Assembly: GCA_902623185.1 (NCBI GenBank)
Contig: CACNSW010000004.1
Span: 1-64,000 of the forward strand
From: an uncultured SAR116 cluster alpha proteobacterium
Lineage (GTDB): Bacteria; Pseudomonadota; Alphaproteobacteria; Puniceispirillales; Puniceispirillaceae
Direction of reading: 5' to 3'
Length of the DNA: 64,000 bases
Part shown: one piece after another, positions 1 through 64,000 of the stretch
Numbering within the stretch: position 1 is the stretch's first letter
Layout: the number at the start of each line of letters is the position of its first letter
The notes under the pieces: generated by a model
Told to the model about the DNA's origin: nothing
The model's database searches: none
Seen by the model: the letters and a program-made list of their open reading frames with translations, nothing else
Program-made: the position numbers and the translations under genes

Positions 1-485
1 AAAGCGCGCCTCTCACCAATTGGTACGAACTCAAAATGCTGCAATTCGGCATTGCTTGAAGGTGATAGCACTAAACTTGCACACCTCGACAGTCCCGAGA
101 GCGTTTTGCTTGTCTTGTCCAGCAACTCATTGATGCTAATGCCGCGAGCGGCGCATTCAACATCAATTGAATGGCGCTCTTTTTCAGGAATGTCGGTATT
201 GAACTCCATCAGCCCGTCGACAAACAGCCGTAATCCGGTCTCAGTGGGAATTCGTCCAGCTGAGGTGTGCGGCGCAAACAGCAAACCCGCCTCCTCGAGA
301 TCACTCATATTGCTGCGTATTGAAGCTGGTGATAGGTCAAGCTCTGTCATCTGCGACAAGGTCTTTGACCCAATCGGCTGTCCTCCTTCAATATACGCTC
401 CCACAAGCATGTTGAAAATTTCCATCGCACGTGGGGAAAGGCTTTTTTGAGAAATATCAGACACGACTAAGATGTTATGGAGCAT
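1..485 (-). CDS. hrcA: Heat-inducible transcription repressor HrcA, N-terminal part (runs off the left edge)
   Basis: Reverse-strand translation from ATG at 485: MLHNILVVSDISQKSLSPRAMEIFNMLVGAYIEGGQPIGSKTLSQ...SPASIRSNMSDLEEAGLL...HTSAGRIPTETGLRLFVD, an HrcA wHTH signature; divergent from rph. Confidence 0.9.
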   Translation of the reverse strand, partial: MLHNILVVSDISQKSLSPRAMEIFNMLVGAYIEGGQPIGSKTLSQMTELDLSPASIRSNMSDLEEAGLLFAPHTSAGRIPTETGLRLFVDGLMEFNTDIPEKERHSIDVECAARGISINELLDKTSKTLSGLSRCASLVLSPSSNAELQHFEFVPIGERRA

Positions 486-642
486 GATGAGGGCGGTCAA
501 TGGGTTGGTTGTCAAAATCTCCAAGAAACACAAATCGCTTGCGCTAAACCGAACGCAAATGTAACCCAGTAGGTTGAAACCCCGTTGGGATAATCATCTA
601 CCGTCGACATTACCAATAGCTTACTCACTGAAAGAGGTTTTC

Positions 643-1371
643 ATGGCACGTCCGTCAGGCCGCAAAAATGACACGCTTCGTAAAGTCATTCTCGAACCCG
701 GATGCTCATTGCATGCCGAAGGATCCTGTCTGGCGAAGTTCGGAAACACACATATTCTCTGTACGGCTTCGGTCGACGAACGTGTACCTCCATTTCTGCG
801 CAACACCGGTAAGGGATGGGTTACCGCGGAATATGGAATGTTGCCACGCTCTACACATACGCGCACCGACCGTGAGGCCGCACGTGGCAAACAAGGAGGT
901 CGTACACTTGAAATCCAGCGCCTAATCGGCCGGTCACTCCGCGCTATTACCGACCTCACGGCACTTGGTGAACGCCAGATCAAGATCGACTGTGACGTTT
1001 TGCAGGCGGATGGTGGCACCCGCACCGCATCTGTCACTGGTGCATGGGTAGCGCTACGCCTTGCCTGTGACAGATTGCTTCTCGATGGATTGATCACCAA
1101 ACAGCCCTTAATCGATCAGGTGGCCGCAATTTCATGTGGGGTTTACAATAATGAACCAGTTTTGGATCTGGATTATGAAGAAGATAGGCAGGCTGAGATT
1201 GATGCCAACTTCATCCTAAGCGCTGAGCATGGCATCGTCGAGATTCAGGCAACGGGCGAGGATCGCCCCTACACGCGAGAAGAGTTGAACATCATGTTAG
1301 ATCTTGCAGACACTGGTTGTTTGGAGTTATTCAGTCTTCAAATTAGCGCTATTCAAAAAATGTTGCCCTGA
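643..1371 (+). CDS. rph: Ribonuclease PH
   Basis: [20 protein letters not shown]...[19 protein letters not shown]; start moved to ATG 643 within ORF 574-1371. Confidence 0.96.
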
Positions 1372-1373
1372 AG

Positions 1374-1982
1374 ATGCAAACACGACTATTTACCGAAGGC
1401 AGGATCGTCGTCGCAACTCATAATCCAGGTAAACTGCGTGAGATACGCGCGCTGCTTGTGGATAAAGGTATCGAGGTGCTTTCGGCCGTCGATCTAGGTC
1501 TTAAAGAGCCTAGGGAAACTGAAGATAGCTTTACTGGCAATGCACTCCTCAAAGCCCGCACAGCGTCTAAGACGTCTGGCCTTGTTGCCCTTGCTGACGA
1601 TTCGGGCCTGGTCGTCGATGCTCTTGGCGGCGAACCCGGGGTTTATTCCGCGCGATGGGCCGGGCCGGACAAGGATTTTTCCATTGCCATGCAAAAAATC
1701 GAGGATAGATTATCTGAAAACATATCACCCAATCGACGAGCCCATTTCATCTGTTCACTCTCGCTTGTCTGGCCCGATGATTTTGATGTGACAGTTGAGG
1801 GCCGCGTTAATGGTCATCTTATCTGGCCACCGCGTGGCGATCGGGGTTTCGGATATGACCCAATTTTCGTTGCCGATGGCTATGATATCACGTTTGGTGA
1901 AATGGATCCCAGCCAGAAACATTCAATTAGCCACCGCGCGGACGCCTTTAATCAGCTTATGCGCGCGTGCTTTCGAGCATGA
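1374..1982 (+). CDS. rdgB: XTP/dITP pyrophosphatase (RdgB/HAM1)
   Basis: IVVATHNPGKLREIRALL ... ADDSGLVVDALGGEPGVYSARWAG motifs; immediately follows rph. Confidence 0.95.
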   Translation: MQTRLFTEGRIVVATHNPGKLREIRALLVDKGIEVLSAVDLGLKEPRETEDSFTGNALLKARTASKTSGLVALADDSGLVVDALGGEPGVYSARWAGPDKDFSIAMQKIEDRLSENISPNRRAHFICSLSLVWPDDFDVTVEGRVNGHLIWPPRGDRGFGYDPIFVADGYDITFGEMDPSQKHSISHRADAFNQLMRACFRA

Positions 1983-3151
1983 GGCAGGGGGACAGGTCAT
2001 TCGGGCTTTATGTGCACTGGCCGTTCTGCAAGGCAAAATGCCCCTATTGCGATTTCAATTCGCATGTCAGTGAACAAGTAGACTATGCCAGGTTTCAGGC
2101 TGGAATGCTTGCTGAAATGCGTCATCTTGCTGGCCGGCTCGAACAACCTCCACGCCTGAACAGCATTTTTTTCGGGGGTGGCACCCCCAGCCTGATGCCG
2201 CCTGATCTGATTGAGGCAATCCTTAACAAGGCAGAACAGATTTTCGGCTTTGCGAAAAACATTGAAATCACCACTGAGGCCAACCCAACCTCGGTAGAGG
2301 CCGCAAGTTTAGGAGCGTTCAAAGCTGCCGGCGTAAACCGTGTATCGCTTGGCATTCAAGCACTCGATCCGGCACAACTGCAATTTCTTGGGCGGGAACA
2401 TTCCGTAAATGAAGCGTTGGATGCTTTGGCGTTGGCTCGAGATCTTTTTAACATGGTATCGATCGATCTAATTTATGGCTTGCCAGAGCAGACACCTAAG
2501 AAGTGGAGATCTAATCTGCAACAATTGGTTAAGTTAGGGCTAAATCATCTGTCGCTCTATCATTTGACGATAGAGCCTAAGACTATTTTTTATACGCGTT
2601 GGCGCCGTGGTGAGGTTTTGACTGGACCAGATGAAGTGGTTGCAAATCTGTTTGAAATGACAAATGCCATTATGGAGAAAGCTGGACTAGCCGCCTATGA
2701 AGTATCAAATTATGCGCGTGAAGGCCATGAGTGCCGCCACAATCTGACCTATTGGCAGGCACATGATTGGCTCGGTGTTGGGCCAGGTGCACATAGCCGT
2801 TTTGACAATAGCGGGCGACGCATTTCCCTAGCCAATCGCCGAAATCCCAAGTCTTGGCTAGAGACGGTAGAATTCAAATACCACGGCATCGAAAAAGAAA
2901 CTATTGAAACGCCAAATGGATGGGCGAGTGAAATGTTGATGATGGGACTGCGCTTGAAAGCCGGCGTCAATCTTAGTCTAATCGAGCAAAAATGTGGGCC
3001 ACGCGAGTTTTGGATCAATCAAGGAAAGCTCGCCATGCATGTTAATGATGGTCGCCTGCAGTTTTTGGAGCACCAGAACGAAACGCGTCTCGCCACCACT
3101 CCGGAGGGCCGCCTCCTTTTGAATAGTGTACTGGCTGATATCATTAAGTAG
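1979..3151 (+). CDS. hemW: Radical SAM heme chaperone HemW / coproporphyrinogen III oxidase-like
   Basis: LYVHWPFCKAKCPYCDFNSHV radical SAM motif, FFGGGTPSLM; ATGA overlap with rdgB. Confidence 0.94.
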   Translation: MRQGDRSFGLYVHWPFCKAKCPYCDFNSHVSEQVDYARFQAGMLAEMRHLAGRLEQPPRLNSIFFGGGTPSLMPPDLIEAILNKAEQIFGFAKNIEITTEANPTSVEAASLGAFKAAGVNRVSLGIQALDPAQLQFLGREHSVNEALDALALARDLFNMVSIDLIYGLPEQTPKKWRSNLQQLVKLGLNHLSLYHLTIEPKTIFYTRWRRGEVLTGPDEVVANLFEMTNAIMEKAGLAAYEVSNYAREGHECRHNLTYWQAHDWLGVGPGAHSRFDNSGRRISLANRRNPKSWLETVEFKYHGIEKETIETPNGWASEMLMMGLRLKAGVNLSLIEQKCGPREFWINQGKLAMHVNDGRLQFLEHQNETRLATTPEGRLLLNSVLADIIK

Positions 3152-3154
3152 AAA

Positions 3155-4804
3155 TCAAATTTTATCCGGTGCCGGCTTCAGCAACTTAACTGTGCCATCA
3201 GCTATCTGCCGCAATTCAAAAGCTCGCACGTTACCACCTCCCGGCAAAAAGCGAAAAGCTCCGCTGAATCCATTGAATCCTACACTCGACAATAAATCCT
3301 TTTGCCAGCTAGAACGATCCTTACCGGCCAACACCTCAGCCAGCGCAACAGCATCAAAACTCAACCTTGACAAAAGCCCCGGCCTATCAGGCCATATGGA
3401 AGTCCATTTCCTTACAAACTGATCATCGGTGTTGCTTGGCCGAAACGCAAAAAGCCCATTTTGCAATGATGGTTCAGACAAAATTCGCTGTTGGTTCCAT
3501 TGCGCATTACCAAGGTACATAATAGTGTCGCTGCCAAGATCGTAATACGCAAGTACTGGCGCTGTCCGCAAAGCGAAATCAGCGCCACCAGCAAAAATCA
3601 ATGCATCAAAAACAGGAGGTTTTTTTGGAGTTGGCTCTTTCTCACTAGGCGGTACATAGCGCGAGAAATCCCTAATGGCGCGTTTCAGCATATCTTCGCT
3701 TTCGAGCGCGTTTTCTTTTAATACGATACTATCTCTAGCTGGTAAGCTCAACTGTAAAAGCCGACGCTGTGCATGCAATGCCAAGCGCTTTCCAAATTCG
3801 CTGTCCTCGGCAAGTATCCCGAAATGACGTTTTCCATCTGCAATAGCATGTCCAAGCAGTAGGTCAAGTTGCTGCTCCGGCAAATATCCCATCAACCAGC
3901 TGCCTCTGGCGGCAACCACGGAGTTGTTGGAGAGAAGCAACATAGGAATATTTGACGCTTTTGTAACCACCTGTGCTTCTGCAACAGCATCAGAGAATAG
4001 TGGGCCAACAATTATATCGCTCTCTGCAGCAACGGCCTCAGTAGCAGCACTCCGGCCACGCTTCCCACCCATCGTGTCAAAAACCATGAGCTCAACCTTT
4101 GGATTTTGCGCGGTGAACAACGCTAATTCAGCGCCCTTGCGCAATTCCTCACCCATATGTTTGTAAAAACCCGTAACAGGCAACAAAAGTGCTATACGGG
4201 TTACACCCTCAACTTTTTTCACCAACGATTCCGATGTTGGCGATGTCGTGCTTGCTGGTTTCGTCTTTTGGGCAAGCAGTTCGAAGGCGGCCTCCAGCGC
4301 ATCTTTAGCAAGAGATGGATCTTGGCCTTCTGGAACCTTAGGCTCCGTCTGGACCTCCTGTTTCGATACTTCGGCCTGAATTTTCCAAATAATGTTGTTG
4401 ATTACCTCATCCGCATTCTGGTCGGTAAAGGGTTTTTCAGTTTTTTTCGTTTCAACAACGTCAAGGGTGGTAGCCGAACTCTGGGATTCCTCTGTTTCAA
4501 CCACCCGATCAGCCAATAAATCATCATTTGTAACAGGCCCTATAACAATTGAGGGATTAACCGATGGCTTCAGTTGTGGCAGCGTCATATTTGATAACAC
4601 CGTCGCAGACCCATCACTGGCAGTTGCCGGGTCCTTTTTCGACGGTGCTTCATTCAAGGCAACAGTAGTTTTCTCTTTTTCTATAAACGGCTTTTTCAGA
4701 GTTTTACCTAATGCCAGACCAGAAGTGTCAGGCACCGTGCTTCCACAACCCACAAGCCCGAGAAACACGCAAAGCAAAACCGAATGACTGAAAAGCTGAC
4801 GCAT
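3155..4804 (-). CDS. Penicillin-binding protein activator (LpoA/LppC-like lipoprotein, periplasmic binding-protein fold)
   Basis: Lipobox-like VGCGS near N-terminus; IALLLPVTGFYKHMGEELRKGAELALF; divergent from rsmI, a common arrangement for this family. Confidence 0.8.
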   Translation of the reverse strand: MRQLFSHSVLLCVFLGLVGCGSTVPDTSGLALGKTLKKPFIEKEKTTVALNEAPSKKDPATASDGSATVLSNMTLPQLKPSVNPSIVIGPVTNDDLLADRVVETEESQSSATTLDVVETKKTEKPFTDQNADEVINNIIWKIQAEVSKQEVQTEPKVPEGQDPSLAKDALEAAFELLAQKTKPASTTSPTSESLVKKVEGVTRIALLLPVTGFYKHMGEELRKGAELALFTAQNPKVELMVFDTMGGKRGRSAATEAVAAESDIIVGPLFSDAVAEAQVVTKASNIPMLLLSNNSVVAARGSWLMGYLPEQQLDLLLGHAIADGKRHFGILAEDSEFGKRLALHAQRRLLQLSLPARDSIVLKENALESEDMLKRAIRDFSRYVPPSEKEPTPKKPPVFDALIFAGGADFALRTAPVLAYYDLGSDTIMYLGNAQWNQQRILSEPSLQNGLFAFRPSNTDDQFVRKWTSIWPDRPGLLSRLSFDAVALAEVLAGKDRSSWQKDLLSSVGFNGFSGAFRFLPGGGNVRAFELRQIADGTVKLLKPAPDKI

Positions 4805-4932
4805 ACAGAAAACCCCTCACAAAAACGATATCATAGAGGCGGTTTTGCGCCAATCTGATTAATAGGTTATTAACAGTTTGGATCCGCAGTAATGCCACCT
4901 ACAAACAAATCAAGACATGTGGTAATTGTTCA

Positions 4933-5784
4933 ATGGTTGGACGCCTTGTGATTGTATCTACGCCAATCGGCAATCTGAGTGATTTCTCAGACCGTGCAGC
5001 ACGCACGCTCCAAGACATTGACATCATTGCATGTGAAGACTCTCGTAAAACTCATAAGCTGTTGGTCTTGTCAGGGCTGAAATCCAAAGCAAAAATGATT
5101 TCCTATCATGACCACAACGGTGCCAGCGTACGTCCTAAGTTGTTGGCAGAAATTGATAGTGGTAAGACTGTGGCATTGGTAAGTGACGCTGGCACACCTC
5201 TAATCTCTGATCCAGGATACAAACTTGTGGCTGAATGCCACGATCAAGGATTTATCGTGACAACAGTTCCGGGTCCTAGTGCTCCACTAGCTGCACTCAC
5301 CATTTCTGGTTTGCCAAGCGACAAATTCATCTTTTCTGGATTTCTGCCCTCGAACCAAAAAGCTTGCGAAACCTCAATAAAGGATATTAGTAGCTTGCCC
5401 ATGACAATAATCTGGTTTGAAACACCAAAGCGACTATTAAGGTCATTAACTTTGTTGGCCAATATCCTTGGTCCTCGATTAGCTGTGGTTGCGAGAGAAC
5501 TCACAAAGATTCACGAGGAAGTAATCCGAGCACCCCTACCTGACCTAATTGCCCAATTCGAAAAACGTGAAACAATTAAGGGTGAAATAGTCATCCTTGT
5601 TGAAGGCAAAAAGATTGATGAGGCTAATTTTGATGTTGTTGCTGTAAAATCGATGCTAAAGGAGGAACTCCAATATCAAAGTCTGCGCGACGCGGTGCAA
5701 GTAGTCGCAAAAAAGACAAAAATTCAAAAGCGCAGAATTTACCAAATAGCCGTCGAGTTAAAGACTTTAATCGACACAAAATAA
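4933..5784 (+). CDS. rsmI: 16S rRNA (cytidine-2'-O)-methyltransferase RsmI
   Basis: LVIVSTPIGNLSDFSDRAARTLQDIDIIACEDSRKT ... TVPGPSAPLAALTISGLP. Confidence 0.96.
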   Translation: MVGRLVIVSTPIGNLSDFSDRAARTLQDIDIIACEDSRKTHKLLVLSGLKSKAKMISYHDHNGASVRPKLLAEIDSGKTVALVSDAGTPLISDPGYKLVAECHDQGFIVTTVPGPSAPLAALTISGLPSDKFIFSGFLPSNQKACETSIKDISSLPMTIIWFETPKRLLRSLTLLANILGPRLAVVARELTKIHEEVIRAPLPDLIAQFEKRETIKGEIVILVEGKKIDEANFDVVAVKSMLKEELQYQSLRDAVQVVAKKTKIQKRRIYQIAVELKTLIDTK

Positions 5785-5886
5785 AATACAAAGCTGGTTT
5801 AGCTTTGAAATGATGTAAGCGCTTGACCCTTGATTCGCAAAAAGGCAAATTAAAATAAAATTTTACACTAATAGGTCCGTTGTCTT

Positions 5887-6492
5887 ATGAAACGTTTGCA
5901 CGAAAGATCTATGTCGCAGCTCATTGTATTGCTAATGACTTGTAGTCTTGCTTTATCAGGGTGCACCAACACAATATTAGGTGTTGGTAGTGCTGCTGTA
6001 GCCGCCTCATCAACAGAAAAAGGTTTGTCGACAGCTGTTTCTGACACTTTAATTTATACAAAATTACAAGACAAATTTCTCCAAAACGATGAAACACTCT
6101 CGACCTTCGTCGATGTTTCTGTAAACGATGGTGCGATTTTGATGACAGGAAAAGTAAAGTTGCCTGAAGAGAAAATTCTTGCAACAAAGCTAGCGTGGGA
6201 AATAAAGGGTGTAAAAGAAGTCATTAACGAAATCCAAGTTACTGATAAGTCTTCGATAAAAGACTCCGCAAAGGATGTCGCTGCAAGCGCGCAACTACGC
6301 GGAAAGCTTATTGCTGACCAAGATATAAGTTCTTTGAATTATAGCATAGATGTGGTTAACGGAATAGTTTATCTATCTGGTGTTGCAGAGAGCAATGAAG
6401 AAATGAATAGAGTAATAAAACATGCACAGGAACTTCGGTTTGCACAACAGGTGGTAAATTACATCACTGTCGAATCAGACAAGCGTGATTAA
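5887..6492 (+). CDS. BON-domain lipoprotein (DolP/YraP-like)
   Basis: Lipobox ALSGCTN; two BON-like repeats (LQDKFLQND..VNDGAILMTGKVKLPEEK; RGKLIADQDI..VVNGIVYLSGVAES). Confidence 0.85.
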   Translation: MKRLHERSMSQLIVLLMTCSLALSGCTNTILGVGSAAVAASSTEKGLSTAVSDTLIYTKLQDKFLQNDETLSTFVDVSVNDGAILMTGKVKLPEEKILATKLAWEIKGVKEVINEIQVTDKSSIKDSAKDVAASAQLRGKLIADQDISSLNYSIDVVNGIVYLSGVAESNEEMNRVIKHAQELRFAQQVVNYITVESDKRD

Positions 6493-6497
6493 CCAAA

Positions 6498-7466
6498 ATG
6501 AATCTATCCATTGCCATTCAGATGGACCCAATTACAAGCATAGATATTCAACGAGACTCTAGTTTTGCTCTTGGTCTAGAAGCACAGAAACGTGGACACA
6601 AACTTTGGTGCTATACACCTAGCTCGTTGTCTCTTTCTGAAGGCGAAATTTGGGCAACCGGATACAGCCTTGCCCTCAGAGATGAAATTGGAAATCATTA
6701 TGATATGGGGCCAATGGAAAAGTGCCAACTGAAGATATTTGATGTCATACTTATGCGTCAGGACCCACCTTTTGATATGTCCTACATCACAGCAACACAC
6801 ATTTTAGAGATGTTGCCTGCCTCAACTATGGTGATAAACAATCCAGCGGAGGTGAGAAACGCCCCAGAAAAACTTTTGGCAATGCTCTATCCAGAATTGA
6901 TGCCTGCCACTTTGATTAGTCGTGATTTAGACGACATCAGCGAATTCCGTGCACTGCATAAAGACATTATCATTAAACCACTTTACGGAAATGGTGGTGC
7001 TGGAGTGTTTCGATTAATGCCCAATGACCAAAATCTAAATGCACTCCTCGAGATGTTCTTTACGCAATCACGAGAGCCAGTGATAGTTCAGACCTATATT
7101 CCAGAGGTTAGGGACGGTGACAAACGGGTTATTTTGGTGAATGGGATGGCTGTGGGTGCTGTAAATAGAATACCAAAGGAAGGGGAAGCCCGGTCAAATT
7201 TCCACGCTGGCGGTAGTGCTAAAGCGACAACATTAACACCGCGCGACAAGGAAATTTGTGAGACTCTTGGCCCCATGTTGCGTCAAAGGGGCCTGTTATT
7301 TGTAGGGATTGACATCATTGGTAATTATTTAACCGAAATTAATGTCACCTCACCCACGGGAATTCGTGAAATAAAAACTCTCTCCAACGTGGATGTGGCT
7401 AACTTGACATGGGATACCATAGAAAAAGAACGCTTGAACTACGCCGGGAATAGCATCCATCGATAG
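6498..7466 (+). CDS. gshB: Glutathione synthetase
   Basis: IAIQMDPITSIDIQRDSSFALGLEAQKRGH ... IIKPLYGNGGAGVFR ... ATP-grasp; ends with INVTSPTGIREI. Confidence 0.96.
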   Translation: MNLSIAIQMDPITSIDIQRDSSFALGLEAQKRGHKLWCYTPSSLSLSEGEIWATGYSLALRDEIGNHYDMGPMEKCQLKIFDVILMRQDPPFDMSYITATHILEMLPASTMVINNPAEVRNAPEKLLAMLYPELMPATLISRDLDDISEFRALHKDIIIKPLYGNGGAGVFRLMPNDQNLNALLEMFFTQSREPVIVQTYIPEVRDGDKRVILVNGMAVGAVNRIPKEGEARSNFHAGGSAKATTLTPRDKEICETLGPMLRQRGLLFVGIDIIGNYLTEINVTSPTGIREIKTLSNVDVANLTWDTIEKERLNYAGNSIHR

Positions 7467-7754
7467 ATAACATTCCAAAAAATTAATGCAACGCTTGTTC
7501 GATCTAACAAGGGATAGCAATCACCTAAAAAACGGGTAAATTGAACTCATGGTCTTACTAGTTGGAGATATAAAAATTGTCTACGTATGGCACAAATATT
7601 TTTAACAAAACTCAAGATCCTGAACGAAGCTAAAGGATCTACGATCTGCCATCACACTATTCGCTTGGTTTCCAGTTAACTAGGCTATTTATTGTCAGAC
7701 GATGACAGTGAACGATAGCACTCAATGCGACAATCATGCTATTTGATTTAAGCC

Positions 7755-8120
7755 TTAGCGCTGGCTGACCATCGGGCCGATTGCAGCGCCACCCAACACA
7801 TGAATATGCAAGTGGCGTACCTCCTGATGACCATCATTGCCAATGTTAGAAATGATCCGATATCCACTGTCGTTGATGCCCGCCAGATTGGCGACATGGC
7901 CAATCATTTTTGTAAAAGCGCTGTGCTCTTCCTGAGAGGCATTACTAGCAAAATCAGACCAGTCAACATAGTTACCCTTTGGGATCACCAGAATATGAAC
8001 TGGCATCTGCGGACTAATATCCTCAAAAGCCAGCGTATGATCATCCTCAGCAATTTTTTTGCAAGGCAACTCACCTCGTAAAATACGTGCAAAGATATTC
8101 GACGGATCATAGGACATCAT
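7755..8120 (-). CDS. HIT domain protein (HinT-like)
   Basis: NIFARILRGELPCKKIAEDD ... HLHIHVLGG histidine triad. Confidence 0.94.
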   Translation of the reverse strand: MMSYDPSNIFARILRGELPCKKIAEDDHTLAFEDISPQMPVHILVIPKGNYVDWSDFASNASQEEHSAFTKMIGHVANLAGINDSGYRIISNIGNDGHQEVRHLHIHVLGGAAIGPMVSQR

Positions 8121-8677
8121 TTCAACTCCTTACGGTAATAAAAACCAGGAACAAAATCACCATCAACCCGCGCATAGAAATCGTTGGTGGCATAGCGTGT
8201 AAAACCTCGCGTCTCAAAAGACTGTATAGCCCGATCCTGAGTTGACCTGACATCAAGATTTATCATCGAAAATCCCTCAGATTTCGCCAACGCTTCGGAT
8301 TCTGCAACGATCATCTGGGCGAGACCGTGGCCACGCGCCCAAGGCGCAATGAAAAAAGTTGTTAACTGGCACGTGAATGCTTGCGCCTCATTGTTACGCG
8401 GTGGGCGCAGAATTTGACAACTACCGGCAATGACCTTGTCCAAGCGCGCAACGATGAGATGACGCTCAGGGATCATCAGCACCCCTCGCCAATAATCCTC
8501 CATCACGGATTTCGGTGGTGGCGAAAGCCAGCCAAAACCACCACCAGACATAATAGCGGCTTCAGCAGCTTCGCATAATTCAAGCAAATCTCCCGTTGAC
8601 AACCTTTCGACTGATTCGATGGATAGCTTGGGTACATGGCCGTTCATAATTTCTGGCGACATGGCTTTCGTCTCCAT
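8117..8677 (-). CDS. GNAT-family N-acetyltransferase
   Basis: FFIAPWARGHGLAQMIVAESEALAKSEGFSMINLDVRSTQDRAIQSFETRGF acetyl-CoA binding pattern; overlaps HIT gene by 4 nt. Confidence 0.85.
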   Translation of the reverse strand: METKAMSPEIMNGHVPKLSIESVERLSTGDLLELCEAAEAAIMSGGGFGWLSPPPKSVMEDYWRGVLMIPERHLIVARLDKVIAGSCQILRPPRNNEAQAFTCQLTTFFIAPWARGHGLAQMIVAESEALAKSEGFSMINLDVRSTQDRAIQSFETRGFTRYATNDFYARVDGDFVPGFYYRKELK

Positions 8678-8769
8678 GGCGTTTTTACCATGCCAGAGTG
8701 GCGGTAAAGGCGCTTTTACTTTGAAAACACATCTTCAGATATCGAAAAAAGACGCATCTGTCATTTATT

Positions 8770-9156
8770 TTAAGAACACAAATCACAGAATTTTTGTAAC
8801 TGAAGCTGACGCTCTAATACAGCAATCACCTCATTACATTGGCTAGTATCAAGCCGATGAATGTTCTGAGCTAACAAATTCGCCAGATAGACAGCATTAG
8901 CATCACATTTGCTTGCATCAGTTACTGGTTTTGGATGTGACATGGCCGCCAGCACCTTCAACGCCTCGGCGTCATCCCAGATTAGGCCAAGCCATGCACA
9001 TATCTGATCAACAAGCGGACCAGAAGGCCGGCCACGTGATCCTATTTCAAGGGCCGACACATAAGCTTTTGATACACCGAGATAATCAGCCTGCTGTTGT
9101 TGGGTAAGACCTCTCTCCTTACGAAGAGTCCTCATTTTCAAGCCAAATGGCGTCAT
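8770..9156 (-). CDS. XRE-family helix-turn-helix protein
   Basis: MRTLRKERGLTQQQQADYLGVSKAYVSALEIGSRGRPS HTH. Confidence 0.85.
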   Translation of the reverse strand: MTPFGLKMRTLRKERGLTQQQQADYLGVSKAYVSALEIGSRGRPSGPLVDQICAWLGLIWDDAEALKVLAAMSHPKPVTDASKCDANAVYLANLLAQNIHRLDTSQCNEVIAVLERQLQLQKFCDLCS

Positions 9157-9719
9157 TTGAATTTCCGTGTTCGGCGCAGCATCACATAGATAGCACCGGT
9201 ACCACCGTGCTTTGGGCTAGCGTTTGAAATTGCCAAAACAATACCGTCGATTGGGGGTTGTTTCAGCCAAATAGGAACATGACGTCGTAGAACACCCTCA
9301 CCTCGGAGACCCTTGCCTGTGATGACAAGGAGACACCGATGCCCGTAATAAGCGGATTGTTGAATAAACGCGAGAAGCTTTGCTTTAGCCTGCTGCGCAT
9401 TGTAGCCATGGAGATCAATTCGCGCGTCTACCTGCAAATTACCCTTCGCAAGTTTTCGCCTTGTTGTTCTGTCAAGACCGGCATGTTCTCCCTCACGTAA
9501 GTCAATCGGTGTGACCTCTACAGAGGGTACTGGATTTTTAGCTATCGTTACCGCAGCATTCCTGCCTGCAATATTGCGAAACGAAATGGATTTGCGGTCC
9601 ATCAGGGTTTTTTCTGTCGCTGCAGAATAACGAATAGATTTCAGTGGCTTAACCTGGCTAGTAACAGACTCCCAAAGCCTATGATCATCTTCAAAATTAC
9701 CAAGATCCTTTTTGCGCAT
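9153..9719 (-). CDS. Smr/MutS2 C-terminal domain endonuclease-like protein
   Basis: RIDLHGYNAQQAKAKLLAFIQQSAYYGHRCLLVITGKG Smr core. Confidence 0.92.
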   Translation of the reverse strand: MRKKDLGNFEDDHRLWESVTSQVKPLKSIRYSAATEKTLMDRKSISFRNIAGRNAAVTIAKNPVPSVEVTPIDLREGEHAGLDRTTRRKLAKGNLQVDARIDLHGYNAQQAKAKLLAFIQQSAYYGHRCLLVITGKGLRGEGVLRRHVPIWLKQPPIDGIVLAISNASPKHGGTGAIYVMLRRTRKFK

Positions 9720-9740
9720 TTTTATCCCACATCCCGAATG

Positions 9741-10394
9741 CTACGCCTCGTCTTCTGAACTCTCGGTTTCGGCCAACTTCCAGTTGGGATCGGAAAGCGT
9801 TAAGTCTCGCTCAAAAGTCCAGATGTCAACAAGCTCAACCTTTCCAGTGCCATCATCCTCAATCACGTTGCCATCATCATCTGTGATCGTGCGTATTTGG
9901 ACCGAGTGAAAATCAACCGTGATCGAAGCGATATTATCCGAGATTTGTGCGTTCAAAATACTGACATGCGAAATCTCTTCAATCTTAATCGCCAGCGTTT
10001 CCCTGTCACTCACGCGTTGTTGGATTGACTGAGTAAAACTCTGTAGCAAATCGTAAGTTAGCAACCGCTTAAGTTGGGCAAGATCCCCTTCTGCATATGC
10101 AGATAGAATCATCCCAAACGCGGCCTTTGCACCGGCGAGAAACTGTACCTCATCAAATGATCGATCTGCACGGCGCAACACGTCAATACCGTGTCCTTCA
10201 TTAGCCCCCACTTTAACATCAGGGCGGATCGGAACTGGTTTTTGCTCGAATCTTTCTGCTGATTCTTTTCCACGAACTGGGTCTTCAAAGCCAGTCTTCT
10301 GTCCGAGAACCGAACGAAGCCTAAGGACCAGCAACACCGCTATTACCGCGAATATGAGAATGTCAATAAACGGCACTTTATTCCCCTGCACCAA
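9741..10394 (-). CDS. Tim44-domain protein
   Basis: N-terminal TM (PFIDILIFAVIAVLLVLRLRSVLG) and Tim44-like C-terminal domain; beside fxsA/secB as in other alphaproteobacteria. Confidence 0.87.
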   Translation of the reverse strand: MVQGNKVPFIDILIFAVIAVLLVLRLRSVLGQKTGFEDPVRGKESAERFEQKPVPIRPDVKVGANEGHGIDVLRRADRSFDEVQFLAGAKAAFGMILSAYAEGDLAQLKRLLTYDLLQSFTQSIQQRVSDRETLAIKIEEISHVSILNAQISDNIASITVDFHSVQIRTITDDDGNVIEDDGTGKVELVDIWTFERDLTLSDPNWKLAETESSEDEA

Positions 10395-10528
10395 GATAAT
10401 TGTTGAATTGCATATGGTTATTGATTAGCCCAATATCTAGCACAAGACTGGCATCCAGCCTATTTAATTTAATATCTTACCTTAACAGAAATTTTTGTAA
10501 CCGAGCCAATCACTGCAAAGGAAACCCA

Positions 10529-11047
10529 ATGGGCCTGCTTGTTTTAACCACAATTATACTTTTGGGATGGGCAGAGATCACCGCGTTTATTCTTATCGGC
10601 GGTGAAGTTGGCGGCTTTCTAACCTTTATTGGTGTGTTTTTAACTGCGGTTGTAGGTCTGTGGCTGCTTCGAAGGCTTGCAGCGACAGTAATGACAAATC
10701 TCAGACAACAAGTTATTCGTGGTGAAACACCTCTTGCAGCTGTAGCGGAAAGTTTATCACTACTCATCGGCGGCATTTTATTGCTGATACCCGGCTACGT
10801 CACGGACGCGGTTGGCCTGCTGCTATTTGTCCCTGGTCTGCGCACAGTTATTGGCCTTTTTATCATTAGCCGACTTCTGCAAAACGCAAGATTTTGCAGC
10901 TTTGCCAGCAAAAGTGGCACCATTTTTGATAGTCATGCCACAGACCCACAATGGACTAGCCAACAACAAACTGACAATACAATCATCGAAGGAGAAGCAG
11001 AGGAGAAATGCATTGACTGCAGTGACCCAATTGGGAAGAAGCAATGA
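10529..11047 (+). CDS. fxsA: FxsA family membrane protein
   Basis: Multi-TM; ITAFILIGGEVGGFLTFIGVFLTAVVGLWLLRR...LLLIPGYVTDAVGLLLFVPGLR; start moved to ATG 10529. Confidence 0.88.
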   Translation: MGLLVLTTIILLGWAEITAFILIGGEVGGFLTFIGVFLTAVVGLWLLRRLAATVMTNLRQQVIRGETPLAAVAESLSLLIGGILLLIPGYVTDAVGLLLFVPGLRTVIGLFIISRLLQNARFCSFASKSGTIFDSHATDPQWTSQQQTDNTIIEGEAEEKCIDCSDPIGKKQ

Positions 11048-11152
11048 CCCGCAAAGACGTAGTCTAGCGGGGAAGCTGGGTTCTTGCCGCCAAACCTTGT
11101 TCCATGCTATGACGCTGTCGTTTAGGAGCTATTCGCTTACGGAGACCGTCAA

Positions 11153-11647
11153 ATGAGTTTAGACAATGATAAAACGAAGCCGTCAAAAGCGAGAGAAAAT
11201 GGTGAACGAGCTTCCAGCCGACAAATTGTTGTCCATTCACAATATATCAAAGACCTTTCATTTGAAAACCCAAACGCGCCTGAAATTCTGTTAGACTCGC
11301 CAAAACAACCTGATGTAGAGATCACCGTAAATGTCGGCGCTCGTCCAGTGGGTGACGCGCAATTCGAAGTCTTGCTTAACCTTGGTGCAAAAGCCAAAAC
11401 TGATGACAAATCACTGTTTCTTGTCGATCTAACTTATGCCGGTATTGTCTCTTGCCCTGAAGTTGCGGTAGAAGATGTCAATCCAATGGTGATGATTGAA
11501 GCCCCACGATTACTCTTTCCTTTTGCGAGAGCCATTGTTTCCGATGTCACGCGTGATGGCGGGTTCATGCCACTGAACATTCAACCCGTCGATTTTGTTG
11601 CCGTATACCAGCATAATCTCTCAAAACAAAAAGAAACAGCGTCATAG
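11153..11647 (+). CDS. secB: Protein-export chaperone SecB
   Basis: IVVHSQYIKDLSFENPNAPE ... LFPFARAIVSDVTRDGGFMPLNIQPVDF. Confidence 0.96.
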   Translation: MSLDNDKTKPSKARENGERASSRQIVVHSQYIKDLSFENPNAPEILLDSPKQPDVEITVNVGARPVGDAQFEVLLNLGAKAKTDDKSLFLVDLTYAGIVSCPEVAVEDVNPMVMIEAPRLLFPFARAIVSDVTRDGGFMPLNIQPVDFVAVYQHNLSKQKETAS

Positions 11648-11671
11648 CTAAAGCAATAGAGAGTTAAAGAT

Positions 11672-12385
11672 TTAGCGGTTCCAAATTGGTTTCTCGATTT
11701 GCCTTAGAAACACCTCATGTGCCTCAAGTTCAGTACAAGACGGGCTGTGTGTTCTCAAAGGCCATGCGTTGGCGTTTTGGATGCTGTATCCAGATTTTTT
11801 AACGGATTTTTTATTGTTAGACTGTTGGAATTGCGATTGGGTTTGCACATCATCAAGGGATAGGTCTGGCTGCCGACCACCTAGCAGTTCGATATAAACC
11901 TCAGTCAGCAAATCGGCATCGACAAGTGCGCCATGTAAATCACGATGGCTATTGTCGATCTCAAACCTCCGGCACAGCGCGTTAAGATTAACCTGTGCAC
12001 CGGGAAATTTCTTGCGCGCCATGGCCAAGGTATCAACGGCACGTGACATTGGATATTCCGGCAACGAAAGCCGTGCCAACTCGGTATTGATAAAAGCCAT
12101 GTCGAAATTAGCATTATGGATCACCATTTGATCCTCTCCAACAAATTGCATAAATTCAGCGGCAACATCAGCAAACACTGGCTTGTCAGAAAGAAATTCT
12201 AGACTGACCCCATGTACAGCAAAAGCGCCATCTTCGATGTCACGTTCTGGATTTATATAAAGGTGCAATTTCTTCCCAGTGGGTATATGGTTGACCAATT
12301 CCAAAGCGCCGATTTCAATGATTCGGTGACCATCACATACTTTCATGCCTGTTGTTTCGGTATCTATAACAATCTCACGCATCAT
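11672..12385 (-). CDS. dnaQ: DNA polymerase III subunit epsilon
   Basis: REIVIDTETTGM...HRIIEIGALE, VIHNANFDMAF, HGALVDADLL exonuclease motifs. Confidence 0.95.
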   Translation of the reverse strand: MMREIVIDTETTGMKVCDGHRIIEIGALELVNHIPTGKKLHLYINPERDIEDGAFAVHGVSLEFLSDKPVFADVAAEFMQFVGEDQMVIHNANFDMAFINTELARLSLPEYPMSRAVDTLAMARKKFPGAQVNLNALCRRFEIDNSHRDLHGALVDADLLTEVYIELLGGRQPDLSLDDVQTQSQFQQSNNKKSVKKSGYSIQNANAWPLRTHSPSCTELEAHEVFLRQIEKPIWNR

Positions 12386-12394
12386 TTTTCCATT

Positions 12395-13018
12395 TCAGTC
12401 AGTTACTTTACTGCATATAAATTTTTGACTCAGTATCTGATCGAGCCAAGAAAAAAGCTTCTGGCGTGTTGTGTTTAGATCAGTTCCGGTGTCGAGTATA
12501 AGATCAGCTCGCTCCAACTTTTTGGTAAGTGGCATTTGACTTTTCAAAATACCATTCAACTTATCACCTGTCATGCCTTCTCTGGCCAGAGCTCGCTCAC
12601 GCTGTATATCAGGTGCAACAGTTGTAACGACAATTAAATCACACAGCTCATGCGTGCCAACTTCAAACAGAAGTGGTACATCCAGTACCAATATTTGCGC
12701 CCCAGCTTCGCGGTGCAGTGACAGAAATTCATCCCGCTTTTTGGCAACGAGTGGATGAAGTATCTTTTCCACTTTCCTCCGGTCGGCCGCATTCTGGAAA
12801 ACGCGATTGCCTAAAACTTTTCTATCAACAGCACCATCAGCGCCCACAATATCATCACCAAAAACCTCAACGACTTTAGCAACCGCTAGCCCGGCAACAC
12901 CAAGAAGCTGATGAACACAGCGATCTGCGTCAAAAACCACTATGCCACGTTCAAGGAAAAGATCTGCTGTAGTAGATTTGCCTGTGGCAATGCCTCCAGT
13001 TAAACCAATAATAATCAC
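12395..13018 (-). CDS. coaE: Dephospho-CoA kinase
   Basis: IIIGLTGGIATGKSTTADLFLERGIVVFDAD; GTG start at 13018 assumed. Confidence 0.94.
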   Translation of the reverse strand: MIIIGLTGGIATGKSTTADLFLERGIVVFDADRCVHQLLGVAGLAVAKVVEVFGDDIVGADGAVDRKVLGNRVFQNAADRRKVEKILHPLVAKKRDEFLSLHREAGAQILVLDVPLLFEVGTHELCDLIVVTTVAPDIQRERALAREGMTGDKLNGILKSQMPLTKKLERADLILDTGTDLNTTRQKLFSWLDQILSQKFICSKVTD

Positions 13019-13653
13019 GGCTTCTCTCGTAGCGCCAGACCATGGCTTCGCAGAAAAGGAAGGATCTGAACAAGTGGCAAGCCCAACACCGCAAAGAAAC
13101 ATCCCTCAATACGGCTAAACAGATGCAGACCTAAGCCCTCAATCTGATAGGAGCCGGGACATCTAAAGGCAGCATCACCAACAGCCAAGAGATAATTATC
13201 GATGAATTCGTCAGATAAGGGCTGCATAGTCAGCGTTGGAGTTTCTAGATGATGCCAGATCCTCTCCCCATTTCGATAGACCACTGCAGCGGTCATTAGC
13301 TGATGTGTTTTTCCAGAGAGCATTCGTAACTGAGAACCAGCCATTACCAGATCTTTCGGCTTACCTAAAATTTGTCCATCACAAACAAGGATTTGATCGG
13401 CACCGAGGACAAATCCTGAAGGGTGTTCACCGTTATCGTGTGCTACTTTACGCGCTTTCATGTCGGCAAGCATAATCGCTGTGTCAGCTGCTGGCATCAT
13501 CGATGCAGCGGCGGAGCCACGCAAACCAATCTCGTCAACGTTAGCCGGTCGAGCGATAAAATTCACACCGACATCAGTAAGCATTTTCCAGCGTGTTTTA
13601 CTTTGCGACGCGAGAACCAGCGCCCCCTTAGAAAAAGAAAATCCATAAATCAT
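13015..13653 (-). CDS. maf: Maf-like nucleotide pyrophosphatase
   Basis: LVLASQSKTRWKMLTDVGVNF ... VLGADQILVCDGQILGKP; start at 13653 inferred. Confidence 0.93.
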   Translation of the reverse strand: MIYGFSFSKGALVLASQSKTRWKMLTDVGVNFIARPANVDEIGLRGSAAASMMPAADTAIMLADMKARKVAHDNGEHPSGFVLGADQILVCDGQILGKPKDLVMAGSQLRMLSGKTHQLMTAAVVYRNGERIWHHLETPTLTMQPLSDEFIDNYLLAVGDAAFRCPGSYQIEGLGLHLFSRIEGCFFAVLGLPLVQILPFLRSHGLALREKP

Positions 13654-13657
13654 AAAA

Positions 13658-14485
13658 TTATTGCTGACCCTCATTCCAATTAGTATGAAGCTGAATGATC
13701 GCAGCTGCCGTTTCCTCAACAGAGCGCCGGGTAACATCTATTACTGGCCACTGATTTTGTGTGAATAGTCGGCGTGCTTGGCGCACCTCCTCAGTGATCA
13801 TCTCAAGATCAGAATAACCTTCATTAGCATTATCTGACATGGCAATCTGACGTGTACGCCGAATAAGACTCAGACGTTTTGGATCGTTTGTCAGCCCCAC
13901 AACCAGAATATTCAAACGATCGAGATGATGGATTGGAAAAGGAACACCGGGGACTAACGCATAATTAGCAACTTTATAGCCCCTATGAGCAAGGTACATA
14001 GAAGTTGGTGTTTTTGATGTTCGCGATACACCAACAAGAAGAATGTCGGCATCTTTTAATGCCCCCATATTCATTCCATCATCATGATTGACAGCAAAAT
14101 CTATAGCCGAAATCCGTTGGTAATAGTCGCTGTCTAATTGCCGCTGTCCCCCGGGTTTGTTCTGCGAACTTTGTCCTAAAAAATTGCCAAATAAAGAAAC
14201 TACTGGGTCAAGTACTGACACATGTGGAACTCGTAGAGTTTTACATTTATCTTCTATTTTGCTGCGCAATTTGGCGTCGAGAACACTCATCAATAAGATC
14301 CCCGGGTAACGTTCAAGACTGACGAATATCGCTTCTAGATGTTGCTGACTACGGACAAGTGTCCAAACGTGTTCAGTTGTTTTAACATCTGGAAATTGCG
14401 CGAGGCACGCGCGCGAAATTTGATGCACGGTCTCACCTGTTGAATCAGAAACTAGGTGAATATGAATTTCCAGTGCCACCGTCAT
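13658..14485 (-). CDS. ppsR: Pyruvate,phosphate dikinase regulatory protein (DUF299 kinase/phosphotransferase)
   Basis: IHLVSDSTGETVHQISRACLAQFP ... DILLVGVSRTSKTPTSMYLAHRGYKVANYALVPG. Confidence 0.95.
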   Translation of the reverse strand: MTVALEIHIHLVSDSTGETVHQISRACLAQFPDVKTTEHVWTLVRSQQHLEAIFVSLERYPGILLMSVLDAKLRSKIEDKCKTLRVPHVSVLDPVVSLFGNFLGQSSQNKPGGQRQLDSDYYQRISAIDFAVNHDDGMNMGALKDADILLVGVSRTSKTPTSMYLAHRGYKVANYALVPGVPFPIHHLDRLNILVVGLTNDPKRLSLIRRTRQIAMSDNANEGYSDLEMITEEVRQARRLFTQNQWPVIDVTRRSVEETAAAIIQLHTNWNEGQQ

Positions 14486-14914
14486 GCAGAAGTTATCCTC
14501 TTACTTAAGTGTTGTCACCTGAATTTATAGAAACACTAATTTTACATGCCGGAGCCCGAGTTAGTTTGAATGGAAGAGACACTTCACTAAACTAACAAGC
14601 TAATTTGAATAAACTATCCAATACCATGGGATAAATAATTTTGTAATGGGGATAAAATTCTTCTGCTTTTTAAGAAACCTAATTTATACACATCAAAACA
14701 GAAATTTTAAATTTGTGGATGAAATCGCTGTGCGGATGTTACGTTAATAAGGAAGGATTTTCATCTCATTGGAAAATAAAGGAATCTTAACTAAAACTGG
14801 AAAGTAAATTTGTGGATAAATAGTTAATTTTTTGGAAAGTGTTGTTATTCACAAGCACTAATTAAACAACTAAACTTATATATAAATATATATATAGATA
14901 GCTTACGGGAAAAC
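14486..14914. other. Candidate chromosomal replication origin (oriC)
   Basis: 429-bp AT-rich non-coding gap next to hemE. Perfect TTATNCACA boxes: TTATACACA 14684-14692 (+), TTATCCACA 14811-14819 (-), TTATTCACA 14845-14853 (+). One-mismatch box TCATCCACA at 14714-14722 (-). A/T-dominated run TTATATATAAATATATATATAGATA at 14876-14900. Confidence 0.8.
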
Positions 14915-15955
14915 ATGGCATCATCTTTAATTGTCAAAACACTAACTGGCACTAAAACTTCGAACACCCCTATATGGATGATGCGACAAGCGGGTCGTTA
15001 CCTTCCAGAGTATCGTGCAGTACGAGAAAGCCAGGATAGTTTTATTTCATTTTGTTTAAATTCTGAAAAAGCTAGCGAAGTTACTTTGCAACCAATAAAT
15101 CGATTTGGATTTGACGCAGCTATTGTTTTTTCAGATATTCTAATGGTGCCGTGGGCACTTGCTAGGGAGGTAATTTTCATTCCCGGTACTGGACCTAAGC
15201 TAAAGCCACTATCGCCTGAAACCAAGCTTGATAAAAAACTACTCGATCAAATTGAGGATCGACTCGCACCTATCAGTACAACACTTAAATTTGTAAGATC
15301 CAGGCTAACAGACGACAGGGCTTTGATAGGTTTTGCTGGCGCACCTTGGACAGTCATCACTTACATGATAGAGGGGGGATCATCACGCGATTTTGTTAAA
15401 TCTCGGCAATGGCTTTGGTCACATCCTAAAGAATTTGAAATTTTGCTCGATTATATTTCTCAAGCTACGATTAGTTTTTTGGCATTACAAGCGCAAGCTG
15501 GTGCTGATATTCTTATGTTATTCGACAGTTGGGCAAATGCAGTGCCCGCAGAAAAGCGTGAAAAAATCACTATCGCACCTACTCGTCATATTGTAAAAAC
15601 GTTACGTCAACAGGGCTACAAACAACCTATCATCGGTTTTCCTAAAGGTATTGGTGAAGGAATAATAGCCTACGTAGAAGAAGCGGAAATTGATGCGCTT
15701 GCAATTGACCACATGACAGATCCACGGTGGGTTGATAAAGTTTTGCCAAAAAAATTTCCGGTTCAAGGAAATCTCGACCCTTTAAGTTTGCTCGCTGGAG
15801 GATCGGAAATGTTGAATTCAATTGATTATATCCTTGATAGCTTCCGGGATCGACCGCATATCTTTAACCTAGGCCACGGCGTTACACCACCAACACCAAT
15901 CTCTAATGTAGAACAGATGGTTCAAAGGGTAAGAAAATCAGACAATGTCATATGA
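14915..15955 (+). CDS. hemE: Uroporphyrinogen decarboxylase
   Basis: PIWMMRQAGRYLPEYRAVR ... GFAGAPWTVITYMIEGG ... FNLGHGV. Confidence 0.97.
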   Translation: MASSLIVKTLTGTKTSNTPIWMMRQAGRYLPEYRAVRESQDSFISFCLNSEKASEVTLQPINRFGFDAAIVFSDILMVPWALAREVIFIPGTGPKLKPLSPETKLDKKLLDQIEDRLAPISTTLKFVRSRLTDDRALIGFAGAPWTVITYMIEGGSSRDFVKSRQWLWSHPKEFEILLDYISQATISFLALQAQAGADILMLFDSWANAVPAEKREKITIAPTRHIVKTLRQQGYKQPIIGFPKGIGEGIIAYVEEAEIDALAIDHMTDPRWVDKVLPKKFPVQGNLDPLSLLAGGSEMLNSIDYILDSFRDRPHIFNLGHGVTPPTPISNVEQMVQRVRKSDNVI

Positions 15956-16373
15956 ATATATCAAAGCATTTCATATTATTGCGGTGATGAGCTGGATGGC
16001 AGGGTTGCTCTATTTACCACGACTATTTGTTTATCATTCTGAAACCGATATTGGATCAGTAAGATCAGAAACTTTCAAAGTAATGGAACGACGATTGCTC
16101 AAAGCGATTATGAATCCTGCAATGATAGTAACATTCATCCTGGGTTTCTGGATGTTGATTCTAAATCCAGGTCTACTGTCTGAACCTTGGATGCATGTGA
16201 AAATTTTTTGTGTGCTCTTAATGGCGGCCTGTCATGGTAAATTTTCTAAAATGCGAAGGTTATTCGAATGTGACAAAAACCTAGTTCCACCGAAAAGTTA
16301 TCGTATTTGGAATGAGGTCCCCACTGGTCTTATGGTAGTCATTGTGATTATGGCAGTGGCAAAACCAATTTAA
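15945..16373 (+). CDS. hemJ: HemJ-type protoporphyrinogen IX oxidase
   Basis: YIKAFHIIAVMSWMAGLLYLPRLFVYH ... WNEVPTGLMVVIVIMAVAKPI; overlaps hemE. Confidence 0.93.
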   Translation: MSYEYIKAFHIIAVMSWMAGLLYLPRLFVYHSETDIGSVRSETFKVMERRLLKAIMNPAMIVTFILGFWMLILNPGLLSEPWMHVKIFCVLLMAACHGKFSKMRRLFECDKNLVPPKSYRIWNEVPTGLMVVIVIMAVAKPI

Positions 16374-16507
16374 CTTTGATTTATTGACATATGCGCTGCA
16401 AAGATTACTATTGTAAAGTCTGATCAATGAAAGCAGGCATAAAGGATAGTCATTCGGCTCTGTCCTACTTTCTTCTCACCACATCCATTATCTGTTGAGC
16501 TGATGTA

Positions 16508-17767
16508 ATGCATCTCCAGGACCTTAAACAAAAGTCGCCGGCTGACCTTTTGGCTTATGCTGAGGAGTTAGAAGTCGAAAATGCAAGTACGCTGCGAAAG
16601 CAGGATATGATGTTTGCTATCTTGAAGCAACTTGCAGCCAATGAAGTGGCGATTTACGGTAGCGGAGTGCTTGAAGTATTATCTGATGGATTTGGGTTCT
16701 TGCGTGCGCCGGAATCAAATTACCTGCCAGGACCAGATGATATCTACGTATCTCCTAGTCAAGTGCGTCGCTTCAGTCTACGGACAGGAGATACGGTTGA
16801 AGGAGAAATCCGCGCGCCTAAGGATGGTGAGCGTTATTTTGCTTTGCTGAAAGTAGAAACTATAAATTTTGAGGATCCAAATGCTGTCCGCCATCGGATT
16901 AATTTTGACAATCTTACACCCCTTTATCCTGAGGAAAAGCTGACGCTCGAGCTCGCATTTAATGCAGATAAAAAAGATAATACCCCACGAGTTATTGATT
17001 TAGTGTCCCCAATGGGCAAGGGACAAAGAGGTCTAATCGTGGCACCGCCGCGTACTGGAAAAACTATGATGCTTCAGAGCATCGCACATGCAATTTCAGA
17101 AAATCACCCTGAAGTTTACCTTATTGTTTTGCTGATTGATGAACGACCTGAAGAAGTGACAGACATGCAGCGTTCAGTTCGAGGTGAAGTGATTTCTTCA
17201 ACCTTCGACGAACCCGCGTCAAGACATGTGCAAGTCACTGAAATGGTTATAGAAAAAGCTAAGAGATTGGTCGAACATAAGCGTGATGTTGTGATTCTTT
17301 TAGACTCGATCACTCGTTTAGCACGCGCTTATAATACAGTTGTTCCTTCGTCGGGGAAAGTCCTAACCGGTGGTGTTGATGCCAACGCGCTGCAACGGCC
17401 TAAGCGTTTTTTTGGAGCGGCAAGAAATGTTGAAGAAGGCGGTTCTTTGACAATAATTGCCACTGCTCTAATCGAAACTGGGTCGCGGATGGATGAGGTG
17501 ATCTTTGAGGAATTCAAGGGGACTGGCAATAGTGAGGTCATTCTTGATCGGAAGCTATCAGATAAACGGACCTTTCCAGCGATTGACATTACCCGTTCTG
17601 GAACACGTAAAGAAGAACTCCTTGTCGACAAAGGGACACTCGCTAAAATGTGGGTCCTGCGCCGCATTCTGATGCAAATGGGTCCTGTCGATGCAATGGA
17701 GTTCCTAATTGACAAACTAAAGAATTCCAAAAGCAACGATGACTTTTTCGACCAGATGAACAGCTAG
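16508..17767 (+). CDS. rho: Transcription termination factor Rho
   Basis: [27 protein letters not shown] Walker [16 protein letters not shown]. Confidence 0.98.
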
Positions 17768-18264
17768 ATATATTGGCTTTCAAGTGAGATTAAAGCCAAT
17801 TTTCGGGCTAAATTAGAGGTATTATTGGGTGGAAGCGAACTTCCCCCGCCGTAATGGCCCAAAGTTCCATCTGATCTTATTATCCTATGACAGGGAAAGA
17901 TGATTGGGATTGGATTTGATGCGCAGGCTGTTCCCGCTGCTCTCTGCGCTTGTGGCTTACCCGCAGCCGCTGCAAACTCCTTGTAAGTAATGGTACTACC
18001 ATAGGGGATCTGCATCATGATATCTAACCAGTGCCGAGCGGTTTCTGATTTTCTTTCGGGATTGATCGGCAAATCAAAACTCCGCCGCTGGCCAGCAAAA
18101 TATTCCTTCAGTTGAGTGATGGTTTCACGTGAAACATCATCAGGTCTATCTGGCGTATTCCAGAGGCTTTGGTCCCAGTCAAGGCGAATGAGAGCTGTGT
18201 TATCACTAACGGCGCGAAACCAGCCAAGAGGTGAGTGAAAAGTCATCTGAAAATGGGTAGTCAT
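17764..18264 (-). CDS. Methylated-DNA--protein-cysteine methyltransferase (Ogt/MGMT-like)
   Basis: [48 protein letters not shown] active-site PCHR motif; start at 18264 inferred. Confidence 0.93.
18121..18136. promoter_or_regulatory. parS: parS centromere-like site (15/16 match)
   Basis: GGTTTCACGTGAAACA vs consensus TGTTTCACGTGAAACA; inside the Ogt gene. Confidence 0.88.
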
Positions 18265-18403
18265 CACAACCTCCTGTTTTTGTGTCAGTGGTCTCCACCA
18301 ATCACGTGACAGCATCCAAATAAACAAACTTGCTGAAAGGTGATATTGGTTATAAGTCTAAGCAGCATCGCAATCTAGTGAAAGAGAATATGGAGCAGCC
18401 CTT

Positions 18404-19741
18404 ATGGATTGCGAGACTGAAACCATTTTTGCCCTGGCAACGCCACCTGGAAAATCAGCTATTGCCGTGATCCGCATCAGTGGTAACCGAGCCGCCGACG
18501 TACCTCGGGCATTTTTTGCGAAATGTCCAGAACCTGGTAGATTTTCAATACAAACATTAATTGATGGGACAGGCGCGGTAATCGATCAGGCTCTGTTGCT
18601 GTTCATGGCGGCACCGCACTCAAGTACGGGTGAAGATGTTATTGAAATTCACTGTCATGGTGGTGTCGCTGTCACCCAGACACTGCTTAGCTCTCTTTCA
18701 GGTTTGGCTGGATTGCGCCCTGCTGTGGCCGGTGAGTTCACCCACCGGATGTTTCATAATGGCAAGACAGACCTGCTGGGTGTTGAAAGCCTAGCTGATA
18801 TTATTGAGGCTGATACAAGTCGGCAATTGACGCAAGCTTGGGCACAGATGCGCGGCGCGCTGCGTGATCCGGTGACACGGTGGCGGAAGGCTGTCATCAA
18901 CAGCGCCGCTGAGTTGGAAGCTATTATTGACTTTCCCGACGAGGAAATACCTGCGTCCGTGGTGGCGTCGATTGGTGAGAGGGTAAACGCATTGGTCGCC
19001 GAAATTTCAGGTTGCCTGGATGATAAAAGAATTGGTGAACGCGTACGTGACGGCGTTCATGTAACACTTCTAGGTCCCGTTAATGCTGGCAAATCAACCT
19101 TGTTGAATAGGATTGCTAACCGGCCTGTAGCCATTGTTTCAAGTGAAGCAGGGACCACACGTGATTTGGTGTCGGTCGGTCTTGATATTGTCGGGGTACC
19201 GGTAACGCTTATCGATACGGCAGGAATTCGACAGAATGCAGGAGCGGTTGAGTCAGAGGGTATTTCCCGCGCACTGTCCGCTGCCAGTGAGGCTGACCAT
19301 ACTATCATCGTTGTTGATGGGTCGCGTGATGACTGGCAAAAGGAATATGCGACGATCGCCGAGAGTGCGGGAAAAGAGCATTTTCTGGTGGTTAATAAAA
19401 CCGATCTCGGAGTCACTGGAACACCGCCCGACAATGCGATTTTGATGTCGCTTTCTGATGACCGTGGTTTTGAGGAGTTCCTTGATCAGCTTGCTGCAAA
19501 AATTGTGCAGGTCAACAGCACCCAGAAAAGTGCCATTATTACCAGAGCACGGCACAGGCAGGCGTTAGAGGCAACGTTACTAGGGCTTGAGGCGGGGTTA
19601 AAGGGTAACCTTGAACAGTCTCCTGAATTGGTGGCTGAGGAATTTCGTTCAGCTGCCACCGCCCTTGGCCGTATAACGGGTGAAATTGATGCTGAGGATC
19701 TCCTCGATGCCATTTTTTCATCCTTTTGCATTGGAAAATGA
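18404..19741 (+). CDS. mnmE: tRNA uridine-5-carboxymethylaminomethyl(34) synthesis GTPase MnmE
   Basis: ATPPGKSAIAVIRISG ... GPVNAGKSTLLNRIANR ... C-terminal FCIGK. Confidence 0.98.
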   Translation: MDCETETIFALATPPGKSAIAVIRISGNRAADVPRAFFAKCPEPGRFSIQTLIDGTGAVIDQALLLFMAAPHSSTGEDVIEIHCHGGVAVTQTLLSSLSGLAGLRPAVAGEFTHRMFHNGKTDLLGVESLADIIEADTSRQLTQAWAQMRGALRDPVTRWRKAVINSAAELEAIIDFPDEEIPASVVASIGERVNALVAEISGCLDDKRIGERVRDGVHVTLLGPVNAGKSTLLNRIANRPVAIVSSEAGTTRDLVSVGLDIVGVPVTLIDTAGIRQNAGAVESEGISRALSAASEADHTIIVVDGSRDDWQKEYATIAESAGKEHFLVVNKTDLGVTGTPPDNAILMSLSDDRGFEEFLDQLAAKIVQVNSTQKSAIITRARHRQALEATLLGLEAGLKGNLEQSPELVAEEFRSAATALGRITGEIDAEDLLDAIFSSFCIGK

Positions 19742-19786
19742 TCCAAAGCTGGGCATAACACTGAATAGAACAGCTGATCGGACATA

Positions 19787-21691
19787 ATGATGACATACGA
19801 TGTAATTGTTGTTGGAGGAGGCCATGCTGGCAGTGAGGCTGCTGCTGCTGCCGCGCGGATGGGTGCGAATGTGGCGCTGGTAACGATGCAGCTTTCAAAA
19901 ATCGGTGAAATGTCCTGCAATCCTGCGATTGGAGGGCTTGGCAAGGGCCATCTTGTCCGAGAGATTGATGCGCTTGATGGGTTGATGGGACAGGCAATTG
20001 ACCGCTCTGGCATTCAATTCCGCATGCTGAACAAGTCTAGAGGCCCGGCGGTGCATGGCCCCCGGGCCCAGGCGGACAGACAGCTTTACCGCTCCGCAAT
20101 ACAGGCGCTTCTTCGCGAACAGACTGGGGTCTCGCTCATTGAGGCGGCGGTTGGTGATCTTCATATCGATTCTAGTTTCTGCCGTGGTATCATTACCGAG
20201 TCTGGTGAAATCATTCGCGCAGGTGCCGTTGTTCTGACAACAGGGACTTTTCTTAGTGGGCTAATCCATCTAGGAGCTGAAACAACCCCGGCCGGGCGGA
20301 TCGGTGAATCGCCTGCTCAGGCTTTGGCTAGTCGGCTACGATCGCTTGATTTGCCCGTCGGCCGGCTGAAAACCGGAACCCCGCCGCGTCTTGATGGACG
20401 AACTATTGATTGGAACTCGCTTGAAATGCAGCCAGCAGATAATCCGCCGGTTCCCTTTTCAACCTTGACAAGTCATATTACCGTACCGCAGCTCGAATGT
20501 GGGATTACCAGAACAACAACCGAGACGCATCGGATCATCGCTGATTCGATCCACCTATCGGCGGTCTATAGCGGACAGACCACCGGTCAGGGGCCACGCT
20601 ATTGCCCGTCAATCGAGGATAAAGTCCACCGTTTTCCTGATAAAGCCTCGCATCAGCTGTTTCTAGAGCCTGAGGGGCTGGACGATCCCACGGTTTATCC
20701 AAACGGTATTTCAACAAGTCTGCCGCGAGATGTTCAGGACACGCTGGTGGCATCGATCCCGGGGATGGAAACGGCAAAGATCACACAGTATGGTTATGCC
20801 ATTGAATATGATTTCATTGATCCGAGGGCGCTCACTCGCTCACTAAGTCTACGCCAGCTACCCGGCCTGTTTCTAGCCGGTCAGATCAATGGCACTACAG
20901 GCTATGAGGAAGCTGCAGCACAGGGACTAGTTGCTGGCGTCAATGCCAGTTTACTGGCTGGCGGTGGGGCCGGTGATTTCGGCCTTGATCGCTCAGATGC
21001 TTATATTGGCGTAATGATTGATGATCTGACAACGAAGGGTGCGCCCGAACCATACCGGATGTTCACATCACGTGCGGAATACAGGCTGTTACTGCGGGCG
21101 GACAACGCTGATCAGAGATTGACAGAGCGTGGTATTGCACTTGGATGTGTTGGTAAACGGCGTTTGGCGGCATGGAGGGAGAAATCTATGCTTCTTGCCA
21201 GGGCGCGTGATCAGCTTGCTTCATTGTCAGCAACTCCGAGGATGCTTAGTTCATCTAACCTGCCAACGCCACGTGATGGAGCGACACGAACGGCTGCAGA
21301 TCTTCTTTCGCTTGAGGGCGTTACACTCTCACAGCTGCGTGTTGTATGGCCAGAGCTGGAGCAGATCCCTGGTCATTTGCATCAGCAGCTAGAGGCGGAT
21401 TGTCGCTATGCCAGTTATGTGCAGCGTCAACGTGCGGATATTAACGCACTGAAACGTGACGAGGCGATGAGGATACCGCAAAATTTGGATTTTTCTGCCG
21501 TTGGCGGTTTGTCATCTGAAGCCCGTGATCTGCTGACACGCTACCGTCCTGATACAATCGCCCAGGCAAATCGCCTTCCCGGGATGACGCCAGCAGCAGT
21601 TCTGGCGGTATTAAGACATTTAAAGCGGCTTTGTGCCACAGCACCCAACAAGGGTGACCATACAGCGCACCTAGCTGGCAAAGTACAGTGA
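19787..21691 (+). CDS. mnmG: tRNA uridine-5-carboxymethylaminomethyl(34) synthesis enzyme MnmG (GidA)
   Basis: YDVIVVGGGHAGSEAAAAAARMGANVALVT ... CNPAIGGLGKGHLVREIDALDGLMG. Confidence 0.98.
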   Translation: MMTYDVIVVGGGHAGSEAAAAAARMGANVALVTMQLSKIGEMSCNPAIGGLGKGHLVREIDALDGLMGQAIDRSGIQFRMLNKSRGPAVHGPRAQADRQLYRSAIQALLREQTGVSLIEAAVGDLHIDSSFCRGIITESGEIIRAGAVVLTTGTFLSGLIHLGAETTPAGRIGESPAQALASRLRSLDLPVGRLKTGTPPRLDGRTIDWNSLEMQPADNPPVPFSTLTSHITVPQLECGITRTTTETHRIIADSIHLSAVYSGQTTGQGPRYCPSIEDKVHRFPDKASHQLFLEPEGLDDPTVYPNGISTSLPRDVQDTLVASIPGMETAKITQYGYAIEYDFIDPRALTRSLSLRQLPGLFLAGQINGTTGYEEAAAQGLVAGVNASLLAGGGAGDFGLDRSDAYIGVMIDDLTTKGAPEPYRMFTSRAEYRLLLRADNADQRLTERGIALGCVGKRRLAAWREKSMLLARARDQLASLSATPRMLSSSNLPTPRDGATRTAADLLSLEGVTLSQLRVVWPELEQIPGHLHQQLEADCRYASYVQRQRADINALKRDEAMRIPQNLDFSAVGGLSSEARDLLTRYRPDTIAQANRLPGMTPAAVLAVLRHLKRLCATAPNKGDHTAHLAGKVQ

Positions 21692-22332
21692 TTTTGAGTG
21701 GATCTTTGCAAATCCCAATTGATCAAAGTGTGGTTGATCGACTTAATGTTTCACGTGAAACAGTCGACCAGCTGTCTGTCTATCTAGCACTTCTGGAAAA
21801 ATGGCAGCAGCGTATCAACCTTGTTTCATCAGCAACGCTGGCTAAAGTCTGGCGCCGACATATCCTTGATTCAGCACAACTGGTGGTTTACCTCCCCGAG
21901 AATGGTGCCCACATCCTGGACGTTGGCAGCGGTGCGGGTTTTCCTGGGCTTGTGCTTTCAATTATCACTGACAATAAGGTAACGTTGGTTGAGTCAGACC
22001 AACGAAAGTCAGTCTTTTTGCAGACAGTAATCCGCGAATTGGGTTTGACAGCAACCGTTAGGAACGAGCGGATCGAGGCCGTCCCAGCAATTGGCGCCAA
22101 CATTGTGACAGCAAGAGCGCTAGCATCCGTCGAGCGAATGCTGCTGCTACTAAAAAGACAAATGTCATCCGTTGAGAGCTGCTTGTTTTTGAAGGGCGCC
22201 TCGCTACAAGAGGAATTGACCGCTTTGCAAAGCTACCCCAATATAGGTTATCGCATTCACCCAAGTGTAACGAGTCAGGATGGGGCGATCCTTGAACTCA
22301 ACACGACTCGTCACTTCGATCTGGAGCTGTAA
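21688..22332 (+). CDS. rsmG: 16S rRNA (guanine-N7)-methyltransferase RsmG (GidB)
   Basis: NVSRETVDQLSVYLALLEKWQQRINLVS ... ILDVGSGAGFPGLVLSI; GTG start. Confidence 0.96.
   Translation: MILSGSLQIPIDQSVVDRLNVSRETVDQLSVYLALLEKWQQRINLVSSATLAKVWRRHILDSAQLVVYLPENGAHILDVGSGAGFPGLVLSIITDNKVTLVESDQRKSVFLQTVIRELGLTATVRNERIEAVPAIGANIVTARALASVERMLLLLKRQMSSVESCLFLKGASLQEELTALQSYPNIGYRIHPSVTSQDGAILELNTTRHFDLEL
21747..21762. promoter_or_regulatory. parS: parS centromere site (16/16 match)
   Basis: Exact TGTTTCACGTGAAACA within 5' part of rsmG. Confidence 0.96.
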
Positions 22333-22333
22333 C

Positions 22334-23110
22334 ATGGCTGCCTCACCGCGAATTGTCGCAATTGCCAATCAAAAAGGCGGCGTTGGCAAGACAACGACAT
22401 CGGTTAATTTAGCGACAGCACTTGCTGCTTGTGGGCGCAGGGTTTTGTTGATTGATTTTGATCCACAGGGTAATGCTAGCACAGGGCTTGGCGTTGTTGA
22501 CCGTAAATTCAACAGCTACCGGCTGGTCACATTGGGTTGCACTGCGCGCAAGGCAGTGCAATCGACTTTGGTGCCACGATTAGACATTATCCCTGCCGTG
22601 GTCGATTTATCAGCAGCTGAGGTAGAATTGACGGATATGGTTCGCCGTGAATACCAGCTGGCTGAGGGAATATCTAATATTTGCGCTGATTATCAATATG
22701 TTATCATTGACTGTCCGCCATCTCTGGGAATGCTGACAGTCAATTCATTGACAGCAGCAACTTCGGTTTTGGTGCCGCTGCAATGCGAATTCTATGCACT
22801 GGAAGGTTTAACGCAGCTAATGCACACGATTGAGGCTGTTCGCGCTGGACTCAACCCAAATCTTTTGATGCAAGGTATTGTTCTGACGATGTATGACACG
22901 CGTAACAGATTGTCGTCGATGGTAGCCAATGATGTGCGTGGTCATCTGGGGCATCTGGTTTATGATACGGTAATCCCACGCAACGTGCGGGTATCAGAAG
23001 CCCCGTCTTTTGGCCAGCCTGTTTTAATGTATGATTTGAAATGCCCGGGATCACAGGCTTATGCAGCATTGGCTGCCGAGGTGTTGACTCAGGAAAGGCA
23101 AGCCGCATGA
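22334..23110 (+). CDS. parA: Chromosome partitioning ATPase ParA
   Basis: IVAIANQKGGVGKTTTSVNLATALA deviant Walker A; DCPPSLGMLTVN; start moved to ATG 22334. Confidence 0.97.
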   Translation: MAASPRIVAIANQKGGVGKTTTSVNLATALAACGRRVLLIDFDPQGNASTGLGVVDRKFNSYRLVTLGCTARKAVQSTLVPRLDIIPAVVDLSAAEVELTDMVRREYQLAEGISNICADYQYVIIDCPPSLGMLTVNSLTAATSVLVPLQCEFYALEGLTQLMHTIEAVRAGLNPNLLMQGIVLTMYDTRNRLSSMVANDVRGHLGHLVYDTVIPRNVRVSEAPSFGQPVLMYDLKCPGSQAYAALAAEVLTQERQAA

Positions 23111-24066
23111 GCGAAAAGAAAAAAAACTGGTCGCCAGAAACAAAACGAAGCGGTAACCCCGTCCCCAATCGAGGATTGGGACGGGGTCTGTCATCCCTTC
23201 TTGGTGATGTGGGAGTGGCTGCTGCAGCTGGTATTGCGATGCCGAAAAGTAATACTCCGGCTCTCGAGGGACTGTCGGGTTTGATTGAAATACCAATCGA
23301 ATGGATCAACATTGGTCCCTGGCAACCGCGGCGTGTCTTCGCGCAGGCGGCGTTGGCCGAACTGGCTGACTCGATACGCCAGAAGGGGATTGTCCAACCA
23401 ATTCTGGTTCGCCCCAGCCCTGACCGGCCCACACGATTTGAATTGATTGCAGGGGAACGGCGATGGCGCGCTGGGCAGCTGGCGCAACTTCACATGGTGC
23501 CGGCTATCGTGCGGGATTTTACTGATGCTCAAGCCTATGAAATCGCTCTGATTGAGAATGTTCAGCGGGCTGATTTATCAGTGATTGAAGAAGCTCAGGC
23601 CTATCAGAAATTGCTGGATTATCATCACTACACACAAGAGCAACTATCTGAAACCATTGGAAAATCAAGAAGCCATATTGCTAATCTTCTGCGTCTTCTT
23701 ACATTGCCTGAAAAAGTCCAGGATATGGTCATGGAAGGTCTCCTTTCTATGGGCCAGGTTCGTCCTATCATCAATCACAAGGATTGCTTAGTATTGGCCC
23801 GGCAGATTGTGAAAAAAGGCCTCTCCGCCCGTCAAGTAGAAGCATTGGTGAAAAAGGGTGGCGAGTCACGGACACAGGCAGGCCTGCCAGAAAAATCTGC
23901 CAATATTAGACATCTTGAAGAAAAGGCTGGAATTGCCACTGGTGTCACGGTGACGATCCATTGGGATGAAAAAAGGGACAAAGGCTCTTTGCATTTGCAG
24001 AATTGCTCTAGTGAACAGATGGAGAATATTCTCCTTAAACTGGGCGTGACTCAAGGGCCGTTTTGA
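23107..24066 (+). CDS. parB: Chromosome partitioning protein ParB
   Basis: GLGRGLSSLLGD ... PFELIAGERRWRA-type motif (RFELIAGERRWRAGQLA) and ALIENVQRADLSVIEEAQAY; ATGA overlap with parA. Confidence 0.97.
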   Translation: MSEKKKNWSPETKRSGNPVPNRGLGRGLSSLLGDVGVAAAAGIAMPKSNTPALEGLSGLIEIPIEWINIGPWQPRRVFAQAALAELADSIRQKGIVQPILVRPSPDRPTRFELIAGERRWRAGQLAQLHMVPAIVRDFTDAQAYEIALIENVQRADLSVIEEAQAYQKLLDYHHYTQEQLSETIGKSRSHIANLLRLLTLPEKVQDMVMEGLLSMGQVRPIINHKDCLVLARQIVKKGLSARQVEALVKKGGESRTQAGLPEKSANIRHLEEKAGIATGVTVTIHWDEKRDKGSLHLQNCSSEQMENILLKLGVTQGPF

Positions 24067-25095
24067 TCATCGAAGGCTATTTGCCCTTAGTGACAATCCG
24101 AGAAGATACTGTGAACAAATGACCCGTTCATCAAGACCACCCGATTTGATTACCAACTCGGCTTCCTGAAGTCGGTTTAGTGCTTCCCTACCGTGAGGGT
24201 CGCGCCAGACTTGCAATTGTGTTGTCATTTTTGCTTGCATTTTAAAGTGGATAGGAGGGCGTACAGCACGTATCGCCGCCGATGCAGATGCCCCATCATT
24301 TATGGCGATTGCTGCCATCTCAATTTGTTGGAAATAACGTTGACAGCCACGAAGAACCATGACTGTACTCATATCTTCGTGCCATGCCTTGTTAAGAGCC
24401 TGCTTCAATTTATTGCTGTTACCATCGGCTGCCGCACTAGCGATATCGTTGATGGTCAGAGTCGCACTGTCGCCGAGACATCGCTCAACGTCACTAGTTG
24501 TCAGCGATGCACCTTTTCCAGCAAACAACGCAAGTTTCTCTATTTCCATTCTGGATACCATGCGGTTATTACCCAGTCTTGACGTGATCAATTGAAAGGT
24601 ATCATTGGAGATAGTGATCTGCTCACGTGACATAATTTCCTGGACCAGAGCGGCAATTTCGGCGTCACTATCTTCAAAGCAGCCAATAGCTACGGCATTT
24701 TTTGCTCCCTCAAAGAGTTTGACTAGAGAGTGTTTCGCGTTTGTATCGCTCGCCTCAACTACAACGAATGACGTATTTAAGTTACTTTCCAATGCTATTT
24801 TGCAGGCTTCAAGTAAATCACGGCCGCCACCCTTCACTACGACGAGGCGGACATCATTGAACATCGCGACAGAGGCGGCAGAATCGGCAATAAGGCTAGG
24901 CTCACGGGCTATCTGATCACCATTGAGATGGGTGACGGAAAATACATCATCGGGATCGGACGCATAATGCAGTGCCAAAATCCTACCGCGCTCTGCGATC
25001 AACCCCGCGTCTGTTCCATGAAGCAGCGCAGCACGGATCTCCCCTGGTGGTTGCTTAAGAAAGTTTGGTATTTGTCTTTGTGGCACTTTCATCAA
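24067..25095 (-). CDS. holA: DNA polymerase III subunit delta
   Basis: ALLHGTDAGLIAERGRILA ... LGNNRMVSRMEIEKLALFAGKG; convergent with parB. Confidence 0.9.
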   Translation of the reverse strand: MMKVPQRQIPNFLKQPPGEIRAALLHGTDAGLIAERGRILALHYASDPDDVFSVTHLNGDQIAREPSLIADSAASVAMFNDVRLVVVKGGGRDLLEACKIALESNLNTSFVVVEASDTNAKHSLVKLFEGAKNAVAIGCFEDSDAEIAALVQEIMSREQITISNDTFQLITSRLGNNRMVSRMEIEKLALFAGKGASLTTSDVERCLGDSATLTINDIASAAADGNSNKLKQALNKAWHEDMSTVMVLRGCQRYFQQIEMAAIAINDGASASAAIRAVRPPIHFKMQAKMTTQLQVWRDPHGREALNRLQEAELVIKSGGLDERVICSQYLLGLSLRANSLR

Positions 25096-25583
25096 TGGTC
25101 ACGGGTTATGAAAAACAGCTGCATCCGGTTGGCAACACGGTCCGCTAAAAGTTTAGCCAGCCGTTCTTGACCTTGTGTTTCTGATTCATCTTGCCCATAG
25201 TAGGATGAAACAGCTCCGAGTGTCGCATTGGTCGAGATGCTGTCGGTAAGTTCCATTGTGCCCGTTGAGAGGTTAGTCAGTTGGAAAGACACTGACATTC
25301 TCATCTTCTTCAAATTTGAGGAAGCGCCTACAACTGAAAGGGTGCTGGTTGAACTGACCGAGAGCTTGGATTCAAGTTTATGAGTGGGTGTCACTTTGGG
25401 ATCGACCATAAGTTGGTTTTTGAGATGGCGTGTATAAATTTGCCCGATGCGCCCGGATGTAGTTGCCACTTGAATACTAGCGATCTGGTCAAAATCACCG
25501 ACTGAAAGAGCACGAATCCTAAAGTCACTGCAGGCAGCCACGGTTATTAGCAGCAGCATGGATAGCGATTTAAACCACGACAT
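25092..25583 (-). CDS. lptE: LPS-assembly lipoprotein LptE-like
   Basis: Lipobox-like VAACSDF; position between leuS and holA matches lptE context; overlaps both. Confidence 0.8.
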   Translation of the reverse strand: MSWFKSLSMLLLITVAACSDFRIRALSVGDFDQIASIQVATTSGRIGQIYTRHLKNQLMVDPKVTPTHKLESKLSVSSTSTLSVVGASSNLKKMRMSVSFQLTNLSTGTMELTDSISTNATLGAVSSYYGQDESETQGQERLAKLLADRVANRMQLFFITRDH

Positions 25584-28143
25584 TTATAATCCTATTAGGA
25601 ACAACGATTACACGCTTCGGAGTCTGATTCTCAAGATATCTCAATATGGTTGGTGACGCCAGAGCTGCATCCTCGGCTTCCTGTTTGGGGCAATCACGAG
25701 TTAAAGAGATTGTATCGCGCAGTTTACCATTGACCTGAATGCCAACTTCAACAATGTTGTCGGCAATCAAGCTTTCATCGGCTTTTGGCCATTTGCTATC
25801 GCACAGCATAGTTCTATGCCCCAACACTTCCCACATTTCTTCAGCAATATGGGGTGCTAGGGGTGAAATTAGCTGCACCAATGTTTCAATTGCAAAGCGC
25901 CGCGCTGCAGATACCGTGGGTGATGTACTCTTGGTATCTGTTATAGCGTTAGCCAATGTATGCAATTGTGCAACTGCTCGGTTGAAGCGGAAACCCTCAA
26001 TATCCTTTGAAAGATTGTAGATTGCTTTGTGCGCAGACCTTATCAGCTCTATCCCGTCACCATGGGTTGGTTGCGGAGTGCCTATGGCGGGTAGAGAACT
26101 ATCATTGGCCATGCGATGGACACGTTTGAGAAATCGCGAGGCACCCTCGACGCCAGATTCTGTCCATTCCATATCACGCTCCGGAGGGGAATCTGACAGC
26201 ATGAACAAGCGAGCAGTATCAGCGCCATAGGACTCAATAATAATTTCAGGGTCAACAACATTGCGCTTTGATTTGCTCATCTTCTCGATGCGGCCAGCGG
26301 TCACATTGTCGCCAGTTTCAATATTTCGCCAGCTTTTACCTTCTTGTCTGACTTCTGATGGAAACAACCATCTACCATTCTTATCTTGAAATGTCTGGTG
26401 GCAGACCATTCCTTGGGTCATTAGCCCTGCAAAAGGCTCTGCAAGATCAAGATAATCAACTTCGCTTAATGCGCGGGTAAAAAAGCGAGAATAGAGGAGG
26501 TGCAAAACAGCATGTTCGACCCCGCCGATATATTGATCAATAGGCATCCAGTATTCGGCTTCTTTGCGGCTGAATCCATGAATGCTTTTTGGATCGGCAA
26601 AGCGCAAGAAATACCATGAGCTCTCAAAAAATGTATCAAAAGTGTCCTGTTCACGGATTGCTGCCTTGCCGCAGCAGGGACAAGTCGTGTGTTTCCAAGT
26701 GGGGTGGCTCGCCAATGGGTTACCTGGCGTGGAGAAATCGACATCTTCAGGCAAAGTAACTGGTAGGTCCGCGGCGGGCACAGGCACTGTGCCGCAATCA
26801 TCGCAATAAATGATTGGGATCGGACAACCCCAATAACGCTGGCGCGAAACCCCCCAATCACGAAGCCTAAAAGTAGTCTCTCTGTTGCCTGCGCCAATTG
26901 CTTCGAGTGCCTCGATCGCTGCCTGTTTGCCAGCCTCTATATCTAGCCCATTCCAATCGCCGGAGTTGATTAGCTTTCCGGGACCAGTATATGCTTCATC
27001 TGTGATTGTAAAATTGGAAGCGTCCTTATCTGTTGGCAGCACAACTGGCGTAACTGGCAGGTTGTAAGCATTGGCAAAATCAAGATCTCTCTGGTCATGT
27101 GCGGGGCAGCCAAAGATGGCGCCGGTGCCGTACTCCATCAGCACAAAGTTTGCAATATGAACTGGTAATTCTTTGCCATGAAGCAATGGATGCTCAACTG
27201 ACAAACCGGTGTCAAAACCGCGTTTTTCAGCTGTCTCAACAGCTGCTTCTGAGGTGCCAAGTTTTGCACATTCAGCAATAAAATTGGCCGCTTCCTTGTT
27301 CGTATCAGCAAAGGCGGTGGCTAATGGGTGATTGGCGGCGACAGCAATGAAAGATGCGCCAAATAATGTGTCAGGGCGGGTGGTGAAGACTTCGATATGG
27401 CCTCTGGGGGTCGCATCAGTTGCGCCGAGTGGTTCAATTAACTTGAATTTAACGCGAGCGCCTTCTGACTTGCCAATCCAATTATGTTGCATCAACCGGA
27501 CCCTGTCCGGCCATTTGTCTAATTTATCAATGCTAGCAAGAAGGTCATCTGCATATTTGGTGATTTTAAGAAACCACTGAGACAGCCGACGGCGTTCAAC
27601 AACAGCTCCAGAACGCCATCCCCGCCCGTCTACAACCTGTTCATTGGCAAGGACAGTATTTTCCTCCGGGTCCCAATTGACCCAACTTTCCTTGCGATAT
27701 GCGAGGCCTTTTTCAAGGAATTTGAGAAACATCAATTGCTCATGCTGGTAATAACTTGGCTCGCAAGTAGCAAACTCGCGATCCCAATCATAGGAGAGCC
27801 CCATACTCTTCAATTGATTCCGCATTGAGGTGATGTTTTGTTTTGTCCACCTAGCTGGATGTTCACCCCTTTCTATCGCAGCATTTTCTGCAGGCAGACC
27901 GAAGGCATCCCAACCCATTGGGTGCAACACATTATACCCCTTTGCTCGATAAAAACGCGCAAGAACATCACCCAAGGTATAATTACGAACATGGCCCATA
28001 TGGATCCTACCTGAGGGATAGGGAAACATTTCTAATACATAATATTTAGGCTTAGATTTGTCTTGGGAGGCGGTAAACGAACCAGCATTCGCCCACCGTT
28101 CCTGCCATTTCTTTTCCAAAAATTTTGGATTTTGCTGAGGCAT
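25570..28143 (-). CDS. leuS: Leucyl-tRNA synthetase
   Basis: MFPYPSGRIHMGHVRNYTLGDV (HIGH) ... KMSKSKRNVVDP (KMSKS). Confidence 0.98.
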   Translation of the reverse strand: MPQQNPKFLEKKWQERWANAGSFTASQDKSKPKYYVLEMFPYPSGRIHMGHVRNYTLGDVLARFYRAKGYNVLHPMGWDAFGLPAENAAIERGEHPARWTKQNITSMRNQLKSMGLSYDWDREFATCEPSYYQHEQLMFLKFLEKGLAYRKESWVNWDPEENTVLANEQVVDGRGWRSGAVVERRRLSQWFLKITKYADDLLASIDKLDKWPDRVRLMQHNWIGKSEGARVKFKLIEPLGATDATPRGHIEVFTTRPDTLFGASFIAVAANHPLATAFADTNKEAANFIAECAKLGTSEAAVETAEKRGFDTGLSVEHPLLHGKELPVHIANFVLMEYGTGAIFGCPAHDQRDLDFANAYNLPVTPVVLPTDKDASNFTITDEAYTGPGKLINSGDWNGLDIEAGKQAAIEALEAIGAGNRETTFRLRDWGVSRQRYWGCPIPIIYCDDCGTVPVPAADLPVTLPEDVDFSTPGNPLASHPTWKHTTCPCCGKAAIREQDTFDTFFESSWYFLRFADPKSIHGFSRKEAEYWMPIDQYIGGVEHAVLHLLYSRFFTRALSEVDYLDLAEPFAGLMTQGMVCHQTFQDKNGRWLFPSEVRQEGKSWRNIETGDNVTAGRIEKMSKSKRNVVDPEIIIESYGADTARLFMLSDSPPERDMEWTESGVEGASRFLKRVHRMANDSSLPAIGTPQPTHGDGIELIRSAHKAIYNLSKDIEGFRFNRAVAQLHTLANAITDTKSTSPTVSAARRFAIETLVQLISPLAPHIAEEMWEVLGHRTMLCDSKWPKADESLIADNIVEVGIQVNGKLRDTISLTRDCPKQEAEDAALASPTILRYLENQTPKRVIVVPNRIINVVV

Positions 28144-28197
28144 CTAAATGACCTATTTAAATTTCTTGTCTCACAGCTTTACAACATTCTGATTTGT

Positions 28198-28716
28198 TCA
28201 TTTGTTGCTTTTGTTAGCTACTTGAGAACGCAGTTCCCTTGCTCGGGTAAGAATCAAATCTTTAATTTTTTCGCCAAGTTTTTCATCTAGGTTTACTTCG
28301 GTCCAGCGCCCATTTTCTAAGCGTTGTATGTAAACACGCACGCTGACAGCATCTGACCTTAGTTCGCGGCCTAGTACAAAAACTGCTAGTTTTAGTCTTT
28401 CGCTGGGCTTTTCAGGGAGAGAATACCAATCAGTAATGATGGTGCCGCCAAAAGTGTCTACGTCGTTAAGCGGAGCAAACGATGTAATCTCCAGGGCGGC
28501 CCTCCAAAGCAACGCGTTAACAGGCATGCTACCGTTATTTTGAGTACTGCCGGTGAGAAGCTTGGTTATGTTAACACCCCCAGGTTTCCCAGTGATTATT
28601 GAAACCGGACCATCTTCTGTTGGTGGCGAAGGATTGTCTGCGCCAGTACAACCATAAAGTGAGGAAAAAAATACAATTAGGGATATGCGCACAAATTTTT
28701 TCACTATCATCTCCAA
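28198..28716 (-). CDS. DUF3576-family lipoprotein
   Basis: Lipobox LYGCTGAD; NALLWRAALEITSFAPLNDVDTFGGTIITDWYS pattern. Confidence 0.82.
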   Translation of the reverse strand: MEMIVKKFVRISLIVFFSSLYGCTGADNPSPPTEDGPVSIITGKPGGVNITKLLTGSTQNNGSMPVNALLWRAALEITSFAPLNDVDTFGGTIITDWYSLPEKPSERLKLAVFVLGRELRSDAVSVRVYIQRLENGRWTEVNLDEKLGEKIKDLILTRARELRSQVANKSNK

Positions 28717-28718
28717 AC

Positions 28719-28749
28719 GAAAAGAGGGGCCGTCTGTTGGCGGCCCCTC
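28719..28749 (-). terminator. Rho-independent terminator of the porin gene
   Basis: Perfect 9-bp inverted repeat GAGGGGCCG(28724-28732)/CGGCCCCTC(28741-28749), 8-nt loop, followed by a short T-run on the minus strand. Confidence 0.88.
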
Positions 28750-28772
28750 CCTTATAGACGATGGCGGTATGA

Positions 28773-29747
28773 TTAGAAAGCAATACCAAGAGCAATAGCG
28801 AGCTGATCGCCATCCTCTGTGTTAGAACTTTCATGCCAATCCCATGAGTTGTGAGTAATACCCACTGTCATGCCAGGTACTATTGTATAGACAGCACCAA
28901 CGCCGGTATCAGAAAACTTATACGCTGCGTCTTTTCCGTCTTCAGTTTCACCTGTATATGCTGACAGAGTTAGTTGGTCTGACACGACATAGGTGATGCC
29001 AGCTGATGAAGCGCTGTAATCAGTTGTTGTGCCGTAAGAAACTGTGTTGTCAGCAACTGTAAGTGTAGCCGCACCCATGGCCAAAACCACACCAGCAGAT
29101 GTTGCATCAATTTCATCAGTACCGCCAGAAGTGGTGGCGCCTGTGCTTGATGCCGCATACTTAAGTGTGACTGAACCTGTGCCAGCTGACATGACGTACT
29201 GTGCACCCATGCTTGTTGCGTCATTATACGCAGCTGTGTCTGTCATACCTGCTGAAACAGTCAGACCACCCATTGAGGGTGTTGTGTAAGAAATAGTTGA
29301 CTTAGCGACGTGTGCATCGGCGGGACGAACCTTATCGTTTGTTCCGTTATATGCAGTTGTGTCTGTCTTACTGATTGAGAAAGCTGCTTCTTCAGGTGTT
29401 ACATCTGTAGCAGTCTCATAAGCGTCACCCTGCTCTAAGTGTCCCATTCCGAGTGTACCGAAGTCACCTGAAAGAGTTGCTCCGATTGTATCGAAAGCAC
29501 CGGTGGTATTTCCGTTTGAGAAAACAGACATTGAAGCGGACATACCATTGTCAAATGTCTCTGAGAAGCCGATCGTCACTGTTGTGGTGTCAATCAGCGA
29601 AGTATTGTTTGCTGTAGTTGATGCAGTATTGTCTGACCATGACATGTATTTCATTTCATAAGCGCCAGAAATAGTTACATCAGCTGTTGCAGCTGACACG
29701 CCACCCAAAGTTACGAGTGCCGTAGTCGCAAGAAGTACCTTACGCAT
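28773..29747 (-). CDS. Outer-membrane porin
   Basis: MRKVLLATTALVTLGGVSAATADVTISGAYEMKYM signal peptide and Gly/Thr/Ser-rich beta-barrel repeats, C-terminal aromatic (ALGIAF). Confidence 0.93.
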   Translation of the reverse strand: MRKVLLATTALVTLGGVSAATADVTISGAYEMKYMSWSDNTASTTANNTSLIDTTTVTIGFSETFDNGMSASMSVFSNGNTTGAFDTIGATLSGDFGTLGMGHLEQGDAYETATDVTPEEAAFSISKTDTTAYNGTNDKVRPADAHVAKSTISYTTPSMGGLTVSAGMTDTAAYNDATSMGAQYVMSAGTGSVTLKYAASSTGATTSGGTDEIDATSAGVVLAMGAATLTVADNTVSYGTTTDYSASSAGITYVVSDQLTLSAYTGETEDGKDAAYKFSDTGVGAVYTIVPGMTVGITHNSWDWHESSNTEDGDQLAIALGIAF

Positions 29748-29967
29748 TTTTGATCTCCCTTTAGAGAATACTGTTATCTTTATTGATAACCGGGAAACAC
29801 TACAAAATTATTGCTTGTAAACAATAATTAAACAGAATTTGAAACACACTTTTCTAGAAACTGTGTCCTTTTTGCAACACAAACCGTATCAATCAGTGTA
29901 TTGGTCGCAGTTTTTTAAATAACAGTATAGAGTTATATATTTGTTAAGAAACCTGAGAGTGTGCCTG

Positions 29968-30672
29968 ATGAATGAAGACCAACAGATTTCAAAAAATTTA
30001 AAAACAGTCCTAGCGGAAATAGATAAAGCTTGGTCCCTTTCACGCAATAGTTTGACCAACCGCATGCAAGTACCATCCACGCCTTTAAGCCCACCGGCAT
30101 TAGTGGCTGTTAGCAAACGCCAGTCAAGTACTCGAGTGGATGCCTGTTTACGAGCGGGGCAACGTGTTTTTGGTGAAAATCGTGTCCAGGAGGCTAAAGA
30201 GAGATGGTCCTCTAAAAAAAGGGAATACAAGGATTTGAAATTACACTTGATTGGAAAGCTTCAAACAAACAAAGTGCATGACGCTGTTGAGTTTTTTGAT
30301 GTTATAGAGGTCGTAGATAGGTTCAAGCTGGCAGAAAGATTGTCAATTGAAATGACAAAACAAAACAAAAATCTACCATGTTTTGTTCAGGTGAACACTG
30401 GCGAAGAACCACAAAAATCTGGTATTTTCCCAGGGGAAGTAGATGAATTTATTGAGTTTTGCAGAAAGGAATGTAAATTAAATGTTACAGGGTTAATGTG
30501 CATACCTCCTTTTCATGAGGAAACTGCTATGCATTTCTCGTTGTTGAGGGAAATTGCACTACGTCATGGTCTACCAAATTTATCGATGGGTATGAGTCGC
30601 GATTACAGAGAAGCCATAACTTTTGGTTCCACTTCAGTTCGCATAGGCACAGCAGTTTTTGGAGAGCGTTAA
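29968..30672 (+). CDS. YggS-family pyridoxal phosphate homeostasis protein
   Basis: LVAVSKRQSSTRVDACLRAGQRVFGENRVQEAKERW ... HLIGKLQTNK ... LSMGMSRDYREAITFGSTSVRIGTAVFG. Confidence 0.94.
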   Translation: MNEDQQISKNLKTVLAEIDKAWSLSRNSLTNRMQVPSTPLSPPALVAVSKRQSSTRVDACLRAGQRVFGENRVQEAKERWSSKKREYKDLKLHLIGKLQTNKVHDAVEFFDVIEVVDRFKLAERLSIEMTKQNKNLPCFVQVNTGEEPQKSGIFPGEVDEFIEFCRKECKLNVTGLMCIPPFHEETAMHFSLLREIALRHGLPNLSMGMSRDYREAITFGSTSVRIGTAVFGER

Positions 30673-30705
30673 AGTGTGAGGTTTATTTGGTTAATACCAT
30701 TCATA

Positions 30706-31893
30706 TCAACTTAACATATGCCCACAGCGAGATAGTTTTGTTTCTATGTATTTCTCATTGTGTTTGTTTGCATTCACAATCAATGGGACGCGCTTGATCA
30801 CACCAATTCCTCCTTGTTTCATCTGCGCGATTTTGTCTGGGTTGTTCGTAATAAGACAGATTTGTCGAACGCCTAGCGTAATCAGCATTTTGCAAGCTGA
30901 CATGAATTCTCTTTCATCTGAGCCGAACCCTAAAGCGTGATTCGAGTCAACAGTATCCAAACCTTCATCCTGAAGGGCATACGCACGCATCTTATTAATC
31001 AACCCAATGTTTCGACCCTCTTGCGCTAGGTAAACGAGAACTCCCCCTCCATTTTCTGCCATGAGAGTTAGTGCTCCGTCGAGCTGTTGTCCACAGTCAC
31101 ATTTCAAACTACCTAGCACATCTCCAGTGACGCATTGTGAGTGAATGCGAACTAAAGGTGCTTTGGATGCCTTGTAGTCTCCTACCAGCACTGCAAAATG
31201 TTCGTCTGCTCCCATTTCTGAACGAAACATTACAATCTCTGCGTTCGCATCAACTTCTAGGGGTATTCTCGCTCGAGTGACTAAACGAAGGTTATGGGCA
31301 ACATCATTTTCGTAACTTTCAATATCGCGAGATTCTACTAAAAGTATATTGTGATTGTCACATATTTTCTCTTGCGCACTAAGATCACGTGTAGGAATAC
31401 GAGCAAGTAAAGCTGCAGGTATAAGCTTTGCTAACCTAAGTAGTTTAGACGCCATATCTGCAAGGGATGCCGGCCGTTCGCCCACAACAGCAATTCCAGC
31501 CTCAATGATATTTTCTTTTGGTGTTCCAAGAGCCAAGTTTAAGATCTCAGGTGCTGTCTTTTTGTTTATGGTTATAGAGACACAACTATGGCGATCATTT
31601 GTATCTCGCCCAAGCATTGAGATCCTTTCGTTGGTAACCACCAGCATGGCACGTGAGCCCGCTAAATCAGAGAGAAGCACCGCGTCAGTATCCCCAATCA
31701 ATTCAGCAGCACGAAAAAGTCCTGCCTCACCATTTGGGAGACGTAATAACACTACCCCGCCTCTTCGAAGTTCTGAGCAGGCACGATTTATCTTAAGGTA
31801 ATTTTTGTTGTTAATTGTTTCTTCCAAATTCGGTCTCGTTATGGATTTATGGTGGCATGGCGTGTAGATTATTCTGGCGAGAAGTAGAGGCAA
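30706..31893 (-). CDS. ribA: GTP cyclohydrolase II with N-terminal extension
   Basis: VRIHSQCVTGDVLGSLKCDCGQQLDGAL ... YLAQEGRNIGLINKMRAYALQDEGLDT; exact start uncertain. Confidence 0.94.
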   Translation of the reverse strand: MPLLLARIIYTPCHHKSITRPNLEETINNKNYLKINRACSELRRGGVVLLRLPNGEAGLFRAAELIGDTDAVLLSDLAGSRAMLVVTNERISMLGRDTNDRHSCVSITINKKTAPEILNLALGTPKENIIEAGIAVVGERPASLADMASKLLRLAKLIPAALLARIPTRDLSAQEKICDNHNILLVESRDIESYENDVAHNLRLVTRARIPLEVDANAEIVMFRSEMGADEHFAVLVGDYKASKAPLVRIHSQCVTGDVLGSLKCDCGQQLDGALTLMAENGGGVLVYLAQEGRNIGLINKMRAYALQDEGLDTVDSNHALGFGSDEREFMSACKMLITLGVRQICLITNNPDKIAQMKQGGIGVIKRVPLIVNANKHNEKYIETKLSRCGHMLS

Positions 31894-31911
31894 TGACTCT
31901 CACATTTACCT

Positions 31912-32712
31912 ATGGGGTTAACTGCGACTATGCAAGAGTTTTCAGATACTATATCCGAAGATACATTTGCGCATAAGAAATTATTAATAATAGAACATGA
32001 CGCCATTCTGAATTCTTTTCTGAAAGAGCAATTCAGGAAAGAAGGTTTTGAAGAAATTTTTGGGATTTCAAAAAATGAAAAAGTGAGTGAATTGGTGTTA
32101 TCAAAACTGCCAGATCTCATTTTACTGGGGTGCGACCGGTCAGAAAAAAACGAAGAGTATTTTTTGGAGACCAATCTATGCGCTCAGATTCGCAAAAAAG
32201 GTATTTACGCACCTATTATAGTTCTTCTCGATAAAGCCCACGAAAATCTTGGAAAGAAGTGCCTCGATGCTGGTGCGGATTATTACATTTCGAAGCCACT
32301 TCGATTCTCTGAATTGTTGTCTATAGTCCGCTCCTTATTAAGGGTATCAACACCAAATCAAACATTTGTGTTTGAGCTCTTTGGTTTGAAATTCGATCTG
32401 ACGTCGAAGTGGTTGATTTCAAATGTTGCCAACACTAAAATCGCACTTACGGAAAAAGAGGCAGAAATACTGTTATTCTTATTTGAGGAACACCCAAAAG
32501 GAGTTCAAAAGGATTGTTTATTGAGAGAAATATGGGGTTTACAAAAAGGTTTGAGCACCCACACGCTAGAAACACATATTTATCGGCTGAGGAAAAAAAT
32601 AAAAGACCATACAAATGAACCAATAATTTTAACTCACGGTACGACGTATAAGTTGGCAGACAATCCAAAAAAAATGGGGCAAGGGATCTCACTTAACTTT
32701 TCGTGGGAGTAG
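31912..32712 (+). CDS. OmpR-like winged-helix response regulator with atypical receiver domain
   Basis: Receiver-like KKLLIIEHDAILNSFLKEQF...YISKPLRFSEL plus C-terminal ALTEKEAEILLFLFEEH...TLETHIYRLRKKI wHTH. Confidence 0.88.
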   Translation: MGLTATMQEFSDTISEDTFAHKKLLIIEHDAILNSFLKEQFRKEGFEEIFGISKNEKVSELVLSKLPDLILLGCDRSEKNEEYFLETNLCAQIRKKGIYAPIIVLLDKAHENLGKKCLDAGADYYISKPLRFSELLSIVRSLLRVSTPNQTFVFELFGLKFDLTSKWLISNVANTKIALTEKEAEILLFLFEEHPKGVQKDCLLREIWGLQKGLSTHTLETHIYRLRKKIKDHTNEPIILTHGTTYKLADNPKKMGQGISLNFSWE

Positions 32713-32725
32713 ATTAAGTAAAAAA

Positions 32726-32800
32726 TGGCTGGGGCGGTAGGATTCGAACCTACGATACACGATACCAAAAACCGATGCCTTACCACTTGGCTACGCCCCA
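32726..32800 (-). tRNA. tRNA-Gln(TTG)
   Basis: RC reads TGGGGCGTAGCCAAGTGGTAAGGCATCGGTTTTTGGTATCGTGTATCGTAGGTTCGAATCCTACCGCCCCAGCCA: complete acceptor/D/T arms, anticodon TTG, encoded CCA. Confidence 0.95.
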
Positions 32801-32921
32801 TCACTTCGCATCGAAATCTATCTATCAAATTTGTTTCAGGCAACACCTTATTGTGTGTCCAGAAAATAAATAGGCATACGTCACTTGATCTGACATCACA
32901 AAGCAACGATTGATTCTTTAA

Positions 32922-33797
32922 TTATAGGTTTAGGATTCTGGTCGAGACTGCCCATATATCTCTCGATGAGATAATTTGGGCAGCGGTCATGCAATCTATT
33001 TCAGAGTTAAATGTGGCGAAGCAAGTTGCACCGCTGCCAGACATTCCTACTTCCTTTGCACCTGTTTGGTCTCTTAGAATTTGTTTAAGAGTTCCAATTT
33101 CTGGGATGATCTCTGATGCGACCTCCTCAAGATCATTGCCATTTCTGACCCAATCAGAAATGGATCTTGTTGTTTCTGACACAGGGCTTTTCCTTTTTAG
33201 GGTTCTTGAGTGTGAGGAGACCTTGCTGAAAACGTCTTTTGTTGACACCTGTTTTTTTGGATTTGCCAACAAAATAAACTCCTGACCATCAATTGCAAGA
33301 GGTGACACACATTCACCAATCCCCCTTAACCGAGTGGGCGAACTATCCAGGCAAACTGGTACATCTGCTCCCAGCTTTATTGCTAAATCATACAAAGATT
33401 TTTGAGAGAGGGAATGTGGAGTATGTTTGTACAACCACCTAAGTAAAGCGGCTGCATTTGTAGAACCACCACCTAGACCCCCTCCAACGGGAATGTTTTT
33501 TTCAATTATAAGTTTTACGGGGCTACATTTTCCTCCTACCCTCCGAAAATCATTCAAACAGCGAATACAAATATTCTCGCCTAGATTTTTTTCCAGGCTC
33601 TTGGCAAAAGGGCCTGTGATATGAATTTCGTCGATCGGCGCATTATCAATGGTTATTCGATCTCCGAACGTGGTAAAAATGACACCAGAATCAAGATAGT
33701 GGAAACCGTCATTACGTTTGCCGGTTATGTGAAGAAACAAATTGACCTTAGCTGGAGCATGAATTGTGGTTGGAAGTTCGAGGTCTACCGGCGTCAT
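32922..33797 (-). CDS. ispE: 4-diphosphocytidyl-2-C-methyl-D-erythritol kinase
   Basis: APAKVNLFLHITGKRNDGFHYLDS ... IPVGGGLGGGSTNAAALL. Confidence 0.96.
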   Translation of the reverse strand: MTPVDLELPTTIHAPAKVNLFLHITGKRNDGFHYLDSGVIFTTFGDRITIDNAPIDEIHITGPFAKSLEKNLGENICIRCLNDFRRVGGKCSPVKLIIEKNIPVGGGLGGGSTNAAALLRWLYKHTPHSLSQKSLYDLAIKLGADVPVCLDSSPTRLRGIGECVSPLAIDGQEFILLANPKKQVSTKDVFSKVSSHSRTLKRKSPVSETTRSISDWVRNGNDLEEVASEIIPEIGTLKQILRDQTGAKEVGMSGSGATCFATFNSEIDCMTAAQIISSRDIWAVSTRILNL

Positions 33798-35581
33798 TGA
33801 TTTTTTTCACTGATCTCTGATGATGGGATACCGGTTTCAATGCGGCTCCTAAATTTAATCCTTTCCTCTTTTGTCTTAGAGAGAGATATTGCGAGACGCC
33901 ATTTAAATATTGCTTCATCTCGCCGCCCTAAATACCAATATACATCACCAAGGTGGCCGGTGATTTCGGCATCGGCCGGCTCTAGAGCGGTTGCCTGCTC
34001 CAGAAATCGTACAGCTCTTTTTGCGTTACCAAGACGGAAATGAACCCATCCTAATGAGTCAACGAAATAACCACTATCTGGACGCAGTTCTACTGCGCGC
34101 TCGATTAAGGAAATTGCTTCTTCAAGGTTGCGGCCCTGATCGGCCCACCAATAACCAAGATAGTTAAGCGCAAATGCATCGTCAGGATTCATTTTAAGTG
34201 CTAGTTTTAATTGTTCCTCGGCATCCTTTGTTTGGTTGAGACGTTCGAGAGTGATACCAAGGTTTCGATGGAGGGAGCTTGTTTGGTGGCCATTTTTATA
34301 GGCTTTTTTGTAGGCATCTTTGCTTTTCTTATAATCGGTATTACGACGATAACAATCGCCAAGAAGCTTATATAAATAGCCATCCTGAGGATTTGCCGCG
34401 ATGGCTTGGTGTAGAATTAAGGCTGCTTCTGAGAACTCTCCATTGTCAATGGCAATGTCAGATAGTGTTACCATTGCCGGCTGACCAAGGGGACCATCCA
34501 CATTAATTGCTGATAGATTTTCAACAGCCTCAATGTAGTTTTTACTTTTTATCTGCTCCTGAGCGAGGAGTAGACGAACGAAATCACTTTTGGGGTCAAG
34601 AAACCGCGCAAGTTGCAGCCGAGCGACAAACATCTGTTGATTGGATTCTCCCTGTTCAAGCATGGAGAAATCAACTATACCATGTACAATGTTTGACAAA
34701 AGTGATGGGGCCGCGTGGCTGGTTTCTTCTGAAAGTAATTTATCAATCATCACTTTATTGAAACTTGCGTTTAACCTCCGGTCGATTAATCCTTTTGCTG
34801 ACTCGTTTTCGCCATTACGAGCTAAAAGTGATGCAAGATGTAGAGCCGTTATCGGTGTCATTGGAGCATCAATAAGTTTCAATCCACGTTTCGTCGCTTC
34901 CTCATTTTGGCCTAAATGCTCGGCCATCAGAGCGATGTGAAGTTCCATATCGACGTTTGTTGAACCGCTGACTCGTTTTCGATCTTCTAGGCTTTCCGTC
35001 AAGTGGGTAATACCTGCATCACCTTGACCAGTGGCAACAAATGCCCAGGCGTTAATCAATGCTGAAAGCCAACGCGACGGTGAATGTTCACTGATGCTAC
35101 TTGCAAGGACTCTGACTGCTTGCCAGTCTTGGGCTTGAATTGCGATAGCGGTTGCTGGTTCAACGCTGAAGGCGGAGGATACATTTAGTTGCTCCATTTG
35201 CCGGCCAAGCGCTGCTGCCTTTGTGATGTTTCCTTGATAATATTGGGCCATAAAGGTCTGGCGAAGCAGGTTGGCGTTGTCATTGTCGTCGCGCAGGGTC
35301 TCAAGAAAGAAATTTGCAGATTGTTCTATATCGTTGAAATAGAGCGCTTGGCGCGCTGCCAAAAAGTGACCGGCACTACTTTCCGACGTGGACTGAACAG
35401 AAATTGGTTTGTCGAAGCTGGCCGAAACAGCATGACCAGATCCATTGCTTACGCACCCAGAAAAAATTGTCGCAAGCATAATTGTGGGACCAAGAAATGC
35501 TATTTGGTAGATTGTTGACAAAGGCTTCAAATAGGGTGCACGGACGTTATAAACGTCTTCCAAAAGCTGCCATTGTCGCAT
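33794..35581 (-). CDS. Tetratricopeptide-repeat protein
   Basis: Repeated TPR units (e.g. GYLYKLLGDCYRRNTDYKKSKDAYKKAYKNG; AFALNYLGYWWADQGRNLEEAISLIERAVELRPD). Confidence 0.92.
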   Translation of the reverse strand: MRQWQLLEDVYNVRAPYLKPLSTIYQIAFLGPTIMLATIFSGCVSNGSGHAVSASFDKPISVQSTSESSAGHFLAARQALYFNDIEQSANFFLETLRDDNDNANLLRQTFMAQYYQGNITKAAALGRQMEQLNVSSAFSVEPATAIAIQAQDWQAVRVLASSISEHSPSRWLSALINAWAFVATGQGDAGITHLTESLEDRKRVSGSTNVDMELHIALMAEHLGQNEEATKRGLKLIDAPMTPITALHLASLLARNGENESAKGLIDRRLNASFNKVMIDKLLSEETSHAAPSLLSNIVHGIVDFSMLEQGESNQQMFVARLQLARFLDPKSDFVRLLLAQEQIKSKNYIEAVENLSAINVDGPLGQPAMVTLSDIAIDNGEFSEAALILHQAIAANPQDGYLYKLLGDCYRRNTDYKKSKDAYKKAYKNGHQTSSLHRNLGITLERLNQTKDAEEQLKLALKMNPDDAFALNYLGYWWADQGRNLEEAISLIERAVELRPDSGYFVDSLGWVHFRLGNAKRAVRFLEQATALEPADAEITGHLGDVYWYLGRRDEAIFKWRLAISLSKTKEERIKFRSRIETGIPSSEISEKNQ

Positions 35582-35593
35582 GTTGTTAACCCT

Positions 35594-37228
35594 TTACATA
35601 TTTGGGTAATTTGGTCCACCACCACCCTCTGGTGTTACCCAAACAATATTCTGCGTTGGGTCCTTGATATCACAGGTTTTACAATGAACACAGTTTTGTG
35701 CGTTGATTTGTAAGCGGACCTCACTATCACCTTTACCCCCAACGATTTCATAAACACCTGCAGGACAATAACGCTGTTCTGGTGCGTCATACAGAGCCAA
35801 ATTGTGGGACACCGGAACCGCCGCGTCTTTGAGTGACAGGTGTGCAGGCTGATTTTCCTCATGGTTCGTCCCTGAAAGATAAACCGATGAATTGCGATCA
35901 AAACTGACTATGTTGTCTGGTTTTGGATAATTGATTTTTGGCGCTTCAGAGGCTTTTTTCAATGCTAAATGGTCATTGTGGTTTTTCAATGTCCATGGCG
36001 CGTGTCCCCGTAATAGGTAGGTGTCAATCGCGGCATGGGTAAGGCCAAGCCATAACCCCTTGCCAAATCCAGGACGAATGTTGCGAACCCTGTAAAGTTC
36101 TGACCAGAGCCAGGTATCCTGCAACTTATCTATGTAGGATGCTGGTTCATGACCTGGTTTCATCGTCTCAAGTGCCTCAAAAATTGCTTCTGCAGCCGTC
36201 ATCCCTGATTTCATCGCTGTGTGAGTACCCTTGATTTTTGGCACATTTAAGAAGCCAGCTGTACATCCGATAAGGCATCCCCCTGGAAACGTCAGTTTTG
36301 GCACAGATTGAAAACCACCCTCATTGAGCGCGCGCGCGCCATACGAAACACGGCGCCCTCCTTCAAAAAGTGTGCGTATAGCAGGATGGGTCTTGAAGCG
36401 CTGAAATTCCTCAAAAGGGGAGAGGTGAGGATTGCTGTAATCAAGTGCTACAACATAACCAACGGCGACCTGATTGCCGTTAAGATGATACAGGAAAGAG
36501 CCGCCATACGTGTCTGATGAAAGGGGCCAACCTACAGAATGCCATGCCAAACCTGGTTTGGCCTTTTTTGGATCAATATCCCACAATTCCTTAATTCCGA
36601 TGGCATAGGTTTGGGGATCCTTACCCTCACGCAGGTCAAATTCCTCAAATAACGTCTTTGTCAGATGCCCACGACACCCCTCAGCAAAAATTGTCTGTTT
36701 AGCAAGTAATTCCATCCCGGGCATGTAGTCGTCGGTTGGCTTTCCATCTTTGCCGATACCCATGTCACCCGTGGCAATGCCGCGGACTGCGCCGGTCTCA
36801 TCATAAAGCACCTCAGCGGCTGCAAAGCCTGGATAAACCTCAACACCAAGTGCCTCGGCCTGTTCAGCTAGCCAGCGACAGAAATTGCCTAGCGAGATGA
36901 TGTAGTTGCCATCGTTGTTCATGCTGGGCGGCGTTGGCATTCTAAAGGCACGTGTTTCGGTCAGGAACATGAATTTATCATCAGTTACTGGCGTATCAAG
37001 GGGGGCACCGCGATCCTGCCAATCTGGTATCAACTCATCGAGGGACCGTGGTTCCAGAACAGCACCTGACAGTATATGAGCGCCGATCTCACTGCCTTTT
37101 TCGATAAGGCAAACTCCGATATCCTGGCCAGCCTGGGCCGCAAGTTGCTTAAGTTTTATTGCGGCTGAAAGGCCAGATGGCCCCCCTCCAATAATCACGA
37201 CATCAAATTCCATGGTTTCGCGTTCCAT
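35594..37228 (-). CDS. Electron transfer flavoprotein-ubiquinone oxidoreductase
   Basis: [26 protein letters not shown] motif; C-terminal [33 protein letters not shown] 4Fe-4S. Confidence 0.97.
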
Positions 37229-37344
37229 TTCACCAACCTCTAACTTTTCTGTTACGCTTTACGCCGAAATATTTTTAATATTTAGTATAAGTGATAAGGA
37301 CTTCATATTGGCTTTTTTGCCACAACCAAAGCAACCAAAATTCA

Positions 37345-38196
37345 ATGGAAAATTTAATGTCTATCCATGATTTTACCCGAGACGAATTAATGGCCTACCT
37401 TGCTTGGCAAGTGGCGTGTGGAGCTGATGAGGCGCTTAGCAATGAGGTGACGCACAGTCAAGCGTTTGTCCCAATGAAGTCCTTTCTTGCAGGTATATCC
37501 GGCGCTGGTCAGGCTATTGCAAAGACTCGCTCGGTCGTTATGAATCATGAAGCCCCCTCATTGGCCCAAACAAGCCAATTGTCACAAAAATCCTCGTTAT
37601 CACCTGTTGATCAAAAAACAGATCAGTTGACCAATATCACCTCGCTCGACGCACTACACAGCGCGCTTGAAAATCTTGAGGGATGTGCATTGAAGAACAC
37701 GGCAAGCAATCTGGTTTTCTGTGATGGCAATCCGGGCGCACGCGTGATGATTGTTGGCGAAGCTCCCGGCCGCGATGAAGACCGCGTTGGCCTACCCTTC
37801 GTGGGCTCCGCGGGCCAACTGCTTGATAGGATGCTTGCGAGTATTGGTCTGGACAGATCGGCGGTCTACATTACTAATCTCCTGCCTTGGCGGCCACCCG
37901 GAAACCGGGCGCCAACCGCTGAGGAAACAATACTTCTGTTACCTTATTTGCTTCGTCATATACAACTGGCAAGACCTGAATTTCTGTTGATACTAGGTGG
38001 CTCGTCTGCAAAAGCGCTGCTTGACACAAAGCACGGTATATTGAAATTGCGCGGCGTCTGGCGTGATGTTGATTTTGGAAATGGTTTTAATCGGCCAACG
38101 CTGGCTAGTTTACACCCAGCGTATCTGTTGCGCTCGCCAGCGCAAAAACGCTTGTCTTTTGAGGATTTGCTCTCACTCCGCGCAAGACTTGCTTAG
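37345..38196 (+). CDS. Uracil-DNA glycosylase (type 4/5-like Fe-S family)
   Basis: VMIVGEAPGRDEDRVGLPFVGSAGQLLDRMLASIGLDR ... ASLHPAYLLRSP; start uncertain (ORF opens at 37291). Confidence 0.93.
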   Translation: MENLMSIHDFTRDELMAYLAWQVACGADEALSNEVTHSQAFVPMKSFLAGISGAGQAIAKTRSVVMNHEAPSLAQTSQLSQKSSLSPVDQKTDQLTNITSLDALHSALENLEGCALKNTASNLVFCDGNPGARVMIVGEAPGRDEDRVGLPFVGSAGQLLDRMLASIGLDRSAVYITNLLPWRPPGNRAPTAEETILLLPYLLRHIQLARPEFLLILGGSSAKALLDTKHGILKLRGVWRDVDFGNGFNRPTLASLHPAYLLRSPAQKRLSFEDLLSLRARLA

Positions 38197-38206
38197 GATT
38201 TTGCCC

Positions 38207-40060
38207 ATGCAAAATAATCAACATTGTAAGTCGCCCTGCTGGAGAATGTTATCTGTTCGCTTATTTATTTGGCTTGGCTGCGTTTTTGCAGGTTTTTTTG
38301 TTTTGTCTCCACAAATATCGGCTTCCGAGCAGGCCACATCTCTACCACAACCTCTCAGCGATTTTGATGTGGCGCAATATCAGCGGCTTTTCCATCTGCA
38401 GGAAATCGGCCGTATGAAACAGGCGGTCCGTGAGGCTGGCCGTGTGGAAAATGACATACTGATGGGCCATGTGCTGTCAAAACGCTACTTGCACCCAACA
38501 GCTTGGCGATCTACATACAAGCAGCTTTACCGCTGGCTTCGGCTCTATAATGATCATCCGGATGCGAGCCGTATCTATTGGCTAGCCAAACGCCGTCGCC
38601 CTGGAAATACAAAGGCACCTGTAGAACCCAAAGCTGGGTATCTAAATGGATTTGGGCTGACCTCGCAGAATGAATATCGTCCGCCGATTCCGGTCAGTTC
38701 AGCTGGCCGGGCATCGCCAAGGACAACAAGCCGCATTGCACGGGAAGTCCGCCGAGCTATTCGCCGTGGCTGGCCAACAGGGGCGTTGAAAGTCGTCAAT
38801 GATCCAAAAAACAGGCGCTATCTAACAAAGGCTGAGGAAACCCAGTTGCTTGGTGAAATCGCCCATGCCTATTTTATTTTTGGACTTGATCAAAAAGCGA
38901 TCCGCGAGGCACGGCATGCGATTGGCGTGGACCAGGAATCTGCATTTATGGGTTATTGGGCTGGCGGTTTGGCTGCTTGGCGTAGTGGGCAATATGATTT
39001 GGCTGGGCAGTTTTTCAGATTGCTTGCAGAACAGGAAAGTGTTTTCGATGAGTTGCGAAGTGCAGCGGCTTTTTGGGCGCAGCGTGTGGCGCTACGTCAG
39101 GGCAGGCCGCAGGAGGCTGCAAGGTTTCTTGATCTGTCGGCAAGTGTGCAAACTGGGTTTTATGGCGTCATTGCTCGACAGGCCACTGGCCAACAAATCG
39201 ATATTTCATTCAACTTGCCAGAAAACAATCCATCTTTCCTAATTTGGCTTAGTAAACAGAAAGGTGGTCAGCGGCTTTTCGCTCTTGTTCAGATTGGTCT
39301 GATTAATGACGCCGAGCGGGAAATGCGCTATCTGTGGGGTGACGTTCCCATCCATATGTTGCCCTCAGCATTGCGTTTTGCAATCGATAATGGGATGGCG
39401 GGCCTTGCATATCGCGTTGGCGCATTGATGGGAAAGAATGAAGGAAAAATTTGGTATGGAGCGCTCTATCCTGTGCCAAAATTTGAGACTGAATTCACTG
39501 TAGACCAGGCGCTTGTCTGGGCAATTGCGCGCCAGGAATCCGGGTTCAACCCGCTTGCAAAGAGCCGTGCAAAGGCGGCGGGACTGATGCAGATTATGCC
39601 CTCTACAGCATCGTTTATTACGCGAAAACGTTCCTACCGTTCGCATGACCGGCATTTGCTGCTCAACCCTGTAATCAATCTGGAAATCGGTCAGCGTTAT
39701 ATCCATCATCTTCTTGAGGAGCCGGTGATTGATCGCTCGCTTGTGAAATTGCTTGCCGCCTACAATGGCGGCCCGGGCAACCTCAGCAAATGGCTGCGCA
39801 AGGTTGATCATCAGGATGACCCTTTCCTTCTTATCGAGTCCATTCCCTCACGTGAAACACGCTCCTATATAAAGAGCGTTATAACCAATCTGTCGATGTA
39901 TCGGTTGCAATTTGGAGAGTCTGCGCCATCCCTACGAGCACTTGCCGCAGGTGGACGCGGAACTTTTGTTTCGTTGATTGATGAATCTGGGTTAAAGACG
40001 GAGCTCATGGAAAACAGGCAGGTTTTAATCAAGAAGGAAGGTAACAGCCATGCGCAGTAG
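38207..40060 (+). CDS. Soluble lytic murein transglycosylase (SLT domain)
   Basis: ALVWAIARQESGFNPLAKSRAKAAGLMQIMPSTA ... LLAAYNGGPGNLSKW; start moved to ATG 38207. Confidence 0.95.
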   Translation: MQNNQHCKSPCWRMLSVRLFIWLGCVFAGFFVLSPQISASEQATSLPQPLSDFDVAQYQRLFHLQEIGRMKQAVREAGRVENDILMGHVLSKRYLHPTAWRSTYKQLYRWLRLYNDHPDASRIYWLAKRRRPGNTKAPVEPKAGYLNGFGLTSQNEYRPPIPVSSAGRASPRTTSRIAREVRRAIRRGWPTGALKVVNDPKNRRYLTKAEETQLLGEIAHAYFIFGLDQKAIREARHAIGVDQESAFMGYWAGGLAAWRSGQYDLAGQFFRLLAEQESVFDELRSAAAFWAQRVALRQGRPQEAARFLDLSASVQTGFYGVIARQATGQQIDISFNLPENNPSFLIWLSKQKGGQRLFALVQIGLINDAEREMRYLWGDVPIHMLPSALRFAIDNGMAGLAYRVGALMGKNEGKIWYGALYPVPKFETEFTVDQALVWAIARQESGFNPLAKSRAKAAGLMQIMPSTASFITRKRSYRSHDRHLLLNPVINLEIGQRYIHHLLEEPVIDRSLVKLLAAYNGGPGNLSKWLRKVDHQDDPFLLIESIPSRETRSYIKSVITNLSMYRLQFGESAPSLRALAAGGRGTFVSLIDESGLKTELMENRQVLIKKEGNSHAQ

Positions 40061-40613
40061 TGATGACCGGATTGATAAATCCATCACTTTCAAGCCGGTG
40101 AATATTGCAGTAATGACAGTGTCTGACTCGCGTACCATGGAGAATGACCGTTCGGGTGATTTGCTGAAATCACGCATCATTGAAGACGGCCACATTTTGA
40201 TGGCGCGCGTGATCATTTCTGATGACCAGCCTAAAATTATAGCAAGATTGCAGGAATGGATTGATGATCCGGCAATTGATGTGGTGGTTGCAACGGGTGG
40301 CACTGGATTGACTGGGCGCGATGTGACACCGGAGGCATTTCGGGCAGTCTTTGACAAGGAAATCGAAGGATTTGGGGAGTTGTTCCGGCATCTATCATTT
40401 CTGAAGATCGGAACGTCAACAGTACAATCACGTGCGCTTGCGGGTGTTGCAGGTGGGACATATTTGTTTGCTCTGCCTGGATCTCCATCAGGATGCCGCG
40501 ATGGCTGGGATGATATCTTACGCTATCAGTTAGATATCCGGCACAAGCCCTGTAACTTCGTCGAGATCATGCCTAGGTTGGCCGAGTCTGTAACTCAGCG
40601 CCGTCGCGGATAA
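40050..40613 (+). CDS. moaB: Molybdenum cofactor biosynthesis protein MoaB
   Basis: NIAVMTVSDSRTMENDRSGDLL ... VVATGGTGLTGRDVTPEAF. Confidence 0.94.
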   Translation: MRSSDDRIDKSITFKPVNIAVMTVSDSRTMENDRSGDLLKSRIIEDGHILMARVIISDDQPKIIARLQEWIDDPAIDVVVATGGTGLTGRDVTPEAFRAVFDKEIEGFGELFRHLSFLKIGTSTVQSRALAGVAGGTYLFALPGSPSGCRDGWDDILRYQLDIRHKPCNFVEIMPRLAESVTQRRRG

Positions 40614-41254
40614 TGCCCGACCTTAGTTTTGAAAAGCAACATTTGGCGATGGGTGCTGGCCCCGTTATTGGTATTGATGAAGCCGGCCGTGGACCTTGGG
40701 CGGGTCCGGTGACAGCTGCCGCTTTCTGGGTCAACCCTGATTATTTTGACCAGCTTCCACCAGAGCTTAATGATTCAAAAAAGCTCAGTCCAACAAAGCG
40801 AGCCACTATATATGGTACATTGACAAGCGGAGAGCACGTTTTTTCTGTGGCATCGATAGCTGTTTCCAAGATTGATCAGATTGGCATTCTTGGTGCGACT
40901 TTGCTTGCGATGCAGCAGGCTGCCGCACGATTGCAGGAAACCCTGATCAGTCGTCAGCATGGCCTCATCGGACTTTGCCTTGTTGATGGCAATCTTGAGC
41001 CGGCGCTCAAAATGCCAATTAAGACTGTGATTAGAGGGGATGCTCTGTCTTGTTCAATAGCTGCTGCGTCAATCATCGCTAAGCAGACCCGGGATGAGCT
41101 AATGCGTGATCTCGCCCTCGATTATCCTGTCTATGGTTGGGATACAAATATGGGGTATGGAACCAAAAGTCACTCAGAGGCTCTACTTGTGCATGGTGTA
41201 ACACAACATCACCGCCGCAGCTTCGCACCAATTAGACGGTTGCTGCAAACTTAA
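40613..41254 (+). CDS. rnhB: Ribonuclease HII
   Basis: VIGIDEAGRGPWAGPVTAAAFWV ... NDSKKLSPTKRATIY. Confidence 0.96.
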   Translation: MPDLSFEKQHLAMGAGPVIGIDEAGRGPWAGPVTAAAFWVNPDYFDQLPPELNDSKKLSPTKRATIYGTLTSGEHVFSVASIAVSKIDQIGILGATLLAMQQAAARLQETLISRQHGLIGLCLVDGNLEPALKMPIKTVIRGDALSCSIAAASIIAKQTRDELMRDLALDYPVYGWDTNMGYGTKSHSEALLVHGVTQHHRRSFAPIRRLLQT

Positions 41255-41562
41255 CCAAGCTTGCTCTTTTAGGAGTGAAAACGCCATATTTGACGACACA
41301 CCCTTAAAAAAGATGGTGATGGGCTATCACGAGTGTTTGAAACGATGCTTAGTTTGGCGTTAACCTACTAGATGAGTGCTGTTGGCCATACAAACATACA
41401 ATATGTTGTGAACACTTTAATGTTAACTCTTAACATGTTGACTTTACGTCATAATATGATTCTTTTATGAGTAACCCAAAACAACAAATCGTCGCTTGCT
41501 ATAAGAAGATTGGAGTTGAATCGTAGAAAAAATCAATCTTCTGGCGAGAGATGGGAGCGTAG

Positions 41563-42645
<1,083 letters not shown>

Positions 42646-42747
42646 GAGCCTAATATTAAGCCGGTAAGGGATATCGTAAAAATTTGAGGTAGCGACCGTC
42701 GAATTTAGATAGATGCCTTCAAAACAACGCCCTTTGTTTACTAACAT

Positions 42748-44091
42748 ATGTCAAAAATTTGTTATTTTCTTTCAATTACGAATTTTTCTATTTGGATCAT
42801 GATGGTATTTTCTCCCCAAATGACTGAACAGGTTGTTCAGATTCGTCAACGCGCTGGAAGGCGGCAGTTGGTGAATATTACCAGGATGTTGGTATCGCTT
42901 TCGTGTCTGATTGCTGCTGAAATTGCAGTGTCAATGGTTCTGGAGGGTCGGCATTTATTCAACGCGCCTGTTTCGATCAGAAATTCGGCAATGCTTATCA
43001 CAGGTATATATCTGATTGAATTTCTTTTTGCTTTACGTATTTCCCGGTGGACGCGTTTTCGTGTTGGGGAACAGCTGTTGTCAATTTGGCTTGCTCTTGG
43101 CCTTGTTGGCATATTTGGTTTGTTATTGTTCCGTCTCCCCTATTCCGTTACCTTCCTTGGGTTAATATATCCCACTGCAACTATTATTCTCCTGTTGTTT
43201 GGAAAGGGCCTTTCGCAGCGTTCAAGCATGCGCATTGGTGTTCCAGCCCAACTGTTTCCGCAGCTTGATAAAGGGACTGGTACTTTTGTTTCCATGGCGA
43301 GTGCATCCTTACCAGTAGACGCTATAGATGCGGTAGTTGTTTCAGATGAACAGTTAAAAGATTCTAGTTGGACGCCTTTCCTATCATGGTGTGCGTTGAA
43401 CGCGGTGCCTGTGATAATGTTGCGTGACTATATAGAAGCTCAAACGGGGCGTGTAGATCTTTTGGACTTCACGTTTGATGATCTGTTACGTGTGCGTTCG
43501 TCAGATACATATTTGTTCTCAAAACGGCTTTTTGATGTGGTTGGTAGTCTACTATTTATTATTTTTCTTGGCATTCCGATGCTTTTAGTGGCGCTGCTAA
43601 TTAGGTTTGAGACTACTGGTCCAGCCATATTCATGCAGAAACGGGTCGGTTTGGGGGGAACGCCCTTTACCATGTATAAATTCAGGTCGATGGTTCACAA
43701 CGCTGAAAGTGGTGGTGCTCAGTTTGCAACAGAGGGCGACAAACGTGTGACGCGTATCGGTAGATTTATAAGGAAATATCGTATTGATGAATTACCGCAG
43801 CTTTTTAACGTACTGCGTGGTGATATGAGCCTTATTGGACCGCGCCCTGAGCAAATGATTTTGCTTGATGGGCTTGTCGAAAAAATTCCGTTTTTTCCTT
43901 TTCGCCATTCAGTGAGGCCTGGAATTACAGGATGGGCGCAGGTTTGTCAGGGTTATGCTTATGATATTGATAGTAGCAGCGAGAAAATTACCTACGATCT
44001 CTTCTACATTAAAAACCTATCTCTTCTTCTTGATATGACGATTATTCTTCGAACGATTAGGATTTTGCTTACAGGTGCTGGTTCGCGCTAG
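42748..44091 (+). CDS. Polyprenyl-phosphate sugar-1-phosphate transferase (exopolysaccharide initiating)
   Basis: N-terminal TMs; KRLFDVVGSLLFIIFLGIPMLLVALLIRFETTGPAIFMQKRVG ... YKFRSM ... RIDELPQLFNVLRGDMSLIGPRPE. Confidence 0.94.
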   Translation: MSKICYFLSITNFSIWIMMVFSPQMTEQVVQIRQRAGRRQLVNITRMLVSLSCLIAAEIAVSMVLEGRHLFNAPVSIRNSAMLITGIYLIEFLFALRISRWTRFRVGEQLLSIWLALGLVGIFGLLLFRLPYSVTFLGLIYPTATIILLLFGKGLSQRSSMRIGVPAQLFPQLDKGTGTFVSMASASLPVDAIDAVVVSDEQLKDSSWTPFLSWCALNAVPVIMLRDYIEAQTGRVDLLDFTFDDLLRVRSSDTYLFSKRLFDVVGSLLFIIFLGIPMLLVALLIRFETTGPAIFMQKRVGLGGTPFTMYKFRSMVHNAESGGAQFATEGDKRVTRIGRFIRKYRIDELPQLFNVLRGDMSLIGPRPEQMILLDGLVEKIPFFPFRHSVRPGITGWAQVCQGYAYDIDSSSEKITYDLFYIKNLSLLLDMTIILRTIRILLTGAGSR

Positions 44092-44582
44092 TGTTTGTTT
44101 AATCCCGGGTTCAAAAAAGGGACAATGTCGTCGGTTACGCGCCCAAAGGTTAGGAAGAAAAATCATGTTGACGGCGTCTTTTGAAATATCGCCAGTGCCT
44201 GATTTCTAGTTACCTTTCTGCAACCATAATGCTCCGTGTAGTTGGAATTTGTCACAAAGAGCGATTCATCGGTTATGGAGTTTTCAGATAAATTTATATA
44301 TGAAGTGCGCTCTACATACTCAAACAAATAGGATTTTTTCAAAACCTAGCTAGTCAATTTTCTGGCCCGATAGAGAATGATGGCGCACTATTGAGATTAG
44401 GATAATGGCCGAGTCAAGCATTACAGAGACCGATGCGAGTGTTGATTCCTGATTTTATCGTCAGAGCGAGAACGTATTCGTCAGACATTGTTGTATGGTT
44501 GATAGAATGGCATTATGGACTTGGGCCATGCTGGCAAAATTTGATGCTTTGATTTGGGAATTTAGCTTTTTTTGGAATAACT

Positions 44583-46745
44583 TTACATAGCATCAAGGGC
44601 TTTCTTCTCCAGCCGCCTGCGATGCAGAACAGGCTCTGTGTATCCTGAAGGTTGCGTGCGGCCCTCAAAAACAAGATCGCATGCAGCCTGAAAGGCAATA
44701 GATGTGTCAAAATCATCTGCCATTGGACGGTAAAGTGGATCGCCCTGGTTCTGTTGGTCGACAACACCTGCCATTTCTTTCATGATTTCCATGGCAAGCT
44801 GCTGTGAACAGACGCCATGATGAATCCAGTTCGCAATATGTTGGGAAGAAATTCTCAGGGTTGCTCGGTCCTCCATTAGCCCAACATCGTGTATGTCAGG
44901 GACCTTTGAGCAGCCGACGCCCTGATCAATCCATCGTACAACGTAGCCAAGAATGCCCTGAGCGTTATTTCGCAATTCTTGATGAATATCATTATCTGAC
45001 CATGTTGGAGGGGATATGGTAGGAACTGACAGGATCTCTGAACGGCTTACTGGTGTGCGTTTCGCAAGCTCTTGCTGTCGTTCAAGCACATTTACTTTAT
45101 GGTAATGCAGGGCATGAAGCGTGGCTGCGGTTGGTGAAGGTACCCACGCACAATTAGCGCCCGCCAATGGATGATGAATCTTCTCTTCCATCATCTTGGC
45201 CATGCGATCTGGCATCGCCCACATCCCCTTTCCGATTTGCGCCTTGCCACCAAGACCGCAGGCAAGCCCGACATCAACATTTCTGCTCTCATAGGCTCTA
45301 ATCCACGCCGCATTTTTCATATCTCCTTTGCGGATCATAGCCCCGGCTTCCATCGAAGTGTGGATCTCGTCGCCTGTTCGGTCAAGGAATCCAGTATTGA
45401 TGAACACAACACGCTCACTTGCAACACGGATACATTCCTTTAGATTAATAGTGGTACGGCGCTCCTCATCCATAATCCCTATTTTGATGGTATTTTTATG
45501 AAGACCCAGAACCTCTTCGACGGCAGCGAAGATTTCTGTGGCGAAGCGCACCTCATCTGGGCCGTGCATTTTAGGCTTTACGATGTAGATAGAGCCATTC
45601 GCGGAATTTGCTTTTCGTTGCAGATCAGGAAGTGCACCGGCAACGGTCATGAAGGCGTCCATTATGCCTTCAGGCACTTCGCTACCATCGGCAAGACGAA
45701 TGGCGGGATTAGTCATTAGATGCCCGACATTGCGTACCATCATCAAAGCGCGACCGTGGAGTACTGCTCTGCGACCATCCGAACTTGTGTAGGTGATATT
45801 GTCGACCAGTTTTCGGGTGATAGTTTTGCCAGCCTTTTCGAAAGTGTCCTCAAGTGTTCCTCGCATTAATTGGTTCCAATTATTATAGGCGAGGATTTTA
45901 TCCGCTGCATCGACAGCTGCAATTGAGTCCTCGCAATCCATGATGCTTGAAATAGCTGCTTCGGCGCGAACATCACTAATACCCGCAAGATCATTTTTGC
46001 CAATAGTGCTTGACCGGTCTATCATTATTTGGAAATGCAGTTGATTGTTGTTGAGGATGATTGATTGTGGAGTGGTAGCGTCGCCAGTATAACCCGTGAG
46101 CCTGCTGGGATCAGCAAGCGTTGTCGTATTCTCACCGCATTCGACCATTAGCGTCCCATTTGCGATTCTAAAATTAGTCACGTCGGTCCATGATGCGGTT
46201 GCCAGCGGTGTGGCTTCATCCAGTGTTTTGCGAACATAGGCAATTACTTTTTGGCCACGCGCTGCATCATAGATAGTTGTTTGAACTTTACTTTCTTGGG
46301 GGACTACGTCAGTCCCATAAAGCGCGTCGTACAGGCTTCCATAGCGCGCATTTGCAGCATTCAGTGCATAGCGTGCGTTGGTGATAGGAACGACTAGCTG
46401 TGGTCCAGCCACACGCGCAATTTCGGCGTCCACATTGTCTGTTGTGACCTTAAAATCAGGACCCTCATCAAGCAGATAGCCTATATCCTTCAAAAATCCT
46501 TCATAGGCAGCCTGATCGATACCGTTTTGTGCATTGTTTATCAGCCAGCTATCAATCTGGCTCTGCATTTTCTGTCTGATGGCAAGCAATTGCCGGTTGC
46601 GCGGCGCCAACACATGAACAGATTTGTCAAAACCTTCCCAAAAGCTAACAGCGGATATTGAAACACCCCGTAAAAGCTCATTATTGACAAAATTATATAG
46701 ATCGGTATCGACAGTCAGATTTCCAAAGTTTGTGAAATTGGGCAT
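44583..46745 (-). CDS. glcB: Malate synthase G
   Basis: 720 aa; [60 protein letters not shown]. Confidence 0.97.
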
Positions 46746-46932
46746 TAGTTCACCTCAAAGCGGCAAGTGCGAGTAGGAAGTAAGGAATAAAACGACTAAT
46801 CAAATCAGATATCGCCAAAGAACAAGTGTGATCGGCGCTAACATAGCGAAAAATTCCATTGAGTCCAATATCCACTCGCTGGTCAATCTAATAGCTGAGG
46901 TTTAGAGATTTTTGTGTTTTGCTTTTTAAGCC

Positions 46933-48318
46933 CTACCTTAGTGAACAGCTAAGACCGGATTCAGATAGCGCTGTTTCAATCTGTAAGATCAAGTGGTCTA
47001 AAGCGTCTGGACACGTTGCTTCAGCTCGGGCAATCAATGCGGCTTCAGTGTTTGAAGCACGAACGAGCCACCATCCGCTAGGGCCAGTTACCCGAACCCC
47101 ATCGATTGTGTTGATGTTATTGGACGCATATTTTTGCGCCACCATAGATTGCAATTTTTCCATGACAGTGAATTTTCTGTCATCTGCACAATTGACACGC
47201 AATTCTGGCGTTGCGTGCTGGTCTGGCATGCCATCCATGAAGGCGGTGATGGATTGACCTGTGCGAACCATCTGCGTGAGGATACGAAGCGCTACATAGA
47301 TGGCGTCATCGAATCCGAAATAATCGTCGGAAATGAAGATATGACCTGACATCTCACCAGCCAAAGGTGATCCAGTTTCAGCCATTTTCTTTTTCATATG
47401 GCTGTGTCCCGTTTTCCACATCGCAGCATTTATTCCCGCAGCAGACAGCATATCGAGTGCAAGTTGTGATGATTTGATGTCAAGCAGCATGGTTCTGCCC
47501 GGATGCCGTTTGGCAACATCTTGGGCAAGGTAGACTGTAAGCAGATCGCCTGGCACCTGCCGACCTTTGGCATCGATGACTCCGATTCGATCACCATCTC
47601 CATCAAAACCGATTCCTATATCGGCTTTTCTCGATTTGACTTTGGCGCGAAGAATTTCGAGTGTATAAGAATCTACAGGATTGGGATGGTGGTTGGGAAA
47701 GGTTCCGTCAACTTCTGAAAAAAGCACTTCATGTTGCCCCGTTAGCCGACTTACCACCGCGTCAGTAACTGGGCCACTTGCACCATTGCCACAATCCCAG
47801 ACAACCGACAGTCCACCAGCATCAGCTGATTGTAAAATTCTATTTACATAATCGTCAAAAATCGAGAGGGTTTCTCGTTTGCCACCTTTTTGAGATAGAA
47901 CACCTGCGGCGCAAAGCGCGCCAAGGTTTGTAATTTCGTCACCAAAAAATGATTTGCCGTTCATTACCATTTTGAAACCGTTATGCATTGGTGGATTGTG
48001 GCTACCAGTAACCTGAATAGCCCCACTGGCGCCGAGGTGCGCAGCGGCAAAATACAGCATCGGCGTTGGTCCACATCCAATATCTAACACCTCTGCGCCA
48101 CCATCGACTAAACCTTCTATTAGCGCCGCTGCAAGCTTTGGAGATGAGAGGCGGCCATCGCGACCAACAATGACTTTGTTGCCAAGAGATTTATTTGCAA
48201 GGCAGGCGGCAAATGCGCGGCCGATTGCTATCGCGTCTTCAAAGTTGAGGGTTTCACCCCAAATACCACGGATGTCATAAGCTCGCAAAATGCTGGGGTG
48301 AAGTAAGACCTCATTCAT
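46933..48318 (-). CDS. Phosphomannomutase/phosphoglucomutase
   Basis: RAYDIRGIWGETL ... VTGSHNPPMHNGFK ... GIGFDGDGDRIGVID; start 48318 inferred. Confidence 0.95.
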   Translation of the reverse strand: MNEVLLHPSILRAYDIRGIWGETLNFEDAIAIGRAFAACLANKSLGNKVIVGRDGRLSSPKLAAALIEGLVDGGAEVLDIGCGPTPMLYFAAAHLGASGAIQVTGSHNPPMHNGFKMVMNGKSFFGDEITNLGALCAAGVLSQKGGKRETLSIFDDYVNRILQSADAGGLSVVWDCGNGASGPVTDAVVSRLTGQHEVLFSEVDGTFPNHHPNPVDSYTLEILRAKVKSRKADIGIGFDGDGDRIGVIDAKGRQVPGDLLTVYLAQDVAKRHPGRTMLLDIKSSQLALDMLSAAGINAAMWKTGHSHMKKKMAETGSPLAGEMSGHIFISDDYFGFDDAIYVALRILTQMVRTGQSITAFMDGMPDQHATPELRVNCADDRKFTVMEKLQSMVAQKYASNNINTIDGVRVTGPSGWWLVRASNTEAALIARAEATCPDALDHLILQIETALSESGLSCSLR

Positions 48319-49169
48319 GAGTACCTGTCCTTTATCCATTTCTTTAGATTAGGTGCAAGCATTTCATTCGCCATGGCGAAAGCTACATTTGCCTGCAGAA
48401 ATCCCATTTTTGAGCCGCAGTCAAAACGTTCGCCAGAAAAGCGCAGACCAAAAAAGGCTGATTTTCCGATTTGTTGAGCTAGTGCATCCGTTAGTTGGAT
48501 CTCACCACCAGCACCTCGCTCACTCTTAGAAAGGGTCTGAAAGACTGCTGGCTCAATTATATAGCGGCCAACGATAGCGATATTTGATGGAGCGTCTTCT
48601 GGTTTTGGTTTCTCAATCAAGCCCATGACCTCAACAAGTTTGCCATCATCTGTTCCTGGTGTAATAATACCGTAGGCATGAGTTTGATCCATTGACACAT
48701 TCATCACCGCAACCATATTTCCACCGTGATAATGTTTTGCCATTTCTGCGATGCAGCTTTTACCGAGAATTAGATCATCTGCCAGCAGCACGGCTACAGG
48801 TTCATTATGCACCATATTTCTAGCGCACCAAACGGCATGCCCTAAACCAGCTGGGTCCTGTTGTCTAACATAGCTCACTGATCCAGGTTTGTGAATCATG
48901 TCATGCACCACAGTTAGCGCCTCAGTTTTGCCTTTAGCTATTAGGGTCTTTTCCAACTCGTATGAATGATCAAAATGATCCTCAATCGCACTTTTATTGC
49001 GTCCTGTTACAAAAATGAACTCATCGATACCAGCTTCTGCTGCCTCCTCCACTGCATATTGAATTAGCGGTTTATCTACTACAGGCAACATTTCTTTGGG
49101 CAGAGCCTTGGTCGCAGGTAAAAATCTGGTACCCAGACCACCAACTGGAAAAATCGCTTTTTTTATCAT
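48315..49169 (-). CDS. galU: UTP--glucose-1-phosphate uridylyltransferase
   Basis: KKAIFPVGGLGTRFLPATKALPKEMLPVVDKPLIQYAVEEA. Confidence 0.97.
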   Translation of the reverse strand: MIKKAIFPVGGLGTRFLPATKALPKEMLPVVDKPLIQYAVEEAAEAGIDEFIFVTGRNKSAIEDHFDHSYELEKTLIAKGKTEALTVVHDMIHKPGSVSYVRQQDPAGLGHAVWCARNMVHNEPVAVLLADDLILGKSCIAEMAKHYHGGNMVAVMNVSMDQTHAYGIITPGTDDGKLVEVMGLIEKPKPEDAPSNIAIVGRYIIEPAVFQTLSKSERGAGGEIQLTDALAQQIGKSAFFGLRFSGERFDCGSKMGFLQANVAFAMANEMLAPNLKKWIKDRYS

Positions 49170-49274
49170 CGAATCACTTTCATCGGTGAGTATGAGTTTC
49201 GGCTATTGATAAACATGAATTACCCCTCCATAAAGGGACGGTCAAGTTTCACCAACAGACAGAAGGCAGATTGA

Positions 49275-49856
49275 ATGTCAGTAAAGGCAATTTCTGATAC
49301 CCTGGCGCAATCCGCGGCTGTCAAGCTGGCGACGGCCAAACAATGCAGCGCCGTCGCTTTTGAGGCTAGCAAATTGATCGCAGCCGCGCTAAAGAGTGGG
49401 GGTAAATTGATGATATGTGGAAATGGTGGCTCTGCCGGTGATGCGCAACACCTAGCAGCGGAATTTGTTGCTACACTTGATCATCAGCAGCCTCGCACGG
49501 GCTTAGCTGCTATCGCACTTACCACTGACACTTCCTTCATTACAGCATATTCGAATGATTTTGGCTTTGACGGTATTTTTGCGCGTCAGGTGGAAACGCT
49601 TGGCAGGAGGGGTGATATTCTGATTGGTATCTCAACAAGCGGTAACTCAAAAAACGTTGTTGCCGCGATGGACACCGCGCGCACCAAAAGGATCACGACC
49701 ATTGCCTTTAGTGGTGAGACAGGTGGTGAAATTTGCGAACAGGCTGATGTTTCCATCTGTGTTCCCAGCAAAACAACTATGCACATTCAGGAAGCTCATA
49801 TAGCGCTTGGACATATTATTACACTTACTGTTGAACAACTTCTCGGTCATCGGTGA
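49275..49856 (+). CDS. gmhA: Sedoheptulose-7-phosphate isomerase / SIS-domain protein
   Basis: LMICGNGGSAGDAQHLAAEFVATLDHQQPRTGLAAIALTTDTS; GISTSGNSKNVVAAM. Confidence 0.92.
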   Translation: MSVKAISDTLAQSAAVKLATAKQCSAVAFEASKLIAAALKSGGKLMICGNGGSAGDAQHLAAEFVATLDHQQPRTGLAAIALTTDTSFITAYSNDFGFDGIFARQVETLGRRGDILIGISTSGNSKNVVAAMDTARTKRITTIAFSGETGGEICEQADVSICVPSKTTMHIQEAHIALGHIITLTVEQLLGHR

Positions 49857-49918
49857 TCTTATGAGGAACTACTCAGATATGGCTGAAAATTCGACCCCAT
49901 TGACATAGGGACTTCAAG

Positions 49919-51226
49919 GTGAAAATCGCAATCATCGGCACAGGTTATGTCGGACTAGTCTCAGGTGCGTGTTTTTCGGAATTTGGATTCGAAGTAACAT
50001 GTATCGACAATGATGCAAAAAAAATTGAACAAATCACTAATGGCATTATGCCAATTTATGAGCCAGGACTAGCAGAGTTAGTCTCGCGTAATGTTGATGC
50101 CGGCAGGCTGCATTTCTCTACTGATATTTGCCCAGCTGTGAGTATAGCCGATGCAGTTTTTATTGCTGTAGGAACCCCAATGCGTCGTGGTGATGGACAC
50201 GCTGATCTTACTTATGTCTACGCTGCTGCTGAAAAGGTCGCCACTCACCTCACAGGCTATACTGTGGTGGTTACCAAATCGACGGTTCCAGTTGGCACTT
50301 GTAGGGAAGTAAGCGCAATCATTCGCCGGATCAACTGCGACGCTGATTTTGACATTGCCTCAAACCCCGAATTTCTGCGGGAAGGCGCGGCGATCGCTGA
50401 TTTCATGCGGCCTGATCGGGTGGTCGTTGGCGCAGAAACCAATCGGGCAAGAGACTTGCTACGGACATTGTATAGGCCACTATTTTTGATTGAGACACCG
50501 ATTATTTTTACCGGCCTCGAAACCTCGGAACTAATCAAATATGCTGGCAATGCGTTCCTGGCCGTAAAGATTTCTTACATCAACCAGATGGCGGATCTAT
50601 GCGAGGCGGTTGGTGCGGATGTGCATGATGTTGCTAGGGGCATTGGCCTCGACAAACGCATTGGCAGTAAATTCCTACATCCTGGTCCTGGTTATGGTGG
50701 ATCATGCTTTCCTAAGGATACGCTGGCTCTTGTACGCACTGCACAAGAACACGACATCAACTTGGGCATTGTCAACGAGGTCGTTCATTATAACGACTTC
50801 CGAAAAAAATCAATGGCGCAGAGGGTTATTGACGCATTTGAAGATACAGTTCGAGATAAATCTATCGCGATTTTGGGCCTTGCGTTTAAGCCGGAGACTG
50901 ACGACATGCGAGATAGTCCATCACTTGACATTATTTCGCGCTTGTTAGCTGAGGGTGTTCATATCAAAGCATATGATCCCAAGGCTATGGATGAGGCAAA
51001 AAATTTATTATCAAATTCTGTCCAATTTTCTCAAAGTGCTGAGGAATGTATTGCTGGAACTGACGCAGTTGTATTAGTTACTGAATGGAATGAATTCCGC
51101 GCATTAGCGCCTGCGCATTATCTTTCTGCTATGAGAGGAAACATCATGATTGATTTGCGGAATATATACTCACCTGAAGTAATGTTGGCCGCAGGTTTAA
51201 GGTATGTCTCTATTGGCAGAGCATAA
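49919..51226 (+). CDS. ugd: UDP-glucose 6-dehydrogenase
   Basis: IAIIGTGYVGLVSGACFSEFGFEVTCID ... PGPGYGGSCFPKDTLAL. Confidence 0.97.
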   Translation: MKIAIIGTGYVGLVSGACFSEFGFEVTCIDNDAKKIEQITNGIMPIYEPGLAELVSRNVDAGRLHFSTDICPAVSIADAVFIAVGTPMRRGDGHADLTYVYAAAEKVATHLTGYTVVVTKSTVPVGTCREVSAIIRRINCDADFDIASNPEFLREGAAIADFMRPDRVVVGAETNRARDLLRTLYRPLFLIETPIIFTGLETSELIKYAGNAFLAVKISYINQMADLCEAVGADVHDVARGIGLDKRIGSKFLHPGPGYGGSCFPKDTLALVRTAQEHDINLGIVNEVVHYNDFRKKSMAQRVIDAFEDTVRDKSIAILGLAFKPETDDMRDSPSLDIISRLLAEGVHIKAYDPKAMDEAKNLLSNSVQFSQSAEECIAGTDAVVLVTEWNEFRALAPAHYLSAMRGNIMIDLRNIYSPEVMLAAGLRYVSIGRA

Positions 51227-51259
51227 CACACGTATTATAACTCCCAAAAATTTCGAGTT

Positions 51260-51523
51260 CTAAGGGCATTTAAAAACTCTCCATCGCAAACGAAAGTCTC
51301 GCGTATCTCTGCAGCCAGTTTCCTCATCAAAATAACCCTCTAATTTTGATATGCTCTTAAATTTTGAAGTTTCTTGGACGTAGTGATAGTGCCAAAATCC
51401 GTCGACCTTGGCACAATTGCACTGATTTTTTTCAGGGTGTTGGCTTAGGAGGTGTGCGTTTGCGTTTGCGCACACAAAAACGCTATAAAATATTGATAAA
51501 GCCACAACTTTTTTTGTATCCAT
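51260..51523 (-). CDS. Small secreted Cys-containing protein, function unknown
   Basis: 87 aa with Sec-like signal (MDTKKVVALSIFYSVFVCANANA|HLL); four Cys in predicted mature part; 56 bp downstream of a same-strand sulfotransferase gene. Confidence 0.6.
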   Translation of the reverse strand: MDTKKVVALSIFYSVFVCANANAHLLSQHPEKNQCNCAKVDGFWHYHYVQETSKFKSISKLEGYFDEETGCRDTRDFRLRWRVFKCP

Positions 51524-51579
51524 AATTAAGCACGCCGTTGGTCAAATTTTCATAGAAGTCGAAACCACAATAACGGAAA

Positions 51580-53433
51580 TTATAAGTAGTCATATTTAGC
51601 AATCCATTCATGGGCATGGCCCATACAGCTATCCAAATGCTTTTGATAATTTTTCCATTTCATCCTGGAAGTCTTATAAATTGGTTTCACAACTTGTGAA
51701 TAACTCGGCGTCAGAACTAAACGACCTCGATTTTTTTTATTGTGGTAGTCTAAAATACTATCTTGCCAGTCCAGTTCGAGAAAACTTAACAAAGATTTAA
51801 TTTCGCGTTGCATATCTTCGACTAAATTCTCATATCTTAGCTCGTGGCAATTAAGGTTATACCGTTCCCTGCAGAGATTAAAAACTGCCATACTGTCACT
51901 GTAAAGTTTGGACGCACTTTTGAGACTCAGCATATTTTCCATCGCAGGGTTTAAATCAAAATTCTGCATGTATGAACTTAGTATAGAGTCAAGCGGGTGT
52001 CTCAATGCAAGAATGAATTTCGCATCGGGGTATAGCTTGTTGATAAGCGGCGCTTCATTAAGATTCAGCGGAAGCTTGTCAATGACTAGGGATTTGTGTT
52101 TTTCAGCATAATTTTTGAGTTCATTCTCATAGGCTTTTTTAGCTCTCTCAACTTCTGGCGTTGTCAAATTCTCAATCTCTGAAACAGAGATGTTTTCGCC
52201 CACTAAATCTATGGCGGCATCTATCATTGGTCGTTCTTCAGCAACGAAGATGTCAGAATGAGCACTCAAAATTGTGTCAAGTAACGTTGTTCCTGATCTT
52301 GGGAACCCAACGAGAAATACACAAGGGTTTTGCTCTTTTGGATTTGAATTGAGCGTGCAAGGGCGACCAACTAACTGCGTGAGTTGCTTTTTCCTCGTTG
52401 AAATTTTTTTAGCATAGCTGTTTGAGAGGTTTGATTGAATTTTAGCTAGTTGCTTTGCTTTTTTATTCATTAATTCATATTTCTTAAAAGCATCATCGTA
52501 TTGCTTGAGATTGTGCAAGCATTTAGCAGAAAGTTCTAAATACCGTGTCTGCAAACTGTCTGGAAGTTGGTTTTCATTAATTGACCTAATGAGACATAGG
52601 CACTTAGTGTGATCTTTAAGGTGAAATCTCGCTAGGGCTTCGAAAAAAACTATGCTATCAGACTTGTAAATCCCGGTTTGGTTGCAATTCTCTGCAAATT
52701 CTAATAGCTCGTGATAATTTCCTTTACGATCCAGCAAATCACATAAATATTGTCTGGCGGGTACTGACTCGGGTTGGTGTTTTAGGGCACTTTTGAAAGC
52801 CGCTTCAGACTCTTCTGCTTTTGAGGTTTGATTGAGCATTATGCCAAGTGCGATATAGGCGTCAACATAGTTCGACTTCAATTTTAAGGCTTTTTTTACT
52901 TCTGATATCCCTTCTGCGACTTGACCTAAGTCCCGCAGTGACATGCCAAGATTTAAATGAGCAACGGGATATTTAGGATCTAACTTGAGCGCCTTTTTGA
53001 AAAAACCAACTGAACGTTTATGATCTTTTTTTCTTCGGTAAATGGTGCCCAAATTGTTATTAGCGATAGCATGTGAAGGATCATACTTAATCGCAAATTC
53101 ATAATTGCAAATCGCTTCATCTAAGTTTCCCGCTTTCGCAAGTACATTTCCAAGATTGCAATAAGTTGGTGCGTGCGCTGGATTTAATTTTAGAGCTTCG
53201 GCATATATCTTCAAAGACTGATCAACTTTTCCCATTCCATCATAACAAGCGGCTTGGATATTCAAAATTTGAATAGAATATGGAAATGTTAAACGCAATG
53301 AATTAGCGTTTGATAAAGCCGTTGGATAATTGCCCGCAGAAAGATTCTTGATCAATTCGTTAATAATCCGAGCATCTGGCTCATCTCTGTTTGCGTAAAG
53401 CTCATTTATAACTTTTTTTGCCATGTTTCTCAT
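51580..53433 (-). CDS. TPR-repeat/sulfotransferase fusion protein (copy A)
   Basis: Multiple TPR units then VFLVGFPRSGTTLLDTILSAHSDIFVAEERPMID (5'-PSB) and FILALRHPLDSILSSYMQNF (3'-PB). Confidence 0.92.
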   Translation of the reverse strand: MRNMAKKVINELYANRDEPDARIINELIKNLSAGNYPTALSNANSLRLTFPYSIQILNIQAACYDGMGKVDQSLKIYAEALKLNPAHAPTYCNLGNVLAKAGNLDEAICNYEFAIKYDPSHAIANNNLGTIYRRKKDHKRSVGFFKKALKLDPKYPVAHLNLGMSLRDLGQVAEGISEVKKALKLKSNYVDAYIALGIMLNQTSKAEESEAAFKSALKHQPESVPARQYLCDLLDRKGNYHELLEFAENCNQTGIYKSDSIVFFEALARFHLKDHTKCLCLIRSINENQLPDSLQTRYLELSAKCLHNLKQYDDAFKKYELMNKKAKQLAKIQSNLSNSYAKKISTRKKQLTQLVGRPCTLNSNPKEQNPCVFLVGFPRSGTTLLDTILSAHSDIFVAEERPMIDAAIDLVGENISVSEIENLTTPEVERAKKAYENELKNYAEKHKSLVIDKLPLNLNEAPLINKLYPDAKFILALRHPLDSILSSYMQNFDLNPAMENMLSLKSASKLYSDSMAVFNLCRERYNLNCHELRYENLVEDMQREIKSLLSFLELDWQDSILDYHNKKNRGRLVLTPSYSQVVKPIYKTSRMKWKNYQKHLDSCMGHAHEWIAKYDYL

Positions 53434-53692
53434 TTTGTAAAAGGTTTAAGTTATCTGATTGATAAAAAGTAGTTCCACCTAGAATAAAGGACGATGCTAC
53501 TAAAGTTTTTGACTTAAAAAAATTTAAATCGCTGCACAATCAAAAATGGACATTCTCTTTCAGCCTTTTTTGGGCTGTGGAGACGGTATAATGTTTATCA
53601 AAATGGTATTTTGGATAACAGCTTACTGTCACCTGAAGCTCTGATTTAAGCAGATCAAAAACCTTTAAATTGAAATTTTTAGGAAAAGATTT

Positions 53693-55363
53693 ATGGCAAA
53701 AAAATGGTATCCCGATAGAGAATTGGCTCATTTACATCATCTGCTGAACTCAAATCAGCATAGAGCAATCGTCGCTAATTCTGAAACTTTAATATCAAGA
53801 TTTCCTCTCGATATGCGTGTCTACAACATAATTGGTATGGCATATTTTGCTTTGGGTTCACTAAGTAAGGCTCTGGACATAAATGACCGAGCAATCGTGA
53901 AAAATCCAAATTTTGCTCAGGGCTTTTTTAATCGAGGCGTGATTTTGAGCGCACAGGGGAAAATAGAAGAGGCAAAAAAGTCCTATGAAAAAACCCTTTC
54001 AATTAATCCAAACCATTTCGATGCACTGAACAATTTGGCGAATCTAGTCAAAAAATTAGGAGATTTAAACGCTGCAAAACAACTATACGAAGCGGCGTTA
54101 GTTAAAGATGAGACAAACATAAACTTACTGATTAATTATGGCCTTTTTCTGGCTAGTTTAGACGATTTTTTAAATGCAAAAAAATTTTTTAAAGCTGCTT
54201 TAAATATCGAGCCCAGCAACTCTATAGCTTTGTGTAAATTAGGAAACATTCACGCAATTTGCGGTGAATTTGAGGATGCTAAGTTTTGTTTGGAATCGTC
54301 AATAAATGCTGACCCTGGGAATGCAGAAGCCTTTTTTCACCTTAGCGAGATGGAACATTTTACGTCACAAGATCACAAGCTAAGCATAATGGTAAAAGTT
54401 CATGAAGACTCTAAACGCAACTCATCTGACAAAAAATACATTTGCTTTGCGTTGGCAAAGGCTTACGAGGACATGAAAAAGTATGATAGGGCTTTCAAAT
54501 TTTATTCTGAAGGAAATGCGTTGAGGAAAAGAGAAATAGGTTATGAAGTGCAAGCTGACGAAAAGTTATTCAAAGATATTAAGAAAAGCAACACGTTCCC
54601 AATAAAACCAGTCCAAGTAGAAAACAGTCTTAATCAATGTCCAATCTTTGTAGTTGGATTGCCCCGGTCGGGCACTACTCTAATTGAACAAATACTAGCT
54701 AGTCATAGTCATATTTTTGGTGCAAATGAATTGCTTTTCGCCAACTTGGGAATACAGAAACACAAATTGTTAGAAAAAAAAGCAAATGAAAGTAGTATCA
54801 CTGAGTTTAGACAGTTTTATTTGGAATCAATACGTAGACTAGGTGTAACCGAGCGATTTATAGTTGATAAAATGCCTTTGAATTTTCGGTGGATCGGTTT
54901 TTTGGTATCAGCGTTGCCTGAGAGTAAGATCGTCCATGTGAGACGGGACGGAGTTGCTACATGTTGGTCAATTTACAAAAAGCTTTTTTACGGAAAGGGA
55001 AATGGTTTTGATTGTGACTTACAAGATATTGTTTCTTATTATGGACTTTACAGTGACCTTATGCAGTTTTGGCGAAAGACTTACCCGGGGAGAACGATTG
55101 AAATAAAATATGAGAATTTGGTTTCGGACCCCAAAAAACAAATAGAAGATTTAGTGAGCAATTTAGGCCTTGAAATGGAAAAAGAGTGCTTGAATTTTCA
55201 TGAAACAAATCGTTCTGTCAAAACCGCATCGCTTGCTCAAGTTAGAGTTAAAATATTTGGTAATAGTAACGAAGCTTGGAAACCATTTTTACCCTACCTT
55301 GAAGATTTTGTTGCCGCGATTCGCAAAATTGAGGCTAACGAATCATCAGTCTCAAAATTTTAG
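53693..55363 (+). CDS. TPR-repeat/sulfotransferase fusion protein (copy B, distinct subfamily)
   Basis: TPR units then IFVVGLPRSGTTLIEQILASHSHIFGANEL and IVHVRRDGVATCWSIYK. Confidence 0.92.
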   Translation: MAKKWYPDRELAHLHHLLNSNQHRAIVANSETLISRFPLDMRVYNIIGMAYFALGSLSKALDINDRAIVKNPNFAQGFFNRGVILSAQGKIEEAKKSYEKTLSINPNHFDALNNLANLVKKLGDLNAAKQLYEAALVKDETNINLLINYGLFLASLDDFLNAKKFFKAALNIEPSNSIALCKLGNIHAICGEFEDAKFCLESSINADPGNAEAFFHLSEMEHFTSQDHKLSIMVKVHEDSKRNSSDKKYICFALAKAYEDMKKYDRAFKFYSEGNALRKREIGYEVQADEKLFKDIKKSNTFPIKPVQVENSLNQCPIFVVGLPRSGTTLIEQILASHSHIFGANELLFANLGIQKHKLLEKKANESSITEFRQFYLESIRRLGVTERFIVDKMPLNFRWIGFLVSALPESKIVHVRRDGVATCWSIYKKLFYGKGNGFDCDLQDIVSYYGLYSDLMQFWRKTYPGRTIEIKYENLVSDPKKQIEDLVSNLGLEMEKECLNFHETNRSVKTASLAQVRVKIFGNSNEAWKPFLPYLEDFVAAIRKIEANESSVSKF

Positions 55364-55383
55364 TGTTGTTTTTTTGGAATACA

Positions 55384-55393
55384 CCCCCCCCCC
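55384..55393. repeat. Homopolymeric C10 tract
   Basis: ACACCCCCCCCCCGTTAAGTCT immediately upstream of ATG 55403. Confidence 0.95.
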
Positions 55394-55402
55394 GTTAAGT
55401 CT

Positions 55403-57061
55403 ATGATTTTAAATTACTTGATCGCAGCGGAGTGCTCCTTGAAAAGCGTGAACATAGCCCTAGAAATACCAAAGTCTGACTTTGAAGCTATAGCCCTCTT
55501 GAACAATCGGGGAGAACATCAAGAAGCGCTACAAAAAGTAATTTCTTTGGAACGATTTTATCCAAATTCAACTAATTTAATTCGCCTAAAAGCAAAAATT
55601 CTTACTTTATTGGAACGCTATTCAGAATCTATTGAGATACTTAACAAACTTATAAAATTGCATGAGCATAACAGCCAATTTTTCTATGACCTTGGAGAGG
55701 CTCATTTTTTTGCTGGAGAACATGAAAAAGCTTCTAGAGTGCTCACGCGGCTTTTGAAAAAAGACCCGAATTTCTATTACGCTTATGTTCTGCTAAGCAA
55801 TTCATATAGAAAAATCGGAAAGCATTTTGCTGCAGAAAAGACGCTGCATAAAGCGCGCTTTGTCGATGCTCAAAATCCAATAGCCTATGAGCTATTGTGT
55901 GAATTGTACGAAGATTCTCTTAAATTTGACGCAATTAAGGGCGTCTTAACCGAGGCAAAAGAAAAACTCGTAGATTATACTCCCTCGCTTTTATATTTTG
56001 AGGGGCAACTCTTATTTAAGGCAGGAAATTTTGATGGATGTCTCAAGGTCTTATCCAGCCCAAGTTTCAAAGATTGGAATGTTTCATCTTGGTCCTCAGT
56101 GCTTCAGCTTAAGGGTCGTTGTTACGACAAGTTAGGCAATCATGATTTGGCATTTAGTGTTTTTACAGAAATGAACCAATTACACTTAACGTCAAATCCA
56201 AATTTGGAGGAAGTAGCAGCGAACTATCGTAGGATTTACATACAGCTGAACGGCCAAGTTTTGGACAAACCACCAAAGAAATTTGAAAAGAAATCATACA
56301 AAAAGTTGAAATTTACACCTATATTTTTGGTAGGTTTTCCCCGTTCAGGCACAACTTTACTTGATACAGCATTACGTGGTCACCCAAAATTAAGTGTTGC
56401 GGAAGAATTTAACGTAATGAGTGAGTGTAGGGGTAAATTGAATCCTGATTTTCTCATTAATGACATTGATAGTCTCGAACGCGCCTGCATCGAAGAATTA
56501 AGAAGCGAATACGTCTTAAAAATGTGTTCACTTATCGAAGAAACGCCAAATGAGTTTTTAATTGACAAATACCCGCTGAACATTGTCCACATACCCCTGA
56601 TTTGTAATATGTTTCCAGAAAGTAAATTTATCCTTGCTGTTAGGCATCCACTTGATGTGGCATTAAGTTGTTACATGCAAAATTTTAAAATTAACGGTGC
56701 GATGGCAAATTTGCTTAAACTGGATAGCACTTACGAAATGTATGATCTTGCGATGTCTTTTTTTGATGCATGTACGAAGAGATATAGTATTTCATTCAAA
56801 AGGATACATTATGAGGATATGGTCTCAGACTATAGTGGTACCTTAACTAATCTTTTGAAATTTCTTGAACTAGAATGGGACGATAACTTGGCTGACCATA
56901 CTGTTCATGCAAAAAAGCGGACTACCATAAATACGCCCAGCTATGATCAAGTTGTGCTGCCTATATACGACAATGCCAAATTTCGTTGGCTTAATTACCA
57001 AAAGTACTTAGTTGGCCATAAAACCCTATTGGAGCAATGGATTGATAAGTTTGGTTACTGA
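55403..57061 (+). CDS. TPR-repeat/sulfotransferase fusion protein (copy C, related to copy A)
   Basis: IFLVGFPRSGTTLLDTALRGHPKLSVAEEF, FILAVRHPLDVALSCYMQNFKINGAMANLL; shares the TPSY.QVV.PIY....RW.NYQKYL C-terminal motif with copy A. Confidence 0.9.
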   Translation: MILNYLIAAECSLKSVNIALEIPKSDFEAIALLNNRGEHQEALQKVISLERFYPNSTNLIRLKAKILTLLERYSESIEILNKLIKLHEHNSQFFYDLGEAHFFAGEHEKASRVLTRLLKKDPNFYYAYVLLSNSYRKIGKHFAAEKTLHKARFVDAQNPIAYELLCELYEDSLKFDAIKGVLTEAKEKLVDYTPSLLYFEGQLLFKAGNFDGCLKVLSSPSFKDWNVSSWSSVLQLKGRCYDKLGNHDLAFSVFTEMNQLHLTSNPNLEEVAANYRRIYIQLNGQVLDKPPKKFEKKSYKKLKFTPIFLVGFPRSGTTLLDTALRGHPKLSVAEEFNVMSECRGKLNPDFLINDIDSLERACIEELRSEYVLKMCSLIEETPNEFLIDKYPLNIVHIPLICNMFPESKFILAVRHPLDVALSCYMQNFKINGAMANLLKLDSTYEMYDLAMSFFDACTKRYSISFKRIHYEDMVSDYSGTLTNLLKFLELEWDDNLADHTVHAKKRTTINTPSYDQVVLPIYDNAKFRWLNYQKYLVGHKTLLEQWIDKFGY

Positions 57062-57136
57062 TCCGAAAAGCTTCAAAAGCGGTTAATGAGAGTTTTAGTC
57101 AACAAGGTTGGACTAAAGACCATCACGGCTGGAAAC

Positions 57137-57211
57137 TGGAGCGGGTGAAGGGATTCGAACCCTCGACCCCAACCTTAGCAAGGTTGTGCTCTACCACTGA
57201 GCTACACCCGC
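57137..57211 (-). tRNA. tRNA with tRNA-Gly(GCC)-type body but GCT anticodon (nominal Ser)
   Basis: RC: GCGGGTGTAGCTCAGTGGTAGAGCACAACCTTGCTAAGGTTGGGGTCGAGGGTTCGAATCCCTTCACCCGCTCCA. Complete cloverleaf, U73, encoded CCA, short 5-nt variable loop; anticodon at 57177-57179 is GCT, not GCC. Confidence 0.93.
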
Positions 57212-57392
57212 TTGTTGTCCAAAAAAGCTGATCTTATCAAATATATAAGATCAACATACTCCGTTGGTATAGTCCAATGGCCCATACCATGCAAGAGCCA
57301 AATAAGATTGTGTTGTCAGGTTTGCAATGAATTTGGTGCATCATGCTAGCCTTGGTTTGAAATAGAATTAATTTTGTGGATTTGTTAAGTTT

Positions 57393-58526
57393 TTATCGTT
57401 TTTCTAGCGACTTTTTGAGTCCATCTATAACCAGATGCTGAGTTTCTTCATCTAGGTATGGGTGCATAGGAAGCGATATAACATTTCTGCTTAATTTTTC
57501 TGTGATCTCTAATTTTCCCCGAGCAATCGGGAAACTTTGGTATGGTGGTTGTTGATGCATAGGCACAGGGTAGTAAATTGCAGTAGGGATACCCAGTCCC
57601 TGCATTGTCATGCAGACCTCATCGCGATCGACGTTAGACGGCAGTTTTATGGTGTACTGTGCCCAGCTTGATGTGGCGCCAAGAGCAATTTGCGGAGTTT
57701 CGACTATATTACCAATTAAATCATGATATCGGTCAGCGACCTGTTGGCGCAATGCTAGCTCTTCGTCAAAAATGTCTAATTTGGCATCCAGCACCACGGC
57801 TTGAATGGTGTCAAGTCTTCCAGTCATGCCAATACGAACATTTTGATATTTGTCTTTACCCATGCCGTGAATTCGGCAGGATCGAATTATATCGGCAATG
57901 TTATCATCGTCGGTAAAAACAGCGCCACCATCACCATAGCAACCAAGTGGCTTTGCTGGGAAAAAGCTTGTGCAAGTTACATGTGCCAGAGAGCCAACTT
58001 TTTGGCGGTTCAAACTCGCGCCAAAACTCTGCGCAGCATCATCGATTAGCCACAGATTGTTCATCATAGCATATTTCATCAGTGCCTCGAGATTGGCAGG
58101 TTGGCCAAACAGGCCAACGCTGATAACGCCGACAACCTCCACATTAGCGCTTCTAGCCGCTTCGCGTGCATCGTCAAGCTGTGTGTGGTCAATATTGAAA
58201 GTTGACGGATCTACATCAGCAAAAACCGGGATAGCTCCCATAACAGGCATCACCTCAGCGCTCGCAGCAAAAGTGAAGGAAGGCACAATGACACCCTGCC
58301 CTGGTTTTAAGTCTAAGCCCCGCAAGGCCAATAGTAGCGCATCTGTTCCTGAGGAACAGGAAATATTATGCTTTGCTCCCGACCATTCGGCAAGCCGGGT
58401 CTCTAGCGCCGGGATTTCTGGACCCATGATATATGAGCCATGATCCAGAACAGCTGCAAGGCCCGCGTCAATCTTGCCGCGGACGCGGGCTTGTTGTGAT
58501 TTCAGATCAATGAAGGGAATGCTCAT
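57393..58526 (-). CDS. DegT/DnrJ/EryC1/StrS-family PLP aminotransferase (nucleotide-sugar)
   Basis: IPFIDLKSQQARVRGKIDAGLAAVLDHGSYIMGPEI ... SCSSGTDALLLALRGL ... TSFFPAKPLGCYGDGGAVF. Confidence 0.95.
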   Translation of the reverse strand: MSIPFIDLKSQQARVRGKIDAGLAAVLDHGSYIMGPEIPALETRLAEWSGAKHNISCSSGTDALLLALRGLDLKPGQGVIVPSFTFAASAEVMPVMGAIPVFADVDPSTFNIDHTQLDDAREAARSANVEVVGVISVGLFGQPANLEALMKYAMMNNLWLIDDAAQSFGASLNRQKVGSLAHVTCTSFFPAKPLGCYGDGGAVFTDDDNIADIIRSCRIHGMGKDKYQNVRIGMTGRLDTIQAVVLDAKLDIFDEELALRQQVADRYHDLIGNIVETPQIALGATSSWAQYTIKLPSNVDRDEVCMTMQGLGIPTAIYYPVPMHQQPPYQSFPIARGKLEITEKLSRNVISLPMHPYLDEETQHLVIDGLKKSLEKR

Positions 58527-58548
58527 TAAATCAATCCTGTTTTAGGCG

Positions 58549-59526
58549 TTATGAAGTTTCGTTTACGCTCATATCGAGCAAGGCTGCCTGCATGGTTTCT
58601 AAGGTGCGTTGTACGGCTAAAGCCTCATCGATATTGCTGGGAACTGGCTTACCGGTTAGGCAGATGTCAACAAAAGCGCGCATCTCCTCCTTCAGTGGTT
58701 CAGCTTCGGCGACTGGAAGAGCTACTGGGCTGGCGCGCTCGATGATGAAACTTTCATTGTCAGGGCGGATATGATCTTGAAATAACACCAACTTTTCTGG
58801 CCATGCCTTTGTGTCATCAAAAACAAGTGATCCTGCCGTACCGCTGACTGTGAGTCGGTGTTCCTTGTAGGGAGAAATCCAGCAGGTCTGCATGCTTGCA
58901 GATACGCCCCCAGTAAAACCAAGTACCGTCGCGAGCGTATCAACTATGCCGGGCGTTACATGGCTGGCACCGGCACAGCTTACTTTTATTGGCTCTAAGC
59001 CGGTGAGCGCCAAGATGAGTGAGAGATCATGAGGACAGAGATCGAATAATACGGACTCGGTGTTTCGAATACGCCCCATGGCCAGCCTGTTAGCCTGAAT
59101 ATGCCGCAACGTACCTATTGCGCCAGCATTAACCTGCGCTTGTAGTTCGATGAACGCCGCGTGATAGCGGATCAGATGACCAACCATTACTTGGCGGCTG
59201 TTTACGTTGGCTGCAGCGGCGATCTTCTGTGCACCGGTTAGATCTAGCGCTAGCGGCTTTTCAACATAGACGTGTTTGCCGGAATTTAAAATGCGAATTG
59301 CAAGATCGACGTGGCTTGGCGCTGAGCTTGCTATCACGATGCCATCAATACCACCCTCTTCGAGCAGCGTGGTAATCGGTTTGGCGGAAACATCAAATTG
59401 TGTGGCAAATTCTTTGGCGGTTGCCTCCGATTTGTCCGCAACGGCAGCTAACGCCTTGAGCTGCGCTAAATTACGCGCCAGATTGCGGCCCCACATGCCG
59501 CAGCCAATTAATCCTACATTCGCCAT
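58549..59526 (-). CDS. Gfo/Idh/MocA-family oxidoreductase
   Basis: NVGLIGCGMWGRNLARNLAQL Rossmann; HVYVEKPLALDLTGAQKI. Confidence 0.93.
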   Translation of the reverse strand: MANVGLIGCGMWGRNLARNLAQLKALAAVADKSEATAKEFATQFDVSAKPITTLLEEGGIDGIVIASSAPSHVDLAIRILNSGKHVYVEKPLALDLTGAQKIAAAANVNSRQVMVGHLIRYHAAFIELQAQVNAGAIGTLRHIQANRLAMGRIRNTESVLFDLCPHDLSLILALTGLEPIKVSCAGASHVTPGIVDTLATVLGFTGGVSASMQTCWISPYKEHRLTVSGTAGSLVFDDTKAWPEKLVLFQDHIRPDNESFIIERASPVALPVAEAEPLKEEMRAFVDICLTGKPVPSNIDEALAVQRTLETMQAALLDMSVNETS

Positions 59527-59672
59527 TTGAACCCAATTTTTTGGATGTTAGAAGGGGTTTACGGCGACACCAAATTCCCGTCAATAGTTGCATTTTGTAA
59601 CATTCTGTTGAAGATGGGAATCGACTTTGAAGAGCACAACTTTTTGCATCCGTTATAATCAAGGGAACAAAA

Positions 59673-60191
59673 ATGGACGCCTCATCCACTTTCAAAGACA
59701 GTTTGCCGACGACACCTGAGTCGCTGATCGGGCAACTCAAGCTCCTCAATGTTGCCTTCACCACACATCACCACCCGCCATTGCGCACCGTTGAAGATTC
59801 GAAGGGATATCGAGACAATATGCCTGGCACGCATGTCAAAAACCTCTACCTGCGAGACAAAAAGAAACATAATTATTTGATTGTTGCGGAGGAGGATCGC
59901 ACGATCGATCTTAAATCGTTGCATACAATCATAGGCTCTGATCGGTTGTCCTTTGGTAGCGTAGAGCGGCTTTTTGAGGTGCTTGGCGTGCGTCCTGGCG
60001 CGGTTAGCCCTTTCACCCTAGTTAATGATCCAGAACATCGGGTTTGTCTATGCATAGATATCAAGTTGATGAAGGCCAAAAGACTATATTTTCATCCACT
60101 AGTGAATGACATCACTATAGGGTTGACCCCCGACGGTCTGTCACGGTTCCTTGAGGATACAGGGCATCGGCCGCAGCTGATCAATTTTTGA
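59673..60191 (+). CDS. YbaK/ProX-type prolyl-tRNA deacylase
   Basis: GTHVKNLYLRDKKKHNYLIVAEEDRTIDLKSL ... SPFTLVNDPEHRVCLCID. Confidence 0.9.
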   Translation: MDASSTFKDSLPTTPESLIGQLKLLNVAFTTHHHPPLRTVEDSKGYRDNMPGTHVKNLYLRDKKKHNYLIVAEEDRTIDLKSLHTIIGSDRLSFGSVERLFEVLGVRPGAVSPFTLVNDPEHRVCLCIDIKLMKAKRLYFHPLVNDITIGLTPDGLSRFLEDTGHRPQLINF

Positions 60192-60357
60192 GCAATGCCC
60201 AACGACCCTTTGTTGTCTGGCAGCCCTTGTTTCCCTTAACTGGACACCTAAATTGAAGAGAAGGTCCTGGCGAGGAAGCTTGCACTCCAGTCTCTGGAGG
60301 ATTGAATTAAGAGAGTGGGCTATTTGTATTCGCTGACATACAGAATTTGAGGGGAAA

Positions 60358-61257
60358 ATGGAACAATTACTCTCGGGTGCAAAAGCTACGCCCATTGATG
60401 TAAACGTTAACAATTTTATGGCTGAGGTGATTGAAGGCTCTTCCACCATGCCGGTAATCGTCCAATTCTGGGCACCATGGTGTAATCCGTGCAAACAGCT
60501 TGCCCCTACTCTTGAAAAGGTTGTTTCCAACAAGGCGGGCAAGGTAAAACTCGTTCGCATCAATATAGATGAAAATCAGCAGATTGCGCAACAGATGCGG
60601 GTTCAGTCAGTTCCCACAGTTTATGGATTTGTAGACGGTCAGCCAGTCGATGGGTTTTCAGGGGCGCAGCCCGAGTCCGCTGTGAGCCAATTTGTTGAAA
60701 AGTTGGCATCGATGGGTGGAGCAGGTGCTGATTTGGCTGAATCGCTTAGTGCTGGTGAATCAGCTTTAGTGACGCAGGACTTCGACACCGCTATGGGACA
60801 TTTCCAAAAGGTCATGAGTGTCGAGCCAGAATCGGTTCCTGCACTTGCGGGTGTTGTCAGATGCCTCACAGGACTGGGTGATTTAGCTGGTGCACGTGAG
60901 ATTATTGATCAATTAAATGATGAATTTCGTGATCATGACGCGATGCAGGTGGCAATCGCCGCTCTTGACCTTATCGAAAAAGCTTCGGTGTCTGCTAGCG
61001 AAATTGATTCTGCAAGGGCAGCTGTAGAGGCCGATGGGAATGATCTTGAAGCAAGGCAGAAACTGGCAATGGCACTCTATGCTACTGGCAAGCACGCGGA
61101 AGCCATGGACCAATTACTTGTATCTATCCAGACTGACCGTAGTTGGAACGATGAGGGTGCTCGCAAACAGCTGTTGGAATTTTTCACGTCTTTGGGGTCG
61201 GCCAACCCTGATGTGATTAAGGCGCGTCGCAGGCTATCAACGGTCCTGTTTGCTTGA
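60358..61257 (+). CDS. Thioredoxin-fold/TPR protein (CnoX/YbbN-like)
   Basis: VIVQFWAPWCNPCKQLAPTLEKVV thioredoxin motif followed by TPR-like helices. Confidence 0.9.
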   Translation: MEQLLSGAKATPIDVNVNNFMAEVIEGSSTMPVIVQFWAPWCNPCKQLAPTLEKVVSNKAGKVKLVRINIDENQQIAQQMRVQSVPTVYGFVDGQPVDGFSGAQPESAVSQFVEKLASMGGAGADLAESLSAGESALVTQDFDTAMGHFQKVMSVEPESVPALAGVVRCLTGLGDLAGAREIIDQLNDEFRDHDAMQVAIAALDLIEKASVSASEIDSARAAVEADGNDLEARQKLAMALYATGKHAEAMDQLLVSIQTDRSWNDEGARKQLLEFFTSLGSANPDVIKARRRLSTVLFA

Positions 61258-61296
61258 GGCGCGGTATGGGTTACCCGACAAAAATGAGGCTTTTAC

Positions 61297-61941
61297 ATGA
61301 ATCCATTGACATTTAAACTTAGCGATCTTCCGTCTACCTTACCACTGTTTCCTTTGCCAAGCGCTCTTTTGTTGCCGGGATCACAGCTACCGCTTAATAT
61401 ATTTGAGCCACGGTATCTGGCGATGATTGAAGATACTCTGCAAACGCCCGAACGGATGGTGGGCATGGTACAGCCGCTTAATGAAGATGGCACTCTGTTC
61501 GATGTCGGCTGTGCCGGTCGGATTAGCTATTTTCAGGAAAGTGGAGATGGGCGTTACATGATCGCTCTGACAGGTATCTGCCGTTTCGTACTACAAGCTG
61601 AGCAATTGACTGATCGTGGGTATCGTTGCGCGACAGTCGGGTGGAACAACTTTGCTGATGACCTGAAATCATCGGACGATGGGATTGCCGATCGGGATAA
61701 GTTGTTGGATGTAATGAAACAATATTTCGGGGTTATGGGCTTTGAGGCAGACTGGGGACAGATTGAACAATCCGGTAATGAACAGATTATGAATACGCTG
61801 GCTGCTGTTTGTCCATTTGACGTTGCAGAAAAGCAAGCTTTATTGGAGGCACAGGGATTAGCCAAGCGGGCCGATTTGCTTATTGCAATCATGGAAATGG
61901 CACTTCACAAAGAGGATAGTGGTAATGACGCAAGACATTGA
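61297..61941 (+). CDS. LON substrate-binding (N-terminal) domain protein
   Basis: [34 protein letters not shown]. Confidence 0.92.
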
Positions 61942-62155
61942 TAGCAGTGATAGTTCAGATGAATCGGTCGATAGCCGTCTGCTCGCTGTGCTCGTCTGTC
62001 CGATCACTAAAGGGCCACTCGAATATGACAAGCGAAACAATGAATTGATCAGTCGTCAGCTTGGCAAAGCCTTTCCCATTCGCGCTGGTGTTCCAATTAT
62101 GCTAGTTGATGAAGCACGCGATCTTGCCATAGAAGAAGGTCTGTCAGGTGGATGA
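61925..62155 (+). CDS. Trm112-family protein
   Basis: [47 protein letters not shown]; start moved to ATG 61925. Confidence 0.92.
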
Positions 62156-62528
62156 TCAAGCATCTAGGATCACTAGCCAGCGCTGGCCAACTGAAATCCG
62201 GCTGAGCAGTGATAAACGCTGCCTTCATGTCAGCTTTGATGATGGAGCTACGACATCAATAACGGCCGAGCTGTTGCGGGTTGAATCACCCTCTGCAGAA
62301 GTCCAGGGTCATGGTGATGGTCAGAAAAAAACACCGGCTGGCAAGCAGAACGTGACCATTAGCCGTATTGATCCAGTAGGCAATTACGCTATTCGTATTG
62401 TGTTTAACGATGGCCACGACACAGGTCTGTTTAGCTGGGATATTTTAAGCGATTATGGCAAGCGCCATGACAGTTTGATGGCTGATTACAAGAAGCGTCT
62501 TTCCGAAATGGGTGAAAGCCGTGGTTGA
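62148..62528 (+). CDS. DUF971 (gamma-butyrobetaine hydroxylase N-terminal-like) protein
   Basis: [45 protein letters not shown] ... [23 protein letters not shown]. Confidence 0.92.
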
Positions 62529-62532
62529 GACC

Positions 62533-63780
62533 CTACTCCCAACTCATACCCCTGCCCTGATTGGGCATTTTACCCTCGAATAGGTTGGCTTGAGTAAGTT
62601 TGCCGCCGCGGGCAATTGATAAAAAAATTGATTTGGCTGGTGATTGGTCAAGTAAATTCATCCCCAACTCTGCAATTTTGGTAATATTGGATGGCATTGC
62701 GCTGAAAAGAAAGTTTAACCCCGTTGTCGCAAAACTCATGGCTCCAACTTCAAGCCGCCGTTTCTGCCGATAGTTCGTGAGGACAGAAACATGGCTTGCT
62801 GTCAGACCCCGTGCACCGGTGTCACAAAGGATATCAAGTAGCACGGCGGCATCGCCGAGTGCTAGATTATATCCTTGACCAGCAAGTGGATGAATGGCAT
62901 GCGCAGCGTCACCGGCTAGGACTAGATTTTTGCTGGTTGGGTTAGCGATAAAGGATGGCTGTAATGGCCAGACGAGGCGGTCGGACTGTAGGAATAGAGA
63001 TCCCAACTCATCTCCAAATGCCTCAGTGCAGACATGGTTGAATTCCTTAACACCACAAGTCTGATACTTTAGCGCCTGCTGTGCTGGTAGGGTCCAAACC
63101 AGTGACATCATATTGTCTTCCATTGGCATCAAGGCGATTGGACCAGAGTTCAGGAAACGCTGAAACGCCACATTTCTGTGGGGGCGTTCAGCGGCGACCA
63201 GGGCAACTACTGCTGTTTGTGTGTGGGGCAATATATGTTGTTTGATACCGGCAGATTTACGGAGCATGCTGCCACGACCATCGCACCCTACTACAAGGTC
63301 ACAGAACACCTCGTCTATCTTTCCTCTGTCATCAGCAATTGTTAGTCTTGCTCGATTATTGCTAGAGATAAAGTCGATAACTTTCCAGTCAGTCAGGAGT
63401 TCGACATCAGCATATTGTATTTGGTGTTCGAGCGCTACCAACAGAGTTGCATTTTTAACCACAAAAGCCATTGGTTCATCCTGGCCATGCCATTCGAGGT
63501 TGAAAGCTTTTCTGCGACGCGCCTTAATTTGAGTTGATGCTTCGCTATTAGCAACTTTGAGCGTCTCGATCGGTGTTGGTGTGTCAGCAAGCTGCTGCCA
63601 GACGCCCAGCGTCTCCAGCATCCGTTTGCCGGCGGCGTTGATCGTCGTCGTTCGGATTGTTTCACCACTACCATCACCTTGTTGACATTGGAAATGCTTT
63701 AACTGATAGGGGCCATGGGATAGGGTGAGGGCCGTCATCAAGCCTGCGAGGCCACCTCCAACTACTAGGATCTCTGACAT
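62533..63780 (-). CDS. FAD-dependent UbiH/UbiF-family hydroxylase
   Basis: ILVVGGGLAGLMTALTLSHG ... VVGCDGRGSMLRKSAGI ... LVLAGDAAHAIHPLAGQGYNLALGDAAVL. Confidence 0.93.
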   Translation of the reverse strand: MSEILVVGGGLAGLMTALTLSHGPYQLKHFQCQQGDGSGETIRTTTINAAGKRMLETLGVWQQLADTPTPIETLKVANSEASTQIKARRRKAFNLEWHGQDEPMAFVVKNATLLVALEHQIQYADVELLTDWKVIDFISSNNRARLTIADDRGKIDEVFCDLVVGCDGRGSMLRKSAGIKQHILPHTQTAVVALVAAERPHRNVAFQRFLNSGPIALMPMEDNMMSLVWTLPAQQALKYQTCGVKEFNHVCTEAFGDELGSLFLQSDRLVWPLQPSFIANPTSKNLVLAGDAAHAIHPLAGQGYNLALGDAAVLLDILCDTGARGLTASHVSVLTNYRQKRRLEVGAMSFATTGLNFLFSAMPSNITKIAELGMNLLDQSPAKSIFLSIARGGKLTQANLFEGKMPNQGRGMSWE

Positions 63781-64000
63781 TAGTAAAGCTCTACAGGCAA
63801 GTGGGGAAAATGTTTATCAAGGACAAATTTGGCGAGCTCATGCAAGTCTGATCCATCAAATAGATACGCATGGCAGCCGGCCGCTTCACCGGCGGCGACG
63901 TCGCTGATGCGGTCGCCGATCATCACAGACGTGGCCAGATTGAGTGACCATTTCTCGGCCAGATCAGTAATCATTTGGTGTCCGGGTTTACGGTAAGGGC
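63780..64000 (-). CDS. HAD-IIIA phosphatase, C-terminal part (GmhB-like); runs off the right edge
   Basis: Reverse frame reads PYRKPGHQMITDLAEKWSLNLATSVMIGDRISDVAAGEAAGCHAYLF; open at window end. Confidence 0.85.
   Translation of the reverse strand, partial: PYRKPGHQMITDLAEKWSLNLATSVMIGDRISDVAAGEAAGCHAYLFDGSDLHELAKFVLDKHFPHLPVELY

Follow-up and report, generated by a model that had tools for sequence, protein, structure and literature searches.

The tRNA gene encoded on the minus strand at 57137-57211 of the window (the whole stretch of DNA analysed, 64,000 nucleotides long) joins the body of a tRNA-Gly(GCC) to a GCT anticodon; in all likelihood the assembly is in error here or the gene has only just been disabled, and no novel type of tRNA is involved. 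As to the base itself, we lean towards inferring a consensus error, i.e. that the T at anticodon position 36 was wrongly placed in an ordinary tRNA-Gly(GCC) gene. An earlier note on this locus had headlined a 'chimeric-identity tRNA'; the headline is not supported for a functional molecule, and the explanations that the note listed included sequence error and recent mutation. The gene and its anticodon are:

57137 to 57211, minus strand: tRNA gene with a tRNA-Gly(GCC) body, a GCT anticodon and encoded CCA, assigned by ARAGORN and by 74/75 identity to syntenic Gly(GCC) genes.
57177 to 57179, minus strand: anticodon GCT, with position 36 at plus-strand base 57177, placed by ortholog alignment.

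A complete cloverleaf with encoded CCA on the minus strand, as the earlier note had described, was confirmed by ARAGORN, which labels the gene tRNA-Ser(gct), by direct reading and by the Rfam tRNA model, which scored it at 74.2 bits versus 73.9 for the GCC orthologs. Read from the sequence it is a type I molecule, in which the acceptor strands GCGGGTG and CACCCGC enclose TA, the D stem GCTC/GAGC around AGTGGTA, a single A, the anticodon stem CAACC/GGTTG around TTGCTAA, the 5-nt variable loop GGGTC and the T stem GAGGG/CCCTT around TTCGAAT, followed by U73 (T in the gene) and CCA. The glycine determinants G1-C72, C2-G71, G3-C70, U73 and C35 are kept, and the one missing is C36, a glycine identity element (PMC9976931), position 36 being U as assembled. 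Bacterial SerRS requires a large variable region and G73 (PMC9976931), and neither feature is present, since the long variable arm is replaced by the 5-nt loop and G73 by U73; we therefore agree with the earlier view that serylation is unlikely.

By DNA search, an ortholog was present in nearly all of 40 relatives. Eight of these, all four genus members among them, share 74 of the 75 bases with the window tRNA, and the sole difference lies at tRNA index 35 (position 36), where the window has T for C; on the plus strand, base 57177 is A in the window and G in all ortholog genes of the alignment. The assignment of the body to tRNA-Gly(GCC) was thus borne out, and the claim that the single base 57177 makes the anticodon GCU proved exact. 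More distant orthologs differ from the window tRNA by 2 to 10 bases, and position 36 is C in every one of them; every complete ortholog was called Gly(gcc) by ARAGORN. The order of the flanking genes is conserved as well: on the upstream side lies a DegT-type aminotransferase gene (57393-58526), and on the other side a segment that varies in length separates the tRNA from the gene at 49919-51226. The window tRNA has the synteny, the U73, the encoded CCA and the 5-nt variable loop of the alphaproteobacterial tRNA-Gly(GCC) along with the 74 shared bases, and differs from it in U instead of C at position 36 as assembled; judged by alignment and gene order, it is the syntenic ortholog of the relatives' Gly(GCC) gene. 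That gene is single copy in each of the four genus relatives, and the 28 tRNA genes read in one of them, G003 (96% complete), include a single Gly(GCC) and a single Gly(TCC); two copies were found in the family member G020.

The stretch between the gene at 49919-51226 and the tRNA (51260-57136) differs in length among relatives, measuring 0.5 kb in G003, about 5.9 kb here, 9-11 kb in G001, G002 and G004, and about 22 kb in G017. Three genes lie in it:

51580 to 53433, minus strand: TPR plus sulfotransferase gene.
53693 to 55363, plus strand: TPR plus sulfotransferase gene.
55403 to 57061, plus strand: TPR plus sulfotransferase gene.

It looks like a variable island adjoining the tRNA 3′-end, with no integrase here. 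A mobile element integrating at the 3′-end of the tRNA was rejected as the origin of the base, because no second copy of this 3′-end was found within the window and no integrase was among the five adjacent proteins scanned.

A stem-pattern scan of 61 family genomes, in which any base except C was accepted at position 36, matched only the window itself. The earlier note had set absence from sister genomes, together with absence of expression, against its own claim, and the sister-genome half of this is what was found, the GCT change occurring in no sister genome among the 61. A wider pattern, comprising a GCGGG acceptor stem, a GCT anticodon and a short variable loop, matched a single contig in the GTDB species genomes, a set that may leave out the window's own genome:

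L053, 5466 to 5541, minus strand: tRNA-Gly body with GCT anticodon in a Chlorobium MAG (JABMPC010000068.1), unrelated to that of the window.

In this MAG the GCT-anticodon gene fills the sole Gly(GCC)-type slot found, and the Gly(TCC), Gly(CCC) and Ser(GCT) genes are all normal. As the GCC version of the wide pattern matched 49 of 120 sampled phylum genomes (about 41%), one or two cases in ~35,000 genomes suggest, by a rough estimate, that the GCT change occurs in a few per 100,000 genes, a rate that consensus errors can supply.

The source assembly comprises 1.76 Mb in 87 contigs, is 65% complete and has 22 tRNA genes. The earlier note had proposed listing the Gly and Ser tRNA genes of the genome; the listing yielded a genuine type II Ser(GCT) gene with a long arm (G000:C3:6548-6636) and no other Gly tRNA among the 22 genes, about a third of the genome being missing. 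GGT and GGC make up 817 of 1254 Gly codons (65%) in 55 window genes versus 67-71% in relatives. AGY codons were not enriched at positions where Gly is unanimous in the other genomes (9 of 1029 private changes); this equals 8.7 Gly-to-AGY changes per 1000 private changes versus 3.0 to 33.3 in relatives, in a comparison where low-level misreading would leave no trace. Among the tRNA genes of the window itself, tRNA-Gln(TTG) at 32726-32800 (minus strand) carries A at position 9, against G in the relative compared, G002.

A consensus error would have come from a base call, low coverage or strain mixing in the fragmented assembly, and the living cell would then carry GCC and read GGC and GGU as glycine. 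The error is supported by the otherwise complete identity of eight orthologs over 75 bases and by GCC in all syntenic ones, by the conserved neighbouring genes, by the lack of any other non-C at position 36 in the 61 family genomes, and by a gene that is single copy in the genus in a genome where GGT and GGC still serve most Gly codons; the Chlorobium case is likewise a MAG and likewise concerns the sole Gly(GCC) slot. Counting against the error, the window genes are mostly full length relative to those of relatives, so that the assembly is not obviously error-rich, and the GC of the lineage (0.458 versus 0.49-0.52 in relatives) is AT-shifted, making a real C-to-T change in character. The error reading is also weakened by a second, independent oddity at the gene, a private upstream hairpin that fits a gene leaving use.

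57266 to 57294, minus strand: promoter-like box TTGCAT-N17-TATACC, identified from consensus match and conservation only.
57227 to 57255, minus strand: terminator-like hairpin of 11 pairs (-12.2 kcal/mol) followed by T6, predicted by folding.

This genome shares the promoter-like box with G001, G003, G004 and G017, in each case 51-53 nt upstream of the gene, and the hairpin sits in the interval separating box and tRNA, 15 nt from the 5′-end of the latter. No comparable hairpin precedes the orthologous gene in any of eight relatives or any of 20 further tRNA genes in this genome, and chance alone should yield about 0.2 such sites over the 401 bp that were scanned. The hairpin may serve to terminate the upstream gene; if it acts on the tRNA, it would reduce tRNA expression, fitting a gene that is going out of use.

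Chief among the alternatives is that the mutation is real and recent and disables a Gly(GCC) gene which another copy, in the unassembled third of the genome, has made spare; the mutant tRNA is proposed to be poorly charged, hardly expressed and silenced by the hairpin. We consider this a possible but lesser explanation, which keeps that standing owing to the private hairpin and T6 downstream of a conserved promoter-like box. At 65% completeness and with 22 tRNA genes, the assembly could lack a second copy; two are present in some family members such as G020, and C36, which is lost as assembled, is a glycine identity element (PMC9976931). However, each of the four genus relatives has one copy, all other bases of the tRNA are intact, and the GTDB scan, which took in many genomes with multi-copy Gly(GCC), found no such decayed copy beyond the one MAG.

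That the gene encodes a working missense tRNA, weakly charged by GlyRS and inserting some glycine at the Ser codons AGC and AGU in competition with Ser(GCT), appears improbable. The retained U73, G1-C72, C2-G71, G3-C70 and C35 (determinants in PMC9976931) speak for it, and a precedent exists in an E. coli glycine tRNA mutant whose changed anticodon lets it read aspartate as well (PMC7822408, which cites Murphy and Humayun 1997). Yet C36 is lost, the Gly-to-AGY rate lies within the range of relatives, and the private hairpin speaks against strong expression. Moreover, GGY use is almost unchanged, although these codons would fall to Gly(UCC) once the GCC reader was gone, and E. coli Gly(UCC) by itself translated a reporter containing all four Gly codons only poorly (PMC10853795), so that losing the only GCC reader should be costly. 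The chimeric-identity tRNA, taken as a functional molecule, was thus not upheld, the change being private, a type II Ser(GCT) being present, GGY use being normal and a Gly-to-AGY signal being absent. Slightly less credible still is that the base is real and fixed, the lineage's only Gly(GCC) having become a Gly-inserting reader of AGY with some Ser-to-Gly ambiguity, while another Gly tRNA reads GGC and GGU. Recoding is disfavoured by these codon counts, as GGY use is still normal and AGY is not enriched at relatives' Gly positions, and a change of the genetic code to AGY as Gly was rejected by the same comparison. To our knowledge, editing of U36 back to C has no bacterial precedent. A new, short-armed kind of serine tRNA, for which the anticodon is the single argument, is hardly credible and was rejected on structure, given the missing serine determinants (PMC9976931), U73 in place of G73 and the genuine Ser(GCT) in the same genome.

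Among known systems, the E. coli mutA and mutC missense mutants are, like the window tRNA, glycine tRNAs with an altered anticodon; the mutants emerged within a multi-copy family, decode Asp codons and have a demonstrated action, whereas the window tRNA is known from sequence alone. The isotype/anticodon disagreements flagged by tRNAscan-SE 2.0 (PMC8450103) likewise include a position 36 substitution that places one family's anticodon in the body of a different family; the human gene flagged there carries a change common to several primates, in contrast to the window tRNA, whose change is private to one assembly and falls in a single-copy slot.

With the Chlorobium MAG as a second example, such mismatches occur at a low rate in public assemblies, and an isotype/anticodon mismatch in an incomplete assembly calls for read-level proof. 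A real base in an active tRNA would mean a missense tRNA occurring naturally in a bacterium and an ambiguous reading of serine codons, a surprising outcome.
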